Source: Spartobacteria bacterium (GTDB lineage: Bacteria > Verrucomicrobiota > Verrucomicrobiia > Chthoniobacterales > UBA10450). Taken from it: DNA of 64,000 nt. A program made the translations under genes and the position numbers. The DNA is taken from the NCBI GenBank assembly GCA_003167365.1, contig PMTM01000003.1:283645-347644 (forward strand), in the 5' to 3' direction. The notes under the pieces are model-generated. The model saw nothing but the letters and a program-made list of their open reading frames with translations. It was not told the DNA's origin and did no database searches. Of the stretch, positions 1-64,000 are shown in pieces. Positions within the stretch are counted from its first letter, which is position 1, and every line of letters starts with the position of its first letter.

Positions 1-202
1 GATCGTCCGACGTAATTACGCTCACGCTGGCGGGCGATTCGTTTTCAGGAATCTCCGTGCGCGTCGCGCTGACAATCACTGCTTCGGCTTGCCCTTCGCC
101 CGGAGATGGCTTGGGCGATGCTTCCTGCGCTCGCCCGATGAGCGGCACAATCGTTAACCAAATTCCAACGAGCCAAGGCCCGAGATAATTTCGCTTCCAC
201 AT
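1..202 (-). CDS. TonB-dependent receptor, N-terminal fragment (probably BtuB-like)
   Basis: The reading frame from the ATG at 202 runs off the left edge of the window, so only about 67 residues are visible. It opens with a signal peptide (MWKRNYLGPWLVGIWL..., cleavage probably after GRAQ). The start of a plug domain follows, with the typical AVIVSATRTEIPENESPASV segment that begins the N-terminal plug of TonB-dependent outer-membrane receptors. A good ribosome-binding site (GGAGGAAA, about 8 bases before the ATG) supports the start. A cobalamin riboswitch lies upstream on the same strand, so a vitamin B12 or corrinoid transporter is the best guess. The substrate is inferred from the riboswitch, because the barrel is not in view. 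An overlapping longer frame starting at 296 has no receptor features and was rejected. Confidence 0.8.
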   Translation of the reverse strand, partial: MWKRNYLGPWLVGIWLTIVPLIGRAQEASPKPSPGEGQAEAVIVSATRTEIPENESPASVSVITSDD

Positions 203-324
203 AACAAGTTTCCTCCATTTGTTGAGAGGCGGACTTGTCGCCGGAGCGAAAATGTCCACGGCTCTCATTCCTCTTTTTGCGAAGAAGTTTTTTCACGCCG
301 TCCGCACACGCGGCGGCACGAATG

Positions 325-525
325 AGGTGGACCGGACAAATATTCTGGCTCCTGGCTTACCGTACTCAATTGAGCACGACCCTTCTTCCCGCCTTCACCG
401 CTCGGCATTTGCCAGGCGATTGGCCCTTGGGAAGTTGTATCCAGTTACAGCAGCGCAACTGCTCCCGATTCACACGGGATTTCTTGCGCCGATCCACGAA
501 TCAAGCTCGCAAAGAACTGCGTTCA
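325..525 (-). promoter_or_regulatory. Cobalamin (B12) riboswitch upstream of the TonB receptor
   Basis: Read on the minus strand, this 424-base non-coding stretch carries the conserved cobalamin aptamer parts in order. The core is ATCCCGTGTGAATCGGGAGC followed directly by AGTTGCGCTGCTGTAAC (about 438-480). About 100 bases later comes a B12-box-like element, AAGCCAGGAGCCAGAA (about 343-358). The TCCCG/CGGGA stem closing over GTGTGAAT is the expected P-stem. From the B12 box to the ATG are about 140 bases, which contain a GC-rich hairpin (about 300-320) that could be the expression platform. Such aptamers usually repress btuB-type receptor genes when adenosylcobalamin is bound. The exact ends are estimated. 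I see no gene elsewhere in 203-626. Confidence 0.82.
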
Positions 526-626
526 GAAATAGCGACTTGCGTTTACCTGTTCAAGGATTTTCTAGTGCGACTTTCGTCGCGCTCTGTACCTCAGGCAGCG
601 ACAAAGTTAAAAAGCGAAGGCGTGGA

Positions 627-3600
627 CTAACCGCCATTCACCGGATTTCGATTTGGGTACGGCGGGATTGAGGGCAGATCGTATCGCTTCGTCTTCAACT
701 CCTCCTGAATTTCCTGGATAGCTCGGTCGAGTTGCTGATCTTCGCCACGAAATTCTTTCGCTGGATCGTTATCAACCACGATGTCAGGATCGACGCCGTG
801 ACCTTCGATTATCCAGCCTTTGCCATCTTTCGAGTACGGCGCGAATTCCGGTTTGAAGAGTTGCCCGCCATCGGTTAGCGGGAGCGGATTGCGAATGCCG
901 ATGACGCCGCCCCAAGTGCGTTTACCGATCAATTTTCCAAGACCCATCGCCTTGAATCGATAGGGAAAAATATCGCCGTCAGAAGCGGAGAACTCGTCGA
1001 TCAGCGTGACCATCGGGCCGGTGAAAGTCTGCGGCGGGTTGGTCCGCGTGGCGCCATTGCGCGCCATCTCAATCATGACAAGCGCGCGCCGGAGCCGTTC
1101 GATGACGAGCGGTGAGACGAAGCCGCCGCCGTTGCCACGGACATCGATGATGAGCGCCTTTTTGCGAATCTGCGGGAAATAGAGCCTGGTGAAGTCGTTC
1201 AAGCCGGCTTGTCCCATGTCGGGAATGTGGACGTAGCCTACTTCTCCGCCGGTTTTCTTGCTGACTTCATCAATGTTCTTTTGCACCCAAGCCTGGTAAT
1301 AGAGCGGCGCTTCGTCCGCCGTGGGCACGACAGTAATGTCACGCGCGCCGTCTTCGCTCGGTTTGGAATTCACGCGCAGGATAACTTGCTTGTCCGCGGT
1401 GCCAATGAGCGCGTCATAGACATTCGGTAATGTGGAAACGGCGGTGCCATTGATGGCCAGAATGTAATCGCCCTCTTTCACGTTTAGACCGATGGCGGTA
1501 AGCGGTGACTTCGTGTGCTTGCTCCAGTTTTCGCCCGGCAAAATCCGGTCGATGCGATAGGCGCGGCTGGCCGGATCGCGAGAGAACTCAGCGCCAAGAA
1601 GGCCAAGCTTGATGCGCGGTGTCTCGGGCCGTTCGCCGCCAGCGACATAAGTGTGGCCGTTATTCAATTCACCAATCAGTTCGCCGATCAGGTATGTGAG
1701 ATCGTTGCGGTGATTCACGAATGGAAGCAGTGCGGCGTATTTGTCGCGCATTGCCTTCCAATCGACGCCGTTCATGGTCGGCGAATAAAAGAAGTCGCGC
1801 ATCTGCCGCCAAGCCTCGAAGTAGATCTGGTTCCACTCGGCATGGCGATCGAGCTGCATGTCGAGGTCCTTCAATTTGAGCAGGTGGTCCTTGGTCTCGA
1901 GCTTGTCTTTGGGCAGATCGATGATGGCGTAATCCTTATCGATCTTGACCTGCATCTTCTTGCCATCGGCGGTGATCTCGTAGCCTTTCACGTCACCAAG
2001 AACGGTCTCTTTCCGATCTTCCAGGCTGTAAACGCAAAGGTGCGCTTTCCGATCGTTGCGGTCGCCGTCTTCCTCGTCGTCGCCGCTATCATCGGCCAAG
2101 GTGCGCCGAAGATAGAAAAGACGATCGTCGACCATCCGGAGATCGCTGTAGTCGCCCGCCACGATCTCGAACCCGACAATGCGATTCTGAATTCCATCAG
2201 TATCGACCTTGACGGTGACCGGTTTCTTCGGTTTCGCGTCTTTGCCGTCGCCTTTTTTATCCTCTTTAGCGTCTGACTTTTTCTCGTTGGCGTTCTTGTC
2301 TTTGTCCTTATCTTTCTCTTTATCCTTCTTGTCCCCTTTTCCGACTTCGTCGCTGCGCGGCGCCAGCGGCGACTCGGTTTCTTTGGCGAGCGTGACAAGA
2401 TAGATGCGCTCCAAATCGCGATAGACATTCGAAAAATCCGTCTGTCCAAAAGTCGGCTTGAAATCGCGGCCCGAAGTGAGCAAAAGATATTTCCCGTCGT
2501 CGCTGAAGACGGGATTGCCGGCCGAATACCAATCATCCGTCACCGCCACCGGTTTTTTATTCGCCGTGGAAAAGAGATAAACTTTGTCCAGTTCGTTCTC
2601 CTCCGGTCGCGCCCAAGTGATCCACTGACTATCGGGCGACCAATTGTAAGCGCGAATCTCTCCGGATTTATCCTGATCGACCGGCGTGATCGCTTTGCTC
2701 GCGACATCGACGTAACGCAACCGCTGCAACCGATCGCTCCAAAGCAGCTTCTTGCTGTCGGGCGACCAGATGGCTTGATAATAATAAGTATCGGCGCCGC
2801 TCGTCAGTTGTTGCGGCTGGCCTTTGCCATCTTGCGCGAGAACATAGAGTTCGTTCTCGCCGGTCGCGTCCGAATTATAAGCGATCCATTTTCCGTCCGG
2901 CGACCAGACTGCATCGCGCTCGTGGACGTTTGAAGTTTTCGTCAAATTGCGCGGTGTGCCGTCCTTCGCAGGCACCGAAAAAAGTTCGCCGCGCGCCACC
3001 GCGATCACTCGTTCGCCATCCGGCGCGGGACTCACCGATTCGATGTGTTTCGATGCATCGACCAGGGCGGAACGTCCGGAAGCGAGGTCTTCTTTGATTT
3101 CGATCGGCACGGGCGTCGCCCTTCCACCGACCAGATCGTAGCGCCAGATGTATCCGGCTTGTTCGAAGACAATCGCGTCCTTGCCGATCGATGGAAACTT
3201 GATGTCGAAATCCTTGAATGTTGTGAGTTGTTTCGTTTCCTTGCTCGTGAGGTCGATCGAGAAAAGATTCATCCGGCCGTCGCGGTCTGAGATGAAATAG
3301 ATGTGATTGTCCGGCCCCCACATCGGGCAAATATCCTGGGCCGGATTATTAGTCAGATTTTCCGTCGTACCGGTCTTGAAATCGAAAATCCAAATGTCAT
3401 CGGCCATGCCGCCGCGATAATGTTTCCAAGTGCGGAACTCCCGGAAGATGCGGTTGAACGCCATTTTCGAATCATCGGGCGAAAACGAAGTGAATCCGCC
3501 GCGCGGCAACGGCAAATGCTGTGGCAACTCCGCGTCCAGGCCGACCGTAAAAAGATCGCCATTGAAGGAGTTGAACGACTTCATCCGGGAGCGGAAAACG

Positions 3601-4025
3601 ACCAGCGGCTTCGTGTTTTCCCAAGTCATCACGATGTTATTCGGGCCCATCCGGTCCGAAATATCGTCACGTCCCAAAGTCGCCGTTGTCGTCAAACGCT
3701 TTGGTGCGCCGCCGTCACCCGGCATCACGTAGACTTCGGTGTTGCCGTCGTATTGCGAAGTGAACGCGAGCTGCGTGCCATCAGCCGAGAAACGCGGAAA
3801 CGAGCTGTAGCCAGGCCCGCTCGTCAGGCGTCGCGCGACGCCACCTTCTTTGCCGACCGTGTAAAGTTCTCCCGCGTAACAAAAAACAATTTGCCGGCCA
3901 TTGGTCGCCGGAAAGCGCAGTAGACGGGTCGTGTCCGGCAACTTCTGAGCAGAAGCGGAAACGATCGGCAAAAGACAGAAGGCAAGCAGTGATAGAAAAA
4001 GCGAAAGTCGTGACAGATTACGCAT
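627..4025 (-). CDS. Tricorn-like S41 family protease with beta-propeller and PDZ domains
   Basis: Large secreted or periplasmic peptidase of about 1132 residues. The start is set at the internal ATG (4025), which begins a clean signal peptide (MRNLSRLSLFLSLLAFCLLP...SASAQ); a longer frame from 4094 would bury it. The first ~600 residues contain repeated PD40/WD40-like blades (SADGTQLAFTS, SPDGKWIAYNS, SPDSKKLLWSD). A very Lys/Asp-rich low-complexity linker (GKGDKKDKEKDKDKDK...) comes next, then a helical C1-like region, a PDZ domain (NVKEGDYILAINGTAV) and the C-terminal S41 serine peptidase core (VRGNGGGFVSPL; DEFSASDGDIFP with the likely nucleophile Ser). The order matches archaeal tricorn and its bacterial homologues, which cut peptides from upstream proteolysis. 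No Shine-Dalgarno motif is obvious. It is transcribed alone toward the TonB gene. Confidence 0.9.
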   Translation of the reverse strand: MRNLSRLSLFLSLLAFCLLPIVSASAQKLPDTTRLLRFPATNGRQIVFCYAGELYTVGKEGGVARRLTSGPGYSSFPRFSADGTQLAFTSQYDGNTEVYVMPGDGGAPKRLTTTATLGRDDISDRMGPNNIVMTWENTKPLVVFRSRMKSFNSFNGDLFTVGLDAELPQHLPLPRGGFTSFSPDDSKMAFNRIFREFRTWKHYRGGMADDIWIFDFKTGTTENLTNNPAQDICPMWGPDNHIYFISDRDGRMNLFSIDLTSKETKQLTTFKDFDIKFPSIGKDAIVFEQAGYIWRYDLVGGRATPVPIEIKEDLASGRSALVDASKHIESVSPAPDGERVIAVARGELFSVPAKDGTPRNLTKTSNVHERDAVWSPDGKWIAYNSDATGENELYVLAQDGKGQPQQLTSGADTYYYQAIWSPDSKKLLWSDRLQRLRYVDVASKAITPVDQDKSGEIRAYNWSPDSQWITWARPEENELDKVYLFSTANKKPVAVTDDWYSAGNPVFSDDGKYLLLTSGRDFKPTFGQTDFSNVYRDLERIYLVTLAKETESPLAPRSDEVGKGDKKDKEKDKDKDKNANEKKSDAKEDKKGDGKDAKPKKPVTVKVDTDGIQNRIVGFEIVAGDYSDLRMVDDRLFYLRRTLADDSGDDEEDGDRNDRKAHLCVYSLEDRKETVLGDVKGYEITADGKKMQVKIDKDYAIIDLPKDKLETKDHLLKLKDLDMQLDRHAEWNQIYFEAWRQMRDFFYSPTMNGVDWKAMRDKYAALLPFVNHRNDLTYLIGELIGELNNGHTYVAGGERPETPRIKLGLLGAEFSRDPASRAYRIDRILPGENWSKHTKSPLTAIGLNVKEGDYILAINGTAVSTLPNVYDALIGTADKQVILRVNSKPSEDGARDITVVPTADEAPLYYQAWVQKNIDEVSKKTGGEVGYVHIPDMGQAGLNDFTRLYFPQIRKKALIIDVRGNGGGFVSPLVIERLRRALVMIEMARNGATRTNPPQTFTGPMVTLIDEFSASDGDIFPYRFKAMGLGKLIGKRTWGGVIGIRNPLPLTDGGQLFKPEFAPYSKDGKGWIIEGHGVDPDIVVDNDPAKEFRGEDQQLDRAIQEIQEELKTKRYDLPSIPPYPNRNPVNGG

Positions 4026-4156
4026 AATGAATGATAAGGAAGATACCAAGCTGCTGTCGAACGGATCGGATGCAACCGTGATTTCATCGGGCAAACGAAT
4101 GCCGCCGCGGCAAACAGCAGCTTGCGCTTAGCCGCTCAAGATTTACTTATCAGTTG

Positions 4157-4223
4157 GTGTAGCTGCGGTCGCCGCGGCGACCGCAGCTTTTATAAGCTGC
4201 GCATGCGGACACGCGCCTCTACA
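4157..4223. repeat. GTAG...CTAC double-hairpin repeat (class 2), with a perfect 28-bp palindrome
   Basis: Lies in the gap between the divergent tricorn and hldD genes. Positions 4161-4188 are a perfect palindrome with half-site AGCTGCGGTCGCCG. A second, weaker hairpin and a CTCTAC end follow. The centre CGCCGCGGCG recurs in other repeats of the window. Confidence 0.75.
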
Positions 4224-4234
4224 TTCATATAAAC

Positions 4235-5185
4235 GTGGCCTTATCCGATCTTACTCCCAACTTAATAATCACCGGCGGCGCCGGATTTATCGGCTCCAAC
4301 CTCACGCTCGCGTTGCAGGAGAAATTTCCGAATGCGCGCTTGACGGTGGTCGATGATTTTCGCTCCGGCGATTTCAAGAACCTCGCCGGTTACCGCGGCG
4401 ATTTTGTCGCCCAGAATCTGTCCACACTTGATTGGCAGGAGCAATTCGGCGACCAAAAGTTCGACGCAATTTTTCATCTCGCATCGATCACCGACACGAC
4501 GATGCACGATCAATTCGCGCAGGTGCACGACAACGTCGAAAGCTTCCGGCGCATTTTAAGATATGCGCAGCCGGCGAAAACCCGGCTTATCTACGCATCA
4601 TCCGCCTCGACTTATGGCGCCTCGACCGAGGCCAGCGTCGAATCAAACGGCGCGGCGCCGGCAAATATTTACGCGTTTTCGAAAACGATCATGGACAACA
4701 TCGCGATGCGCGAAGCGAAAGAGTCGCCGGATTGGATCATCATCGGATTGCGCTACTTCAATGTTTACGGTCCTCGTGAAGCGCACAAAGGCGTGCCCGC
4801 AAGCATGGTTTTTCATTTGTCGAAGCAAATGAAAGCGGGACAACGGCCGCGCATTTTCAAGCAGGGCGAACAGAAGCGCGATTTCGTTTACGTGAAAGAC
4901 ATTGTCGGAGGCAGCATTCTCGCACTCGAAGCTTTGGAAAGTGGAATATACAACTTGGGCTGCGGCCAGGCGCGCTCTTTCAACGAGTTGGTCGATGTCC
5001 TAAACAACTGTCTCGGCACGAAATTCCACCCCGATTACATCGATAATCCTCACGCCCATTATCAAAATTTCACCGAGGCGGACTTGAGCAACGTCCGCGA
5101 CGGCCTTGGTTATCAACCGCGATATCCGCTTGAGGACGGCGTGAAAGATTACATGAAGTGGTTGTATTCGGAGAAAAAAACGTGA
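4235..5185 (+). CDS. hldD: ADP-L-glycero-D-manno-heptose 6-epimerase
   Basis: 316 residues, the normal family length. This extended short-chain dehydrogenase converts ADP-D-glycero-beta-D-manno-heptose to the L-glycero form used in the LPS inner core. The NAD(P)-binding GGAGFIG is at residues 14-20, VVDDFRSG follows the second strand, and the catalytic YxxxK is Y146-A-F-S-K150. RYFNVYGPREAHKG and the FKQGEQKRDFVYVKD segment are hallmarks of HldD rather than generic epimerases. The start is a GTG at 4235; no upstream in-frame ATG gives a better fit. It implies that the cell makes a heptose-containing LPS core. The other heptose genes are not in the window. Confidence 0.92.
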   Translation: MALSDLTPNLIITGGAGFIGSNLTLALQEKFPNARLTVVDDFRSGDFKNLAGYRGDFVAQNLSTLDWQEQFGDQKFDAIFHLASITDTTMHDQFAQVHDNVESFRRILRYAQPAKTRLIYASSASTYGASTEASVESNGAAPANIYAFSKTIMDNIAMREAKESPDWIIIGLRYFNVYGPREAHKGVPASMVFHLSKQMKAGQRPRIFKQGEQKRDFVYVKDIVGGSILALEALESGIYNLGCGQARSFNELVDVLNNCLGTKFHPDYIDNPHAHYQNFTEADLSNVRDGLGYQPRYPLEDGVKDYMKWLYSEKKT

Positions 5186-5208
5186 GGGGCGATCTCGTCA
5201 GCCAGTGT

Positions 5209-5315
5209 TGTCATCCCGAGCGGAGCGAGGGATCTCGCCAAAACTCTTTGATCACTCGAGAAAATAGCGTGACGCAATTTCATCGGTGAGATCCCTCACC
5301 CCGCTCGGGATGACA
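5209..5315. repeat. TGTCATCC/GGATGACA palindromic repeat (class 1), copy A
   Basis: Begins TGTCATCCCGAGCGGAGCGA and ends with the inverted CCCGCTCGGGATGACA. The variable centre contains TTGATCAC. It fills the hldD-DHS gap and ends about 10 bases before the DHS-like ATG. Confidence 0.85.
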
Positions 5316-5326
5316 GATTGAAAACC

Positions 5327-6352
5327 ATGAAACCAAAGAAATCCGATCTCCTTGTCGAAGTTGTCGAGCATATCGACATCAAAGAGCACAACGTCGTTCC
5401 GCTCGTCGAAGCGATGAGCAAGATGGCGTTTTCAGCGCGCGACCTCGGCCGCGCCGCGGAAATTTACGACACCATGCTGCGCGAGGAAGATTGCGCGATT
5501 ATTCTTTGCCTGGCTGGCTCGCTCTTCTCCGCCGGCCTCAAAAATGTGATTGTCGATCTTGTTCGAAACAACATGGTGGACGCGATCGTTTCGACCGGCG
5601 CCATCATCGTCGACCAGGATTTCTTCGAAGCGCTCGGCTTCAAGCATTACAAAGGCGAAATCAACATGGACGACGACGTGTTGCGTCGCCTCGGCATCGA
5701 TCGGATTTACGACACCTACATCGATGAAGATCAGTTGCGCGTTTGCGATACGACCTGCGGTGAGATCGCGGACAAACTCGAGCCGCGCCCCTACTCATCG
5801 CGTGAATTCATCCGCGAAATGGGTCGGCATTTGAGTGATCACGCAGGAAATCGCGACTCGGTTGTGCTCGCCGCGTTTGAAAAAAATGTGCCGATCTTTT
5901 GCCCAGCCTTCAGCGATTGCAGCGCAGGTTTTGGATTGATTCATCATCAATGGCATCATCCCGACAAACATCTCAGCATTGATTCGGCGAAAGATTTTCT
6001 TGAGTTAACGAAAGTCAAAATTGAATCAAAACAGAGCGGTCTGCTCATGATCGGCGGCGGTGTGCCGAAGAATTTTGCGCAAGACACAGTCGTAGCCGGT
6101 GATTATCTCGGCTTCGAAGTCGGCATGCACAAATACGCAGTGCAAATCACCGTGGCGGACGATCGCGACGGCGCGCTCAGTGGATCGACATTAAAGGAAG
6201 CGAATTCCTGGGGAAAAGTCGATCTAGGCGCAGAGCAAATGGTTTACGCCGAGGCGACGCTCGCGCTTCCGCTCATCGCGGGCTACGCCTATCACAAAGG
6301 CGGCTGGAAAAACCGCGCGGCTAGGAATTACGCCGAGTTCTTGGACAAATAG
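5327..6352 (+). CDS. Deoxyhypusine synthase family protein (bacterial)
   Basis: About 341 residues and full length for the deoxyhypusine synthase fold. The key segment SGSTLKEANSWGKV contains the lysine that forms the covalent aminobutyl intermediate in eukaryotic DHS (K297 from this start). The NAD-site STGAIIVDQDF, ..GGVPKNF and FSDCSAGFGL segments are also present. Bacteria lack eIF5A, so this enzyme probably does not make hypusine. Homospermidine or another aminobutyl-transfer product is more likely, but the product cannot be read from sequence. I prefer the ATG at 5327; a TTG three codons upstream (5318) is in frame and right next to repeat copy A. There are no polyamine genes nearby. 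Confidence 0.85.
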   Translation: MKPKKSDLLVEVVEHIDIKEHNVVPLVEAMSKMAFSARDLGRAAEIYDTMLREEDCAIILCLAGSLFSAGLKNVIVDLVRNNMVDAIVSTGAIIVDQDFFEALGFKHYKGEINMDDDVLRRLGIDRIYDTYIDEDQLRVCDTTCGEIADKLEPRPYSSREFIREMGRHLSDHAGNRDSVVLAAFEKNVPIFCPAFSDCSAGFGLIHHQWHHPDKHLSIDSAKDFLELTKVKIESKQSGLLMIGGGVPKNFAQDTVVAGDYLGFEVGMHKYAVQITVADDRDGALSGSTLKEANSWGKVDLGAEQMVYAEATLALPLIAGYAYHKGGWKNRAARNYAEFLDK

Positions 6353-6359
6353 AGTTCGA

Positions 6360-6476
6360 TGTCATCCTGAGCCGCGCAGACGGCGAAGGACCTCACACAA
6401 GCACTTTGCACATTCGTCCGCGAAGTGTGTGACGCATTCTCCGAGTGCGAGATCCCTCACTCCGTTCGGGATGACA
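6360..6476. repeat. TGTCATCC/GGATGACA palindromic repeat (class 1), copy B
   Basis: Left arm TGTCATCCTGAGCCGCGCAG, right arm ending TCCGTTCGGGATGACA. It fills the gap between the convergent DHS-like gene and osmC, where its stem could also act in transcript termination. Confidence 0.85.
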
Positions 6477-6482
6477 GACTAA

Positions 6483-6893
6483 CTAACCTTCCCAGAAAAA
6501 CTTCGTCGGACGATTGATTTCCGATGGAAGACTTTTGTGCACCGGGCAATTGAGCGCGGCTTGCTCGAGTAATTCGCGCTGCGGACAATTTTTCGGCAAC
6601 GGAATATGAACTTCCGACGGCAGCCCAACGATCCGGCGTGGGACATCTTTCGACATCTCTTTCTGCACCGAAACGGTCATGCCGCGCAAATCGAGGCCGT
6701 GCTTCTCCGCGGCCATCGCCATGATCGTGCTCATGCAGGTGCCGAGCGCGGTGGCAACGAGATCGGTCGGCGAAAACGCTTCGCCTTTGCCTTGATTGTC
6801 GGTTGGCGCGTCCGTCCCAATTTTGGATTGCGACGGACCGTGCGTCGCGTCGCAATGCAGGTCGCCAGTGTATTTGATGGAGACGTTGACCAT
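6483..6893 (-). CDS. OsmC/Ohr family thiol peroxidase-like protein
   Basis: 136 residues, typical for OsmC. Two reactive cysteines are in place: C53 in ALGTCMSTIMAMAA and C116 in LNCPVHKSL. These reduce organic hydroperoxides in characterised members. SPTDLVATALG and the C-terminal NCPVHKSL pattern fit the OsmC/YhfA side rather than Ohr proper. The start is the ATG at 6893. The open frame continues upstream to 7133, but that extension is translated from repeat copy C (...ECVILHSVQDDRL...) and is not considered coding. Single gene, convergent with the DHS-like gene. Confidence 0.88.
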   Translation of the reverse strand: MVNVSIKYTGDLHCDATHGPSQSKIGTDAPTDNQGKGEAFSPTDLVATALGTCMSTIMAMAAEKHGLDLRGMTVSVQKEMSKDVPRRIVGLPSEVHIPLPKNCPQRELLEQAALNCPVHKSLPSEINRPTKFFWEG

Positions 6894-6922
6894 GAGATGA
6901 TTATGCGGTGTAATCCGCAGCC

Positions 6923-7030
6923 TGTCATCCTGAACGGAGTGAAGGATCACGCACTCGGAGTGTGGAGCTTTCTTAGGCCAATGGAGATCAAAGAGTTTGT
7001 GTGAGATCCCTCGCTCCGCTCGGCATGACA
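6923..7030. repeat. TGTCATCC/GGATGACA palindromic repeat (class 1), copy C
   Basis: Arms TGTCATCCTGAACGGAGTGA and TCGCTCCGCTCGGCATGACA. It sits 30 bases upstream of the osmC ATG and just past the end of the glycosidase gene, so it lies within the probable osmC leader. Confidence 0.85.
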
Positions 7031-7047
7031 CGAGGAAAACGCTAGAG

Positions 7048-8118
7048 CTAACGCGCCGGAACAATCGGCGATTCTTGAATCTTGTCCGCGTGCTGCGAGA
7101 ATTCCTCGCGAAAGACGCGGGTGAGATTGGCATCGTGCGTAATGATCAGGTCGGAATCGTGTTTTTTGTGATTGTCGTTCTGCCAGCCTTCATTCCACCA
7201 ACAGAAACCGATAATGGCCGGCCATCGATCTGAGAACAATTCGTCCAGAGCCGCTTTGGCCCAATGCGCCGCGTTGACATGCCGGTTGTGCAAATCGCAG
7301 CCGAACTCCGCCACGATGATCGGCTTGCCCGGCGCAATTTTCGTCAGGCGCGGATAAGCTTCGCGCAGTTCAAAAGAAAAGCTCTCTGTTTCATTCTCAG
7401 TTAAAGGAGTTGTTGGTCCATAAGCGCTCAGTGCCACCCAGTCGCAATAGGTGTCGCCCGGAAAATAGTTCTCGAATCGATTCCATTTCGCTTCCGGTTC
7501 GTCGGACCAGTTCGCATGCCAAACCCATTGTAGATTATCCGCGCCTTCCGCGCGCATCACATCAACAATGCGGCGGTAAGCGGCGATGTAGCGCTTGGGG
7601 CCTTCGCCCGCGCCGCCATTCCATTTGCCGTTCCAACTGAACCAGTCTCCGTTCGGTTCGGTTCCCCATTCAATTAGGATGGGCGAGCCAAACTCCTTTG
7701 CTTCGCGCGCCCAGGCACGAAGATCGACGTCGAATTCGCCAGCGATGATTTTTCGAAGCGAAAACCTTTTCTCGACACGATTTTGATCGACATCGGAGCG
7801 AAGCATCAAGCGTAGGTACGGGACTTTCCCAAGATCCCGGATCCATCCGCACATTGCGGCGGGAAATTTTCTCGATTCGAACCAGTTGTTTGCAAAATAA
7901 ACCCACGCAGTTTTTTGGCCGACCGCGTCCTCATAACGCGCAACGTCTGCCGGCGTCACGTCGTGCTCGGTTGGATCGTGCGTATCGGTTCCGACTCCAT
8001 CCCAATAGAAGCCGTGATAAAGTTTTCCCGCCGACGGGACCGCAATACCCTGCAATTCCGCGTGCAAATGCGCGGCGGACAGCAACCCGAGCAAAGATAG
8101 ACATACGAAGTTTTTCAT
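7048..8118 (-). CDS. GH26-like secreted glycoside hydrolase (beta-mannanase family)
   Basis: About 356 residues from the ATG at 8118, which opens a signal peptide (MKNFVCLSLLGLLSAAHLHA). A GTG five codons earlier is possible but less natural. It has a clan GH-A (beta/alpha)8 barrel architecture. E154 in IEWGTEPNGDW is the likely acid/base and E271 in IIVAEFGCD the likely nucleophile. The YFANNWFESRKFP and VPYLRLMLRSD motifs and the WFSWNGKWNGG segment are those of GH26-type mannanase-like proteins (COG4124). It probably acts in the periplasm or outside the cell on beta-mannan or a related polysaccharide. The substrate is inferred from the family only. No sus-type or other glycosidase genes are adjacent. 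Confidence 0.78.
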   Translation of the reverse strand: MKNFVCLSLLGLLSAAHLHAELQGIAVPSAGKLYHGFYWDGVGTDTHDPTEHDVTPADVARYEDAVGQKTAWVYFANNWFESRKFPAAMCGWIRDLGKVPYLRLMLRSDVDQNRVEKRFSLRKIIAGEFDVDLRAWAREAKEFGSPILIEWGTEPNGDWFSWNGKWNGGAGEGPKRYIAAYRRIVDVMRAEGADNLQWVWHANWSDEPEAKWNRFENYFPGDTYCDWVALSAYGPTTPLTENETESFSFELREAYPRLTKIAPGKPIIVAEFGCDLHNRHVNAAHWAKAALDELFSDRWPAIIGFCWWNEGWQNDNHKKHDSDLIITHDANLTRVFREEFSQHADKIQESPIVPAR

Positions 8119-8219
8119 TCTGTTGCCGACCACAAACAGGATACGACGATCATAGAACGCCGCTACAGGAAGACGAGCCGCGCAGGTTGCGACGACTTTG
8201 TTTCGGATTAGCCTGTTTT

Positions 8220-8672
8220 ATGCACAAGAACGTTACCGGCAAAGATTTGACGAAGGAAGCACCGCGCAGTCCGCGTATTCGCATTGGCGGTTACGCAATT
8301 CTTGGAAGGACTATCGACAAATGCCGCGCGCTGATCGCCGGAAATATTGGCGAATATCACTTCGATTGTCCGCTCGATAACATGCTCTTTGGATTCAAGG
8401 GTGTGAAGGGCGACGACTTCAAGGCGCAGATCGAGAACGGCGCCAGCGATCAACAGATGGCGGAGTGGCTCGATCAAAACGGCGAGAAAAAAACGCCCGA
8501 TGAGATCAAGCATTGGAGCGATGGAGTGGAGACAGACAGTCCGTACAACAATCCGGAACGCCGAGATTGGTTCATCGAGCAAACGAAACCGCTCGGCCTC
8601 GATCCAGTGAAGACGACGTTGTTCGATTGGCTGGAAGCTGACGACAAGGCAAGTTACGCGAAGGCGTCCTAA
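8220..8672 (+). CDS. DUF5069 domain-containing protein
   Basis: 150 residues from the ATG at 8220; the longer open frame from 7854 overlaps the glycosidase antisense and is not used. RSPRIRIGGYAILGRTIDKCRALIAGNIGEYHFDCPLDNMLFGFKGV is the diagnostic N-terminal pattern of DUF5069, a small cytosolic family frequent in Verrucomicrobiota. The C-terminal half is acidic and helical (DEIKHWSDGVE, RRDWFIEQTKPLGLD). The function is unknown. There is no signal peptide and no neighbouring operon partner. It diverges from the glycosidase with about 100 bases between starts. Confidence 0.8.
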   Translation: MHKNVTGKDLTKEAPRSPRIRIGGYAILGRTIDKCRALIAGNIGEYHFDCPLDNMLFGFKGVKGDDFKAQIENGASDQQMAEWLDQNGEKKTPDEIKHWSDGVETDSPYNNPERRDWFIEQTKPLGLDPVKTTLFDWLEADDKASYAKAS

Positions 8673-8757
8673 TCGCGCTGATAAATTCTGGCAAAACGAA
8701 AAGGGCGTTTCGTTAAGCCATTTTGGAGAAGATCGTCTCCTGTCGGCGTAATCTGAG

Positions 8758-10368
8758 CTACGGCTCGATTGGCGGCAGAGTGTTTTCGGTCTCGCCAGCA
8801 TCGATGCCACGGCGCAGTTTACTGTGGCGGACGCTGTAGAGGAAATAAATCACCAACCCAATCACGAGCCAGACAAAGAAACGGACCCACGTTTCAATCG
8901 GCAAGCTCAGCATGAGCGCTCCGCAAAGAATGATCCCAAGGATTGGGAAGATCGGTACCAGCGGAACACGAAATGGGCGCGGACGATTGCGATCAGTCCG
9001 GCGGAGAACAATCACGCCGAGACAAACCAAGACGAAAGCGAAAAGCGTTCCAATATTTGTCAGATCGGCCAGCGATCCGATGTCGGTAAACATCGCTACG
9101 CCACCAACAGCGATGCCGGTCCAAATTGTGGTGATATAGGGCGTACGAAAACGCGAATGAATCCGCGCGAAATATTCCGGCAGCAAACCATCGCGCGCCA
9201 TGGCCATAAAAATACGCGGCTGCCCCAGTTGAAAAACAAGCAGCACCGAAGTAAGGCCCGCGAGTGCGCCCGCGCTGATGAGAGCCTGGGCCCACGGTTT
9301 CCCAGCAAACGCAGTTGCGACCGCTGCTGAATCCCCGAGGTAAACTGTGTATTTCTTGATTCCAGTGAGAATCCCGGACATCAGCACGTAAAGAAGCGTG
9401 CAAATAATCAGGCTCGCGATCATGCCGATGGGCAAATCGCGTTGCGGATTTTTGGTTTCTTCCGCCGTGGTCGAAACCGCATCGAACCCAATGAAGGCGA
9501 AGAAGACAATCGCCGCCCCACTCATCACCCCACCGAAACCGTTCGGAACAAACGGGTGCCAGTTCGTCGGATGAACCATGAAAGCACCAAAGGAAATAAA
9601 GAACACTACGACCGCAACTTTAATAATAACGATCGTGCTGTTCGTCCGTGCACTTTCGCGAATGCCGTAGATTAAAAGAACGGTCACCGCCGCCACGATC
9701 AGAAATGCCGGAAGATTTACGGCAATCGGATGTCCAGCGATAACTGGCAAGGTAGTGGAAGAATAATCGCGCAATGCGTCCCCGCCCTTAGCGATGATAC
9801 CAGTCGCCGTGGTGTGATCGTTGACCAGCCAAAGCGGAAATTTGAGCCCGAGCAGGCTGCTACACAATTGCACGAAATAACCCGACCAGCCTACCGCCAC
9901 GGCCATGTTGCCGACCGCATATTCCAGAATCAAATCCCAGCCGATGATCCACGCAACGATTTCACCGAGCGTAGCGTAGGAATAAGTGTAAGCCGAGCCA
10001 GAGACGGGAATCATTGACGCCAACTCCGCGTAACAAAGCGCGGCGAAAGCACACGCGGTTGCCGCAATCACAAAGGAGAAAACCACGGCCGGACCCGCGC
10101 CCGGTCGCCCGAAGACAACGTCGGCATGAGTCATCCATGATTGAATGAAATTGAGTACCGGTGTTTTCCAAATCGATGAAACCGCCTGTGCCTGTTCACC
10201 GGCTGCGGCCGTGCCGGCGAGCGCGAAAATTCCCGCCCCTATAATCGCGCCAATGCCAAGACAGGTGAGATCGAACGCGGTAAGCGAACGCTTCATCAAG
10301 CGATCCGGCGCTTGCGCCTCCCGAATCAGATGGTCGGGATTCTTGGTTCTGAAAAGTTGCGAAACCAT
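8758..10368 (-). CDS. APC superfamily amino acid permease (cationic amino acid transporter type)
   Basis: 536 residues with about 12-14 hydrophobic helices, the usual size of CAT/YfnA-like permeases. The first helix has the APC consensus (LTCLGIGAIIGAGIFALAGTAA). Helix 6 has FFAFIGFDAVSTTAEETKNPQRDLP, the proton/substrate-binding signature of the CAT subfamily, and QPRIFMAMARDGLLP follows. It is an inner-membrane proton-coupled amino acid importer. Substrate choice (cationic or branched neutral) cannot be decided from sequence. Start ATG at 10368. Monocistronic, with about 85 bases to the convergent DUF5069 gene; that gap has a weak AACGAAA/TTTCGTT hairpin (about 8695-8715). Confidence 0.9.
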   Translation of the reverse strand: MVSQLFRTKNPDHLIREAQAPDRLMKRSLTAFDLTCLGIGAIIGAGIFALAGTAAAGEQAQAVSSIWKTPVLNFIQSWMTHADVVFGRPGAGPAVVFSFVIAATACAFAALCYAELASMIPVSGSAYTYSYATLGEIVAWIIGWDLILEYAVGNMAVAVGWSGYFVQLCSSLLGLKFPLWLVNDHTTATGIIAKGGDALRDYSSTTLPVIAGHPIAVNLPAFLIVAAVTVLLIYGIRESARTNSTIVIIKVAVVVFFISFGAFMVHPTNWHPFVPNGFGGVMSGAAIVFFAFIGFDAVSTTAEETKNPQRDLPIGMIASLIICTLLYVLMSGILTGIKKYTVYLGDSAAVATAFAGKPWAQALISAGALAGLTSVLLVFQLGQPRIFMAMARDGLLPEYFARIHSRFRTPYITTIWTGIAVGGVAMFTDIGSLADLTNIGTLFAFVLVCLGVIVLRRTDRNRPRPFRVPLVPIFPILGIILCGALMLSLPIETWVRFFVWLVIGLVIYFLYSVRHSKLRRGIDAGETENTLPPIEP

Positions 10369-10445
10369 TCGTTCAAGATCGTGTCACCACAGCCTTTTCG
10401 AGGTCAATCCTAAGTTTCGATGTCGATCTTGGCGTTGTAGCTGAA

Positions 10446-10545
10446 GGTGGATCGAGCAGTCGTCGCCGCGGCGACCTCGACGCTAAAACTTGGCGGCAAA
10501 GCCGCATATATTTCTAGCATCGCCCGGCGGAGCGGCCGATCCACC
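10446..10545. repeat. Inverted-repeat element with GGTGGATCG ends
   Basis: Inverted ends GGTGGATCG (10446-10454) and CGATCCACC (10537-10545) enclose a 14-bp palindrome, GTCGCCGCGGCGAC, with the same core as in the 4161-4188 palindrome. It lies in the 10369-10580 gap, where I see no other feature. Confidence 0.6.
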
Positions 10546-10580
10546 TCGTCTTGGCGCGGCTCTAGCTGCTCGAAAACGAT

Positions 10581-10805
10581 ATGCCCGACGTGATGTCCCA
10601 GATGAGCGGCGCAAATCTGATCGGCAATCTGCTCTTCGGTTCGATCGGCTTCGTGGCCTTCGTCTATGGCAAAAGGATGACCGCCTGGAAAATGATGTTC
10701 TGCGGCCTGGCCATGATGGCTGTGCCCTACTTTATTGCGGACACAGCGATCATGTACGCATTCGGCGCGATCGGCACCGGAGCTCTCTTCTTCTTGCGTG
10801 ATTGA
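10581..10805 (+). CDS. Small membrane protein of unknown function
   Basis: 74 residues (starting MPDVMSQMSGANLIGN; the start could also be the second Met). Two to three hydrophobic segments (LFGSIGFVAFVYG, MMFCGLAMMAVPYFIA, AIMYAFGAIGTGALFFL) separated by a short KRMTAWK loop suggest a small inner-membrane protein. Glycine-rich helices and balanced codon use support real coding. It ends before a strong hairpin shared with the convergent gene. I do not recognise a named family. Confidence 0.6.
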   Translation: MPDVMSQMSGANLIGNLLFGSIGFVAFVYGKRMTAWKMMFCGLAMMAVPYFIADTAIMYAFGAIGTGALFFLRD

Positions 10806-10844
10806 CTGCGAGCGCAATTCATCTTCGCCGTCGCTTGAAAACAA

Positions 10845-10879
10845 AAATGCGGAGCTTGCCCAGGCAAACTCCGCATTTT
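10845..10879. terminator. Bidirectional rho-independent-type terminator
   Basis: AAAATGCGGAG at the left pairs with CTCCGCATTTT at the right around TTGCC/GGCAA. This GC stem is flanked by A and T runs on both sides. It sits between two convergent small genes and can stop both transcripts. Confidence 0.75.
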
Positions 10880-10893
10880 GTGATTCGCCTGAA

Positions 10894-11124
10894 TTATCTC
10901 GCGTGACCGATGCCCAATTCGGTGTCGTTAATCGCGCGATCGACATGTTCAATTGCGCGAACACGCCAGCCACCTTTGTTATGCTCAGCCATTCTGAGCT
11001 CGGCCCGCGCGGCGCGCAGATGCTCAAGGGCGGCCTGCATATGCGGTTGGTCGGCCTGCACCGACTTCAGCCCCATAGCGACAACTGCTACAACGATAAT
11101 GAAACTAGTTCTCAATGTTTTCAT
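10894..11124 (-). CDS. Small secreted helical protein, unknown function
   Basis: 76 residues from the ATG at 11124. A signal peptide (MKTLRTSFIIVVAVVAMGLKSVQA) leads into about 50 residues of amphipathic helix (MQAALEHLRAARAELRMAEHNKGGWRVRAIEHVDRAINDTELGI). The pattern AALxHLxxAxxxLxxAxHNKGGHRxxAIxxxxxAI is a recurring small periplasmic helical-pair protein that I have no function for. It is transcribed toward the shared terminator. Codon use matches neighbours. Confidence 0.65.
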   Translation of the reverse strand: MKTLRTSFIIVVAVVAMGLKSVQADQPHMQAALEHLRAARAELRMAEHNKGGWRVRAIEHVDRAINDTELGIGHAR

Positions 11125-11216
11125 ACGTCCGGTGTAATCAGTCATCCGCTTGAGGTCAAGCCAGTGTGCTGGCTTATGAATAGACGCGGGCGCGGCAATT
11201 TCTTAGAGTGGGCGCG

Positions 11217-12380
11217 ATGTCCCACGAGCCGGCGAAATTCATCCTGGGTGACACTGCGATAAATGCAGGTGGAGAACACCCTGACGGAAAAAGGGGATTC
11301 TTCGGCCGTCGTAAACGCCGGCGAGAGGCACCTCTGACGCATTGCGAGAATTGCGGCGCGCAATTGACTGGACGCTACTGCGCACAATGCGGACAACCGG
11401 CGATCGATTATCGGCGATCGTTTCGACATGTGCTCGTCGATATCCTCGATTCGTTTCTCAATTGGGACTCGAAGTTTTTTGCCACGATCGGATTGTGCAT
11501 CGCACGCCCGTGGTATCTGACCAATGAGTTTCTGGCCGGCCGCCGTGTGCGTTACTTGAATCCGCTCCGGCTTTACCTGCTCGCCAGCATTCTATTTTTC
11601 TTTGCCGTAAGTTATTTGGCGAAATCGATACACGTAGATCCCGGGCAGCCTTTGTCGCCTGAGGCGCGCGCAAAAATTGAAGAGCGATTGAAACGCGGAG
11701 ACTTGGATCCCGATAAGCGGGCTCGCTTGGAAAAAGAGCTAAAACGCGAGAACTTACCGCCGGAAGCGGCCTCCAAATTAGAAGAGGCGCTGAAAAGCAA
11801 AGATTTGCCACCGGAAGCTCGCGCTGAAGTGGAAAAGGCGCTTAAAGATGCCCCGCCCAATAACGATAACCGCGTATGGCAATTCGGGAACGATTCAACT
11901 CAGCCGACTGATCCGGTCGGCAAATGGCTCCAAGCCCGCGCCAAGGAAAAACTGGGCGAACATGGCTCAAACACTCAATTGTTCCTGCTCGCGCTCTTCA
12001 ACAATCTTCCCTACATGATGCTTTGCTGCATCCCGCTCTTCGCCTTCGTCCTCAAAATCCTCTATATACGGCGGCATATTTTTTACATCGATCATCTGAT
12101 CTACGCGCTGCACATTCACACGTTCGTGTTCGTGGCGATCATGCTGATTGTCGGCGCCACCATGGGCTTGACTCGCATTGCTCCAGGTTGGCTCGCCGGA
12201 TGGACCATTGGACTTCTCTGGACGGCTTTCGCAGTCCAGATTTTCTTGTCGATCCGCCGCGTTTATCGGCAAAGTTGGTTTTTCAGTGCCTTCAAATTTT
12301 TCGTCGGCGGATATATTTATCTCATTGTGCTTTGCGTCGCGCTCGCAGCCACTTTCCTGATCACGCTGGCGCTGCCATGA
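11217..12380 (+). CDS. DUF3667 domain membrane protein with a four-fold 17-residue repeat
   Basis: 387 residues from the ATG at 11217 (a GTG at 11208 is also in frame). The N-terminus has a zinc ribbon (CENCGAQLTGRYCAQCGQ). Next come the DUF3667 helices (RRSFRHVLVDILDSFLNWDSKF; YLNPLRLYLLASILFFF) and, towards the C-terminus, four more membrane segments. Between the first and later membrane helices lies a charged soluble insert made of four 17-residue units (LSPEARAKIEERLKRGD, LDPDKRARLEKELKREN, LPPEAASKLEEALKSKD, LPPEARAEVEKALKDAP). These are predicted helices and probably extracytoplasmic. The function of DUF3667 is unknown. The next gene starts 22 bases on and may be co-transcribed. Confidence 0.82.
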   Translation: MSHEPAKFILGDTAINAGGEHPDGKRGFFGRRKRRREAPLTHCENCGAQLTGRYCAQCGQPAIDYRRSFRHVLVDILDSFLNWDSKFFATIGLCIARPWYLTNEFLAGRRVRYLNPLRLYLLASILFFFAVSYLAKSIHVDPGQPLSPEARAKIEERLKRGDLDPDKRARLEKELKRENLPPEAASKLEEALKSKDLPPEARAEVEKALKDAPPNNDNRVWQFGNDSTQPTDPVGKWLQARAKEKLGEHGSNTQLFLLALFNNLPYMMLCCIPLFAFVLKILYIRRHIFYIDHLIYALHIHTFVFVAIMLIVGATMGLTRIAPGWLAGWTIGLLWTAFAVQIFLSIRRVYRQSWFFSAFKFFVGGYIYLIVLCVALAATFLITLALP

Positions 12381-12402
12381 ATAACGGCGCAGAGTAACCG
12401 CG

Positions 12403-13290
12403 ATGAAAAGCTGGCGACTGACTTTGATTCTGTTGTTTGCTTGCACCGTTTTTGCCGCGGCCGGCGAACGCCACATCGCTTTCGAACGCAACGACGCCGT
12501 CTGGATCGCCAAGCTCGACGGCACCGGCGAAAAGAAAATCGCCGACGGAATTTTTCCCGCCATCTCGCCGGACGGAACGCTAGTCGCCTTTACCACCTCA
12601 GAAAAATCCGGCACGACCTACGTTCGGCACATCGCTGTCATCGAGATCGAATCGGGCAGCATGAAAGTATTCAAGGATGTGCCGAGCGATAACTCCTATT
12701 ACCCGAGCTGGTCGCCCGACGGAAAACACATTCTCTTTACCTTGCGGCAAAATGAAGTTTGGGATCTCGCGACCATCGCGCCAGACGGCACCGATTTTCA
12801 GATCGTGAAAAAAGGCGCACAAAATGAGGTCACCCTTTATTCGCCGTGCTGGGCGCATGACGCAGGCTCAATCTTTTGCCAGGACATGACCAATATTTAC
12901 CAAATCGGCCTCGACGGTCACGAACTCGCAAAATGGCCGATCGACAAAGCGATTCCAAATGGGGGGACGAGCGGCGATGGCCGCGTCGATGTGTCGCCCG
13001 ATGGTAAGCGGCTCCTTCTCTCCATCGACATGGGCGAGGAGGCGAAGCGCAAAGATTGGGATGGACCGCTCCCGGCGTTGTGGACATTCGAAATCGCAAC
13101 GCAAAAGGCCGTTCGGATCACGTCGAGATCGCTTTTCGGTTGGGACGGCTGCTGGATGGACGACGAGAACGTTTTATTTCTAAGCCAGGCTACCGGCGAA
13201 AAATCTGCGTCGATTTATCGCATCTCGACCAGCGGAAAAAATTCTAAGCGCCTCATCAAAGACGCGCGTTTTCCGAGCGTCTCACATTAG
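12403..13290 (+). CDS. Secreted TolB-like beta-propeller protein (PD40 repeats)
   Basis: 295 residues. Signal peptide MKSWRLTLILLFACTVFAAAG, then PD40-type blades: FPAISPDGTLVAFTT, YPSWSPDGKHILFTL, VDVSPDGKRLLLSI. There is a single propeller of about six blades and no peptidase or Pal-interaction domain, so this is a stand-alone periplasmic propeller rather than TolB proper (about 430 residues with an N-terminal alpha/beta domain). Likely a protein- or ligand-binding scaffold; no partner is known. ATG at 12403, close behind the DUF3667 gene and 32 bases before the glycosyltransferase, so the three may form one operon. Confidence 0.8.
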   Translation: MKSWRLTLILLFACTVFAAAGERHIAFERNDAVWIAKLDGTGEKKIADGIFPAISPDGTLVAFTTSEKSGTTYVRHIAVIEIESGSMKVFKDVPSDNSYYPSWSPDGKHILFTLRQNEVWDLATIAPDGTDFQIVKKGAQNEVTLYSPCWAHDAGSIFCQDMTNIYQIGLDGHELAKWPIDKAIPNGGTSGDGRVDVSPDGKRLLLSIDMGEEAKRKDWDGPLPALWTFEIATQKAVRITSRSLFGWDGCWMDDENVLFLSQATGEKSASIYRISTSGKNSKRLIKDARFPSVSH

Positions 13291-13322
13291 CTGGCTCCGT
13301 ACAAAACCGCGGGAAACTGTTC

Positions 13323-14603
13323 GTGTTTAAAAGAGGCAGACGCCAGTCCTTCTTTTCCGTCGTCATTGCGAGCTACAACTCGGCGGCATGGATCAAACAC
13401 ACCATCCGCTCCGTGCTCGAGCAGACTTATCGAAACTTCGAAGTCATTGTCGTGGGAGATGGTTGCACAGACGGAACCGAAGAGCTTCTAAAAACCAAAT
13501 TCGGCAAGCGGATTCGCTGGCAGAACTTGCAGAGTAATTCTGGCAGCCAATCAGCGCCAAACAATGAAGGTGTTCGTGTCGCGCGCGGATCGCACATCGC
13601 CTACTTGGGTCACGACGATATCTGGTCGCGTCATCATCTGGAATTGTTGGACGGAGTGGTGCGCGAGCAGGATCCGGATTTCGCGGTTAGCGGGGCTGTT
13701 TATCATGGGCCACCCGGCTCGATGTTCTATCAAATCACCGGAATTTTCGACGATCCGGACATGGTTAGACGAGAATTTTTTCCGCCTTCCTCTTTCGCGC
13801 ACAAACGAGAGCTTACTGAACGCATCGGCGGCTGGCGCGATCCCAACGAGCTGCGCCCGCCCCCCGATTGCGAGTTTCTGTTGCGCGCGGCGGACCATGC
13901 GTGCCGCTTCGTATCGACGAAAACGATCTCCGTTCACAAATTCGCGGCTGGTCACCGCTATCTTTCCTACCGCTTCCCGCGCGGCGACGAACAGAAACAA
14001 CTGCTACAACGCCTGCAGGCGTCCGATGGAGACGCAACGGTGTTGACAGAGATCATCGCGGATTTGGTTAATGGCGCGAGTGCTCCCGCCGTTAAACAAA
14101 TGGATTTTGACCAGTTTCCTCCAGGTGATCTCTACCGGGGCAATCGCCACAACAAAGGTCTCGACCACTCTGCTTTACTCGCGATTGAAAAACGCGAAGT
14201 CTTGACGATCGAATCGCTGCCGACCGCGCTCGATTGGCACGAACTTGCGCAACATCCCGTGCACGGTCCGTTTCGCTGGTCGGGGCCAAATCCGAATCCG
14301 AGACACTTCCTCAGCATTCGCACCACTGGGCCCGTTCAACTTCGTATTCATGTCATCGCCTTTGCGGTAGAAGATCTCGCCCATTCGCTGCGGATCGACA
14401 TCGACGATCGCGAGGCTGACTTTGTGTGCGAACGGAGTTCCGACGGCACATACATTTTCTCCGGCCAGTTTTCCACGGGCGTGAACGATGGCTTGGCACT
14501 GCGTTTCCGAATGCCGCGCAGCGTTCCGATAGCGACAGATTTCGGGACTCGGCGAGCCGGTCTCGCTCTTAGTCGAGTCGAAATTATGCCGGGCCGCGAC
14601 TAA
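13323..14603 (+). CDS. Family 2 glycosyltransferase with C-terminal extension
   Basis: 426 residues starting at a GTG. Residues 1-110 are a GT-A fold: FSVVIASYNSAAWIKHTIRSVLEQTYRNFEVIVVGDGCTDGTEE, the metal-binding region near IAYLGHDDIW, then a GGWRDPNELRPPPDCEFLLRA acceptor-side helix. The last ~140 residues (from about PFRWSGPNPNPRHFLSI) are a beta-rich domain with no transferase motif and may bind carbohydrate. It probably transfers a sugar in polysaccharide or LPS synthesis. The 3' end overlaps the oppositely oriented cupin gene by 20 bases. Confidence 0.85.
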   Translation: MFKRGRRQSFFSVVIASYNSAAWIKHTIRSVLEQTYRNFEVIVVGDGCTDGTEELLKTKFGKRIRWQNLQSNSGSQSAPNNEGVRVARGSHIAYLGHDDIWSRHHLELLDGVVREQDPDFAVSGAVYHGPPGSMFYQITGIFDDPDMVRREFFPPSSFAHKRELTERIGGWRDPNELRPPPDCEFLLRAADHACRFVSTKTISVHKFAAGHRYLSYRFPRGDEQKQLLQRLQASDGDATVLTEIIADLVNGASAPAVKQMDFDQFPPGDLYRGNRHNKGLDHSALLAIEKREVLTIESLPTALDWHELAQHPVHGPFRWSGPNPNPRHFLSIRTTGPVQLRIHVIAFAVEDLAHSLRIDIDDREADFVCERSSDGTYIFSGQFSTGVNDGLALRFRMPRSVPIATDFGTRRAGLALSRVEIMPGRD

Positions 14604-15177
14604 TGACGACCGAACAGCTTTGCCAATTGTAGGGAATCAATCGCCCTGCGGCTTCAGAGTCCCAGGGCAAATCCAGCGCGTCCGGCTTCTCGTAATCATA
14701 CATTCGGTCAGGCATGTTGATGATCGTCGCTTCGTTCGTGCCGATATTTTTCCAGCCGTGATAAAGATTTGGAGGAATCACCAGAAGTCCCGGGTTCTTG
14801 TCGCTGACAGTAAATTCGTTGATCTGGCCAAAGCTGGGAGAATCTTTCCGGCCATCGAACACCACTATTCTCACCAGGCCCGACACCACAAAAAGCCGAT
14901 CGCTCCCCCGCTGGTGCAATCCCCAGGCGCGGACTCGTCCGGAAAAAGTTGTGGTGACATGAACTTGCACCACCGGTGTTTCCAATATTTCCCAACTCGC
15001 GCGCGCGACCTCTGTGACGTGCCCATCCTCATGTGGTACTGGCCGCGTCGGACGAAATTTCACGCCTTCAATTGAAACGCGCGCGAGTTGACCTTTCTCA
15101 TCAACCGCCGATTTCTTGGCCGCCAATTCAGCCGCTCCCACAACATTTGGCGTCATTTCGTTGCTCCGATCCCTCAT
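14584..15177 (-). CDS. RmlC-like cupin (dTDP-4-dehydrorhamnose 3,5-epimerase family)
   Basis: 197 residues with an RmlC-type jelly roll: TEVARASWEILETPVVQVHVTTTFSGRVRAWGLHQRGSDRLFVVSGLVRIVVFDGR, then LLVIPPNLYHGWKNIGTNEA. The HQRG/H-G-W pattern matches sugar 3,5-epimerases and WxcM-like ketoisomerases. Whether the catalytic His/Tyr pair is complete cannot be settled by eye, so it may act on a nucleotide sugar or only bind one. The start ATG overlaps the alaS stop (ATGA), so it is translationally coupled as the last gene of the NlpC/P60-like-alaS-cupin operon. Confidence 0.75.
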   Translation of the reverse strand: MRDRSNEMTPNVVGAAELAAKKSAVDEKGQLARVSIEGVKFRPTRPVPHEDGHVTEVARASWEILETPVVQVHVTTTFSGRVRAWGLHQRGSDRLFVVSGLVRIVVFDGRKDSPSFGQINEFTVSDKNPGLLVIPPNLYHGWKNIGTNEATIINMPDRMYDYEKPDALDLPWDSEAAGRLIPYNWQSCSVVISRGPA

Positions 15178-18050
15178 GCTAATAAACGTTTCGCTTTTGC
15201 CAAAGCTTCTTCAAGTTTTGCCAGATCGTTGCCCGCGCCTTGCGCGTTTTCCGGCCGCCCACCACCCTTGCCGCCAACAATCGGCGCGATCTCTTGAATC
15301 AATTTGTTCGCCTGAAATTTCGCCGTCAGTTCTTTCGGCACCGACGCGATTAACGCCACTCGTCCATCTGAAACGCCGGCCAGAAAAATGGGCCCTTTGA
15401 TTTTTGACTTAAGCCCGTCCACCACGGCTTGAAGTAACTTACCATCGGCATTCGGCACCTCAGTAACCAGAAAATCTTTCCCGACATTCGACGCAGCCAG
15501 TTCGCTTGCAATACTCGCCGCCCGACTTTGTAATTCCGCCTCCGCACTCTTCGCATGTTGCTTTTCCCAATCGCGAACTTCGCCTTCAAGTTTTTCCAGA
15601 TGCGCCCCGCGCACATCGATTTGTTTCAACATCTCCGCCGTCTGCGCATCGTCCCCAAAAGCTGGCAACGCCACGATGTCCGATTTCTTGCGTGCAAGAT
15701 TTGCGAACTTCTCCTGCTGGCGTGCCGCTTCGTGTTGTGCCCATTCCCGAGCAGCGCCGCCGGCGACCGCTTCAATCCGTCGAATCCCCGCCGCGATCGC
15801 TTCCTCCTTCACGATGCGAAAAGTTTCAATATCCCCAGTCGCGCGCACGTGCGTCCCGCCGCACAACTCCATCGAATAACCATTGAGTGTCTTCGCATCG
15901 CCGCCGATCTGCACCACGCGCACCGTATCGCCATACTTGTCGCCAAAGAATTGCTGAATGTCTGAACGCTTCTTCGCTTCCAGGTAAGGAATCTCCGTCC
16001 ACGAAACCGGGGCGTTCTCGGCAACCTTTTCGTTCACTAATTTCTCTACCTCTCGCTTTTGCGGCGGCGTAAGTGCCGCGCTCGAAAAATCGAACGTCAA
16101 CTTGTCCGGCCCCACATAACTCCCCTTCTGCACGGCATCTTTGCTTATGACTTGATGCAATGCCCAATGCAAAATGTGCGTTACGGTGTGATGCCGCTGG
16201 ATCGCGCCGCGGCGCTGGGCATCTACGTTAAGGTGGAGCGGTGCTCCGGAATACCAATCGATACCGTGAACATCCTCAAGCTTGAGGTAAAACGTCTCGG
16301 CCTCCTTTAGTGTATTAACTATCCGGACAAACTTGCCATCTTCGACAAATTGCAATCGACCGGTGTCTCCGACCTGTCCTCCCATTTCTGGATAAAAGGG
16401 CGATACATCAACAATCGCCCATTTGTCGCCGCTACCAATTCCTCCGGCCTTCTCGACAATTTTAAATAGCTTCGCGTCCGTCTCTAATAGATCATATCCG
16501 ACAAACTTCGTCTGAAGATCAACGATATGATGGACGGTGATCGTTGATTTTTTTTGCGCCTTACGCCCACGTTCGCGCTGCTGTTCCATCAATTTCTCGA
16601 AACCAGTAACGTCGACAGTTAGTCCGCGTTCCCGCGCCATCAGTTCGGTTAGGTCGAGCGGAAAGCCATACGTGTCATACAGCTGAAAGGCGAAATCGGC
16701 CGTAATTTCATCACCCTCAATCGCATCCGCCATCGGGTCTTCAGGCCCCAACGCTACGCTCATTAAAGCGCCGCGCGGATCCACCGCTTCTTTGATAGCG
16801 ACGCGGTCATCAAATTTTGCGATGCCTTTATCTAGCGTCCTATTGAATGATTCTTCTTCGCGTTTGATCGTCTCTTTAATTCGCGACTGATTCGTGCGCA
16901 GCTCGGGAAAGACATCGCTCATGGTTTTGACGACAACATCGACAAGCTTGAAGAAGAACGGCTCGTGGAAACCGAGCGTGCGTCCGTAGCGAACGGCGCG
17001 GCGCAGAATTCGGCGCAAAACGTAGCCGCGACCTTCGTTTGAGGGAATGATTCCGTCCGCGATGGCGAAACTGAGGGTGCGGATGTGATCGGCGACAACG
17101 CGAAATGCGATGTCCGTGGCCTGTTGAGAGTTGAGAGTTGAGGGTTGAGCGCTATCAGGCAGCGTGCTCGCGTATTTTTTGCCGCTGAGTTTCTCCAGCT
17201 CGTCGAAGATCGGACGGAAGATATCCGTCTCGTAGTTCGAGATCGTGCCGGAGAAGTCTGAGAGGTTCTTTGTGCCTTGGATGATCGCGGTAACACGCTC
17301 GAAACCCATTCCGGTATCGACGTGACGGTGCGCGAGTGGGACATATTCGGTGCGACCGGGGTCAGCGACCCCGGCTACAGGCTGCGCGTTGAACTGGATG
17401 AAAACCAGATTCCAAATCTCGATGCAGCGCGGGTCGTCTTTGTTCACGAGCGCGCCGCGGGTGTCGCCATCCGGGGTAAGATCGACATGCAACTCCGAGC
17501 ACGGGCCGCACGGGCCGGTGTCGCCCATCATCCAGAAGTTGTCGGCCTTGTTGCCGTTGATGATGTGGATCGCGGGATCGAGGTCGGCTTCGCGAAATAA
17601 TCGCGCCCAATGATCGTGCGCTTCCTGATCGAACTCGCTCGGCTCGCCCGGACCGGGCCTGTAAGCGGTGGCGTAAAGTCGCTGCGGCGGGAATTTCCAG
17701 CGCTCGACCACCAGTTCCCAAGCCCACTCGATCGCTTCCTTCTTGAAGTAATCACCAAAGCTCCAGTTGCCGAGCATTTCGAAGAAGGTGTGATGATAAG
17801 TGTCGAGACCGACATCCTCGAGATCGTTGTGTTTGCCGCCGGCGCGGATGCATTTTTGCGTGTCGGCGATGCGCGGCGGATTCCAAGACGGTTTTTGTTG
17901 TTCGAGAAAAATCGGCACGAATTGGTTCATGCCGGCGTTGGTGAACAGCAGATTGGGCGCGTCGGGCAGCAACGACGACGGACGCACAATGGTGTGCTGT
18001 TTCTCGCGGAAAAAATCGAGAAACGATTTTCTGATTTCGGAGCTAGTCAT
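15174..18050 (-). CDS. alaS: Alanyl-tRNA synthetase, carrying a heptamer-repeat insertion
   Basis: About 958 residues from the ATG at 18050 (MTSSEIRKSFLDFFREKQHTIV), whose first bases overlap the upstream gene by 8. A longer open frame to 18209 is antisense-like and unused. Class II catalytic core (FTNAGMNQFVPIFLEQ; TFFEMLGNWSFGDYFKKEAI), editing domain with the zinc motif RHHTVTHILHWAL and MELCGGTHVRATGDI, then a C-terminal DHHA1/C-Ala region ending GGKGGGRPENAQGAG. It charges tRNA-Ala and clears mischarged Ser and Gly. Oddity: after KKYASTLPDSA the peptide PSTLNSQ is encoded by four 7-mers (17123-17150) just before the conserved DIAFRVVADHIRTLSFAIADG. Confidence 0.96.
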   Translation of the reverse strand: MTSSEIRKSFLDFFREKQHTIVRPSSLLPDAPNLLFTNAGMNQFVPIFLEQQKPSWNPPRIADTQKCIRAGGKHNDLEDVGLDTYHHTFFEMLGNWSFGDYFKKEAIEWAWELVVERWKFPPQRLYATAYRPGPGEPSEFDQEAHDHWARLFREADLDPAIHIINGNKADNFWMMGDTGPCGPCSELHVDLTPDGDTRGALVNKDDPRCIEIWNLVFIQFNAQPVAGVADPGRTEYVPLAHRHVDTGMGFERVTAIIQGTKNLSDFSGTISNYETDIFRPIFDELEKLSGKKYASTLPDSAQPSTLNSQQATDIAFRVVADHIRTLSFAIADGIIPSNEGRGYVLRRILRRAVRYGRTLGFHEPFFFKLVDVVVKTMSDVFPELRTNQSRIKETIKREEESFNRTLDKGIAKFDDRVAIKEAVDPRGALMSVALGPEDPMADAIEGDEITADFAFQLYDTYGFPLDLTELMARERGLTVDVTGFEKLMEQQRERGRKAQKKSTITVHHIVDLQTKFVGYDLLETDAKLFKIVEKAGGIGSGDKWAIVDVSPFYPEMGGQVGDTGRLQFVEDGKFVRIVNTLKEAETFYLKLEDVHGIDWYSGAPLHLNVDAQRRGAIQRHHTVTHILHWALHQVISKDAVQKGSYVGPDKLTFDFSSAALTPPQKREVEKLVNEKVAENAPVSWTEIPYLEAKKRSDIQQFFGDKYGDTVRVVQIGGDAKTLNGYSMELCGGTHVRATGDIETFRIVKEEAIAAGIRRIEAVAGGAAREWAQHEAARQQEKFANLARKKSDIVALPAFGDDAQTAEMLKQIDVRGAHLEKLEGEVRDWEKQHAKSAEAELQSRAASIASELAASNVGKDFLVTEVPNADGKLLQAVVDGLKSKIKGPIFLAGVSDGRVALIASVPKELTAKFQANKLIQEIAPIVGGKGGGRPENAQGAGNDLAKLEEALAKAKRLLA
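17123..17150. repeat. Heptamer array (GTTGAGA x4) inside alaS
   Basis: Four consecutive 7-mers on the plus strand: GTTGAGA, GTTGAGA, GTTGAGG, GTTGAGC. Same class of degenerate heptamer array as seen between genes, but here read through as codons of alaS. Confidence 0.85.
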
Positions 18051-18747
18051 TGCGGATCTGCCCGTAGCGCATGGGGAGATAACCCTCGGTCGCCATTTTG
18101 TTAACATCTCGCTCGGAAGCGAGTGTCTTACTGAACGGGGACGACTCGTAGAAGAGCGCCCGTTTCTTATTGTTATCAAGCCATCTGACAAAAAGAACCA
18201 CGTGACCACCGGGATGGTTCATGATGTCGGCCGGTTGAAGCGCATCGGTTGAAGGAAGTTCTCGGCAAATCGACGCCAGCGATCCGGTCGAATATCTCGT
18301 GGTCAGCTTCCAGCAGCAGCAAATAAAACCGGAACAATCGACTCCGACGGCGGCACTGCTCACAGCCGCTACGCTACGCCGGCGTTTTTCCGAAGTGTAA
18401 ACATCGCCGGCGGCTTTCCCAGCGCGGATTCCAACATCGAAACTCTGCGGCGTGTCGATACCACCCCATTTGTAAGCGATGCCGATGTTCTCTGCATTTA
18501 CCCGCCAGCAATCCGGCAAAGGCGAGCCGCGGCCGCCATCACGATCCGGCGTGTGCACTTCAATTCCATCTCGATCTTTGCCGTGGAGCAAATTCCGCGG
18601 CGACGATTCCCAACGATGTTCGACATACGACTCCGCGATCTTTAGCGCCTCAGCCCGAGTGATTGATTGCGCCAGCGTCGGCTGGACGCAGCCAAGGCCC
18701 AGGGCAAAAACGCCGAGAAGCAAATTTTGAATCTGGGCCGAGGTCAT
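18043..18747 (-). CDS. Secreted NlpC/P60-like cysteine hydrolase
   Basis: 234 residues with an N-terminal signal peptide (LLLGVFALGLGCVQPTLAQ). The sequence AYKWGGIDTPQSF leads to GVDCSGFICCCWK, with the likely nucleophile Cys in DCSGF. Later GGHVVLFVRWLDNNKKRALFYESS supplies the catalytic His. These are the NlpC/P60 signature blocks in order, although similarity is loose. Such enzymes cleave peptidoglycan stem peptides or similar amides outside the cytoplasm. Its last codons overlap the alaS start by 8 bases, so the two are translationally coupled. Confidence 0.72.
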   Translation of the reverse strand: MTSAQIQNLLLGVFALGLGCVQPTLAQSITRAEALKIAESYVEHRWESSPRNLLHGKDRDGIEVHTPDRDGGRGSPLPDCWRVNAENIGIAYKWGGIDTPQSFDVGIRAGKAAGDVYTSEKRRRSVAAVSSAAVGVDCSGFICCCWKLTTRYSTGSLASICRELPSTDALQPADIMNHPGGHVVLFVRWLDNNKKRALFYESSPFSKTLASERDVNKMATEGYLPMRYGQIRND

Positions 18748-18843
18748 GATGTTGATCTTACGTTGGCTGCGACCAAGTTTCCTGAGAGCGTGCAGATTTC
18801 CAAAATGTTTTTGTGGAAATCGGATAGCGATACACGCAATGGC

Positions 18844-18913
18844 TGCCTCGCTAGGACTCGAACCTAGACAAAGAGATCCAGAATCTCTCGTGCTACCATT
18901 ACACCACGAGGCA
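18844..18913 (-). tRNA. tRNA-Gln (anticodon CTG)
   Basis: A 70-base cloverleaf on the minus strand. The acceptor arms TGCCTCG and CGAGGCA pair. D arm GTGTAATGGTAGCAC, anticodon stem AGAGA/TCTCT around TTCTGGA (anticodon CTG), T arm CTAGG-TTCGAGT-CCTAG. CCA is not encoded. Confidence 0.95.
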
Positions 18914-19006
18914 AAAGAGGTGCAGAATTAAGACCGATCGCCGCCCTTTCGCAACTGAGCCGAAGAAGATGTCGACCTAAAATCGACGGAGCAGAAATTC
19001 GCTACT

Positions 19007-19936
19007 TTAGTTCTGGCCGATCAAAATCTCCTCCCCTTCGCGCGCGGCCACAATTTCGAGAGTTTTTCCGGCCTTAGCCGCGAGCTTGCGGCCATTTTCC
19101 ACCATCTCTTCGATTTGTTTGTCATCATGAGTGGGATCATGATGAAAGAGCACGAGCTTGCGAACTTGGGCGTCGAGGGCCAGGGCGACGGTGGTGCTAA
19201 GCGAACCGTGGCCCCATCCAATGTGATGTTGGTACTCCTCGTCCGTGTATTGCGTGTCGAGAACCAGAACATCGCAGCCCTTTAGGAATTGTACCAAATC
19301 GGCCCGTTCATTTTTCGCTCTTTTTTGAGTCTGTTCGGGACTTAACAAATGCGATTTCACTGAGTGCAGCTTGAATGCATCGAAGGGTTCGGTATCGGGC
19401 AGGAAGGCGACCGACCCCGATGAAGTGTCCAGGCGATAGCCTACGCAAACGCCTGGATGATTCATAAACTTGGCGCGCGCGCGAACTTTGCCGAGGTTGA
19501 ACTCCATTTGATCGAGCTTCTTGATGTCGATCTTGCCCGGCAGGTCGTACAATGCCACCGGGAAAAATGGCGTCGCCATCTGGCCCTTGAGGATTTCGTG
19601 CAGGCCCGAGTCCGCTCCGTCGTAACCGAAAATGGTGATCTGATTTTTGTCGTTGTAGGACGGAAGAAAAAATGGGAACCCCTGAATGTGGTCCCAATGA
19701 ACGTGCGTGATCAGCAAACTGAGGTTGATCGGTTGCGACCCAAACTCTTCTTCCAAGGCGGTCCCGAGCGCGCGAATACCGGTGCCCGCATCCAGCACAA
19801 TGATTTCGTCGTCGGCGCGAAGTTCGACACAAGTGGTATTGCCGCCGTAGCGAAGGGTTGAAGTTCCTGGAACGGGGATCGAGCCCCGCACGCCCCAAAA
19901 CTTCAGGCGCGCACCAGATGCGGAGGATGTTGGCAT
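19007..19936 (-). CDS. Metallo-beta-lactamase fold hydrolase
   Basis: 309 residues from the ATG at 19936. Starts KFWGVRGSIPVPGTSTLRYGGNTTCVEL, the standard opening of the RNase Z-like/PhnP-like cytosolic MBL group. It carries the metal motif THVHWDHIQGFPFF, a further LDTQYTDEEY Asp and the GWGHGS and LFHHDPTHDD histidines. These are consistent with two metal ions and phosphodiester or cyclic-nucleotide-type substrates, though the real substrate is unknown. There is no signal peptide. Single gene, next to the tRNA-Gln and on the same strand. Confidence 0.85.
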   Translation of the reverse strand: MPTSSASGARLKFWGVRGSIPVPGTSTLRYGGNTTCVELRADDEIIVLDAGTGIRALGTALEEEFGSQPINLSLLITHVHWDHIQGFPFFLPSYNDKNQITIFGYDGADSGLHEILKGQMATPFFPVALYDLPGKIDIKKLDQMEFNLGKVRARAKFMNHPGVCVGYRLDTSSGSVAFLPDTEPFDAFKLHSVKSHLLSPEQTQKRAKNERADLVQFLKGCDVLVLDTQYTDEEYQHHIGWGHGSLSTTVALALDAQVRKLVLFHHDPTHDDKQIEEMVENGRKLAAKAGKTLEIVAAREGEEILIGQN

Positions 19937-20025
19937 GTTAGAATGGAAGGCGACTCTGGCATGCAACTCCCCCGAAACCAAGAGTTTTTGCGGAGATTAC
20001 AGTTGTGAAAGTCTCAGGACAAAAG

Positions 20026-20060
20026 AAAAGCCACCGCGGAATTCCGCGGTGGCTTTCTTA
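20026..20060. terminator. Terminator hairpin downstream of the CTERM protein gene
   Basis: Perfect stem AAAGCCACCGCGGAA / TTCCGCGGTGGCTTT with flanking A and T runs. It lies just beyond the minus-strand stop at 20074. Confidence 0.85.
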
Positions 20061-20073
20061 AAACAAAACCTTC

Positions 20074-20649
20074 TTAGCTATCTTGGCGACGCCGTAGAAA
20101 CGACGGAACCAAGGAAAGCAAACCAGCTCCGCAAACACTCAAGATCGGAAGGAGCGCCGACATCTCCGGAACCGGGACATCCACCATACCGATGTTGTCA
20201 ACCTTCGTTCCCGCCTGCGCACCGTCGCTTCGTGTGGCCTGCGCAGTGAAGTTGGCCCTGGTGGCGTCTGAATAGGTAGAATTGGCCGTGAACTGACTAC
20301 CCAAACTGGCATCGCCGACAATCGGGGTTGTGCCAACGTACTTCCAAGTCAGGTTGAATAGTGATGGATTGTCCGTTGGGTTCACGTCCGAGGGTGTGGT
20401 TCCAAGCAACTGAACCGTAACAATCCAGCCGACTGGCGCCGTGGCGCTTCCGGCAACATATCCACCGAAATCGTAGATGGTGAAGTAATCGCCGGTAGTG
20501 ACAGTTTGATTAGCAGTTACAATACCACTGTAATCCCAGGTAAAATTCGAACCGCTGGGCGTGGTACTGAACAAGGTTGGGATAATATCGGCGCGAGCCG
20601 TCATCATCGTTGTAAATGCGATTAAGCCTAGAAAGTATGTTTTCTTCAT
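20074..20649 (-). CDS. Secreted protein with PEP-CTERM-like sorting signal
   Basis: 191 residues from the ATG at 20649. A signal peptide (MKKTYFLGLIAFTTMMTARAD) is followed by a Thr/Ser/Asn-rich, cysteine-free beta-type body, as usual for extracellular CTERM proteins. It ends with a tripartite sorting tail: VPVPEMSALLP, hydrophobic helix ILSVCGAGLLSLVP, basic SFLRRRQDS. The motif reads V-P-E-M rather than the canonical V-P-E-P. The divergent neighbour is an exosortase, the enzyme that processes such tails, which strongly supports the call. It is probably exported, cleaved and delivered to the cell surface or matrix. The body has no recognised domain. Confidence 0.85.
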   Translation of the reverse strand: MKKTYFLGLIAFTTMMTARADIIPTLFSTTPSGSNFTWDYSGIVTANQTVTTGDYFTIYDFGGYVAGSATAPVGWIVTVQLLGTTPSDVNPTDNPSLFNLTWKYVGTTPIVGDASLGSQFTANSTYSDATRANFTAQATRSDGAQAGTKVDNIGMVDVPVPEMSALLPILSVCGAGLLSLVPSFLRRRQDS

Positions 20650-20673
20650 GATTTTTTGTAAGGTGTAAGGCGC

Positions 20674-20703
20674 ATCATGAGCAATTTTGGCATCAAACGT
20701 CAA
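20674..20703 (-). promoter_or_regulatory. Possible sigma-70-type promoter for the CTERM protein gene
   Basis: On the minus strand TTGACG (20703-20698) is followed after 18 bases by CATGAT (20679-20674), about 25 bases before the ATG. The -35 box is good and the -10 is weak. Read by eye only. Confidence 0.3.
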
Positions 20704-20760
20704 TACTAAATTCTGATAAATTCATTTTTTTCGCCGTTCGGTAAATACTCCGCCACTTCC

Positions 20761-22371
20761 ATGAATCCACCGATCACCCAGGAACCCGCTCGCCGGATGC
20801 CGATTTTCCCCTGGCCGGCCCTGGTGGTCATTGCCGTCTGGTCCTGGGCGATCTGGAGTTGTGCCGAACACTGGCTGGGCAATCCCAATTACTCATATGG
20901 CTGGGTCGTACCGCTGCTCGCTTTGGGTTTTGCGTTGCGCCGATATTTGCAGTTGGATTCCACCGGCGCCGCCAATCCGACCTTGGCCTCTCGGAAACCA
21001 ATCGCGACCCAGATTTTTGTCGGCCTCGTTTTCGCGGGCGCCGTCTTTTTTCTCGAATATTCGCGGGAGCAAGTCTGGCATCCGGAGATCGTTCTCTGGA
21101 GTATTTGTTTACTGGCGATAGCATCGACCATCGCTATTTTAGCTGTTTACGGCGGCACTCGACTGGCCCGGGCAGAATTGTTTCCCGTGCTTTTTTTTCT
21201 GACTGCCGTTCCGTGGCCGCCTCGTTTCGAACAACCGATCGTTAGCACTTTAATGCGCTGGGTTGCCGAAATGACGACTGAGTTGTTGCATTGGCTCGGC
21301 GTTGAAGCGCAGACTTCCGGCGCGGCAATCGCGCTTCGATCCGGTCTGGTTGGGATCACCGAAGCGTGCAGCGGCGTTCGATCTTTGCAGGCCGGGATCA
21401 TGTTTGGCCTTGCTATGGGCGAGTGGTTTCTGCTGCGGCCATTGCGCCGGATTGTCTTGCTTGTGGTGGCGATGACCCTGGCGATCGCCACCAATCTTGT
21501 GCGAACCTTGTTGCTCTCGCTTCAGGCGGAACGGCACGGGGTCGAATCGGTGGATCGCGTTCACGACCTTATCGGCAACGTCGTGATCGCAACATTGATT
21601 GTTGGAATCTGGGTGGTGGGAAAACTTCTCGCGCCTCGAGTCACGAAACCGGCTGCATTGTCGATCAAACAAATCGCTGAGCGCGCGCGGCAATTGTTTG
21701 CCAGCTTCACCAGCACGACTGCGCCGATCCTGCGGGCGCTGGCACTCAGTCTTATTGCGGGCATTATCTGCGCGCGTTCTCTTTCCGCTTATCTGGAACG
21801 GCGCGACCAAACCCAAACCGTTCCCTTCTTTATCGCGAAGATCGACAATACAAATGGCAACAAATTGCAACACGTGCCACAAACGATCTGGAACGAGTTA
21901 CACCCGACCTCCGGCGAATCCATTCGACCACCGAATCCAAAAACCGGCGACGGCAACGCGGGTCTGTATCATTTTTTTTGGAAGCCGTCGCCGTGGAACC
22001 GGTTTGTCCTGGTGCACCGCCCGGACATTTGCATGCCGGGAGTAGGATGGAAGCTGATTGGCGGTCCGGAACCAATCGATGTTTCGCTGGATGGCCAGCC
22101 GATCCGGTTTTACGCGTTTCAATTTCAACGAGAGAATCTTTACGCGCTGGAACTTTGGGGCGTTTGGCGAAATGGCGCGCCGGTGTCGCTGGATTATCAA
22201 TCTGCCCAGGTGTTCGGCGCCGCGATTCCTCCACCGTCGTTGCAATTGGAGGGCAAACGAAAGTCGGCTACGGAGATCGTGGCTTGTACTGTAATAGCAA
22301 ATGACGCCATGCCTGCGAACGAGATAGCAGTGGCGCTCTTGCAATCTGTCTTCGAATATAGAAGCCGATGA
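20761..22371 (+). CDS. Exosortase fused to an EpsI-like domain
   Basis: 536 residues. The N-terminal ~300 residues are a polytopic exosortase with the three catalytic residues in place: C203 (ITEACSGVRSLQ), R248 (ATNLVRTLLLS) and H268 (VDRVHDLIGNVV). Following helix LALSLIAGIICARSL, the C-terminal ~200 residues are an EpsI-type (DUF3485) periplasmic domain, with WFLVHRPDICMPGVGW-like text (FVLVHRPDICMPGVGWKLIGG). In many genomes EpsI is a separate gene; here it is joined. The enzyme processes CTERM proteins during surface export. Start ATG 20761, diverging from the CTERM gene, and its stop overlaps the next ATG (ATGA). Confidence 0.9.
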   Translation: MNPPITQEPARRMPIFPWPALVVIAVWSWAIWSCAEHWLGNPNYSYGWVVPLLALGFALRRYLQLDSTGAANPTLASRKPIATQIFVGLVFAGAVFFLEYSREQVWHPEIVLWSICLLAIASTIAILAVYGGTRLARAELFPVLFFLTAVPWPPRFEQPIVSTLMRWVAEMTTELLHWLGVEAQTSGAAIALRSGLVGITEACSGVRSLQAGIMFGLAMGEWFLLRPLRRIVLLVVAMTLAIATNLVRTLLLSLQAERHGVESVDRVHDLIGNVVIATLIVGIWVVGKLLAPRVTKPAALSIKQIAERARQLFASFTSTTAPILRALALSLIAGIICARSLSAYLERRDQTQTVPFFIAKIDNTNGNKLQHVPQTIWNELHPTSGESIRPPNPKTGDGNAGLYHFFWKPSPWNRFVLVHRPDICMPGVGWKLIGGPEPIDVSLDGQPIRFYAFQFQRENLYALELWGVWRNGAPVSLDYQSAQVFGAAIPPPSLQLEGKRKSATEIVACTVIANDAMPANEIAVALLQSVFEYRSR

Positions 22372-24113
22372 CCGACGAAAGAGCAGAAGAATCCACGCAA
22401 CGCGGCGACGGGCGGCGAAAACACCGCGCGTCCCGAAAAAAGCGCGCATTTCTCTGGATCACGTTATTAATTTTACTGGTGGCGGCGGTGATCGGCGCCA
22501 AGCCGGGATACCACTGGTTGAAAGCGCGCCGGGCCGAACAGTTCGCTGCTGAAGGCGGGGAACTGTTCAAACAGGGAAAATGGAATGAAGCCGCCGAGAA
22601 GTATCGGGCCGCACTGCAACTGAATCCGCTTGGATACCCTGGACTGGAAGGAGCTGCGCGACTTGCTTCCCGCGCAGACCGCCCCGAAGCCGCCTATCTT
22701 TGGGAACAAGTATTCAAATCGCCCCAATGCACGGACGCGGACCGCCAGGAATATGCCGCGCTTCTCCTAAAATTGAAGCGGTTGGACGTCGCCGGAAAAA
22801 TCATCGATCAATTGTTGAAAGCCAATCCCGACACTAAAACGCTTACTCTGGCTTCGCGGTATGCGGAGCAGACGGGCGAGTCGGGAAAAGCTCTGGAATT
22901 TGCAAAAGTGGCGATGAACCGCGCCCCGGACGACGATGCGGCACGTTCTCGGATGGCCGAACTCCTCGCGGCCTCGCCTGATTCCACGCAACAGGCGGAA
23001 GCGCGCCGAATTCTTTGGGAGCTCGTCGGCAAAGAGGGCCCAAACAAGCGGCTTGCCCTCCAGGTTCTGGCACGCGCACCCGAATTGTCGACAGATGAAC
23101 AAACGCGCATCCTCCGGTCTCTCGAAGGCCTTGCTTCTCCAATCGTCGAAGATGTGCTCCTCGCGGCGGATTTTCGAATCAAGCTTCAGCTCGGCGATGC
23201 AGATCGAATCTATGACGAAACGATTGCGCGGTTTGGAAAAGGAGACACCACTACTTTGCTGCAGCTCGCGCGTTGGTTGAATGCGCACCGGCAATCCGAA
23301 CGCGTACTGACTTTGTTGCCAATCGAGCGCGCGACCGAGAATAACCAGCTCATCATGGTGCATCTCGACGCGCTCGCGCTCCTGCAGCGTTGGAGCGACA
23401 TCGATAAGTTGCTGGCTCGCAGCGATCTCATGTTCGATCCGGAAGTGCTGGAAAGTTTTCGCGCGCGTAGCGCTCAAGGGCAAGACTCCGCGACCGACGC
23501 AGAATTTCATTGGAACCGCGCGCTTTCAGCCGCCGGCAACGATCCATTCAAGCTGCGCTTTGTTGCGAACTTCGCCGAACAGACTCGCGCGACCGCTGTT
23601 GCCCTGAAAGCTTACGAGCAATTGGCCCGGTTTCCCGAGCACGCGGCCTTCGCTTATCAAGGTATCGAACGCGTCGGGGGAAAAACCGGCGCATCGGCCA
23701 CCCAGCGCGCCGCCGCCGAAAAGCTCCTGGCGCTTACCCCAACCGACCCGAATTCCACCGCACAACTCCTCTATCTTGATCTGCTCCTCGGCTCGGACGT
23801 TGAGGCGAATCTCGCGAAAGCAAACGATCTGGTGAAAAGATTTCCCGCGCGGCTGGCGTTTCGAATCACCGCGGCGTTGGGTTATCTTCGCCAACACGAT
23901 GCCGGTTCTGCTCTCGCGCAATTTAGCGGACCGTCGAACGCTCCACCCATAGAATGGAGTAAGACGCCTCCATCGTGGCGCGCCGTTTACGCGGCCGCGC
24001 TCTTCGCCAACGAGCAACCGGAAAAAGCCAGGGAGATAATCGCGACAATCCCGGAAGGAAGCTTGAATGCCGAAGAAAAGACCCTGATCGCGCCGATCAC
24101 GGAAGCAAAATAA
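22368..24113 (+). CDS. Membrane-anchored TPR protein co-transcribed with exosortase
   Basis: 581 residues. A basic N-terminus (RRKHRASRKKR) and one transmembrane helix (AFLWITLLILLVAAVIGA) are followed by a long alpha-solenoid. FAEGGELFKQGKWNEAAEKYRAALQLNPLGYPGLEGAARLA is a clear TPR pair, and weaker repeats continue to the end (TAVALKAYEQLARFPEHAAFAYQGIERV). Topology is probably N-in with the solenoid in the periplasm. The ATG overlaps the exosortase stop, so the two are translationally coupled. TPR proteins often accompany exosortase/EPS loci as assembly scaffolds; that role is inference here. Confidence 0.8.
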   Translation: MTDERAEESTQRGDGRRKHRASRKKRAFLWITLLILLVAAVIGAKPGYHWLKARRAEQFAAEGGELFKQGKWNEAAEKYRAALQLNPLGYPGLEGAARLASRADRPEAAYLWEQVFKSPQCTDADRQEYAALLLKLKRLDVAGKIIDQLLKANPDTKTLTLASRYAEQTGESGKALEFAKVAMNRAPDDDAARSRMAELLAASPDSTQQAEARRILWELVGKEGPNKRLALQVLARAPELSTDEQTRILRSLEGLASPIVEDVLLAADFRIKLQLGDADRIYDETIARFGKGDTTTLLQLARWLNAHRQSERVLTLLPIERATENNQLIMVHLDALALLQRWSDIDKLLARSDLMFDPEVLESFRARSAQGQDSATDAEFHWNRALSAAGNDPFKLRFVANFAEQTRATAVALKAYEQLARFPEHAAFAYQGIERVGGKTGASATQRAAAEKLLALTPTDPNSTAQLLYLDLLLGSDVEANLAKANDLVKRFPARLAFRITAALGYLRQHDAGSALAQFSGPSNAPPIEWSKTPPSWRAVYAAALFANEQPEKAREIIATIPEGSLNAEEKTLIAPITEAK

Positions 24114-24536
24114 TTACAAGAGACTTGGACCAAACGGCCGCGGCCCTTTTTTCCAGCGCAGTTCCGGCTGCATATTGATTTCTCCGGCGCCGATCTCGAA
24201 ACCCACCGACCGCAACAGGTAAGAGACGCCTTCGCGACTTTCCATTGTTTCCTTCAAGCTCCGCGCGAAGAGCTCGATGTATTCCTTGTAAGATTCGAGC
24301 GCCAGATTTCCCTCGGCGAAATGATCGGCCAACGCATCGTCGTGGTAATCAATCAAATCGATGAGCGCGCGCCGCAAATCCATCCGCACTTTCGGATCGA
24401 TCACAATCTTGAACGGCGTGCCTGACGGATCAGGTTTGGCAAGGCTTTGTTTTTTCGCGCCGGTTTGATCGGACGAAACAATCTGGAAATCGTGATTTTC
24501 TTCCATGGGTCGATCGACAAAGTTCGGTGACGGCAT
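24114..24536 (-). CDS. Conserved-looking protein of unknown function
   Basis: About 140 residues; the start could be GTG 24545, ATG 24536 or ATG 24506. No family recognised. The C-terminal two-thirds look like a compact folded helical domain (FKIVIDPKVRMDLRRALIDLIDYHDDALADHFAEGN, then SYKEYIELFARSLKETMESREGVSYLLRSVGFEIG). It is followed by a basic, proline-rich tail. There is no signal peptide or membrane segment, so it is cytosolic. The stop lies back to back with that of the convergent TPR gene (24113/24114). Confidence 0.6.
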   Translation of the reverse strand: MPSPNFVDRPMEENHDFQIVSSDQTGAKKQSLAKPDPSGTPFKIVIDPKVRMDLRRALIDLIDYHDDALADHFAEGNLALESYKEYIELFARSLKETMESREGVSYLLRSVGFEIGAGEINMQPELRWKKGPRPFGPSLL

Positions 24537-24594
24537 TAGGGCCACGATTCGATCTTATAACAGATCGTCCGAAACTTTCGCGTTAAATTTTACT

Positions 24595-24649
24595 GGTAGG
24601 GACATCGCGCTGCGATGTCCGTGGACGACGCAACGCGCCGTCTCTACCT
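24595..24649. repeat. GTAGGG...CTACC double-hairpin repeat (class 2)
   Basis: GGTAGGGACATCGCGCTGCG at the left, first hairpin GACATCGC/GCGATGTC, second part GACGACGCAACGCGCCGTC, end TCTCTACC. Closest relative in the window is the copy inside the DCC-LMF gene. Lies downstream of the pyrophosphatase. Confidence 0.75.
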
Positions 24650-26714
24650 AAAAGAAAATAGGAATGATCAGGATCGCCACAATATTTACGACCTTGATCA
24701 TCGGATTAATCGCCGGGCCAGCGGTGTCCTTGTAAGGATCGCCCACCGTGTCGCCGGTCACCGCCGCGGCATGGGCGAACGAACCCTTGCCCCCAAAATT
24801 TCCTTCTTCGATAAATTTCTTCGCATTATCCCAGGCGCCGCCGCTCGAGGTCATCGCGATCGCCACAAACAATCCGGTAACAATCGTGCCCACAAGCACG
24901 CCGCCAAGAACGACTGGTCCCAGAGAGGGAATGAGCGCCACGCCGACGACAAACACCAACGGTAAGAGCGCCGGCACGATCATCTCGCGCAGCGCTGCTT
25001 TGGTCACGATATCGACGCACGTTCCGTAATCGGGAGTATCTTCACCGCGCAAAATCCCAGGCTTCTCCTTCAATTGCCGGCGAACTTCGCGCACCACCGC
25101 ACCGGCCGCTTTGCCGACCGCATCCATACTGAAAGCAGTGAAAATGAACGGCAATAATCCGCCGATGAACAATCCGATAATCACTTTCGGCTCCGTGAGT
25201 GAAAAATTGAACTGCGCGTAAGCGACATTGTGCGCCTTCAATTCCTCGACGTACGACCCGAACAAGACCAGTGCAGCCAAGCCGGCCGACGCGATCGCGT
25301 AACCTTTGGTCACCGCTTTCATGGTGTTGCCCACCGCGTCGAGCTCGTCAGTCACGCCGCGGACCTCTTTCGGCAAATTGCTCATCACTGCAATGCCGCC
25401 GGCGTTATCGGTGATCGGGCCGAAGGAATCGAGCGAGATGATAATTCCAGCCATCGACAACATCGACATGACCGCAACCGCAATCCCGTAGAGACCGGCA
25501 AAATGAAAACTGAGCAGAATAGCGATGCCGATGAAACCAACCGGCAATGCGGTCGCGTGCTGTCCGATAGCAAGACCGGCGATGATGTTGGTCGCGTGTC
25601 CGGTCTCGGAGGCGCGCGCGATTTTCTGCACCGGCCGATAATGCATCGAGGTGTAGTAATTTGTGATGATCACCACCACTGCGGTCATGACCAGACCAAC
25701 CAGCGACGCATAATAGAGATCGTTGGCCGAGTGAGCGACGCCGCCAATGGTAATTCCCTCTGGAAAAAGACGATGGGTGGCCGGCCAGAATAGAATGGCT
25801 GAGACCACTGCGCTCGCACCAACTGCGCCCATGAGAACAGTCGCGGGTTTTCCGCCGCTAATGTTCACGAACAAAATTCCGAGGACCGCGCCGAGCACGG
25901 AAATTCCACCGAGAACGAATGGATAAACAATGGCCGCGGGATAAGCCGAGAGGGTAAGGGCCGCGACCAGGATCGCACCGATCAAACTCACGGCGTAAGT
26001 TTCAAATACGTCCGCGGCCATGCCCGCACAATCGCCGACGTTGTCGCCGACGTTGTCCGCGATTGTGGCCGGATTGCGCGGATCATCTTCCTCGAGACCG
26101 CTCTCGATCTTGCCGACGAGATCAGCGCCGACATCCGCTGCTTTCGTGTAAATCCCGCCGCCGAGTCGCGCGAACACGCTGATCAAGCTCGCGCCGAGCG
26201 CCAAGCCGACAAGACTGCGCACGGCGGCATAATGGCCAATCATGTTGTTAGCGATGCTGTAAAAAATCGACACCGCGAGCAGCGCGAGGCCGACCACGAG
26301 CAAACCGGTCACCGCGCCGCCATTGAACGCAACTCGCAATGCCGCGGTCCGCGATTTGGTCGCGGATTGAGTCGTGCGCACGTTCGCCAGCACAGCGATC
26401 CGCATCCCGATGAAACCCGCCGACAACGAACAGGATGCGCCGACCACAAAACCGATCGCAGTTGGGTGATCTTTAAAGAAAAAAAGCAGAACGAAAATGA
26501 CGACGGCGATCGCGCTGATGGTAATTACCTGGCGATTCAAATAAGCCTTGGCGCCTTCCTGCACGGCCGCGGAGATTTGGCGCATTCTCTCGTTGCCCGG
26601 TGACAATCGCTTGATCGCCGCGATCAGGAAAAACGCGAAAGCCAATCCGACAACCGCGCACACCATCGACAAGTGCACACCGGACTCAAGCAAATTGAGA
26701 GCAAGAATTGTCAT
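24648..26714 (-). CDS. hppA: Membrane-bound proton-pumping pyrophosphatase (K+-independent type)
   Basis: 688 residues, about 16 membrane helices. The pyrophosphate site is intact: [55 protein letters not shown], with further conserved acidic segments near [12 protein letters not shown] and [14 protein letters not shown]. The subclass marker reads [17 protein letters not shown] in GNTxKA and the T three residues later mark K+-independent H+-PPases (K+-dependent enzymes have A there). It couples PPi hydrolysis to proton pumping across the inner membrane. Single gene, start ATG 26714. Confidence 0.95.
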
Positions 26715-26822
26715 GAACGTTCCGTGATAAAGCGCACGACTGTATGAAGAATTGATGGCGTAGCAAACAGCTATTTCGCGCGAATCGAGTCGTTGCGAAT
26801 AATGATCTAAGCACCGCGAGGC

Positions 26823-28952
26823 TTACTTCGCCGTTTTCATATTCAACGCTTTCACGAGAAAGGCCCAACGGTCGGCGGTCTCTTCTATGATTTTCGTTGT
26901 CGGTTTGCCCGCGCCGTGACCGGCTTTTGTTTCAATACGAATCAAGGTTGGCGCCGGACCGCTTTGCGCGGCTTGCAGCGTGGCAGCGAATTTGAAACTG
27001 TGCGCCGGCACGACGCGATCGTCGTGATCTGCCGTCGTGATCATAGTCGCGGGGTAAGCGCAACCTTTCGCGAAGTGATGCAACGGAGAGTAGGCATAAA
27101 GATACGGAAAATCTTCGCGGTTCTCTGAGCTTCCGTAATCCGAAGTCCACGCCCAGCCGATCGTGAATTTTTGGAACCGCAGCATGTCCATCACGCCCAC
27201 GGCCGGCAACGCCGCGCCGAAAAGATCGGGCCGCTGCGTCAGGCACGCGCCGACCAGTAAACCGCCGTTGCTGCCGCCGCCAATCGCAAGCTTCGGCGTT
27301 GACGTAAACTTATTGTCGATCAAGTACTGGGCCGCCGAGATGAAATCATCAAACACGTTTTGCTTCACGTGTTTCTCGCCGGCTTCGTGCCATTTCTCGC
27401 CGTACTCACCGCCACCACGCAGATTCGGCAGCGCGAAAATTCCGCCCATTTCCATCCAGGCTAAGATTGCCGGACTGAATGAGGGCGTCTCGGAAATATC
27501 GAATCCACCGTAGCCGTAAAGATATGTCGGATTCTGGCCATCGCGTTTCATTCCTTTTTTGTAAGAGATGAACATCGGCACGCGCGTGCCATCGGCACTG
27601 TTGTAGAAAACCTGATCGGTCGTGTAATCGTCCGGATTGAATTTTACTTTCGGCTGAAACAGCAGAGTGCTCTCGCGTTTGTCGAAATCATAGCGAAAGA
27701 TCGATGTCGGCGTGGTGAAGCTCGCGAATGAATAAAATGTTTCGCGATCGCCCCGTTTGCCAGTGAAACCACCGGCCGACCCAATTCCTGGCAATGCAAT
27801 CTCACCGTCCCCCGCTCCGTCGGATTTGAATAACTTCACCAAACTGTGCGCATCTTTCAGATAGACCGCGATAAAACGACCGCCCACTACGCTGACCGCT
27901 TCGAGCTTATCCGCCGATTCAGGAACAAGCTCTTTTGGCTGCGGCGGAAGAGGTTTGCTCGTATCGACGGAAATAATGCGGCCCAACGGCGCGTTTAAAT
28001 CGGTCTTGAAGGCAAAGACGGATCCTTCGTTTCCGACAAAGTCGTAGGCCGCATCGGCTTTATCGAATAGCTCGACCACCTTCGAGTTCGGATCGTCAAG
28101 GTTCTTGTAGAAGATGCGGTTCTTCGGATCAGTCCCATGGCTCACCGTGATAATGAGATAGCGGCCATCGTCAGTGACCTCGGCGTTGAAGAGCCACTCC
28201 TTTTGGTCGGGCCGCTCGTAAATCAATTTATCCTGCGCCTGCGGAGTCCCCAGTTTATGAAAGAACAATTTGTGACCGTAAACCTGCGACCGCAGTTTGT
28301 TTTTCTCGTCCGGTTGGTCGTAACGGCTGTAGAAGAAACCGCTGCTGTCTTTCTTCCACGAGGCGCCGGAGAATTTTATCCAATCGAGTTTGTCATCTCG
28401 ATCTTTCCCGGTTTCAACGTCGCGCACTTTCCATTGCTGCCAATCGGAGCCCGCGGTTGCGAGTCCGTAAGCCATGAGTTTGGCGTCGTCGCTCACCGCC
28501 ACACCACCCAGCGCCACCGTCCCGTCTTTCGCCAAAGTATTTGGATCGAGAAGTTGGCGCGGCTGCTCGGACAAATTCGCCGCTACATAAAGAACATTTT
28601 GGTTCTGCAATCCCGAATTTTTCGAAATGAAGTAGCGATTCTTCTCCCGGAACGGCACTCCGAATTTTTCGTAATCCCACAACGCGGTCAGGCGCGCCTT
28701 GATCGCGTCGCGCTCGGGAATCGTCTTGAGGAAATCAAACGTCAGCTTGTTTTCTGCTTCAATCCATTTCCGTGACTCGGGTGCGTCCGGATTTTCCAGC
28801 GGCCGATACGGATCGGCCACCTTGGTGCCGTGATAATCATCGACCTGATCGCTTTTTGGCGCGGCGGGATATTTGAATTCGGTTTTGGTTTCCGCGGTCA
28901 GCAGAACTGATAACGGCAGAACAAACGAAAAGGCGACGAGGATTCTTTTCAT
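26823..28952 (-). CDS. Prolyl oligopeptidase (S9A), exported
   Basis: 709 residues with an N-terminal signal peptide (MKRILVAFSFVLPLSVLLTAE), then the family opening YPAAPKSDQVDDYHGTKVADPYRPLEN, a seven-bladed propeller and a C-terminal alpha/beta hydrolase. The catalytic triad is visible: Ser in GGGSNGGLLVG, Asp in DHDDRVVPAHSFKF and His in KAGHGAGKP. It cleaves short peptides after proline, probably in the periplasm, and may act with the tricorn-like protease in peptide catabolism (inference). Monocistronic, ATG at 28952. Confidence 0.95.
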   Translation of the reverse strand: MKRILVAFSFVLPLSVLLTAETKTEFKYPAAPKSDQVDDYHGTKVADPYRPLENPDAPESRKWIEAENKLTFDFLKTIPERDAIKARLTALWDYEKFGVPFREKNRYFISKNSGLQNQNVLYVAANLSEQPRQLLDPNTLAKDGTVALGGVAVSDDAKLMAYGLATAGSDWQQWKVRDVETGKDRDDKLDWIKFSGASWKKDSSGFFYSRYDQPDEKNKLRSQVYGHKLFFHKLGTPQAQDKLIYERPDQKEWLFNAEVTDDGRYLIITVSHGTDPKNRIFYKNLDDPNSKVVELFDKADAAYDFVGNEGSVFAFKTDLNAPLGRIISVDTSKPLPPQPKELVPESADKLEAVSVVGGRFIAVYLKDAHSLVKLFKSDGAGDGEIALPGIGSAGGFTGKRGDRETFYSFASFTTPTSIFRYDFDKRESTLLFQPKVKFNPDDYTTDQVFYNSADGTRVPMFISYKKGMKRDGQNPTYLYGYGGFDISETPSFSPAILAWMEMGGIFALPNLRGGGEYGEKWHEAGEKHVKQNVFDDFISAAQYLIDNKFTSTPKLAIGGGSNGGLLVGACLTQRPDLFGAALPAVGVMDMLRFQKFTIGWAWTSDYGSSENREDFPYLYAYSPLHHFAKGCAYPATMITTADHDDRVVPAHSFKFAATLQAAQSGPAPTLIRIETKAGHGAGKPTTKIIEETADRWAFLVKALNMKTAK

Positions 28953-29028
28953 AATAAATTGGAGCCAATCATAACCGCGCTAACCGATGGGGCAACGGCG
29001 AGCCGCGCCCGCAATCAGCCGATCGCGG

Positions 29029-32000
29029 TCATGCTTGTTTCCAGCCATTGCCGTTGCCATCCCGCGCCATCGCAAACTCCGGAGTTAGATCGACATCTTC
29101 CGGCGCCGGTTCCTCTTCTGGTTCTCCGAGCGACCGTTCGTGGTGCTCTTTCGCGATCAGCATGTAAAGCGACGGCACGATGAACAAAGTGAAAATCGTT
29201 CCAATCGTCATCCCGCCGACGAGCACAAGACCGATTGAATTTCGCGCGGCAGCCCCCGCGCCGGTCACGAGGGTAAGTGGGAAGTGACCGGCGACAGTCG
29301 CGACGCTGGTCATCATAATCGGACGCAAACGAATCCGCGCCGCTTGAGCGACCGCGGCTAACTTCGTCGCGCCCTGCCGTTGCAGTTCGTTGGCGAACTG
29401 CACAATCAAAATTCCGTTCTTCGAAACGAGACCGACGAGCGTGACCAGACCGACCTGGGAATAGATGTTGAAGGAAGTGGTCCAGCCGTCGGTGAAAAAC
29501 TTCCCAAACGGCATCTTCAGGAACATGAAAAGGCCTGCGCCGAAGAGCGCCAGCGGAACGGAGCCGAGCAGGATGATAAGCGGATCGCGGAAGCTGTTGA
29601 ACTGCGCCGCAAGGACAAGAAAGATCAGGACAACGGCGAGCAGGAAGACGCCGCCGAACTTGCTCCCTTCAATCCTGAGCTGACGCGAGCCGCCGGTGTA
29701 ATCGATCACATAGCCGGCGGGCAGAACCTTGTGCGCTTCATCCTCGAGGAACTTGAGGGCGGAATCGACTGAGTCCTTCGGAAGGCCGGTGATGGTGACG
29801 GCATTGAGCTGCTGCATGCGGTTGAGCGAGCGCGCCACGGTTGTTGGCTTGATCGTCGCGATCGTGCTCAGCGGCAGCAGCTGGTTGTTCGGCCCGGTGA
29901 CATAAATGCTCTGCAACTGCTCGGGATTGAGCCGGTCAACGCGTTTGATCTGCGGAATGACCTTGTAGCTGAGACCTTCCATGTTGAACCAGTTAACGTA
30001 ATTGCCACCGATAGCGGCGGACAGATCGGCGCCGACTTTCTGCATGTCCAATCCCATGGCGGAGACCTTGTCGTGATCGAATACGATCTGCGCCTGCGGC
30101 TGGTCAATCTTGGTGTCGATGTCGCTAAACTGAAAAACACCGGCTTGCGTCGCTTTGTCAGAGATATCCTTGGCAAACTCCAGAATGCGCTCATGACTGG
30201 CGGTCGACGCGATAATAAAGCTCACCGGTAAATTGTCCGAGCCGGGGAGCGCTTCCGGCATGGTCGCGAACATTTGAATGCCAGGAATGCCAGCGAGCTT
30301 TTGCTGGACGACCGGCAGATAATCCTTCGTTGGGACCTTGCGTGTGCCCCATGGTTTCAAAACCATCCCGCCGAAACCAAATGACGGATTGGTGAGCTGA
30401 AAGGTGAAACGCGTATCGGGAATATCCTTGAAGATTTTGCCGGCAGCGTCGGCATAACGAATCGTATCGTCGATCGTCGCATTGGCCGGGGCGGTAATAA
30501 TGCCGATGATGAAACCCTGATCTTCTTTTGGCGCCAGCTCTTTGGTCATCATTTTGGGCATGGCAAACATCAGCATCGCGAGAAGCGACACCCCCGCCCA
30601 GACGATATAGACGGCGGGACGCGCGTTTAGCGTGCGATCGAGATGGCTGCCATACCAGTCACGGAAGCGATCGAAGGTCCGGTTAACGAATCCGCTGAAG
30701 CCGTGGTCTGCATGCTTCGCCTGTAAGAGGTTGGCGCACATCATCGGCGACAGAACCAAGGCGACGACGCCGGAAATAAAGACCGCGCCGGCAAGAGTCA
30801 GGGCAAACTCGCGGAAGAGCGCGCCGGTCAGACCGCCCTGGAGAGCGATGGGCGTATAGACAGCCGCGAGTGTGATGGTCATGGCGATGATCGGGCCGAT
30901 GAGCTCGCGCGCGCCGACGAGTGCGGCATTCATTCGGGACATGCCTTCGCGCATGTGGCGCTCGACGTTCTCGACCACGACGATGGCATCGTCCACGACC
31001 AACCCGACGGAGAGCACGATGGCCAGGAGCGTCAGGAGGTTGAGACTGAAGCCAAAAAGTTGCATGAGAAACAGAGCGCCGATCAGTGAAATAGGGATCG
31101 CGACCACCGGCACCAGGACCGAGCGGACTGAGCCGAGGAAAAGGAAAATCACGACCATCACGATGAGAAGCGTGTCGATCAGCGTCTTAACGACCTCGTG
31201 GATGGCGTCATTGATATAGGCGGTGGCGTCGTAAGCCACCTCGACCTCCATGCCTCTGGGCAGCTCCTTCCTGATCTCGTCCACCTCGGCTCGACAACGC
31301 TTGATCACGTCCACCGAATTCGCATTGGGCAGAACAAAGATGCCCATGAAGACAGCTTTCTTCCCGGTGAACCGCACCTCCGAGTCATAGTCTTCCGCGC
31401 CGAGCACAACATCGGCGATATCACCCAGCCTAACGAGTGTGCCATTGGTCTGACTGACCACCAGCTGCTTGAATTGCTCAGCGGTATGCAGATCGGTGTT
31501 CGCCGTCAGGTTGACCTGAAGAAGAGAGCCTTTGGTGCTTCCGACGGCCGCGAGATAATTGTTCTTGGACAACGCGTTCCGAACATCCGAGGGGCTGATG
31601 TTGAGCGCAGCCATCCGCTCCGGCTTCATCCAGATGCGCATGGCGAAGGTGCGGCCCCCGAGGATATTCGCCGTTTGCACGCCAGCGACGGAGGTCAGAC
31701 GCGGCTGCACCAAGCGGACGAGATAATCCGTTACCTCGTTAGGCTGGAGAATGTTCGAGGTGAAACTCAGATAGGCCGAAGCGATTTGGGAATCGGCCGG
31801 CTGAATCGCGATGACCGGGATCTGTGATTCCGGCGGAAGATTGTTGCGGATCGCGTCAACGCGCGCGCTGATATCCGAGAGAGCCTTGTTGGCGTCGTAG
31901 TTTAATTTTAGCCTCGCCGTAACCGTCGAGACACTCTGCTGACTCGTGGATTGGATGTAATCGATGCCGTCGGCCGCAGCCATTGCCCGTTCGATTGGAG

Positions 32001-32196
32001 TGGTAATGAAGCCGCGCACCAATTCCGCGTCCGCGCCGACGTAGACAGTCGTCACGGTAATGGCGGCGATATCGCTGCGCGGATACTGACGCACATTGAG
32101 AGTCTTCATCGCCTGCAAGCCGGCGATGAGAATGACGAAGCTCACGACCAGCGCGAGCACCGGGCGCTTAATGAAAAGGTCGGTGAAGCCTTTCAC
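29029..32196 (-). CDS. RND multidrug efflux permease (HAE1/AcrB-like)
   Basis: 1055 residues, full length for an inner-membrane RND pump. Starts FIKRPVLALVVSFVILIAGLQAMKTLNVRQYPRSD. Helix 4 has LSVGLVVDDAIVVVENVERHM with the paired Asp residues of the proton relay, and ...GATGPIIAMTITLAAVYTPIA-like text follows (REL-IGPIIAMTITLAAVY). C-terminal helices have LVSKNGILIVQFANEL and RLRPIMMTSVATVAGHFPL. GTG start six bases after the adaptor stop. Third gene of the tetR-adaptor-pump operon. No outer-membrane TolC gene is in the window, so one must be supplied from elsewhere. Confidence 0.94.
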   Translation of the reverse strand: MKGFTDLFIKRPVLALVVSFVILIAGLQAMKTLNVRQYPRSDIAAITVTTVYVGADAELVRGFITTPIERAMAAADGIDYIQSTSQQSVSTVTARLKLNYDANKALSDISARVDAIRNNLPPESQIPVIAIQPADSQIASAYLSFTSNILQPNEVTDYLVRLVQPRLTSVAGVQTANILGGRTFAMRIWMKPERMAALNISPSDVRNALSKNNYLAAVGSTKGSLLQVNLTANTDLHTAEQFKQLVVSQTNGTLVRLGDIADVVLGAEDYDSEVRFTGKKAVFMGIFVLPNANSVDVIKRCRAEVDEIRKELPRGMEVEVAYDATAYINDAIHEVVKTLIDTLLIVMVVIFLFLGSVRSVLVPVVAIPISLIGALFLMQLFGFSLNLLTLLAIVLSVGLVVDDAIVVVENVERHMREGMSRMNAALVGARELIGPIIAMTITLAAVYTPIALQGGLTGALFREFALTLAGAVFISGVVALVLSPMMCANLLQAKHADHGFSGFVNRTFDRFRDWYGSHLDRTLNARPAVYIVWAGVSLLAMLMFAMPKMMTKELAPKEDQGFIIGIITAPANATIDDTIRYADAAGKIFKDIPDTRFTFQLTNPSFGFGGMVLKPWGTRKVPTKDYLPVVQQKLAGIPGIQMFATMPEALPGSDNLPVSFIIASTASHERILEFAKDISDKATQAGVFQFSDIDTKIDQPQAQIVFDHDKVSAMGLDMQKVGADLSAAIGGNYVNWFNMEGLSYKVIPQIKRVDRLNPEQLQSIYVTGPNNQLLPLSTIATIKPTTVARSLNRMQQLNAVTITGLPKDSVDSALKFLEDEAHKVLPAGYVIDYTGGSRQLRIEGSKFGGVFLLAVVLIFLVLAAQFNSFRDPLIILLGSVPLALFGAGLFMFLKMPFGKFFTDGWTTSFNIYSQVGLVTLVGLVSKNGILIVQFANELQRQGATKLAAVAQAARIRLRPIMMTSVATVAGHFPLTLVTGAGAAARNSIGLVLVGGMTIGTIFTLFIVPSLYMLIAKEHHERSLGEPEEEPAPEDVDLTPEFAMARDGNGNGWKQA

Positions 32197-32202
32197 TGGA
32201 AA

Positions 32203-33534
32203 TCAGGAATCTGCCGGGGTCGGATTCAGTTGAGGTTTCGGAGCGAGATCGTTGCTGATCGTGACCGGCATGCCGTTGCGCAACTTAAAAACACCAGTGC
32301 TGACGACGGTCTCGCCGGCTTTAAGCCCTTCGGTGATGGCGATGAAATCCCCCCGCGCATCGCCGACACGAACAACTTGCTGACGAAGAGTCTGGGACTC
32401 CTTGCCAGTTTTGGGATCTTTGTTGGTTTCGATCACGTAAACTGAGTCGCCATACGGCGCGTAGTACACGGCCGATCCCGGAATCACGAGTGTTTTGTGC
32501 GTCTCGGGCAGGCGGACTTCCACCTTGCCAAACATCCCCGGGTGCAATGCGTGGTCGGGATTTTCGAGCGTCGCTTGCAGGGAGACATTTCGCGTCACGG
32601 CATCCACCATTGAATTAATCGCCGTGAGTTTGCCTTTGAACTCCCGGCCGGGCACAGCGTCGGTGCGCACATCGACCGCGAGACCGCTCAAAAGTTTTGA
32701 CATTTCCTGCTGCGGGAGGGCGAAGTCCACAAAGACCGGGTCGAGCGCGGTCAAGGCAACCACCTGTTGTCCGGCGTTGATCATCTGTCCCACGTTCACC
32801 TGGCGAATGCCGAGCTGGCCGTCGAACGGCGCGTGCACTTCCTTTTTCCTGATCATCGACCGCATATTATCGACCGCGCCCTGCTTTTGCCCGAAGGCTC
32901 CCTCGGCGGCATCGAGCTCGGATTTCGAGATGACTTTGCGCGCTGACAGGTCGCGGGCTCGTTCCAAATTGGCGCGCGCCAATTCCAGATCGGCTTCGGC
33001 GGTATGCAGCTGCCCTTCTTCCGACGAAGTATCCAGCTGGATCAGGGTGTCGCTCTTCTTCGCGACGCCGCCATTTTCGAATTCAACTTTGCTGACGATT
33101 CCGCCGAGCTCCGTTGCCACAATCGCGCCTTGGGTCGCCGAAACCGAGCAAACAGCGGAAAGAACCGGAGCCCAATCTTCCGCCTTCACGACTGCGCTCG
33201 ATACGGTTGTCGCCGGCATGGCAAATGGCGTCGACATCATCTTTCTGACCTGGCTGGCCTTTACATCGGCCAGGATGAAAAGGAGAAACGCGACCGCCCA
33301 AATGGCGCCGGCGGTGGTTCGCCGGCGTGCGAACTTATAGATGGAAGAGATGACGCTAACTATTGCAAGAAGCGTGAAAACGATGACTAGAATGGTCGAG
33401 ATCCAGAATCCGATCGCCTTGAGGACGGCGACGAGGCCAACCAAAAGAAGAATGGCGCCGACGACCAAAAGAATCTTTTTTGCGACCGATTTCATTTGAT
33501 GAGTGGTGGTAGCGGGCTTGGCCACGTCATGCAT
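32203..33534 (-). CDS. RND efflux periplasmic adaptor with an unusual multi-helix N-terminus
   Basis: 443 residues. Residues ~110-420 are a normal membrane-fusion protein: lipoyl half-motif GGIVSKVEFENGGVAKKSDTLIQLD, coiled coil (QLHTAEADLELARANLERARDLSARKVISKSELDAAEGAFGQKQ), second lipoyl half (VHAPFDGQLGIRQVNVGQMINAGQQVVALTALDPVFV) and beta-barrel. Oddity: the N-terminus has three hydrophobic helices (ILLVVGAILLLVGLVAVL; ISTILVIVFTLLAIVSVI; AGAIWAVAFLLFILA) instead of a single anchor or lipobox. The ATG overlaps the tetR stop by 8 bases. Confidence 0.9.
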   Translation of the reverse strand: MHDVAKPATTTHQMKSVAKKILLVVGAILLLVGLVAVLKAIGFWISTILVIVFTLLAIVSVISSIYKFARRRTTAGAIWAVAFLLFILADVKASQVRKMMSTPFAMPATTVSSAVVKAEDWAPVLSAVCSVSATQGAIVATELGGIVSKVEFENGGVAKKSDTLIQLDTSSEEGQLHTAEADLELARANLERARDLSARKVISKSELDAAEGAFGQKQGAVDNMRSMIRKKEVHAPFDGQLGIRQVNVGQMINAGQQVVALTALDPVFVDFALPQQEMSKLLSGLAVDVRTDAVPGREFKGKLTAINSMVDAVTRNVSLQATLENPDHALHPGMFGKVEVRLPETHKTLVIPGSAVYYAPYGDSVYVIETNKDPKTGKESQTLRQQVVRVGDARGDFIAITEGLKAGETVVSTGVFKLRNGMPVTISNDLAPKPQLNPTPADS

Positions 33535-34156
33535 AAACTGGTGCGCTTTCAGATTTGAACAACAATCGCCATAAACGGCGCGCTACTTCCAGTTGCCGCT
33601 CACGCCGTTCGCTGTCGGTTGCGGTGGAAACATTGAGCACTTCACGCATTAACATTCCATCGCTAACAGCGAAAATAAGCTCGGTGAGCTGGCGCGGAGT
33701 CAGATCGTGGGTCGCGTTCTTCGACTCGGTCGCGCGCGCGATTAGATCGGTCACGCCGTCCATCACCGTCTTGGTTACGTCACGAACTAACTCCGCTACG
33801 CGCGGATTGCGGCTCGCCTCCGCGAAAAGATCGACCACGAACGCCGCCGTCACTTGCGGCTCATTTTCGCAGCAATGCGCCGTGAACAGGATTTCGAGCG
33901 CTGCTAAAAGAGTCTCGGCGCCGCGGGCGCGCTCCAGCACCTGCTGAATTTCGCTCTTGTGGTTGTCGGCCATCGCCGAAATCACCGCATCTTTATTTTC
34001 AAAATAGCGGTAGATGAGTCCGACACTGATCCCCGCCTCGCCGCTAATGTGGTGCATGCTGGTTTGGTGAAATCCGCGCCTGGCAAAGCAAATCATCGCT
34101 GCATTAAGAATTTGCTCGCGGCGATCTGGCGCCGGTTCGATTCGGGAATCTGACAT
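33527..34156 (-). CDS. TetR/AcrR family transcriptional repressor of the RND operon
   Basis: 209 residues. N-terminal HTH: REQILNAAMICFARRGFHQTSMHHISGEAGISVGLIYRYFENKDAVISAM, the standard TetR helices 1-4. The remainder is a ligand-binding domain (SDGMLMREVLNVST). It is the first gene of the operon, and a perfect inverted repeat sits just upstream of its ATG. Autorepression of the tetR-adaptor-pump transcript with release by a pump substrate is the usual arrangement and the likely one here. Stop overlaps the adaptor start. Confidence 0.93.
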   Translation of the reverse strand: MSDSRIEPAPDRREQILNAAMICFARRGFHQTSMHHISGEAGISVGLIYRYFENKDAVISAMADNHKSEIQQVLERARGAETLLAALEILFTAHCCENEPQVTAAFVVDLFAEASRNPRVAELVRDVTKTVMDGVTDLIARATESKNATHDLTPRQLTELIFAVSDGMLMREVLNVSTATDSERRERQLEVARRLWRLLFKSESAPVYA

Positions 34157-34166
34157 GGGGTTGGAA

Positions 34167-34190
34167 CAATGAATGAACGTTCATTCATTG
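34167..34190. promoter_or_regulatory. Perfect palindromic operator for the TetR repressor
   Basis: 24-bp perfect palindrome; half-site CAATGAATGAAC, then its exact reverse complement. It ends 11 bases upstream of the tetR ATG. Size, symmetry and the TGAACGTTCA centre are typical of AcrR/TetR operators. Confidence 0.75.
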
Positions 34191-34302
34191 TCAAATTCCC
34201 ATGCGACGGCAGGCGTATCGCCTGCATCTTAATGGATTTGCGGCCGACACTACAGCCGTCTTCCCATTGAGCGCCTGCCACGCCGAAGCCTTGCGTAGGC
34301 GG

Positions 34303-34323
34303 GTTGAACGTTGAACGTTGGAA
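34303..34323. repeat. Heptamer array (GTTGAAC-type) upstream of tilS
   Basis: Three 7-mers: GTTGAAC, GTTGAAC, GTTGGAA. Ends 19 bases before the tilS ATG. Translating it would give a spurious N-terminal extension. Confidence 0.65.
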
Positions 34324-34342
34324 ACAAAATCCGGCAACGTCG

Positions 34343-35299
34343 ATGCGCCCACTCCAAATCAATTCGCGTTTGCTTCGCGATCTTCCACCAACCCGCCGCT
34401 ACCTCATCGGTGTCTCCGGCGGACGTGATTCCGTCACGCTGCTGCATTCGCTCGTCGATCTTGGCTACAAAAAATTGATCGTCTGTCATTTGGATCACCA
34501 GTTGCGAGGGCGATCTGCAAAAGCCGATGCAAAATTCGTCGAGAAGCTCGCCGCCAATTACGATCTCGATTTCGAACGCGGCTCGACCAATGTCCGCGCG
34601 CTGGCGGCGAAGAAAAAAATGTCGATTGAAGCCGCGGGACGCGACGCGCGATACAAATTCTTCGCAAAGATCTCGAAGCGCAGACGATGCCGCGAAATTT
34701 TCCTCGCCCACCACGCCGACGACTTGGTGGAAACCTTTCTAATCAATTTGTTCCGCGGCGCGGGAAGCACCGGCCTCGCCGGAATGCGCGAAATCGCAAC
34801 GCGCCGCATCGACGATGTCGATCTTACCATCGTTCGCCCGCTTCTCGGACTCTGGCGCGCCGAGATCGACAGTTACCTGCGCGAATATCGACTGAAATTC
34901 CGCGAAGACGTTTCGAATCTCGATCTCGCGCCACTGCGCAATCGCATTCGCCACCGCATCATTCCATATCTGGAAAAGACACTTGGCCGTAACATCCGCC
35001 AAAGCATCTGGCGCACGGCGATGATCGCAACCGAAGAGGAAGCTTGGATCGAAAGCATTACGACTGACGTCGGTCCACCGGATGTCGATCTCGTCGTGGA
35101 AAAACTCAGCGCGTTGCCGGTAGCTTTGCAACGGCGTGCCATCCTGAAATGGCTCCGCGAACAAAACATTACCGGCGTTGGTTACGAAGCAATCGAACGT
35201 GTCCGCTCTTTGATCGATCCCGCTTCGCGGATCGCCAAAATCAATCTGCCGCAAGATCGACATGCGCGCCGCCGCGCCAAGAAAATCTTCATCGAGTAA
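34343..35299 (+). CDS. tilS: tRNA(Ile)-lysidine synthase
   Basis: 318 residues from the ATG at 34343; an in-frame TTG at 34304 lies inside a heptamer repeat and is not used. PP-loop ATPase motif IGVSGGRDSVTLLHSL near the start, HLDHQLRGRSAKADAKFVEKLA and IFLAHHADDLVETFLINLFRGAGSTGLAGM are TilS-specific. RNRIRHRIIPYLE follows in the C-terminal part. The enzyme makes lysidine at position 34 of tRNA-Ile(CAU), essential for AUA decoding. The protein lacks the longest C-terminal substrate-binding domain found in E. coli TilS (about 430 residues), like many shorter homologues. Confidence 0.93.
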   Translation: MRPLQINSRLLRDLPPTRRYLIGVSGGRDSVTLLHSLVDLGYKKLIVCHLDHQLRGRSAKADAKFVEKLAANYDLDFERGSTNVRALAAKKKMSIEAAGRDARYKFFAKISKRRRCREIFLAHHADDLVETFLINLFRGAGSTGLAGMREIATRRIDDVDLTIVRPLLGLWRAEIDSYLREYRLKFREDVSNLDLAPLRNRIRHRIIPYLEKTLGRNIRQSIWRTAMIATEEEAWIESITTDVGPPDVDLVVEKLSALPVALQRRAILKWLREQNITGVGYEAIERVRSLIDPASRIAKINLPQDRHARRRAKKIFIE

Positions 35300-35306
35300 T
35301 TCTGTT

Positions 35307-35365
35307 GTAGCGGCGGTCTATGACCGCCGTTCCACAAAGTTTCGGCGCTCATAGAGCGCCGAAAC
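35307..35365. repeat. GTAG-type double-hairpin repeat (class 2)
   Basis: Two hairpins in a row: GCGGTCTATGACCGC then CGGCGCTCATAGAGCGCCG. The loops TCTATGA and TCATAGA are reverse complements, so the two stems mirror one another. Located right after the tilS stop. Confidence 0.8.
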
Positions 35366-35409
35366 AGTTTATCTGTGTTTCATCTCTGGCTATCTGTGGC
35401 TAGTCTTCG

Positions 35410-35487
35410 TGTCATCCCGAGCGGAGCGAGGGACCTCACGATCCCATCGATAATTTGCGAGATCCTTCGCTTTCGCTCAGGATGACA
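35410..35487. repeat. TGTCATCC/GGATGACA palindromic repeat (class 1), copy D
   Basis: Shortest copy (78 bp). Arms TGTCATCCCGAGCGGAGCGA and TTCGCTTTCGCTCAGGATGACA-type end. Ends 4 bases before the gltX ATG, so the gltX leader is the repeat itself. Confidence 0.85.
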
Positions 35488-35491
35488 AGTC

Positions 35492-36838
35492 ATGACCCAA
35501 AACATCCGCGTCCGCTTCGCCCCCTCGCCCACCGGCTTTTTGCACATCGGCGGGGCGCGCACCGCGCTGTTCAACTGGCTCTTCGTGCGGCATCACGGCG
35601 GCAAATTAATTTTGCGCGTTGAAGATACGGACAAGGCGCGCAACACGGAAGAAGCCGCGGAAGCAATCTACGAAGGCCTGCGCTGGCTCGAGCTGAATTG
35701 GGACGAAGGTCCCCAAGTTGGCGGAGATTTCGGCCCTTACTTTCAAAGCGAGCGAAACGAAATCTACGAGCGCTATTTGAAAAAACTTCAGGACGCCGGC
35801 CACATTTTCGAAGACGCAGGCGCGCTGCGTTTTCGTTCGCCACGCGAGCACGTCATTGTCGACGATCTCGTATGCGGCAAGATCGATTTCGATCTCACCA
35901 ATCCGGGAACGCATCCCGACATGACCATCCGGCGTCCGGACGGCTCGTGGATTTTCCATTTCGTCAACGTGATCGACGACATCGAGATGAAAATTTCACA
36001 CGTCATTCGCGGCGAAGATCACCTGTCGAACACGCCGAAGCACATCGAGTTATATCGCGCATTTGGCGCGACGCCGCCGCGCTTTGCTCACATTCCGCTC
36101 ATTCTTAATCATGATGGCTCAAAGATGAGCAAACGCGACGAAGGCGCGCGCGTCGCGGCTTACATTGAGCAAGGCTACGCGCCCGAAGCCGTGCGCAATT
36201 ATCTTTGCCTGCTCGGCTGGTCGCCCAAGGACAACCGGGAAAAGATCGAGATCGATGAAGTCGTAAAACTTTTCGAACTGGAGAAAATCAATCGGCGCAA
36301 TGCCGCGTTCGATCTCGACAAATGTTTTTGGCTCAATGGTCAATACATCGCGCAAATGTCGCTCGACCGATTCACGGAGCTGGCCCGGCCGTTCTTGAAG
36401 AAAGCGAAGATCGACATCTCCGATGACGAGTATCTCAGAAAGGTCCTCGCGATCGTGAAAGAGAAAATCAAACTCTTCCGCGATGTGCCGGAATGGACGG
36501 CGTATTTCTTCATCGAAGATTATGAGTTCGATCCGGCCTCGGTCGAAAAAGTCTTTGGAAAACCAGAAGCTGCCACGCGATTAAACGCTTTGGGGCAAGA
36601 GTTCACCAAGGTCGATAATTGGAACGCTGAAATTCTCGAATCGACTTTGAAGAATCTCGCGCAAAGACTCGGCTGCAAAACCGGCGATCTTGTCCACCCA
36701 GCGCGAGTCGCGGTAAGCGGCCGTTCGATCGGACCAAGTTTGTATCACATGCTCGAAGTAATGGACAAAGACCGGGTGCTCGCACGAATGCAAAGAGCCG
36801 GCGAAAAATTCTCTAATCTCCCAAAGATGTCATCCTGA
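35492..36838 (+). CDS. gltX: Glutamyl-tRNA synthetase
   Basis: 448 residues, slightly short of E. coli GltX but normal for the discriminating or non-discriminating bacterial type. Class I signatures: FAPSPTGFLHIGGARTALFNWLF (HIGH-like HIGG) and HDGSKMSKRDEGA (KMSKS-like). ISHVIRGEDHLSNTPKHIELYRAFG lies between them. A non-discriminating enzyme would also charge tRNA-Gln; which kind this is cannot be read by eye. The last codons and the TGA stop lie within repeat copy E, and the ATG sits directly after copy D. Confidence 0.96.
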   Translation: MTQNIRVRFAPSPTGFLHIGGARTALFNWLFVRHHGGKLILRVEDTDKARNTEEAAEAIYEGLRWLELNWDEGPQVGGDFGPYFQSERNEIYERYLKKLQDAGHIFEDAGALRFRSPREHVIVDDLVCGKIDFDLTNPGTHPDMTIRRPDGSWIFHFVNVIDDIEMKISHVIRGEDHLSNTPKHIELYRAFGATPPRFAHIPLILNHDGSKMSKRDEGARVAAYIEQGYAPEAVRNYLCLLGWSPKDNREKIEIDEVVKLFELEKINRRNAAFDLDKCFWLNGQYIAQMSLDRFTELARPFLKKAKIDISDDEYLRKVLAIVKEKIKLFRDVPEWTAYFFIEDYEFDPASVEKVFGKPEAATRLNALGQEFTKVDNWNAEILESTLKNLAQRLGCKTGDLVHPARVAVSGRSIGPSLYHMLEVMDKDRVLARMQRAGEKFSNLPKMSS

Positions 36839-36946
36839 GGTCGCCACGGCGACCGGAGGACCTCACCAACGAAGCCTGGATTACACTTTAGAACTAGTAA
36901 CGTTCCCTCACCTTATGTGAGGTGCCTCACTCCGTTTGGGATGACA
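36828..36946. repeat. TGTCATCC/GGATGACA palindromic repeat (class 1), copy E
   Basis: Starts inside gltX (the TGTCATCCTGA arm supplies its last two Ser codons and the TGA stop) and ends on the A of the aroE ATG (GGGATGACATG). It fills the whole gap. Its left arm carries GGTCGCCACGGCGACC, the palindrome core also seen in other classes. Confidence 0.85.
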
Positions 36947-37878
36947 TGAAAAAGAAATCCGCAAAAAAAGTTTACACGCTCGCCGATTTGCAGAGTTGGA
37001 CCGAAGCGTCGCGCGAGGTCGATCCACCGATTCGTCTAGGCGTCTTCGGCGATCCGGTCGCGCACTCGCTCTCGCCGGAAATACAGAATGCCGCGCTCAA
37101 GGCTTGCCAGATCGATATCCAATTCGCGCGCTTCCATATTCGCCCGGAAGAATTGGGAAGCGCAATTGCGCTTCTCTCAAAACTAGATTTCGTCGGCGCG
37201 AACCTCACCGTGCCGCACAAGATCGCGGCGCTCGGTTTCGTCGATGAGCTTGATGACGAAGCGAAACAGATCGGTGCCGTAAATACGATCGCGGTCCGTG
37301 ACGGAAAGTTAATCGGCTTCAACACTGACGGCGTCGGCTTTACTCGCGCCATCCGCAACGAGTTTTCGGTCGACCTTCGCGATCTGCGCGTGATGCTGCT
37401 GGGCGCGGGCGGCGCCGCTCGCGCTATTGCGATGCAATGCGCGCAGTCAAATTGCGAACGTTTGGTGATCGTGAGCCGCAATTTCGACAAGGCGAAACAA
37501 CTGGTTGCCGAGCTACATCCCCGCTTTGCCGGGCCACGTGTGCTGGGTCCAGTCGCGCGACTTGAAGCCGTTCCCTGGGAAAATAAGGCGCTGCAATTTC
37601 AGTTAGGAAATATCGATCTTGTCGTGAACGCAACGCCGCTTGGTTTGAACTCAAACGACGCCGCGCCGTTGCCGCAAGAATTGCTCGCGCCCCATCTCAT
37701 GATTTACGACACCGTTTACACGCGCGGCCGCACGCCTTTACTGGTCGCTGCTGACGAAGCCGGCGCGCGCGGCGCAAATGGCTTGTCGATGTTGCTTCAT
37801 CAAGGCGCGCGTTCGTTCGAGATTTGGTTTGGGCGGGAAGCACCGCTCGATGTAATGCGCGCGGCTTTGCCGTTGTAG
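36946..37878 (+). CDS. aroE: Shikimate dehydrogenase
   Basis: 310 residues from ATG 36946 (an upstream in-frame GTG at 36922 falls inside repeat copy E). Substrate site: RLGVFGDPVAHSLSPEIQNAALKA and catalytic Lys in NLTVPHKIAALGFVDEL, with the Asp in GFNTDGVGFTRA. NADP-binding motif LLGAGGAARAIAMQCA. Reduces 3-dehydroshikimate in aromatic amino acid synthesis. The N-terminal ~35 residues (KKKSAKKVYTLADLQSWTEASREVDPP) precede the usual start of the domain. The TAG stop is part of the class 2 repeat at 37875. Confidence 0.94.
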   Translation: MKKKSAKKVYTLADLQSWTEASREVDPPIRLGVFGDPVAHSLSPEIQNAALKACQIDIQFARFHIRPEELGSAIALLSKLDFVGANLTVPHKIAALGFVDELDDEAKQIGAVNTIAVRDGKLIGFNTDGVGFTRAIRNEFSVDLRDLRVMLLGAGGAARAIAMQCAQSNCERLVIVSRNFDKAKQLVAELHPRFAGPRVLGPVARLEAVPWENKALQFQLGNIDLVVNATPLGLNSNDAAPLPQELLAPHLMIYDTVYTRGRTPLLVAADEAGARGANGLSMLLHQGARSFEIWFGREAPLDVMRAALPL

Positions 37879-37927
37879 AGGCGGCTGTGTCAGCCGCCTA
37901 GGCGCTCGCCACGGCGAGCGCCTCTAC
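37875..37927. repeat. GTAG...CTAC double-hairpin repeat (class 2) between convergent genes
   Basis: GTAGAGGCGGCTGTGTCAGC opens the first hairpin (GGCGGCTG/CAGCCGCC). The second is GGCGCTCGCC/GGCGAGCGCC. It contains the aroE TAG at one end and the proC TAG (read as CTA) at the other. It may also serve as a terminator. Confidence 0.85.
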
Positions 37928-38748
37928 AAATTCTCTTGCGCCATTTCACGCCCGCGTTTCGTCGCTGCTTCTACGGCGGCAATCAAACCTTTAGCAGTCT
38001 CAAGTTTTTCCATCTGCGCAAGACCAGCGGCGGTCGTGCCGCCCGGCGTAACAACCATTCGGCGCAGTTCCTCCGGCGAAAGCTTAGTTTCAATAGCGAG
38101 CTGCGCAGCGCCCAGAACGGTTTGCGCTGCGAGTGTGCTCGCGACGTCGGCCGGCAATCCGCATTTTTTCCCGCCTTCAGCCAGCGCTTCGATCACGGTG
38201 TAAACAAATGCCGGTCCGCTTCCGGACAGCGCAGTTACAGCGTCGATCTGTTCCTCATCGACTTCGACCACGACGCCGATCGCTTCGAAAACTTTTCGCG
38301 CAAGATCGACATCGTCATTTGCAGTCCGCCTGCCGCGGGCGATCGCAGTGGCTGCTCGACAAATCGCCGAAGGAGTATTGGTCAGCGCGCGCATGAATCG
38401 CGCACCAGCGATGGATTCCATGGCAGCGAGCCGAGTGCCGGCGGCGAGAGAGATGACGTGTTTGTTCTCAATGAATGCTGCGAGGTCGCGAAGGACTGGC
38501 AAGACCAAGCCCGGTTTCACTCCGATAAAAATGACTTCCGCTTTCTCTGCGACCTCTGCGTTCTCCGTGGTTAATTGAATTGCGGTCTCCTTTTGCAGAG
38601 CAGCTCGCGCCTCTACGTTCGGCTCGCTCGCGATGATTTCCTCGGGCAAACAAAATTTCGCACGGATCAGACCGCGAATGACCGAGCCAGCCAGCTTGCC
38701 CGCGCCAACGAAGCCCATCGCGTATTTACTCTGCCGTGCTATTCCCAT
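37924..38748 (-). CDS. proC: Pyrroline-5-carboxylate reductase
   Basis: About 274 residues. NAD(P)-binding MGFVGAGKLAGSVIRGLI, then VIFIGVKPGLVLPVLRDL and the ProC signature region EEQIDAVTALSGSGPAFVYTVIEALAEGGKKCGLPADVASTLAAQTVLGAAQL, with VTPGGTTAAGLAQME near the end. Catalyses the last step of proline synthesis. I choose the ATG at 38748; the ATG three codons earlier (38757) falls in repeat copy F. The stop is supplied by the class 2 repeat shared with aroE. Confidence 0.95.
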   Translation of the reverse strand: MGIARQSKYAMGFVGAGKLAGSVIRGLIRAKFCLPEEIIASEPNVEARAALQKETAIQLTTENAEVAEKAEVIFIGVKPGLVLPVLRDLAAFIENKHVISLAAGTRLAAMESIAGARFMRALTNTPSAICRAATAIARGRRTANDDVDLARKVFEAIGVVVEVDEEQIDAVTALSGSGPAFVYTVIEALAEGGKKCGLPADVASTLAAQTVLGAAQLAIETKLSPEELRRMVVTPGGTTAAGLAQMEKLETAKGLIAAVEAATKRGREMAQENL

Positions 38749-38751
38749 GCT

Positions 38752-38867
38752 TGTCATTCTGAGCGGAGCGAAGAACCTCCCACAAGCTGATTGATCACAC
38801 TAATAAATTAGAAAGCGTGAGCCAGGATTGTGAGATCCCTCGTCCGTCTCCGCGGCTCGGGATGACA
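38752..38867. repeat. TGTCATCC/GGATGACA palindromic repeat (class 1), copy F
   Basis: Arms TGTCATTCTGAGCGGAGCGA and CGGCTCGGGATGACA; the centre contains TTGATCACAC. Lies between the divergent proC and nadA, beginning 4 bases upstream of the proC ATG. Confidence 0.85.
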
Positions 38868-38926
38868 CGCGGGAAGTTGATGCGCAGAGAGGTTTGAGAA
38901 TCCATCAGGAAAAGCGATATTAATCA

Positions 38927-39898
38927 ATGGTAAACGCTGGTGTAAATTTCGGCGTCGGTCCGAGCCGGGCTGGCATCGACCTCGCCGAAGAGCTGCTCGA
39001 GCTCAAACGGGAGCGGAACGCCGTCATTCTGGCGCACAACTATCAAGTGCCGGAACTCCAGGACGCAGCCGACTACGTGGGCGACTCCCTCGGATTGAGC
39101 TACGAAGCCAGGAAAACTGACGCTGATGTAATTTTATTTTGTGGCGTCCATTTCATGGCTGAAACGGCGAAGATCATCAACCCAACGAAACGCGTGATTT
39201 TGCCTGATCTCGACGCCGGCTGTTCGCTCTCGGAATCGTGTCCGCCGGAAAAACTCGCCCAGTTCTTGAAAGAGCACGCCGACAAAAATTATTACGTGAT
39301 CGCTTACATCAACTGCAGCGCCGGCGTGAAAGCACTTTCCGACGTGATTTGCACCAGCGGAAACGCCGACAAGATCGTGCGCGCCGCGCCACCAGACCGA
39401 AATATCCTTTTCGTGCCCGACCAAAATCTTGGCGCGTGGGTGATGGAACGCACCGGACGCAAAATGGATTTGTGGCAGGGCAACTGTTACATCCACATCG
39501 AATTCACGGCCCGGAGCATCAATAAGATTCGCGAAGAATATCCCGATGCGCCGGTCGTGGCGCACCCCGAGTGCACCTACGCGGTGCGCATGCTCGCGGA
39601 CGAAGTTTGTTCGACCGAAAAAATGGTAACGTTTTGCAAAGAGTCGCCCGCGCACGAGATCATCGTGGTCACGGAAGCGGGATTGTTGCATCGGTTGCGC
39701 AAGGAAATTCCCGGCAAAACATTCGTTCCCGGCCCGACCGAAAACTGCTTTTGCGGCGAGTGCCGGTTCATGAAAATGAATACGCTCGAAAAAGCCTACG
39801 CCGCACTCTTGAACATGGAGCCGGAGATCATTTTGCCTGAGCCGATTCGCAAGCGTGCCGAAGTCCCGATTGTGCGGATGCTCGAACTCAGCCGCTAA
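38927..39898 (+). CDS. nadA: Quinolinate synthase
   Basis: 323 residues. ILAHNYQVPELQDAADYVGDSLGLS and VILFCGVHFMAETAKIINPTKRVILPDLDAGCSLSESCP are the first repeat. YINCSAGVKALSDVICTSGNA, VAHPECTYAVRMLADEVCSTEKM and the C-terminal PTENCFCGECRFMKMNTLEK carry the cysteines of the [4Fe-4S] cluster. It condenses iminoaspartate with dihydroxyacetone phosphate to quinolinate in NAD synthesis. ATG at 38927. The partner genes nadB and nadC are not in the window. Confidence 0.97.
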   Translation: MVNAGVNFGVGPSRAGIDLAEELLELKRERNAVILAHNYQVPELQDAADYVGDSLGLSYEARKTDADVILFCGVHFMAETAKIINPTKRVILPDLDAGCSLSESCPPEKLAQFLKEHADKNYYVIAYINCSAGVKALSDVICTSGNADKIVRAAPPDRNILFVPDQNLGAWVMERTGRKMDLWQGNCYIHIEFTARSINKIREEYPDAPVVAHPECTYAVRMLADEVCSTEKMVTFCKESPAHEIIVVTEAGLLHRLRKEIPGKTFVPGPTENCFCGECRFMKMNTLEKAYAALLNMEPEIILPEPIRKRAEVPIVRMLELSR

Positions 39899-39903
39899 GC
39901 GCC

Positions 39904-39979
39904 AGTGACTTGAAATGAGTGATAAGTGACAAGCGATCCATCTTTTCACTTGTCACTTATCACCTGCCACTTTTCACTC
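39904..39979. repeat. Heptamer arrays in inverted orientation, nadA-CHASE2 gap
   Basis: Left arm AGTGATA-AGTGACA; right arm CACTTGT, CACTTAT, CACCTGC, CACTTTT, CACTCCT. The left units are reverse complements of the right ones, so the RNA can fold into a long register-sliding hairpin. Confidence 0.75.
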
Positions 39980-39986
39980 CTGCTCG

Positions 39987-41237
39987 ATGCAACGACCCTC
40001 TCTCTGGATGATGATCGTGGTCTTGCTCTCGGGAGTTTTGTTTTTGCGCGAGCCACGCCTGCAGCGTTCCGAGGAATATTTCTTGCGTTGGCTTCTCGCA
40101 AATTCGGGACCGCAAGGGCCGCCGGCGCCGCTCACGGTCGTCGAGATTGGCCGTGAGCCGGTCATGGAACTCGGCTCCGCCACGAATAATCCGACGGAAA
40201 AATTTCTACACGGCTCCGGCACCGCCATTTCGCCGCTAGAGTATGCCCTTTTTTTGCAAGCGGCATTGGAGCTTAAGTCAACTGTGATTGCCTTTGAACC
40301 GATCTTGAAATTCCACGAGCGCGAGAAAGATCAGGAGCAGGTTTTTATCGATCAGGCCATGCGCGTACCCAAACTCCTGCTCGCGGCGGAGTTAGCCACA
40401 ACTTTCGATCCGGACGCGCCAGTGTCGGAAATTCCGGCGTTCACAAAAGTGACGGGCCGGCGCGGCGATCTCCCTGAATTTTCGAGCATCGGACGGCAAC
40501 CCGGCGAAGATTTGTTGTTCATCTCGACACTCGGATTTATCAATCTGCCGGACGAGATAGCGGACGAGATTCATGTTCCACTGCTTTTCCAATATCGGGG
40601 CGAAGTAATCCCGTCGTTTGCATTGCAGGCAGCGCTTCTCTGGCTACGCATCCCGTTAAGCGAGGTCAAGATCGACATTGGATCGTTCATCGAATTGCCA
40701 ACCGGAAAAAAAATCCCAATCCGCTCGAATGGCACTGCGCTGATCAACCCGATCACGACTCGGCGCGCACGCCACATTAGTTTGAACGAATTACTGCTGG
40801 CCGCTCAGCAGCAGGAAAAAAGAGCGGCCACAAAAGCGCGCTCCGAAGAGATGAAGGATCAAATCATTTTGGCGCGCACCCCGGCGAATCCGCTTGGGCC
40901 GCGAGATGTTTTCGCCGCGACCATCGCAACGCTCGAAACCAATTCATTTATTCACCGTGTAAGCCCAATTTTCGATTGGGTAATCCTGCTGCTCGCCATC
41001 GGCTTGAGCGGCATCGTGCGCCGGTTTTCGCGCGTCGACCTGGTGCTGGTCGCTTTCGCGTTCTCGGCAGCTTATTGCCTTCTAGCGATCGCAATTGTGT
41101 CGCGCTGGTTTCTTTGGCTGCCCGGAGTTCTGCCGCTTGGAGCCGTCTGGTTGCTCGCGATGCTCTGTCTGTTTTCTCCGCGCAGCAAGAAGGGTTCCGA
41201 TTTGCCGAACGTCTCTCCGCCTCCGCCCTCGCTGTAA
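39987..41237 (+). CDS. CHASE2 domain membrane protein without an output domain
   Basis: 416 residues. One N-terminal helix (LWMMIVVLLSGVLFL) is followed by a ~300-residue extracytoplasmic CHASE2 sensor (RSEEYFLRWLLANSG; LTVVEIGREPVMELG; VIAFEPILKF; LLFISTLGFINLPDE; VPLLFQYRGEVIPSFALQAALLWLRIP). Three transmembrane helices come next (FDWVILLLAIGLSGIVR, LVLVAFAFSAAYCLLAIAIVS, WLPGVLPLGAVWLLAMLCLF). CHASE2 usually feeds a cyclase, kinase or diguanylate module. Here only about 20 cytosolic residues follow, so signalling would need a separate partner. The neighbouring dipeptidase starts 23 bases on. Confidence 0.85.
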   Translation: MQRPSLWMMIVVLLSGVLFLREPRLQRSEEYFLRWLLANSGPQGPPAPLTVVEIGREPVMELGSATNNPTEKFLHGSGTAISPLEYALFLQAALELKSTVIAFEPILKFHEREKDQEQVFIDQAMRVPKLLLAAELATTFDPDAPVSEIPAFTKVTGRRGDLPEFSSIGRQPGEDLLFISTLGFINLPDEIADEIHVPLLFQYRGEVIPSFALQAALLWLRIPLSEVKIDIGSFIELPTGKKIPIRSNGTALINPITTRRARHISLNELLLAAQQQEKRAATKARSEEMKDQIILARTPANPLGPRDVFAATIATLETNSFIHRVSPIFDWVILLLAIGLSGIVRRFSRVDLVLVAFAFSAAYCLLAIAIVSRWFLWLPGVLPLGAVWLLAMLCLFSPRSKKGSDLPNVSPPPPSL

Positions 41238-41260
41238 CCGCACAAACGATTTTATCGCTG

Positions 41261-42319
41261 ATGAAATCTCCCTCTGCGTCCCGCAGTGAAACATCAATCG
41301 AGGAACGGGTTCAACGGCTCCACGCACCGGGAATTGTGGATCTTCATTTCGATCTCCCAATGGACTTGTACGAAAAGCGCAAGCGCGCCGGCGTTCTCGC
41401 GACGCATTACTTGCCGGAGTTCGACGCGGGCGGCATCGGGGTAATTGGGGCCGCCATCTACATCGAAGACCGTTACCTGCCGGAGATGGCGCTAGATGTC
41501 GCGCTCGATCAAATCGCGCGGATGTATGCCGAAGTGGAGAAAACAGATCGCTTCGCCATTTGCAAAACCTACGATCAAATCTTGCGCGCATGCGCCGCGA
41601 AAAAAATCGTGCTGCTCATCACCATGGAAGGCGTTGAGCCGTTAGGCGAAGACTTTGATTTGCTGCGCGTTTTTTACGAACTGGGCGTGCGCGTAATCGG
41701 ACTAACCCATGCGCGGCGCAATGCCGCGGGCAGCGGCGGCATTTTTGCAGCGAGTGGGTCGCCGCGCGATGGACTCACCGGATTTGGGCGCGATCTCGTT
41801 CGTGAATGCGAAAGGCTCGGCATCCTTATCGATCTTGCCCACATAAATCCGAAAGGCTTCGAAGAGATTGTCGATCTGACCACGAAGCCGCTCATCGTCT
41901 CGCACACAAACGCACGCAAATTTTACGACATCGAGCGCAACATCAGTGACGAGCAAATCAAATTAGTCGGCCAACGCGGCGGCGTTATCGGCATGAATGC
42001 GATCCTCGTCAGCGCGAGCGAAGAGAAGAGCACAATCGATCATTACGTCGATCACATCGAGCACGTTATCGATCTTATTGGGATCGATGGCGTTGGTATC
42101 GGATTCGACTTCTGCGAATACCTTTTCAGCCAGTTGCCCGAGTCTGTTCGGCTGGAGATCGCTGCAAAATTGACGCAGCCTCATTTCATTCCCGATCTGA
42201 CCAATCATTCACACGCCCGGAATCTCACGCGGAAATTGATCGAGCGCGGCTTTAGCGACGAAAAGATCGAAAAAATTCTCCGCGGAAATTGGATGCGAAT
42301 CTTCGAAGAATTACAGTAG
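41261..42319 (+). CDS. Membrane dipeptidase-like metalloenzyme (peptidase M19)
   Basis: 352 residues from the ATG at 41261; a longer overlapping frame through the CHASE2 gene is not coding. TIM-barrel renal-dipeptidase family: metal motif HAPGIVDLHFDLP (HxD), bridging Glu in LLITMEGVEPLG, His in HARRN and LIVSHTNARKFYDIERNISDEQIKLV, and GIGFDF near the end. There is no signal peptide, so it is cytosolic, like many bacterial M19 enzymes that hydrolyse dipeptides including D-amino-acid ones. The TAG stop forms part of the class 2 repeat at 42316. Confidence 0.92.
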   Translation: MKSPSASRSETSIEERVQRLHAPGIVDLHFDLPMDLYEKRKRAGVLATHYLPEFDAGGIGVIGAAIYIEDRYLPEMALDVALDQIARMYAEVEKTDRFAICKTYDQILRACAAKKIVLLITMEGVEPLGEDFDLLRVFYELGVRVIGLTHARRNAAGSGGIFAASGSPRDGLTGFGRDLVRECERLGILIDLAHINPKGFEEIVDLTTKPLIVSHTNARKFYDIERNISDEQIKLVGQRGGVIGMNAILVSASEEKSTIDHYVDHIEHVIDLIGIDGVGIGFDFCEYLFSQLPESVRLEIAAKLTQPHFIPDLTNHSHARNLTRKLIERGFSDEKIEKILRGNWMRIFEELQ

Positions 42320-42374
42320 CGGCGCTCGCTGAGCGCCGAATGTTTTAGAATCGGCGGTTATAGACCGCCGCTAC
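42316..42374. repeat. GTAG...CTAC double-hairpin repeat (class 2)
   Basis: GTAGCGGCGCTCGCTGAGCG opens hairpin one (GGCGCTC/GAGCGCC); hairpin two is GGCGGTTATAGACCGCC, then GCTAC. Near mirror of the copy at 35307. It holds the dipeptidase stop codon and separates it from the convergent DUF1501 gene. Confidence 0.85.
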
Positions 42375-42377
42375 AGT

Positions 42378-43706
42378 TCAAACAATCGGCAACGCGGGAA
42401 ACTTGCGACCGAGCACTGTCTGGCTCGGCGCTTTCAGCCATTGGTCCAGCACCGTTCCGTAAACACTACGGAAGTCGGTATTAAATTTTAGGTCGCCATG
42501 ATCGAGATCGGTCAGGCTCGGGCATTTGCCGAATAATCCCGGCTTGACCGCACCGCCGACCACAAACATCGGCGCGGCCGCCCCGTGATCGGTCCCACCA
42601 TTTGCGTTCTCCTCCACGCGCCGGCCGAATTCGCTAAACGTCATCAGCAACACGCGATTGAAATTTCCCTGCTGTTTCAAATCGGTCACGAACGCGGTGA
42701 CTGCATCGTTGAATCCGCCCATTAAACGCTCGTGCGCATTCGCCTGCCCGGCGTGCGTATCGAATCCGCCCTGACTCGCATAATAAACTCTCGTGGGCAA
42801 TCCGCCGGCGATCATGCGCGCGATAATGCTTAAGCTCGCGGCCAGAGGCCCCTGCGGATACGCGACGGTCGATTTGTATTTGCGGGCGATGGCCAGGATT
42901 TTGTCCGAACTGAGTTGGGCGTCGAGGGCCGTGCGTTGTAAAAAATCGAGCGTGCCCAGATCGCTTTTTGTTTTCCCTGAGATTGAGCCGATAGAAGCTC
43001 CATCGGTCGCAACGCCGGCTCCCTCTTCAGTTCCGCCGGATTCATTGAGTTGGCGGAAGAAAAATTCTTCCGCACTCATTTTTCCTTCGCTTTTCTCCGC
43101 CGCTTTCCAGCGAAACTGCTCAGGCCGCGAGAAGGTCACGCCGGTCGGCGTTTTCGCAGCGAACGCTTGCGGCATTTCCTCACCGATCGCCACGCCAACA
43201 GTTGGATCTGCGCCGGCGCAACAACTGTCGAAATAACGGCCGAGCCAGCCTTCGCTCACATTTCGATCCGCATCCGAGGCGGTTTGCCAAATCTCGGTCG
43301 AACGAAAGTGCGAGCGATTTGGATTTGGATAGCCAACGCCTTGCACGATGCCGAGATGGCCTTCATCGAAGAGCGCTTTGAGTCCGGTAAGCTTCCCGTT
43401 GAGCCCGGCGTAATTGTCGATCCTAAGAATTTTATCGGCAGCCAGGCCAAGCCGCGGCCGCGCTCGATGATAAGCATCGTCGGCGTAGGGCACGACCATG
43501 TTGAGTCCATCGTTTCCGCCCGCCATCTGCAAGACGACGAGAATACTTCCGTCTTTTCCCGTGACGGTCTGCGTGAGCGCATCGGCTGCCATTGCGTCGA
43601 GAGTGAAAAACGTTTTCTCGAGAAAAACGGGAAGCGTCCACGTGGCGGCTGCACCGAGCATCGATGTGCGCATAAATTTCCGCCGCGTTTGTAGTGTCGT
43701 TTTCAT
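42378..43706 (-). CDS. DUF1501 protein, Tat-exported
   Basis: 442 residues. A twin-arginine type leader (TRRKFMRTSMLGAAATWTLPVFL) is followed by a sulfatase/alkaline-phosphatase-like fold: ILVVLQMAGGNDGLNMVVPYADDAYHRARP, GYPNPNRSHFRSTEIWQTA, LGRYFDSCCAG, VYYASQGGFDTHAGQANAHERLM and LLMTFSEFGRRVEENANGGTDHGAAAPMFV. The conserved Asp/His residues are spaced as in metal hydrolases of this superfamily. Activity is unknown. DUF1501 genes normally pair with DUF1800 genes, as here: the DUF1800 gene is upstream on the same strand, though repeat copy G lies between them. Confidence 0.92.
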   Translation of the reverse strand: MKTTLQTRRKFMRTSMLGAAATWTLPVFLEKTFFTLDAMAADALTQTVTGKDGSILVVLQMAGGNDGLNMVVPYADDAYHRARPRLGLAADKILRIDNYAGLNGKLTGLKALFDEGHLGIVQGVGYPNPNRSHFRSTEIWQTASDADRNVSEGWLGRYFDSCCAGADPTVGVAIGEEMPQAFAAKTPTGVTFSRPEQFRWKAAEKSEGKMSAEEFFFRQLNESGGTEEGAGVATDGASIGSISGKTKSDLGTLDFLQRTALDAQLSSDKILAIARKYKSTVAYPQGPLAASLSIIARMIAGGLPTRVYYASQGGFDTHAGQANAHERLMGGFNDAVTAFVTDLKQQGNFNRVLLMTFSEFGRRVEENANGGTDHGAAAPMFVVGGAVKPGLFGKCPSLTDLDHGDLKFNTDFRSVYGTVLDQWLKAPSQTVLGRKFPALPIV

Positions 43707-43728
43707 AAACTTGAAGTTGCCCCACTGC

Positions 43729-43844
43729 TGTCATCCCGAGCCGCGCAGACGGCGAGGGACCTCACAACAGGCGATTGATCACGCTGCGAACGTTTGGCTC
43801 CCACTACTTCGGGTGCAAGATCCCTCGCTCCGCTCGGGATGACA
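43729..43844. repeat. TGTCATCC/GGATGACA palindromic repeat (class 1), copy G
   Basis: Arms TGTCATCCCGAGCCGCGCAG and CTCCGCTCGGGATGACA; the centre contains TTGATCACGC. It fills the gap between the DUF1800 and DUF1501 genes of one apparent operon. Confidence 0.85.
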
Positions 43845-43869
43845 GCGCTGTGAATGAATTGTGTGCGCA

Positions 43870-45357
43870 TCAGGCCAATTGAAATTGCGGAGTGCTCATC
43901 ATGAGATGCAGGAGTCCGCGCATCGTTTCGTCGCCGGTGTCTGGTTTTCTGGCCTCGAGGTATTGCACAAAAGTCTCCGTTTCTTTTTCGGGCGCCGGAG
44001 CCTGGAAGAGGCGCCGGCTGATAAGATCGACCAGTTCCCGCGGTTTTTCCCGAAGCTCCGCGGGCGCGAGCTTACTGACGTCGATCGGATCGCGCTTGAT
44101 TTGCTCGGCCAACTTCGCGGCGTTGCCATAACCGGGATCGGCGCCTTTAATTCGCTGTTGCGCGTTCATCGGCACGATGGCGTCGCCGTTAATCAAATAA
44201 TTCGCGAAGTTATATCGGAACAACAACGTCGAGGTGTTGATCCAGGCCTTGCCGCCGTCCCAGCCTTTCACGTTCGGCGGCGCGAAAAGAATCTCGCCCA
44301 TTTGGCGCATGGCGTTTTGCGCAACGATCGGCGAAGGCAACGGTGTCTCGAGCAGCTTCGACGTCTGGATCAGATACTGCACCGGGCTCTTGATCTGCGT
44401 CCGCATCGCTCGCTCGGAATAAAATTCCGTCGAACTGAACAGCTCGCGCAAGACCGGGCGCATCTCGTAATTGTGCGCACGAATCCGGGTCGCGATGAGA
44501 TCGATAAACTGCGGCTGAGGATCGTCCTCGACGAAATAACGCAAGATTTTCCGAGCGATGAATTGAGCGCACGCCGGCTGCTTGATGAGGATGTCGATGA
44601 TGTCATCGCCGTTAAGTGGACCGCTTTTTCCCATGAAAGTCTTGTTGCCGAGGTCCTGCTGAAACGGCGCGAACCGGAATTGCTGCGTCGTCATGTCGAT
44701 GCGGTAACTGGTAAATGCGCGCGCCGATTCGCGAATGTCTTGCTCGCTGTAATTGCCGATGCCGACGGTGAAAAGTTCCATCAACTCGCGCGCCCAGTTT
44801 TCGTTTGGATGCTCTTTGCGGCTCTGCTGAAGGTCGAGATAGATCATCATCGCCGGGTCGCGCGACATCTTCTTGGTCAGTGTCGCGAAATTCCCGAGAG
44901 CGTTATGGCGCAAGGTGTCGTTTTGCAGCCACATCCAGTAAACGTCTTTTACTTTCTGCGCGCTGGTGGCGAAATGGCCGTGCCAAAACAGTGTCATCTT
45001 TTCCAGCAGCGGCGCGGGACCGTTCATCATTCGCTCCAGCCACCACCGGCGAAGATCGAGAATCTCTTCGCCTTCCATCATGCGAAGCTCGCGGGCTTTT
45101 TCTTTGAAATCTCCGCCTTGATCCTTGGCCGCTTTGATTTCCATCCGCACGGCTCGGATATTCCGAGGGTACGCCCACGACGGCGCTGGAACATTCGCCG
45201 CGTCGGAACCGACGTCGACCAGCTCGCGAACCATCGCGGCCAGACCTTTTTGGCGCGCCGCCTCGATTTCAGCCGGCGTTCCGCCGAAGGCCGCGCGATT
45301 CAAGAGATGCGCGGCCGTCTCGTCATTCCACTTAGGCGGCGATAACGGCGTGAGCAC
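43870..45357 (-). CDS. DUF1800 domain protein
   Basis: 495 residues, GTG start. AAHLLNRAAFGGTPAEIEAARQKGLAAMVRELVD is the DUF1800 opening. RRWWLERMMNGPAPLLEKMTLFWHGHFATSAQKV, ENWARELMELFTVGIGNYSEQDIRESARAFTSY and PPNVKGWDGGKAWINTSTLLFRYNF follow, and all are strongly conserved in the family. No signal peptide is obvious at this start. The biochemical role is unknown. It is probably co-transcribed with the downstream DUF1501 gene as in Planctomycetes and Verrucomicrobiota. Confidence 0.93.
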   Translation of the reverse strand: MLTPLSPPKWNDETAAHLLNRAAFGGTPAEIEAARQKGLAAMVRELVDVGSDAANVPAPSWAYPRNIRAVRMEIKAAKDQGGDFKEKARELRMMEGEEILDLRRWWLERMMNGPAPLLEKMTLFWHGHFATSAQKVKDVYWMWLQNDTLRHNALGNFATLTKKMSRDPAMMIYLDLQQSRKEHPNENWARELMELFTVGIGNYSEQDIRESARAFTSYRIDMTTQQFRFAPFQQDLGNKTFMGKSGPLNGDDIIDILIKQPACAQFIARKILRYFVEDDPQPQFIDLIATRIRAHNYEMRPVLRELFSSTEFYSERAMRTQIKSPVQYLIQTSKLLETPLPSPIVAQNAMRQMGEILFAPPNVKGWDGGKAWINTSTLLFRYNFANYLINGDAIVPMNAQQRIKGADPGYGNAAKLAEQIKRDPIDVSKLAPAELREKPRELVDLISRRLFQAPAPEKETETFVQYLEARKPDTGDETMRGLLHLMMSTPQFQLA

Positions 45358-45406
45358 ATTAATTCAACCGGAGATAAGAGGATTAGTTGCTACTGCTTTT
45401 CCTTTC

Positions 45407-45510
45407 CTCTTGCTCTTAATCTTGCTCTTAATCTCGCCGGCAGGCAGTCTTTTCCGATCCCCCCACGTTTTTATTCCGAAAACTGGGAAAGTAAGAGCAA
45501 GAGTAAGAAC
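45407..45510. repeat. Hexamer/dodecamer arrays in inverted orientation
   Basis: Left arm: TTGCTCTTAATC twice (45409-45432 or so). Right arm: AAGAGC-AAGAGT-AAGAAC (45493-45510), the reverse complement type. Ends 5 bases before the TTG start of the MBL gene, in a gap with no other feature. Confidence 0.65.
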
Positions 45511-45515
45511 GCACC

Positions 45516-46892
45516 TTGAAGTTCACTAACCTGACCCGCCGTACCGAGATCGGTGCGAACTCGTATTACTTGGAGATCGGCGATCAGCGTCTCGTGCTCG
45601 ATTGCGGAATGCATCCGAAAAATGAGGGCGATGATGCACTCCCAAACTTCAAGCCGATCGCAGACCAACCGCTCGACGCAATTCTTGTCTCTCACTCACA
45701 CCAGGATCACCTCGGCACATTGCCGGTGTTAATGCGGCGGCAGCCCAACGCTCGCGTCTTCATGCCGGAAGCGACGGCGGACATCGGCGCAACACTTTTG
45801 CACAACTCAGTCAACGTGATGACCAGGCAACGCGAAGAATTGGGCACGACTATGTATCCGCTGTTTACGCATCGGGAAACCGAACGCGCATCCGACTTAT
45901 GGCGGTCCTGCCCATTGCGGCAGCAGATCAACACTCGCGGCGAACGCGTCAACTCGAGCGACGGAGATGCGTGCACCTTTGAGTTCTTCGATGCGGGCCA
46001 TGTGCTTGGTTCGTCTGGAATTCTGCTGCGCGCGGAAGGGCGAACGATTTTCTACACCGGCGATGTCAATTTTGACGATCAAACGATCGCGCAGGCCGCA
46101 GTGTTTCCTCAGGACAAGATCGATATTCTCATTATGGAGACAACGCGCGGCGATCACGCAATGCCGGCTGGATGGACGCGGGAAAGCGAAGAGCGCCGTT
46201 TCGGCGAAGCGATTGCGGAAGTGTTCAAGCGCGGTGGTTGCGTCCTCGCTCCTGTTTTTGCGCTTGGCAAAACTCAGGAAGTGCTCGCCATGCTCTATAA
46301 ATTCCGGCGGGAGAAATTGCTGCCCGATTTCCCGATCTACATCGGAGGGCTAAGCTCAAAGATCACTCAAATCTACGATCGTCGCGCGCACATGAGCCGA
46401 CGGCAATTGCCGCGACTGCAACTGATGCAAGACGTCGATCCATTCATTTTGAATGGAGAAACCATCCGGGACGCAGCGGCGCGTCCCGGGCGCGTTTACG
46501 CGCTCTCGAGTGGCATGATGACGCCGAAGACGCTTTCCAACATCTTTGCGCGCCGCGTCATCGAGAATCCGCGGCACTCGATTTTTTTCGTAGGCTACGC
46601 CGATCCGCAATCACCGGCCGGAATTTTACGCAAGGCGAAACCGGACGACGAGGTGTCGCTTGACCCGGACGAGCCCGCGCAGCGCGTGCGTTGCAATCTG
46701 AAGCAATTTGAGTTCAGCGCCCACGCGACGCGCGAATCGCTGATTGAATATGCGACGAAGCTTGCTCCGAAGAAGATCGTGCTCGTGCACGGCGATCCAC
46801 CGGCGGTCGAGTGGATGCGGGCGAAATTGGTCGCCGATCTTCCCGCCACCGAAGTGATTGTGCCGACGCCAGGGGTGGAAATGGAATTGTGA
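45516..46892 (+). CDS. Beta-CASP family MBL-fold hydrolase (RNA exonuclease-like)
   Basis: 458 residues, TTG start (MKFTNLTRRTEIGANSYYLEIGDQRLVLDCGMHP). MBL metal motif LVSHSHQDHLGTLPVLM, then FEFFDAGHVLGSSGILLRAEGRTIFYTGDVNF. The beta-CASP part has LIMETTRGDHAM, GGCVLAPVFALGKTQEVLAML, IYIGGLSSKITQIYDR, the FVGYADPQSPAG motif and FSAHATRESLIEYATKLAPKKIVLVHGDP (motif B/C His). This resembles bacterial homologues of CPSF/YSH1-type nucleases that process RNA. Cytosolic. Activity is inferred from the family. Confidence 0.9.
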   Translation: MKFTNLTRRTEIGANSYYLEIGDQRLVLDCGMHPKNEGDDALPNFKPIADQPLDAILVSHSHQDHLGTLPVLMRRQPNARVFMPEATADIGATLLHNSVNVMTRQREELGTTMYPLFTHRETERASDLWRSCPLRQQINTRGERVNSSDGDACTFEFFDAGHVLGSSGILLRAEGRTIFYTGDVNFDDQTIAQAAVFPQDKIDILIMETTRGDHAMPAGWTRESEERRFGEAIAEVFKRGGCVLAPVFALGKTQEVLAMLYKFRREKLLPDFPIYIGGLSSKITQIYDRRAHMSRRQLPRLQLMQDVDPFILNGETIRDAAARPGRVYALSSGMMTPKTLSNIFARRVIENPRHSIFFVGYADPQSPAGILRKAKPDDEVSLDPDEPAQRVRCNLKQFEFSAHATRESLIEYATKLAPKKIVLVHGDPPAVEWMRAKLVADLPATEVIVPTPGVEMEL

Positions 46893-46904
46893 TCTCCCAC
46901 TGCT

Positions 46905-47021
46905 TGTCATCCCGAATCGCGCCGACGGCGAGGGACCTCACATTGGACGCCGCGTTAACGCGGAATGAATAGTGTAATTCAATCCCCAAGTGGGAGGTCC
47001 TTCACTCCGTTCAGGATGACA
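46905..47021. repeat. TGTCATCC/GGATGACA palindromic repeat (class 1), copy H
   Basis: Arms TGTCATCCCGAATCGCGCCG and CACTCCGTTCAGGATGACA. Ends 2 bases before the GTG start of xth, so any xth leader is the repeat. Confidence 0.85.
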
Positions 47022-47023
47022 CC

Positions 47024-47788
47024 GTGAAGATCGCATCCTGGAACATCAACTCATTGCGCAAACGCCAGGATCGCCTTTTCGCTTGGCTGGAAAACACGCA
47101 GCCCGACGTGGTTTGTTTGCAGGAAACCAAATGCACTGATGAAAAATTTCCAGCGCTTGCGTTGCAAGCCGCCGGTTATCACGCCGCATATCACGGAGAG
47201 AAATCGTACAACGGCGTCGCGATCCTCTCGAAAACTCAACCACGCGACGTTCGCGCTTCGCTTTGCGATGAAGTGGCCGATCCACAAGCGCGCGCGATCG
47301 CCGCCACAGTCGAGAACGTGCGCGTGTTTTCCATCTACGCGCCGAACGGACAGGCGGTAGGATTACCGGCTTACGATTACAAACTCAAATGGTACACGCG
47401 GCTGCGCGATTGTTTATCGAAAGAGGAAAATCAGAGCCTCGTCGTTTGCGGGGACTTCAATGTCGCGCCGGAAGATGTCGATCTTCATGATCCGGACCTT
47501 TGGCGCGGCGCGATCATGTGCTCCGACGGCGAGCGTGCCGCGTTCCGGCAGATGTGCGAAGTCGGATTGATCGACACGCTGCGACTCCATCACAAAGAAG
47601 GCGGGCTTTTCAGTTGGTGGGATTACCGAATGCTTTCGTTTCCAAAAAATCGCGGGCTGCGCATCGATGCGATTCTCGCCAGTCAATCATTTGCGAAGAA
47701 ATGCACCGCTGCCGGAATCGACCGCGAAATGCGGAAAGGAAAAGAGCCTTCCGATCACGCCCCGGTCTGGGCAGAGTTCAAAACCTAA
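47024..47788 (+). CDS. xth: Exodeoxyribonuclease III
   Basis: 254 residues, GTG start directly after repeat copy H. Starts MKIASWNINSLRKRQDRLFAWLENTQPDVVCLQETKC (catalytic Asn and Glu). YNGVAILSKTQP, VFSIYAPNGQ, VVCGDFNVAPEDVDLHDP (DxN) and FSWWDYRM...GLRIDAILAS...EPSDHAPVWAEF (catalytic Asp-His) complete the EEP nuclease set. It is an AP endonuclease/3' exonuclease of base-excision repair. Confidence 0.95.
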   Translation: MKIASWNINSLRKRQDRLFAWLENTQPDVVCLQETKCTDEKFPALALQAAGYHAAYHGEKSYNGVAILSKTQPRDVRASLCDEVADPQARAIAATVENVRVFSIYAPNGQAVGLPAYDYKLKWYTRLRDCLSKEENQSLVVCGDFNVAPEDVDLHDPDLWRGAIMCSDGERAAFRQMCEVGLIDTLRLHHKEGGLFSWWDYRMLSFPKNRGLRIDAILASQSFAKKCTAAGIDREMRKGKEPSDHAPVWAEFKT

Positions 47789-47793
47789 GAAAA

Positions 47794-47875
47794 CGCCCAA
47801 CGCCGAACATCGAATGTAGAACTCAGATTCTGAATTGGACGTTGGGCGTTGGGCGTTGGACGTTGAGCGTTGATG
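47794..47875. repeat. Heptamer arrays (GTTGGGC-type) in inverted orientation
   Basis: Left arm CGCCCAACGCCGAACATCGA (reverse type). Right arm in exact 7-base register: GTTGGGC, GTTGGGC, GTTGGAC, GTTGAGC, GTTGATG (from 47841). The last unit contains the ATG of the next gene. Confidence 0.8.
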
Positions 47876-49741
47876 ACCAACGCGCCGCATCTCCGCGTAG
47901 CTGCGCCGCCCCCAAGGCCGCTCCTGATTTGGGACGGCGAATGCCGTTTCTGCCGGTTGTGGATCGAGCGCTGGCGTGAGATGACGCACGGCGACATCGA
48001 TTACGCGACTTCTCAGGAAATCGCGGAGCGCTTTCCCGGAATACCGAGCGAACAATTTCAGAAGTCGGTCGTTTTCATCGACACAGACGGCGAGGTTTTT
48101 GTTGCCGCGGAAGCGGTCTACCGCTCGTTACAATGTCGATCTTCCAAAAGATGGATGTCGTGGAGTTACGATCGCATCCCGGGTTTCGCCGCGATTTCCG
48201 AGATCGCCTATCGATTCATCGCGCGTCACCGCAGGTTGAGCTCGGCGGTTACTCGATTGCTTTGGGGAAACGATGTGCGGCCGCCGACTTATTTCACCGC
48301 ACGACGCTGGTTTCTTCGCGCTCTCGGCTTCATTTACCTGATCGCGTTCGTCTCGCTCTGGGTGCAAATCGACGGACTGATCGGTGCAAACGGGATTTCG
48401 CCGGTCAGCGAGTATCTTCCCGCCGCGCACGAACAACTCGGCGCGCACGCATTCTCGATCTTGCCCACGCTGTGCTGGTTCAACGCGAGCGACGTCTTTC
48501 TCCATTTTCTCTGCGGAGGCGGTGTTGTCCTCTCGCTGCTCTTGATCTTTGGAATTGCTCCGGCCGTTTCTCTCCTCGGCCTGTTTGTTTTCTATCTTTC
48601 ACTCACGATCGCGGGCCAAACGTTCCTTAGCTTTCAATGGGACATTCTGCTGCTCGAAACTGGTTTCCTGGCGATCTTTTTCGCGCCCTGGCAACTTTGG
48701 CCGCGACGCGACCGCGAGCCGCCGGTCTCACGCGTCGCGCTTTTTCTGCTGAAACTGCTTCTCTTCAAACTGATGCTGATGTCGGGCGTGGTGAAGCTGA
48801 CCAGCGGTGACGATTGCTGGTGGAACCTGACCGCGCTCGATTACCATTATTGGTCGCAACCACTGCCGACTGTGTTCGCGTGGTGGGGAGATCAACACGC
48901 GGAATGGTTCAAGAAATTCTCGGTCGCATTCTGTCTCGTCGTCGAGATCGTTGTGCCATTTTTCATTTGGAAGCCACGCCGCCCGCGAATTCTCGCCGCG
49001 GGGTTGATAATCTTCCTGCAAATCGTGATTGCAGTGACCGGCAACTATTGCTTCTTCAATCTGCTCACGATCGCGCTTTGTTTGCTGTTGATCGATGACG
49101 TGGCTTGGCCCCGGTGGGTAGGGACGGCGCGCTGCGCCGTCCGCGGCGCGCCCAACGGTCGCGCCCTACCATTTTCGACCTGGGCGCCGGCCGCGCTCAT
49201 CATCCTGATGTTGCCGCTGAACGCCTGGTTGATTTTCACCGCCTTCAGGCCGGAAGCGCGATGGCCACGCGCGATCGCGTTTGCGTACCGCCACATTGAG
49301 CCGTTTCGGATCGTGAACGGCTACGGACTCTTTCGCGTAATGACCAAGGAACGGCGCGAGATCGTGATCGAAGGCAGTAATGACGGAATCGATTGGGCGC
49401 CTTACGAATTCAAATGGAAACCGGGCGACGTGATGCGCGCTCCGGGCTGGTGCGCGCCGCACCAGCCGCGGGTCGATTGGCAAATGTGGTTCGCCGCCCT
49501 TGGAATTCCGCAACAAAACCCGTGGTTCATGCGCTTGCTCGAGAAACTTCTCGAAGGTTCACCGCCGGTAACAAAATTGCTCGAGCGAAATCCGTTTCCC
49601 GACAAGCCGCCGCGTTACCTGCGCGCGATGTTTTATGACTATCGTTTCACCACCGCCGAAGAACATCGGCAATCGGGCGCATGGTGGAAACGCCGCGAGC
49701 TGCGCGAATACGTCCCCACCATATCTCTCGGAAACAGGTAG
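47873..49741 (+). CDS. DCC thiol-disulfide protein fused to lipase maturation factor
   Basis: 622 residues. Residues ~15-130 are a DCC (DUF393) thioredoxin-like domain with the DxxCxxC motif (LLIWDGECRFCRLWIERW). About ten membrane helices then lead to an LMF1-type C-terminal domain (GYGLFRVMTKERREIVIEGSNDGIDWAPYEFKWKPGDV; CAPHQPRVDWQMWFAALG; YLRAMFYDYRFT). LMF proteins help fold secreted enzymes, and the attached DCC domain suggests a redox role (inference). Oddity: the loop VGTARCAVRGAPNGRALP is translated from a class 2 palindromic repeat (49116-49170) that interrupts the gene in frame. The ATG is inside a heptamer array; a TTG precedes it directly. Confidence 0.85.
   Translation: MTNAPHLRVAAPPPRPLLIWDGECRFCRLWIERWREMTHGDIDYATSQEIAERFPGIPSEQFQKSVVFIDTDGEVFVAAEAVYRSLQCRSSKRWMSWSYDRIPGFAAISEIAYRFIARHRRLSSAVTRLLWGNDVRPPTYFTARRWFLRALGFIYLIAFVSLWVQIDGLIGANGISPVSEYLPAAHEQLGAHAFSILPTLCWFNASDVFLHFLCGGGVVLSLLLIFGIAPAVSLLGLFVFYLSLTIAGQTFLSFQWDILLLETGFLAIFFAPWQLWPRRDREPPVSRVALFLLKLLLFKLMLMSGVVKLTSGDDCWWNLTALDYHYWSQPLPTVFAWWGDQHAEWFKKFSVAFCLVVEIVVPFFIWKPRRPRILAAGLIIFLQIVIAVTGNYCFFNLLTIALCLLLIDDVAWPRWVGTARCAVRGAPNGRALPFSTWAPAALIILMLPLNAWLIFTAFRPEARWPRAIAFAYRHIEPFRIVNGYGLFRVMTKERREIVIEGSNDGIDWAPYEFKWKPGDVMRAPGWCAPHQPRVDWQMWFAALGIPQQNPWFMRLLEKLLEGSPPVTKLLERNPFPDKPPRYLRAMFYDYRFTTAEEHRQSGAWWKRRELREYVPTISLGNR
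49116..49170. repeat. Class 2 double-hairpin repeat inserted in frame inside the DCC-LMF gene
   Basis: GGGTAGGGACGGCGCGCTGC opens it, with hairpin GACGGCGC/GCGCCGTC. The second part is GGCGCGCCCAACGGTCGCGCC and it ends CCTACC. It matches the intergenic copy at 24595 in layout and ends. The reading frame stays open through it. Confidence 0.8.
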
Positions 49742-49892
49742 GATCGATACTGCCGTCGCGGGTTGAGAGATGCCGCCCTATGATCTAAGCAAAGCGCGCA
49801 TCATTTTCCGCGAAGAATAATGTAGCGGCCGCGTTTGCCGAAAGTCGGGAACACGCGGATAGTCGTAATGAAAATTTAACCGGAGAATAGCA

Positions 49893-50213
49893 ATGGCTGA
49901 AGATAACAAAACACACAGGGCGTCCGGCGCAGCGGACGCACAGGACAAATTCGAGAGCAGCAAGACGCACGCGCGCAAGGCGGCGGAGGATTTGCGATCG
50001 GCAGCGGGCGCGGTCGCGGAAGAATATCGCGGCAAAGCTGAGGAGGCTTGGGGCGACGCGCGCGGCAAGGCCGAGCAAGCTTGGGGCGATGCGCGCGATC
50101 GTGTTCGCACGTTTCAAGACGATGCCGAACAATATGTGCGCGAAAATCCGACCAAAGCGGTCGTGACCGCTCTCGGAATCGGTTTTGTGCTCGGAATGAT
50201 TTTCCGGCGCTAA
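49893..50213 (+). CDS. YqjD/ElaB-like (DUF883) membrane-anchored protein
   Basis: 106 residues. A long charged helix contains an 11-residue tandem repeat (GKAEEAWGDAR / GKAEQAWGDAR), then VRENPTKAVVTALGIGFVLGMIFRR, the C-terminal glycine-rich membrane anchor of the DUF883 family. Homologues tie ribosomes to the inner membrane in stationary phase. First of three genes in the order YqjD-YqjE-YqjK, as in enterobacteria. ATG at 49893 with an AATAGCA leader and CCGGAG about 10 bases upstream. The 49742-49892 gap shows nothing else. Confidence 0.85.
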   Translation: MAEDNKTHRASGAADAQDKFESSKTHARKAAEDLRSAAGAVAEEYRGKAEEAWGDARGKAEQAWGDARDRVRTFQDDAEQYVRENPTKAVVTALGIGFVLGMIFRR

Positions 50214-50227
50214 TCGCGCCGCATTGA

Positions 50228-50659
50228 ATGATTGGCGAAGCCACGCGGTCCCGCGGTTCGGCGGGACACGGCGGTTTGCTCAGCGGTCTGCTGGCACTTG
50301 TCGGCGCGCTGGCCGACTTTGTCGAAAGCCGCCTCGGACTTTTTGCCACGGAGTCGAAGGCGGCACTGGCGCAGCTCTTGACGCTGATCATTTGTGTCGT
50401 AGCCGCGCTGATGTTTTTCGCGATCGGCTACATTTTTCTGGTGGCGAGCGTGGTGGTGTGGGTGGCGCGGATCGCCGGGGTCAATTGGTGGTGGATCGCA
50501 TTGGCCGCCGCCGGCGTGCACTTTCTGATGACGTTCGTCCTTTTGCTTATCGCCAAGAGCCAAACCGCCAAGCCGCTGTTTCCTGAAACCACCACCGAAT
50601 TAGAGAAAGATCGACAATGGCTAAAGAGCTTGGACGGAAGAAGTCGCCCAACCAACTAA
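50228..50659 (+). CDS. YqjE-like phage holin superfamily III protein
   Basis: 143 residues. After a short Gly/Ser-rich N-terminus comes GLLALVGALADFVESRLGLFATESKAALAQLL, the YqjE pattern, then two membrane helices (LIICVVAALMFFAIGYIFLVASVVVWVA; WWWIALAAAGVHFLMTFVLLLIA) and an acidic tail. No lysis role is implied; these proteins go with YqjD in stress or stationary phase. Starts 14 bases after the YqjD-like gene and overlaps the next gene by 43 bases. Confidence 0.82.
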   Translation: MIGEATRSRGSAGHGGLLSGLLALVGALADFVESRLGLFATESKAALAQLLTLIICVVAALMFFAIGYIFLVASVVVWVARIAGVNWWWIALAAAGVHFLMTFVLLLIAKSQTAKPLFPETTTELEKDRQWLKSLDGRSRPTN

Positions 50660-51009
50660 AAGCCGAGATCGCGCGTTCTCGCGATTCGGTGGAGCGGGAT
50701 TTTCGTAATCTCCGCAGCGAACTCGATATCCCGAGAAAAATTCGGAGATCTTTCCAGCGTCAAACCGGTGTCTGGATCGTAGGCGTCGCGGTCATCGGTG
50801 TTTTGGTCGCTACTCGGTTGACGCGAAAAAAGAAAATTCGGGTCGAGGCCAAAGGCATCGGCAAGACCGAGAGCAAACTTCTCGAGGCCGGCTTCGCCTT
50901 AAGCGCGCTCAGAATCGCGGCCACATTTCTCAAACCGATGATCGTGAAATTTGTCACCGGGAAAATCCGCGATTACGCCAGTGGCGCATCTTCCCGGAAG
51001 AAGTGGTGA
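50617..51009 (+). CDS. Small membrane protein, YqjK/DUF3618-like
   Basis: 130 residues. KSPNQLKAEIARSRDSVERDFRNLRSELDIPRKI resembles DUF3618 (two- or three-residue periodic Ile/Arg helix). A membrane segment (VWIVGVAVIGVLVATRLT) and a basic RKKKIRVEAKG stretch follow, then a second hydrophobic region. It overlaps the YqjE-like gene by 43 bases in a different frame and forms the third gene of that cluster. The family call is tentative. Confidence 0.7.
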   Translation: MAKELGRKKSPNQLKAEIARSRDSVERDFRNLRSELDIPRKIRRSFQRQTGVWIVGVAVIGVLVATRLTRKKKIRVEAKGIGKTESKLLEAGFALSALRIAATFLKPMIVKFVTGKIRDYASGASSRKKW

Positions 51010-51055
51010 CTTGATTTGAGTTTACGCGGTGGGCCCGACCGAATAATTTGGCGTC

Positions 51056-52159
51056 GTGGCCGCAACCCCCCGGAGCAAAGCTGGGCAGCCGCATGCGCTG
51101 ACCCACATCGATGAATATCTGTCGATCGGACAAACCGCCGGCGCGTCCGATATTCATCTCGGCGTAAATGTGCGACCCAGTTGGCGATTGGACGGAAGCC
51201 TTCAGTCGATTTGGCCCGATGCGTCTCTATTCACGGCCGATCAAATAGACAAGCTCGCGGCCGATTTTCTCTCTCGTTTGCAAAAGGCGCAACTGGATGA
51301 ACGCGGCGACGCGGACTTTGCTTATGCGAATGCGTCCGGTCGTTTTCGCGCAAGCGTAGTGCGCCAGCGGCTCGGTCTGGATCTCGTCTTTCGCGTCATC
51401 AATACGGGTGTGAGGACCATGGACGAGCTTGGATTGCCCGAGCATCTCAAATTACTCACCCGTTATCAGAACGGCCTCATTCTGGTGACGGGATCCATGG
51501 GCAGCGGCAAGTCGACCACGCTGGCCGCACTCGTCGAACAAGTGAATCTCGATCGGCGCGAACACATCATCACGCTCGAAGATCCGATTGAATACATCTT
51601 CGAACCGAAAGATTGTCATATCACCCAGCGCGAAGTGCACACCCACACCCGTTCGTTTGCGGCCGCTTTGCGCGGCGCGCTCCGCGAAGATCCGGACGTG
51701 ATCATGGTCGGCGAAATGCGCGACCTGGAAACAATCTCGCTCGCCATCACCGCGTCCGAGACCGGCCATCTTGTTTTAGGAACGCTGCATACTGGAAACG
51801 CTTCGCGCACGCTCGATCGCGTGCTCGACGTTTTCCCGGTCGATCAACAAGAACAAATTCGCATCATGGTCAGTGAATCGCTCCGCGGCATCATTAGCCA
51901 GCAACTGATCCCGCGCGCGAACGGCGTCGGCCGCGTGCTCGCTTTGGAAACGCTCACGAACACGCCGGCGGTCGCGAACATCATCCGCGAAGCCAAGACC
52001 TACATGCTGCCGGGAATCATCCAGACCGGAAAAAAGCAAGGCATGCAGCTGATGGACGATGCCCTGGTCGACCTTTTCCATCGCGGCGAAATCAACGCCG
52101 GAGAAGCCTACGCGCGAGCTGAGCAAAAACAGCAGATGAAGGAGCAACTGAAGATTTAA
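51056..52159 (+). CDS. pilT: PilT-type retraction ATPase, first copy
   Basis: 367 residues, GTG start. PilT-like PAS-type N-domain (LSIGQTAGASDIHLGVNVRPSWRLDGSL). Walker A LVTGSMGSGKSTTLAALV with K152 (Met replaces the usual Thr-adjacent residue of GPTGSGK). Asp box LEDPIEYIF, Walker B DPDVIMVGEMRDLETISLAITASETGHLVLGTLHTGNASRTLDRVLDVFP, His box, and a C-terminal AIRE-like IRE segment (NIIREAKTYMLPGIIQTGKKQGMQLMDDAL). It powers retraction of type IV pili or a related filament. The TAA stop is the start of a class 3 repeat. Confidence 0.93.
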   Translation: MAATPRSKAGQPHALTHIDEYLSIGQTAGASDIHLGVNVRPSWRLDGSLQSIWPDASLFTADQIDKLAADFLSRLQKAQLDERGDADFAYANASGRFRASVVRQRLGLDLVFRVINTGVRTMDELGLPEHLKLLTRYQNGLILVTGSMGSGKSTTLAALVEQVNLDRREHIITLEDPIEYIFEPKDCHITQREVHTHTRSFAAALRGALREDPDVIMVGEMRDLETISLAITASETGHLVLGTLHTGNASRTLDRVLDVFPVDQQEQIRIMVSESLRGIISQQLIPRANGVGRVLALETLTNTPAVANIIREAKTYMLPGIIQTGKKQGMQLMDDALVDLFHRGEINAGEAYARAEQKQQMKEQLKI

Positions 52160-52206
52160 CCGCGGATTACCCGCCACGGCGGGCAGGCGGCGGATTTACA
52201 CGGATG
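52157..52206. repeat. CCGCGGATTAC...ACACGGAT repeat (class 3), left of the GxxExxY gene
   Basis: TAACCGCGGATTACCCGCCA at the left, a nested CCCGCCACGGCGGG palindrome, then GGCGGATTTACACGGATGAC. Supplies the upstream pilT stop (TAA) and the ATG of the GxxExxY gene. Confidence 0.85.
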
Positions 52207-52617
52207 ACTAAAAAGATAATTCATGAAGAGCTGAGCGGTATGATCATCGGAGTCGCGATGGAGGTCTTGAACGAGCTCAAGCCTGGCCTAGATGAGAAGC
52301 TTTACGAGCGCGCCATGGTCATCGAATTGCGCCGGCGTGGCCACATTGTGGAGGTGCAACGTTCGTTTCCTGTTTTCTATCACGCCGAACTGATTGGGCA
52401 CTTGGCGCCCGACTTGATTGTGGACGAAACCATCGTCGTCGATCCGAAAGTGGTCTCCGCATTCAACGAAGCGCACATCGCGCAAATGGTCGGCTATCTC
52501 ACCATCAGTGGACTCGAACTGGCCTTGTTATTGAATTTCAAAAGCGCGCGACTCGATTGTAAGCGCGTAGTCCGTCAGCACAAAACCCAATCTGCTCCTC
52601 CAGATCTGCATGCCTAG
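52204..52617 (+). CDS. GxxExxY protein (PD-(D/E)xK nuclease-like)
   Basis: 137 residues. The diagnostic G28-L-D-E31-K-L-Y34 follows HEELSGMIIGVAMEVLNELKP. A PD-(D/E)xK-type core is visible: P-D70 in HLAPDLIVDETIVVD, then D80-P-K82 (most members have E-x-K), and NEAHIAQMVGYLTISGLELALLLNF. Small nuclease-like family of unknown role, frequent in Verrucomicrobiota and Planctomycetes. The gene is framed by inverted class 3 repeats that contain its own ATG and the previous stop. It interrupts the spacing between two pilT copies, so it looks like an inserted unit. Confidence 0.88.
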   Translation: MTKKIIHEELSGMIIGVAMEVLNELKPGLDEKLYERAMVIELRRRGHIVEVQRSFPVFYHAELIGHLAPDLIVDETIVVDPKVVSAFNEAHIAQMVGYLTISGLELALLLNFKSARLDCKRVVRQHKTQSAPPDLHA

Positions 52618-52621
52618 TCTT

Positions 52622-52653
52622 TATCCGTTTAAATCCGCGTAATCCGCGGTTCA
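52622..52653. repeat. Class 3 repeat, inverted copy, right of the GxxExxY gene
   Basis: TATCCGTTTAAATCCGCGTA then ATCCGCGGTT: the reverse complement of the left copy without the nested palindrome. Ends just before the ATG of the second pilT. Confidence 0.85.
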
Positions 52654-52657
52654 AAAA

Positions 52658-53785
52658 ATGCCTTCCCTCCATCCCCTCTTAAACATCATCATCGAGCAAG
52701 GCGGCTCCGACTTGCATATCGCCGAAGGCCAGCCGCCGAAGATGCGCAAGCACGGCGACGTCATGCCCATCCGGACCGAGCCGATGCTGCGCGACGAGAC
52801 GATGTCAATGTTGCGCGAAATTAGCAGCGAACAAAACTGGAACATTTTCGAAGAGCGTGGCGATCTCGATTTCGCTTATGAGATGGATCGCGCCTCGCGG
52901 TTTCGCTGCAATTACCTCAAACAGGCGAACGGTTATGGCGCCGTTTTTCGTTTGATCCCGACCAAGATCGCGAGCCTGGAGCAGCTCGGCGTTCCACCAG
53001 TGGTAAAGGAATTCGGAAACTTGCGCGGCGGCCTCGTCCTGGTCACGGGGCCAACTGGCTCCGGAAAATCGACCACGCTGGCGGCCCTGATCGATTACGT
53101 AAACGAAAACTTCGCCCGGCACATCGTGACGATCGAAGAACCGATCGAGTTCGTGCACGACAACAAACGGAGCATCATCACGCAACGCGAAATCCCCACC
53201 AACTCGCGTTCGTTTCCGGAGGCGCTCAAAGCCGCGTTGCGCGAAGATGCCGACATCGTGCTGGTGGGCGAGATGCGCGATCTCGAAACCATTTCACTCG
53301 CGCTCACCGCCGCGGAAACGGGCTTGCTCGTCTTCGGCACGTTGCACACCAACAACGCGCGCAAGACGGTCGATCGAATGGTGGACGCGTTCCCCGCGTC
53401 GCGTCAGCCGCAAGCGCGGGCGATGCTGGCCAACTCCCTGCGCGGCGTGGTCGCGCAATTGCTCTTAAAAAAATCGGACGGCTCCGGCCGCATCGCCGTG
53501 AACGAGATCCTCATCACCAACGCCGCCGTCTCCGCCATCATTCGCGAAGGCGCGACCCAAAAATTGCAGGACGTCATCGTCTCCGGCAAGGCGCAGGGAA
53601 TGCAATTCATGGACGACGCCATCTGGTCATTGCTGGAGCAAGGCATCGTCACGCCACACGAAGCCTTCATGAAAGCGATCGATAAGAACCGTTTCAAAAA
53701 CTTTCTGCCGACCGAAGAGCAAGGTCTTGGCGACGCCGCCGGTGCCGTTCCCAATGATCAAAACCCTTTCGGGAAATTTCGTTAA
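52658..53785 (+). CDS. pilT: PilT-type retraction ATPase, second copy
   Basis: 375 residues, ATG start. DLHIAEGQPPKMRKHGDVMP in the N-domain; Walker A LVLVTGPTGSGKSTTLAALI (K137), Asp box IEEPIEFVH, Walker B DADIVLVGEMRDLETISLALTAAETGLLVFGTLHTNNARKTVDRMVDAFP, C-terminal AIIREGATQKLQDVIVSGKAQGMQFMDDAI. Paralogue of the first pilT; the canonical Walker A makes this the more standard PilT. One of the two may be a PilU-type accessory ATPase, which sequence alone cannot settle. No pilin or pilM-Q genes are in the window. Confidence 0.95.
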   Translation: MPSLHPLLNIIIEQGGSDLHIAEGQPPKMRKHGDVMPIRTEPMLRDETMSMLREISSEQNWNIFEERGDLDFAYEMDRASRFRCNYLKQANGYGAVFRLIPTKIASLEQLGVPPVVKEFGNLRGGLVLVTGPTGSGKSTTLAALIDYVNENFARHIVTIEEPIEFVHDNKRSIITQREIPTNSRSFPEALKAALREDADIVLVGEMRDLETISLALTAAETGLLVFGTLHTNNARKTVDRMVDAFPASRQPQARAMLANSLRGVVAQLLLKKSDGSGRIAVNEILITNAAVSAIIREGATQKLQDVIVSGKAQGMQFMDDAIWSLLEQGIVTPHEAFMKAIDKNRFKNFLPTEEQGLGDAAGAVPNDQNPFGKFR

Positions 53786-53914
53786 GCCAATCGGCCCCCG
53801 GACGTCGCGTTAAGCATGAAAGTCGTGCACAGATGGACAAAAATCGTTTTTTTGGCTTTCGGACTAAGAAAAGACTGTTCTTAGCTTTGATCCGGCGCCA
53901 ACGGTGTGCACCTA

Positions 53915-54532
53915 TTAGAACGAGGCCCGCAATTTTATGGCCAAAGCCATAGTTGCCGAGCGCGCACGTTGGAGGCTCGGTGATTGCTGGGCCGCTTTTT
54001 CAATGTCCCAGCAGGAAATTATGAACTGGTTCAGCAAGCTGTTATATTCCGGTCCGATTGTCGCTCGTGACCCAGGTCGCGGCAACAAACCAGTTCTAAT
54101 TTTCCGCGGTGACCTTTGAGCTAGTTTCAGAAGTTCGCTCTTCGCATCGACTAAGCTGTCCGGATCGGCTGGAATATGAATTACTTCTATTTGTAGAAAT
54201 TCAGCCAGGGAACAGCTGTCAGCTAAGAGCCACGATTCCACTTCTCGAACCGCGATGCGAAAAAGGAAATTAGGATGCGGTTGCTCGCTAATCCAGTTTC
54301 GAAGCAACTCAGAGGGGCAGTGCACTCGGTCAAGATCGGTCAACATTAAGACCGGATAACCGAAGGACGCCATCTTCTGGTAGTTTTTTACCTTTTTTCG
54401 TAGTGTTCCGTAACCGTGTCCGTTTTCCTCGCGATGGATCAAAAGTGGAGATGCCTCGGCGATAAGGCGCCGTCCAACTGCAAGACCGGGTAAATCCTCT
54501 GCCGCCAGATAGACAGTAGGAAGGAGGCTCAC
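53915..54532 (-). CDS. TOPRIM-like (DUF4276-type) protein, partner of the AAA ATPase
   Basis: 205 residues, GTG start overlapping the ATPase stop (GTGA). The layout fits a small TOPRIM-like nuclease: an early acidic residue (E12 in VYLAAEDLPGLA), DxD in VLMLTDLDRVHCP (D66, D68) and a conserved REVESWLLADSCSLAEFL block (E97, E99), as in DUF4276 and OLD/PARIS AriB-type partners. The remaining segment (TGLLPRPGSRATIGPEYNSLLNQF) is typical of such subunits. Together with the ATPase it looks like a two-gene defence or conflict system. Family assignment is by motif, not by search. Confidence 0.7.
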   Translation of the reverse strand: MSLLPTVYLAAEDLPGLAVGRRLIAEASPLLIHREENGHGYGTLRKKVKNYQKMASFGYPVLMLTDLDRVHCPSELLRNWISEQPHPNFLFRIAVREVESWLLADSCSLAEFLQIEVIHIPADPDSLVDAKSELLKLAQRSPRKIRTGLLPRPGSRATIGPEYNSLLNQFIISCWDIEKAAQQSPSLQRARSATMALAIKLRASF

Positions 54533-55704
54533 AACAGACTGAGCTGTTCAAGTTTATCTACGTTTTCAGGCTTTGTTGCTGGCAGAAGTACTTGGCCAAC
54601 GGGCAGTCCGCTCTGCAGCATGATCTGCTCCTGTTTACTTGGAGCAGCGACTCCAGTTCCTTCCTTTGAAGGCTCAAAACGAACCACCGCTTCAGACCCG
54701 ATCGCCGAGTCCGACAGCAATGCTTCACTGTGAGTCGTGACTATCACCTGACGCGGACTTTTCGCTTGTTTCTGAATTTTTCGTATCAGGGCAGGGAGCT
54801 TAGAAACGATTTCTTCATTGAGTGACAGCTCGGGCTCTTCGAGCAGAAGTAAAGAATTGCCATCCATTAAAGCCCAGAGCAGTCCAATTAGGCGAAGGGT
54901 TCCGTCGGAGAATTGATGCTCCCGTTGCCAGGTTCCGGCGGGACGCCAGTGGGCAAAGTTTGCCTCTATGTGTGGCTGACCAGTGACAGCATCACGCGTG
55001 AATCTAAGCTCCTTAAACTGAGGAACAACGCTCTCTAGCGCAGCTTGGATTCGACGAAGTCGCGCATTACGCGTTTGTTCTCCCCCAGCGGCAATCCGCT
55101 GAAGCAGCCCTTGCCCAAAAGGATCTTGATCAATGACCTTACCGCCGATCACATCGCCAAATTTCAACAGTTGCGGCACAAGGTGCAGATAGGTTATCTC
55201 GCTAAAAAAATGCGCAAGTTCACGAAAATTCACGTTCGCATTAACCTGTTCAAGAAAAGTCTGTGTTAGACGCTCAGGGTCTTCTTCATCTGCCGGTTCC
55301 GGACGGTCGAGTAATAATTTTTCTCCGCGAAATACTTTTTCCTGGGTAATTACAACTCGATTATTTGCTTTGCCCTCTCCTTTGAAGCCAAGTCGGTAGA
55401 TCCATAGAGGCTCATCCGGTTTATCTTCAACCGCCATCTCAATAAGCACCTCAGTGTCTGTACGAGCATTAACGCAACGCAGCTTGGAAAGACCGCCCCG
55501 ATCACCTACGGCCATTTGGAGACCCCCTCCCGCAGGTTTTACTCCGGCGGGGCGAGCCACAGCGCGAAGAAAGCGGAACGCGTCCAAAAAATTGGACTTT
55601 CCCGACGCATTGGGGCCGATCACAAAGACTTGATCCGCAAGCGCGATGGACTCGATAAACTGGAAGTTCATCCAGTTCTTGAGGGTTACGCTTCTTATTC
55701 TCAT
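54529..55704 (-). CDS. AAA family (AAA_21/OLD-like) ATPase
   Basis: 391 residues from the ATG at 55704 (MRIRSVTLKNWMNFQFIESI); a GTG at 55785 would add 27 residues with no homology features. SMC-like ABC ATPase: Walker A VIGPNASGKSNFLDAFRFL (K36), signature-type HQFSDGTLRLIGLLWALMDG, Walker B SLLLLEEPELSLNEEIVSKLP and switch VIVTTHSEALLSDS. The centre is an insert with helices instead of a full coiled coil. Such ATPases pair with TOPRIM nucleases in OLD, Gabija and PARIS-like defence. The local DNA looks more AT-rich than the flanks (by eye), in line with horizontal gain. Confidence 0.85.
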   Translation of the reverse strand: MRIRSVTLKNWMNFQFIESIALADQVFVIGPNASGKSNFLDAFRFLRAVARPAGVKPAGGGLQMAVGDRGGLSKLRCVNARTDTEVLIEMAVEDKPDEPLWIYRLGFKGEGKANNRVVITQEKVFRGEKLLLDRPEPADEEDPERLTQTFLEQVNANVNFRELAHFFSEITYLHLVPQLLKFGDVIGGKVIDQDPFGQGLLQRIAAGGEQTRNARLRRIQAALESVVPQFKELRFTRDAVTGQPHIEANFAHWRPAGTWQREHQFSDGTLRLIGLLWALMDGNSLLLLEEPELSLNEEIVSKLPALIRKIQKQAKSPRQVIVTTHSEALLSDSAIGSEAVVRFEPSKEGTGVAAPSKQEQIMLQSGLPVGQVLLPATKPENVDKLEQLSLL

Positions 55705-55873
55705 AAATGGTTGTCTATGATAGCGAGCTCTAGTCAATCCGTCGCGAATATTCCTCTTTTTCGTGAACCAGTCGTCGGAGCTCACATTGACAACGAAAAA
55801 CGCGGGTGATAATGTCGCCGCACTTCGACGGAATTTCGTTTGAAGGCAGTGTAACGCGGGTCATTACAAAGAT
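55705..55873. other. Divergent intergenic region between the ATPase and the HNH gene
   Basis: 169 bases between divergent starts; must hold both promoters. I see no clear operator or repeat. If the ATPase used its GTG start at 55785 the gap would shrink to 88 bases. Confidence 0.4.
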
Positions 55874-56485
55874 TTGCATACGTTACTGAATAGTCAGGTT
55901 TTGGTGCTGAATCGCCTCTGGCAGGCGGCCAACATCTGCTCGGCGCGACGCGCGTTCTCGCTCGTCTATGCTGGACACGCCCAGGTCGTTTCCTCCGATG
56001 ACGCGAACAATTTTTTGACGCACGATTTCGAGAGCTGGCGCGATTTCTCGGCAACGGCGCCGGAACACGAAATCGTAACCACCATTTCGTGGAAGATTCG
56101 CGTCCCGCGCGTGATCGTTCTTTTGCTCTTCGATCGGCTGCCGAAGAAGGAAGTGAAGTTCACCCGGCACAACGTTTTCGAGCGCGACAAGAACACCTGC
56201 CAGTATTGCGGCAATGTTTTCGATCGCGTTGAGTTGAACCTCGATCACGTCATGCCGCGCGATCGCGGCGGCACGACCGCATGGGAGAACGTCGTTTGCT
56301 CGTGCATCCCGTGTAACACGCGCAAGGGCAACCGGCTTCCGCAGGAAGCGCAGATGGCTTTGATCCGCCGGCCGAAGCGACCGAAATGGCGGCCATTCTT
56401 GCACGTCACTTTCTCGGCGCCGCAGCACGAAAGCTGGCGGCACTTTGTCGATCTCGCTTACTGGAACGTTGAGTTAAGCGACTGA
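55874..56485 (+). CDS. HNH endonuclease
   Basis: 203 residues, TTG start (no ATG fits). A short N-terminal strand region (QVLVLNRLWQAANICSARRAFSLVYAGHAQVV) is typical of the bacterial HNH group with the LN-x5-N-x4-RRA pattern. The zinc and catalytic core is CQYCGNVFDRVELNLDHVMPRDRGGTTAWENVVCSCIPCNTRKGNR: C109/C112, D124-H125, N139, C144/C147. DNA endonuclease of unknown target; often chromosomal and housekeeping rather than phage-derived. It diverges from the ATPase pair, so co-function is possible but not shown. Confidence 0.9.
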   Translation: MHTLLNSQVLVLNRLWQAANICSARRAFSLVYAGHAQVVSSDDANNFLTHDFESWRDFSATAPEHEIVTTISWKIRVPRVIVLLLFDRLPKKEVKFTRHNVFERDKNTCQYCGNVFDRVELNLDHVMPRDRGGTTAWENVVCSCIPCNTRKGNRLPQEAQMALIRRPKRPKWRPFLHVTFSAPQHESWRHFVDLAYWNVELSD

Positions 56486-56498
56486 TTCCGGAGAGGAT

Positions 56499-56730
56499 TT
56501 AACCGCGGATTACCCGCCACGGCAGGCAGGCAGCGGATTTACACGGATCAGAAACAGAGAGGAGAAACTTCCTATCTGGAAACCAGGAAGCCATGAACTC
56601 GGCAGAGAACTCTCTCGCGCGCCTGATTCCGGAAAGATTAACCGCGGATTACGCGGATCAGAAAAAACAATTCTGCTTCTTATCCGTGCCATCCGCTGCC
56701 TGCCCGCCGTGGCGGGTAATCCGTGGTTAA
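56499..56730. repeat. Cluster of three class 3 repeats, no gene inside
   Basis: Copies at 56499-56550 and 56638-56663 run in one orientation; the third (56681-56730) is inverted. They include nested CCCGCCACGGCAGG and CCCGCCGTGGCGGG palindromes. A direct duplication GATTCCGGAgAGGATTTAAC / GATTCCGGAaAGATTAAC opens two of them. The layout matches the frame around the GxxExxY gene, but no ORF lies between. The inverted copy contributes the nuoN stop (TTAA). Confidence 0.8.
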
Positions 56731-58190
56731 TGATCTGCTGCTGATTTCATTGCGACTTGTCCGCTGGGCGGTTGAAGCGCTCTCAAAATCGGTTCCGGAT
56801 AAACTCCGAACCAGATGATCGCGACGATCAATGCGCTCATGACCACGCGCGAGAGACCGCTCACCGGAATGGCATCGTTCTTGACGGCAGGACGCCAGTA
56901 CATCGCGCGCACGACTTTGAGATAATAATAGAATCCGCACGCGACGGTGATGGCACCGACGACGACCAGCACAGTTTGATGATGCGCGAGGGCCGAGTAG
57001 AAGATGAAAAACTTGCCGAAGAATCCGATGGTGAACGGCACGCCGGCCAGCGAGATCATCCCGATCAACATGGCGAAGGCAAGAAACGGCGATCGTTTGG
57101 CCAGTCCGTCGAAATCGGTGATCCGCTCGCCAGCTTGCTGCGCGACGACGATGAGCACGGCGAAACTCAATAGCGTCATGAGCAAATATGCGACGAGATA
57201 AAATGTGACCGCGGGTCCATCGAAACAAGCGACGCCGATGAGCAGATATCCCGCGTGAGCGATGCTCGAATAGGCGAGCAGGCGTTTGAGATTTCCTTGC
57301 GGCAGCGCCGCGAGATTTCCGTAAAGCAACGTGAGCAACGCGACGACGACGAGCAGACGATCCATTTTCGGAAGCATGAGGAACGGACGCAACACGCGCA
57401 GCAGCACGACAAAGCCCGCCGCTTTCGAACCGACCGAGAGAAATGCAGTCACGGGCGTCGGTGCGCCTTGATAAACGTCGGGCACCCAAATTTGAAACGG
57501 CACCGCTGCGATCTTGAAGCCAAGGGCGACCAAGACGAGAACGGCACCGAAGAGCATGGCCGTTTGATCAATATTCGAGTTCGCCAGCGCGGCCGTGATT
57601 CGATCGAGGTTGGTTTCGCCGGTCACACCAAATATCCAGGTGATTCCGTAAACAAGAAAAGCAGTGGAGAGCGCGCTCAGGACCAGATACTTCACGCCGG
57701 CTTCGAGCGTGAGCGGATTGCGCCGCGTGAAACTGACGAGGACGTAAAACGAAATCGTGACCAGCTCGATCGAGACGAAGATCATGACGAAATCGATCGC
57801 GGAAGCGATGTACATCAATCCCGCGCAGGTCAGAATCGGCAGCGCGAAAAATTCGCCGAGACCCGCTTGCACAGTCACGCCAGCGACTGAACCGCGCACA
57901 GTCGGTGCGTAATCGATCATCATGACCAGAACCAGAATGGTGGTAAGGAGCGCGAATCTTTTGAAAAAGATCGCCAACGGATCGGCCGTATAAAAACTCC
58001 AGAACCCGGAAGCGTGATCGATCTGCGGCACGGGCGCGAGATAGAACGTGCCGATCAAGACCGTGGTCAGTCCAAGAATTCCCGCAAACGCAAAAACGCG
58101 CTTGTCGATCTTGTCCATGAACGCTTCGAACATCAGCAGCAGCATGCCAAGGATGAGCACGGCAATTTCGAGATTGGGCGGTGCGATCAT
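56727..58190 (-). CDS. nuoN: NADH-quinone oxidoreductase subunit N
   Basis: 487 residues from the ATG at 58190 (MIAPPNLEIAVLILG), which overlaps the nuoM stop (ATGA). Antiporter-like membrane subunit with about 14 helices: VTISFYVLVSFTRRNPLTLEAGVKYLVLSALSTAFLVYGI, VPFQIWVPDVYQGAPTPVTAFLSVGSKAAGFVVLLR, AYSSIAHAGYLLIGV and PFTIGFFGKFFIFYSAL with the Lys residues on broken helices. It pumps protons in complex I. Last gene of the nuo operon; the TAA stop comes from a class 3 repeat. Confidence 0.96.
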   Translation of the reverse strand: MIAPPNLEIAVLILGMLLLMFEAFMDKIDKRVFAFAGILGLTTVLIGTFYLAPVPQIDHASGFWSFYTADPLAIFFKRFALLTTILVLVMMIDYAPTVRGSVAGVTVQAGLGEFFALPILTCAGLMYIASAIDFVMIFVSIELVTISFYVLVSFTRRNPLTLEAGVKYLVLSALSTAFLVYGITWIFGVTGETNLDRITAALANSNIDQTAMLFGAVLVLVALGFKIAAVPFQIWVPDVYQGAPTPVTAFLSVGSKAAGFVVLLRVLRPFLMLPKMDRLLVVVALLTLLYGNLAALPQGNLKRLLAYSSIAHAGYLLIGVACFDGPAVTFYLVAYLLMTLLSFAVLIVVAQQAGERITDFDGLAKRSPFLAFAMLIGMISLAGVPFTIGFFGKFFIFYSALAHHQTVLVVVGAITVACGFYYYLKVVRAMYWRPAVKNDAIPVSGLSRVVMSALIVAIIWFGVYPEPILRALQPPSGQVAMKSAADH

Positions 58191-59665
58191 GGCTGCTTGG
58201 TGCTGAGATAAGTCTGAAGCACCGGCGAAAGAATGCGCACGAGCGATTGCGGATAAAACCCAAACCAAAGCAGTGCGACAATAAGCAACGTCACCGGCAG
58301 CCGCAGACCCGGCCGAAGATCGACCAGATTCCTCCAGCGTTCACCGAGCGCGCCCATAAAAACTTTGCGATAGGCGCGCAACATGTAAACCGCCGAAATG
58401 ACGACGCCCCATAGCGCCAAGACGGTCGCGACTTGAAAGATATGAAAACGCTCGATGGCAAAGCCATTCCGGAACGCTCCGAAAAAGATCATCACTTCCG
58501 CGGCGAAGTTGGCAAAACCCGGAAGACCGATTGCGGCGAAGGCGCCGAATCCGAAAGCCAGGCCTGCGAGCGGCATTACTTTCGCGAGGCCACCGAGATC
58601 GCTTAGCACCATGGTGTTGGTGCGCTTGCGCACCTCACCGGCAATCGCGAAGAGCAACGCAATCGACAGTCCGTGGGCAAAAATTAAAATAGATGCGCCG
58701 GTTACCCCGAGAAGATTGGCGCTCGCGATCCCCAGAAAAATGTAGCCCATGTGCATCACGCTGGAGTAGCCCAGCATTCGGTCGAGGCGCTTCTGGGCGA
58801 TCGTGACCAATCCAACGTAGATAATATTTCCGAGCAACAGGACCAGAAGCAGATTCGTCCAGTGATGCGCGCCCGCCGGAAGCAAGGGAATGGCCAGACG
58901 CAGCAATCCATAAAGTCCGAATTTCTTTAATACGCCGGCATGCAGCATTGCGGCCGGGGCCGGAGCCGCGGCATACGCGTCGGGCGCCCAAGTGTGAAAC
59001 GGAAAAAGCGAAACGAGAATTCCAAAACCGATCAGCAGGATTAAATAAATGTGCCGCTGCGCTTCGGGCGCGATCTGGCCGGCGGCTTCCTGCAAAGTCC
59101 GAATATCAAAACTGCGCGCGGCAATCGGGACGCTTTGATAAAGCAAGATAAGACCGAGGAGCAAAATGAAACTGCCGAGCGCGAGATAGATCGTGATCTT
59201 CCACGCGGCCGCGCTGCGATTGTCGTTCCCCCAAATGCCGATCAACAGAAACGTCGGGATGAGCGCGAGCTCGTGAAAGGCGTAGAAGAAAAACAGATCG
59301 AGCGAAGCGAACGCTCCAATGGCACCACCGGAAATCAAAAGAAGGCACGCGTAAAACGCGTGTTCGTATTTGTCGATCTTATCGGTAAACCAAATGGCCG
59401 CCACGGTGACGATCGCGGCGAGCAGCACCATAATCAGGCTCAAACCGTCGAGCCCCACGGCGAAATTGATCCCCCACCCGGTCGAAACCGCGAACGAACT
59501 TATGTACTGAAATTCATGCACGCCTCGGTCGAACAAGGCCAGCGCGAAGAGCGTCATGAGAAGCGTCGCGATGGACGCAAACAAGGCAGTGGCGCGCGCG
59601 GGCGCGCCGATCATGATCAAGACCGCCGCGGCGATTGGACAGAGAACGATGAGAAGGAGAAGCAT
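58187..59665 (-). CDS. nuoM: NADH-quinone oxidoreductase subunit M
   Basis: 492 residues. LDGLSLIMVLLAAIVTVAAIWF, FYAFHELALIPTFLLIGIWG (conserved Glu), FPFHTWAPDAYAAAPAPAAMLHAGVLKKFGLYGLLR and GYSSVMHMGYIFLGI are NuoM/MRP-antiporter hallmarks. Proton-pumping module of complex I. Start overlaps the nuoL stop (TGATG-type), stop overlaps the nuoN ATG, so translation is coupled. Confidence 0.97.
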   Translation of the reverse strand: MLLLLIVLCPIAAAVLIMIGAPARATALFASIATLLMTLFALALFDRGVHEFQYISSFAVSTGWGINFAVGLDGLSLIMVLLAAIVTVAAIWFTDKIDKYEHAFYACLLLISGGAIGAFASLDLFFFYAFHELALIPTFLLIGIWGNDNRSAAAWKITIYLALGSFILLLGLILLYQSVPIAARSFDIRTLQEAAGQIAPEAQRHIYLILLIGFGILVSLFPFHTWAPDAYAAAPAPAAMLHAGVLKKFGLYGLLRLAIPLLPAGAHHWTNLLLVLLLGNIIYVGLVTIAQKRLDRMLGYSSVMHMGYIFLGIASANLLGVTGASILIFAHGLSIALLFAIAGEVRKRTNTMVLSDLGGLAKVMPLAGLAFGFGAFAAIGLPGFANFAAEVMIFFGAFRNGFAIERFHIFQVATVLALWGVVISAVYMLRAYRKVFMGALGERWRNLVDLRPGLRLPVTLLIVALLWFGFYPQSLVRILSPVLQTYLSTKQP

Positions 59666-61464
59666 CAGCGGAAAACAGCGAAGTAAATAAGCGCGACGAC
59701 GCCCAGCCCGAAGAAGAACGAGTAGGCTTGCAAGTTACCAACCTGGACGAATCGCAGAAGCGCGCCGATTCCCCAGGTTCCACCACTGGCCCCACCGACG
59801 CCGGCAGTATCGATGATCCATCGATCGAAGAACGCGGAGATGCGGGCGAGAAGTTCCTGCGTTCGGTCGATCAGCCAACTGTAAATTTCGTCGATGTAAA
59901 ATTTCTGCCGCAGGAAACCAATATCGAACGCCTCGCGCGGGCGGTTACGATAGAGTGCGAAAGCGAAGCCCGCGCCGAGAACCAAGGCGCCAATCGCGAG
60001 CAGTGGAACCTTTTCAAAAACATCGTGCTCAGGCGGAACCGAAACGAATTGTCCGGTGAAGAAGGTCGATCCGCCAAAAATCACGAGCAGCGCAAGCACG
60101 ATCAACGGGCCGGTCATTACCAACGGCGATTCTCGACTTATGCGCGCGGCGTGACTGCGCGGATGACCGAGGAACACCACCACGAGCAGGCGCGTAACGT
60201 AGAAGGCCGTGAGGAACGCTGTCCCAAGCGCTAATACGAAAATCGGCATGTTGTGTTCGTAAGCGAGCGCGAGAATTGCATCTTTGCTGAAGAATCCGCT
60301 GAACGGCGGACAACCCATAAGCGCGAGCGCGCCAACCAGAAATGTCACAAACGTAATGGTGAGATTTCGGGACAAACCGCCCATTTCCCAAATGTCTTGT
60401 TCGTGATGAAGCGCGACGATGACCGAGCCGGCGCCGAGGAAAAGCAGCGCTTTGAAAAACGCATGCGTAAAAAGATGATAGATCGCTGCATCACTCGAAG
60501 AGAGCCCGATCGCCATCACCATGTAACCGAGCTGTGAAAGAGTGGAATAGGCGAGAATGCGTTTGATGTCGTTTTGCTGCGTCGCAATTAACGCCGCCAT
60601 CACCGCGGTGATGGTTCCGATCCAGACAATAACATCGAGCGCGACCGGCGAGAGCTGAATGATGAACGCAACCCGCGCGAGCATATAAACACCAGCTGCG
60701 ACCATGGTCGCGGCGTGGATAAGCGCAGAAACCGGCGTCGGGCCTTCCATCGCGTCAGGCAACCAAACGTGCAGTGGAAATTGCGCGGACTTTCCGGCCG
60801 CGCCGCAAAAAATCAGGAGCGCAGCGGCGGTGAGAAATCCGGGATTGCTGGTCAAGATCGACAATCGCGGCGCGATGTTGGCAAAAACAACCGAACCGGT
60901 TGTTGCCCAAATCATCAGGATTCCGAGCATAAATCCGAAGTCGCCGATGCGATTGGTAATAAATGCTTTTTTCGCCGCCTCAGCCGCGGCATCGCGGTCG
61001 AACCAATGGCCAATCAGGACGTAGGAGGTGAACCCGACCAGTTCCCAGAAAATGAAGAGCATGACGAAATTGTTCGAGAGAACAATCCCGAGCATCGCGA
61101 ACATGAAGAGCGAAAGCGCAGCGAAGTAACGCGATTTGCCTTCGTCGTTTCGCATGTAGCCAAGCGAATAGATATGGATCAACGCGCCGATGCCTGTGAC
61201 GACGACGAGCATCATTCGGCTCAAGCCGTCCAGAACAAGACCGAGCGGCACAACGAACAATCCCGGAAACTCAATCCAATTCAGCGCGGGAGCCGCGTCT
61301 TCTTTTCGCGCAAAAATCAGGCAAGCACCGGCAAAGCTCGCCAGCACGGCCGCGCAGGACAAAAAGCTGCTCAGCCCTTTGGACCGGCGCGTAAAAACCA
61401 CGATCAACGCCGCTGCGATCAACGGCGCGAACAGAACGTACCAGGCGATGTTGTTGTCGATCAC
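59665..61464 (-). CDS. nuoL: NADH-quinone oxidoreductase subunit L
   Basis: 599 residues, GTG start 4 bases after the nuoK stop. FWELVGFTSYVLIGHWFDRDAAAEAAKKAFITNRIGDFGFMLG, AGKSAQFPLHVWLPDAMEGPTPVSALIHAATMVAAGVYML and FKALLFLGAGSVIVALHHEQDIWEMGGL are the canonical helices with the catalytic Lys/Glu/His. The C-terminal amphipathic arm (from FDIGFLRQKFYIDEIYSWLIDRTQELL) and final helix are present, so the subunit is complete. Largest antiporter-like subunit of complex I. Confidence 0.98.
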   Translation of the reverse strand: MIDNNIAWYVLFAPLIAAALIVVFTRRSKGLSSFLSCAAVLASFAGACLIFARKEDAAPALNWIEFPGLFVVPLGLVLDGLSRMMLVVVTGIGALIHIYSLGYMRNDEGKSRYFAALSLFMFAMLGIVLSNNFVMLFIFWELVGFTSYVLIGHWFDRDAAAEAAKKAFITNRIGDFGFMLGILMIWATTGSVVFANIAPRLSILTSNPGFLTAAALLIFCGAAGKSAQFPLHVWLPDAMEGPTPVSALIHAATMVAAGVYMLARVAFIIQLSPVALDVIVWIGTITAVMAALIATQQNDIKRILAYSTLSQLGYMVMAIGLSSSDAAIYHLFTHAFFKALLFLGAGSVIVALHHEQDIWEMGGLSRNLTITFVTFLVGALALMGCPPFSGFFSKDAILALAYEHNMPIFVLALGTAFLTAFYVTRLLVVVFLGHPRSHAARISRESPLVMTGPLIVLALLVIFGGSTFFTGQFVSVPPEHDVFEKVPLLAIGALVLGAGFAFALYRNRPREAFDIGFLRQKFYIDEIYSWLIDRTQELLARISAFFDRWIIDTAGVGGASGGTWGIGALLRFVQVGNLQAYSFFFGLGVVALIYFAVFR

Positions 61465-61468
61465 TGAA

Positions 61469-61786
61469 TCAGAATTTCAAACTCGCGATGTCTTCGACGT
61501 GCGTCGTTTGGCGGGCCCGAAAGAGCGCGACGATAATGGCAAGGCCGACAGCAACTTCAGCCGCAGCCACAGTGATGATGAAGAAAACAAACACTTGCGC
61601 GTTGTAATTGGGCAGGCCGGCGTCCACTCGAAATCGCGAAAAGGCAACGAGCGAAAGATTTGCGGCGTTCAACATCAACTCCAGACACATGAAAATGATG
61701 ATGATGTTGCGACGCAACATGACGCCGGCGAAGCCGATCGTGAAAAGCAGGCCGCTAACAATCAAGTAGTCTCCGAGAGTAATCAT
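61469..61786 (-). CDS. nuoK: NADH-quinone oxidoreductase subunit K
   Basis: 105 residues with three membrane helices. [32 protein letters not shown] carries the conserved Glu that takes part in proton transfer. [26 protein letters not shown] carries the second Glu. ATG at 61786, 2 bases after the nuoJ stop. Confidence 0.98.
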
Positions 61787-61787
61787 G

Positions 61788-62291
61788 TTATCGCAGTTCG
61801 CGTTTGCTCAACACGACCACGCCGATGGTCGCGACCAAGACGAGGACGCCGATGATTTGAAACGGCAGATTGTAATTCTCGAATAAAAGCGAGCCGACAT
61901 GGTGGACGTCGTCGACGGTCGATCTCGCTAATGGTGGAAAAGGCTGCTGGGAAAATCGGAAATTGCCGATCACGTAAAGGATTTGGACAGAAAGCGCGAC
62001 CGCAACCGCGATGCCGCCAGCCGAGGCCAGCCAATTGATTTTGCGGAGTTTTTCCGCACGCAGATCGAGGAGCATGATGATGAAAAGGAAAAGAACCATC
62101 ACCGCCCCGGCATATACGAGCACCTGGATGATGCCGATGAAGTAGGCATCGAGAGACATAAAGAGCGCGGCCAGGCCGAGAAAGGAAACGACGAGGCTCA
62201 ACGCGCTGGCGACGGGATTACGATTAAGAACGACCCCGGCGCCGAACACCAACATTAAACCGGCAAAGATCCAGAACAGAAACGGAGACAT
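61788..62291 (-). CDS. nuoJ: NADH-quinone oxidoreductase subunit J
   Basis: 167 residues from the ATG at 62291 ([35 protein letters not shown]). An upstream in-frame GTG (62357) reads through a heptamer array and is not used. Five helices, including [27 protein letters not shown] with the pi-bulge region. Membrane subunit of complex I. A 250-base repeat-filled gap separates it from nuoI. Confidence 0.95.
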
Positions 62292-62295
62292 CAAG

Positions 62296-62390
62296 AGATT
62301 GCAGATTGAAGATTGAAGATTGAAGATTGAAATTGGACGGCACGCAGGCGGCTGCACAATCTGAAATCTGAAATCTGAAACCTGAAATTC
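62296..62390. repeat. Heptamer arrays (GATTGAA / TCTGAAA) upstream of nuoJ
   Basis: Left arm: repeated AGATTGA units (62298-62330). Right arm from about 62358: TCTGAAA, TCTGAAA, TCTGAAA, CCTGAAA. Partly complementary arms around a GGCACGCAGGCGGCTGC centre. Confidence 0.75.
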
Positions 62391-62428
62391 GTTTCAACAC
62401 TGCCCCGTGCATAACGCCGCCGACTTCG

Positions 62429-62537
62429 TGTCATCCTGAACGAAGTGAAGGATGTCGCATTTCCATTTCGGTCATCGCACGATGAAAGCACGCTCTTCGC
62501 AGTTTGTGCGAGATCCCTCGCTCCGGTCGGGATGGCA
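62429..62537. repeat. TGTCATCC/GGATGACA palindromic repeat (class 1), copy I
   Basis: Left arm TGTCATCCTGAACGAAGTGA. The right arm ends CTCCGGTCGGGATGGCA, a degenerate end (GGCA for GACA). Lies inside the nuo operon between nuoI and nuoJ. Confidence 0.8.
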
Positions 62538-62541
62538 ATCA

Positions 62542-63072
62542 TCACTTCTTCTCGTTCCACTTCAAAATTACGCCGTGCATGACGCCGCCGATCTCAAGCA
62601 ACTTGTCCTTGTGATGCACCATTTCTTCGCGGGTGAAGCCGGTGATGGCGTAATCTTTGCGCAAATAAATCGCCTGCTCGGGACAAACTTCCTCGCACAT
62701 GCCGCAAAAAATACAGCGGATCATGTCGATATCGAATTCCGCCGGATATTTTTCCACTTTCGCAAACCGATCGGTCGGCGGAATTTCGCCGGCCACAATT
62801 TTGATCGCACGCGGCGGGCAAATAAATTCACAAAGCTGGCAGGCGACGCACCGCACTCGTCCATCTGTATCGCGCACAAGCGCGGGCGCGCCGCGATAAT
62901 GCTCGGGCATCTCGCTGTCCAATGTTTGCTCCGGATACTGAATCGTCACTTTCGTGCGCCCCAAAAGCATATTTTTGAGATGCTTTATCGTGATAGCCAT
63001 GCCGCCGACGATCGCGGGCAAATAAATGCGCTCGCGCCAGTTGAGTTTCGGACGTGAAACACAGACGGACAT
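62542..63072 (-). CDS. nuoI: NADH-quinone oxidoreductase subunit I
   Basis: 176 residues from the ATG at 63072 (a TTG two codons earlier is in frame). Two [4Fe-4S] motifs: CVACQLCEFICP and CIFCGMCEEVCPEQAI. They carry electrons from the peripheral arm to quinone (clusters N6a/N6b). N-terminal ITIKHLKNMLLGRTKVTIQYPEQ is the NuoI anchor helix. 2 bases after the nuoH stop. Confidence 0.97.
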   Translation of the reverse strand: MSVCVSRPKLNWRERIYLPAIVGGMAITIKHLKNMLLGRTKVTIQYPEQTLDSEMPEHYRGAPALVRDTDGRVRCVACQLCEFICPPRAIKIVAGEIPPTDRFAKVEKYPAEFDIDMIRCIFCGMCEEVCPEQAIYLRKDYAITGFTREEMVHHKDKLLEIGGVMHGVILKWNEKK

Positions 63073-63074
63073 AT

Positions 63075-64000
63075 TCAAGCGGGATAGTAAGCGAGGATGA
63101 TGGCGGTGATGAAGATGTTTACGAGCGCGATCTCAAAAAAGAAAACCCAGCCAAGCCGCATGAGTTGGTCGTAGCGAAAGCGCGGCAAAGTCCAGCGCAC
63201 CCAGATAAAAACAAAAAGTAACACTGCGACCTTGGCAAAAAATGTCGCGATGTTGAATAAGCCGCCCAGAATACCGCGCCAGCCGTCGCCGCTTCCATCG
63301 ATCAGGGCCCAGTGAAATCCACCGTGCCAGGATGGAATCGGCAAGTGCCAGGCACCGAAAAACAGCGTCACCACAATCGCTGAGCCGGTGATCATGGCGG
63401 CGTATTCACCGAGAAAGAAAAGTCCGAATTTCATCGAGGAGTATTCGGTGTTGTAACCGCCGGCCAATTCCTGCTCCGCTTCGGGCAAATCAAACGGCAA
63501 TCGATTCGTTTCCGCGAAAATCGCGACCGAGAACACGACAAACGATACCAACATCGGAATCGCCAGGAGCCATTTCGCGGGATTCGTCCAATCGCCAAGG
63601 AAAGGCGCAATCATCCAACCGTGGTCGATTTGGTAACGAACGACGTCGGTCAAACGTAATTGGCCGACCACCAAAAAGATCGGAATGACGGCGAGGCCGA
63701 GCGAAAGCTCGTAGGAAATCATTTGCGAACTGGAACGGACGCCGCCGAGAAACGGATACTTGGAATTTGAGGCCCAGCCGCCGAGGACGATTCCGTAAAC
63801 GCCGAGCGAGGCGATGGCGAAGACAAACAAGATTCCGACGTTGATGTCCGCGATAACCATCGGAACGCCGAACAAAGTGCTGCCAAAAGGCACGACCGCG
63901 AAGGTGACGATCGCGGGGATCAGCGCCAGGCAAGGCGCTAGCCAGTAATAAAAAGTGTTCGCGTTTCGCGGACTGAAATCTTCCTTGAACAGCAACTTGG
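63075..64000 (-). CDS. nuoH: NADH-quinone oxidoreductase subunit H, 5' end outside the window
   Basis: About 308 codons are visible and the frame is open at the right edge. It enters at KLLFKEDFSPRNANTFYYWLAPCLALIPA, so about 40-60 N-terminal residues are missing. Hallmarks: SKYPFLGGVRSSSQMISYELSLGLAVIPI and FAETNRLPFDLPEAEQELAGGYNTEYSSMKFGLFFLGEYAAMI (quinone-site loops), WVRWTLPRFRYDQLMRLGW at the end. It forms the quinone chamber of complex I. The operon presumably continues upstream with nuoG and others, which cannot be seen. Confidence 0.96.
   Translation of the reverse strand, partial: KLLFKEDFSPRNANTFYYWLAPCLALIPAIVTFAVVPFGSTLFGVPMVIADINVGILFVFAIASLGVYGIVLGGWASNSKYPFLGGVRSSSQMISYELSLGLAVIPIFLVVGQLRLTDVVRYQIDHGWMIAPFLGDWTNPAKWLLAIPMLVSFVVFSVAIFAETNRLPFDLPEAEQELAGGYNTEYSSMKFGLFFLGEYAAMITGSAIVVTLFFGAWHLPIPSWHGGFHWALIDGSGDGWRGILGGLFNIATFFAKVAVLLFVFIWVRWTLPRFRYDQLMRLGWVFFFEIALVNIFITAIILAYYPA

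Follow-up and report, generated by a model that had tools for sequence, protein, structure and literature searches.

Apparently intact genes of the candidate defence system HEC-01 in a Spartobacteria bacterium

HEC-01, the Hma-embedded candidate 01 of PADLOC, consists of two halves, HEC-01A and HEC-01B. The HECs were discovered through 'guilt-by-embedding' (PMC12988326; PMC10855318) and several of them, HEC-06 being the one named, have demonstrated antiviral activity (PMC12988326). In the literature that we searched we found no study testing HEC-01 itself and no published HEC-01 mechanism. In PARIS, a hexamer of AriA sequesters AriB, and phage triggers such as Ocr free AriB, which then cuts tRNA (PMC12409363). 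Pairs of an OLD-ABC protein and a TOPRIM protein are recurrent back-up effectors in BREX-type and related loci (PMC12839542).

Family and fold of the two proteins

The stretch of DNA analysed here, referred to as the window, comprises 64,000 nucleotides of contig PMTM01000003.1. The sequence-only reading had described, at 53915-55704 on its minus strand, an ATPase gene translationally coupled to the gene of a small TOPRIM-like protein; both open reading frames are found there with the claimed motifs, arranged in tandem with the ATPase gene first and the small-protein gene second, and the coupling by GTGA is likewise confirmed. The features are as follows.

54529..55704, minus strand: HEC-01A, OLD/SMC-type ABC ATPase, 391 aa, ATG start (PADLOC PDLC04180, Pfam AAA_21); Walker A G30-S37 (K36), signature S266-D267-G268-T269, Walker B L285-E290, switch H325
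53915..54532, minus strand: HEC-01B, DUF4276/TOPRIM-type putative nuclease, 205 aa, GTG start (PADLOC PDLC04194, DUF4276)
54529..54532, minus strand: GTGA overlap of 4 nt, joining the ATPase stop TGA and the small-protein start GTG; translational coupling
53786..55784: acquired segment, approximate, spanning the interval between the resident pilT-like gene and the HNH promoter-like block, delimited by the order kept in relatives

In the ATPase the motifs read GPNASGKS (Walker A), SDGT (signature), LLLLEEPELSL (Walker B) and TTHS (switch), and the small protein carries E12, D66xD68 and REVESW. Several of the homologous pairs described below overlap in the same way, or almost do.

Searching with PADLOC, as had been suggested, matched the two proteins to the two halves of HEC-01 over nearly their full length: the ATPase to HEC-01A (PDLC04180) with an E-value of 4.5e-141 over residues 1-386 of 391, and the small protein to HEC-01B (PDLC04194) with an E-value of 8.3e-55 over residues 6-197 of 205. 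In Pfam the ATPase matches AAA_21 (E 2.1e-29), and the DUF4276 relationship on which the sequence-only reading had hung is present in the small protein though weak (E 1e-5, slightly below the gathering score); no NCBIfam profile scored above its cut-off for the pair. The agreement between the pair and its families is far beyond chance. Judged by these profiles, the pair is an apparently intact and straightforward member of the catalogued candidate system HEC-01, not an undescribed system, and the proposal of a new short variant of OLD, Gabija or PARIS is not upheld.

The pair belongs to neither PARIS nor Gabija nor OLD. The AriA profile PDLC02980 matches the ATPase with an E-value of 8.6e-28 over the stretch that the general AAA_21 model also covers, HEC-01A being far stronger, and the PADLOC profiles of AbiLi (8.5e-21) and mad3 (9.9e-21) match it as well. 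Among proteins of solved structure the closest relative of the ATPase profile is GajA, followed by PtuA and AriA, with Rad50 and OLD; the AriA PDB chains are matched at 2e-6. As the small protein matched neither AriB (PADLOC, E up to 1) nor DUF4435 (Pfam), its earlier description as 'AriB-type' is valid for the logic, that of a separate TOPRIM effector, and not for the family. A search of solved-structure sequences with the small protein alone, or with a profile of eight members, returned nothing significant.

The structure model of the small protein (pLDDT 70) alternates strands and helices, the strand-helix order occurring four times, whereas that of the ATPase (pLDDT 41) is unusable. In VIA the top three matches of the small-protein model are the TOPRIM domains of OLD 6nk8, 6njv and 6njx, with Z of 7.0, 6.2 and 5.9, rmsd of 4.4-4.9 and 162-163 aligned residues, the next rows having a Z of 4.7; the tenth match is the retron Eco2, which is TOPRIM-bearing (PMC12405507). 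Foldseek found nothing significant in the PDB, the best E-value being 0.19, and AriB was absent among the matches listed. With E12 and D66xD68, the TOPRIM hallmarks, invariant in the homologues and a model of pLDDT 70 reaching a Z of at most 7, the data support a TOPRIM fold for the small protein at modest structural scores.

These comparisons bear on the possibility that the pair is an OLD/Gabija-like DNA nuclease split in two chains, in which the ATPase would recruit or license the TOPRIM nuclease to cut phage DNA directly, with no toxin release or abortive infection. That GajA outranks AriA among proteins of known structure related to the ATPase profile, that the small-protein model is nearest to OLD TOPRIM domains and that OLD and GajA act on DNA (PMC10568477) all speak for it. 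The structural hint toward OLD is nevertheless weak, since AriB may be equally near in fold and was left unranked by Foldseek, and the pair resembles PARIS in encoding its nuclease as a small protein of its own, and lacks a helicase partner. We hold a split DNA nuclease to be a possible but doubtful reading.

A rare pair inserted between resident genes

Seven homologue loci were found in the genome collection, all of them in Verrucomicrobiota. Strong matches occur in 7 of the 387 genomes of the phylum sample, the own genome included, and in 3 of 288 of a further sample, so that the pair is rare and patchy in the phylum; at the strong Verrucomicrobiota loci both genes are adjacent and in the same order. 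Residue conservation was followed in 8 divergent homologues spanning 33-80% identity over both proteins. E12, D66, D68, R96, E97 and E99 of the small protein are invariant down to 33% identity, and in the ATPase the positions that do not vary in distant homologues are K36, the signature SDGT, the segment EEPELSL and H325. The ATPase is more conserved than the nuclease throughout the set, as in locus L022, in which the two are 80% and 59% identical to those of the window; the effector evolves faster.

Among 58 genomes, namely the own and 57 others from its family or order, the small protein is present in the own genome only, and the conservation in all relatives that would mark a housekeeping locus is not seen. 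The adjacent HNH gene is found in 52 of the 58, and the order pilT-like gene, HNH gene, nuoN persists without the pair in relatives whose contigs reach far enough. In relatives without the pair the gap between pilT and the HNH gene is often only about 100-190 bases; in some (e.g. L009 and L010) pilT is more distant and other sequence intervenes. A promoter-like block, TTGACA...TGATAAT, at about 55785-55815 upstream of the HNH gene is common to the window and many relatives. As both this gene order and the shared block upstream of the HNH gene exist without the pair, we conclude that the pair was acquired horizontally, as an insertion of roughly 2 kb that now separates resident genes. A search of the segment for clear ends of a mobile element and for clear terminal repeats found neither, and promoter and terminator scans of it remained at chance level.

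The impression that this DNA is richer in A and T than its flanks is corroborated by composition. The GC content of both genes is 0.506 and that of the two kilobase windows covering the pair 0.508 and 0.503, all others ranging from 0.516 to 0.590, and the GC3 values of the two genes (0.47 and 0.51) are the lowest of 45 open reading frames chosen mechanically from the window (mean 0.63, SD 0.06). A resident repair or housekeeping locus, consisting of a RecF/SMC-like ATPase and a processing nuclease, would account for the RecF/SMC-type motifs; yet the pair is missing in 57 relatives that retain its neighbours, is rare and patchy in the phylum and is atypical in GC3, and this explanation, already contradicted, is scarcely credible.

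The surroundings agree in part with what had been read from the sequence. The HNH gene does adjoin the pair, and we considered it as a third component; it was rejected because it is a resident gene, its 203-aa product being conserved. The pair had also been placed between repeat-rich loci, but the whole window holds 7 weak tandem arrays, the nearest at 50028 and 62296. In the own genome the pair stands alone between pilT and nuo genes, outside any defence island. At 52204-52617 the window carries a PDDEXK_3 gene (GxxExxY-type; PF13366, 4.3e-32) flanked by two pilT-like ATPase genes, and a relative of it also lies upstream of pilT in L016.

Restriction-linked relatives and a proposed mechanism

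In two relatives, CSMAG_1313 (L025, 1886-9386) and a member of Opitutales (L027, 1924-9393), the pair lies between the mod and res (ResIII) genes of a type III restriction-modification system, all in the same direction, and the Mod protein next to it matches PDLC03632 at 1.4e-172 and 5.8e-168, respectively. Elsewhere the pair adjoins a type IIG enzyme and a DUF3800 gene (L043), precedes a type III-like methylase and restriction pieces together with PDC-S05 (L047), or adjoins PDC-S11 and PDC-S22 (L045), and at three loci (L022, L023 and L024) no defence neighbour was evident in the DNA examined. Such loci are few and were counted without a null, and they represent a pattern, not a statistic.

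The two-gene antiphage reading made from the sequence is supported by the profile matches, the conserved residues, the patchy distribution and the defence-gene neighbourhoods in relatives. As homologous pairs combine invariant catalytic residues with restriction and other defence neighbours, we consider it likely that the pair is an antiphage HEC-01 module. It is conceivable that two coupled genes with a nuclease-like effector, in a lone chromosomal insertion, form instead a toxin-antitoxin-like or element-maintenance module of a benefit other than antiphage, and the Pfam label of AAA_21 is indeed 'putative AbiEii toxin'. Restriction and other defence genes, however, are neighbours of homologues, two of which lie inside type III restriction-modification operons, and relatives of the small protein were found neither in 72,556 plasmid records nor in 50,697 phage records, nor in viral contigs; we regard a toxin-antitoxin-like role as quite improbable.

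For the antiphage module, a PARIS-like guard-and-release nuclease is probably the best reading because of the PARIS-like architecture, the coupled genes and the restriction-linked relatives, with less certainty for the step of release and for tRNA as the target than for the antiphage module itself. We propose that the ABC-type ATPase HEC-01A would act as the sensor, assembling with the small TOPRIM nuclease HEC-01B and holding it inactive. Binding or perturbation of the ATPase by a phage product, plausibly one that serves to counter restriction, may then free or activate the nuclease. This metal-dependent enzyme (E12, D66/D68) would cleave nucleic acid, either host tRNA, as AriB does, or DNA, as in OLD and Gabija, and this cleavage would halt the growth of the infected cell. 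Between tRNA and DNA as the target we see the chances as about even. The compact pair with its clear catalytic residues makes the hypothesis of a sensor that releases a nuclease directly testable and, if true, it would extend the logic of PARIS to a second TOPRIM-type family, DUF4276.

The embedding of the pair in type III restriction-modification systems of relatives is the freshest point of this analysis, and the arrangement mod-[HEC-01AB]-res in two of them suggests a class of triggers, the inhibitors of type III restriction. HEC-01 might in this branch guard type III restriction enzymes by sensing phage anti-restriction proteins directed against them, the lone copy of the window guarding in trans an unlinked type III system with a PDLC03632-type Mod, a speculative proposal that we deem unlikely. 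The own genome does hold type I and type III restriction-modification loci unlinked to the pair, including a Mod of the PDLC03632 type. One of its loci (L058, C1:664000-676000, at 1412-7355) is a type I system with methylase, specificity and restriction subunits. In another (L059, C1:483000-490000, at 287-6467) the gene of a 619-aa OLD/AriA-like ATPase lies immediately ahead of a type III mod-res pair and overlaps it; this is another association of an ABC ATPase with type III restriction-modification, in the same genome and unlinked to the window.

Comparison with known systems

The locus resembles HEC-01 in that both proteins match near full length and the genes are adjacent and coupled, and a subset of relatives inside or beside restriction systems bears the 'guilt-by-embedding' signature. 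It differs in that the window copy lies outside Hma or any other defence locus and that the embedding host in the two Verrucomicrobiota relatives is a type III restriction-modification system, not Hma. With PARIS it shares an ABC ATPase sensor and a separate TOPRIM effector encoded by two genes, AriA as one of the solved relatives of its ATPase profile and, from the literature on PARIS, the linkage to restriction and BREX loci; yet the effector is DUF4276/HEC-01B, not AriB/DUF4435, and the ATPase, at 391 aa, is shorter than the AriA chains in the PDB, at 464 aa.

AbiL and MADS are related through the matches of the ATPase to the AbiLi and mad3 profiles, with scores far below that of HEC-01A, and no other MADS component lies beside the pair. 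Gabija and OLD share with it the ATPase superfamily and a TOPRIM-type nuclease and provide its nearest PDB matches. Unlike GajA, however, which holds both in one protein, the window encodes ATPase and TOPRIM on separate open reading frames, and its locus has no GajB helicase, the neighbours being pilT-like and HNH genes; OLD of class 1 is similarly a single ABC ATPase-TOPRIM protein, whereas the window devotes two open reading frames to the same two functions.
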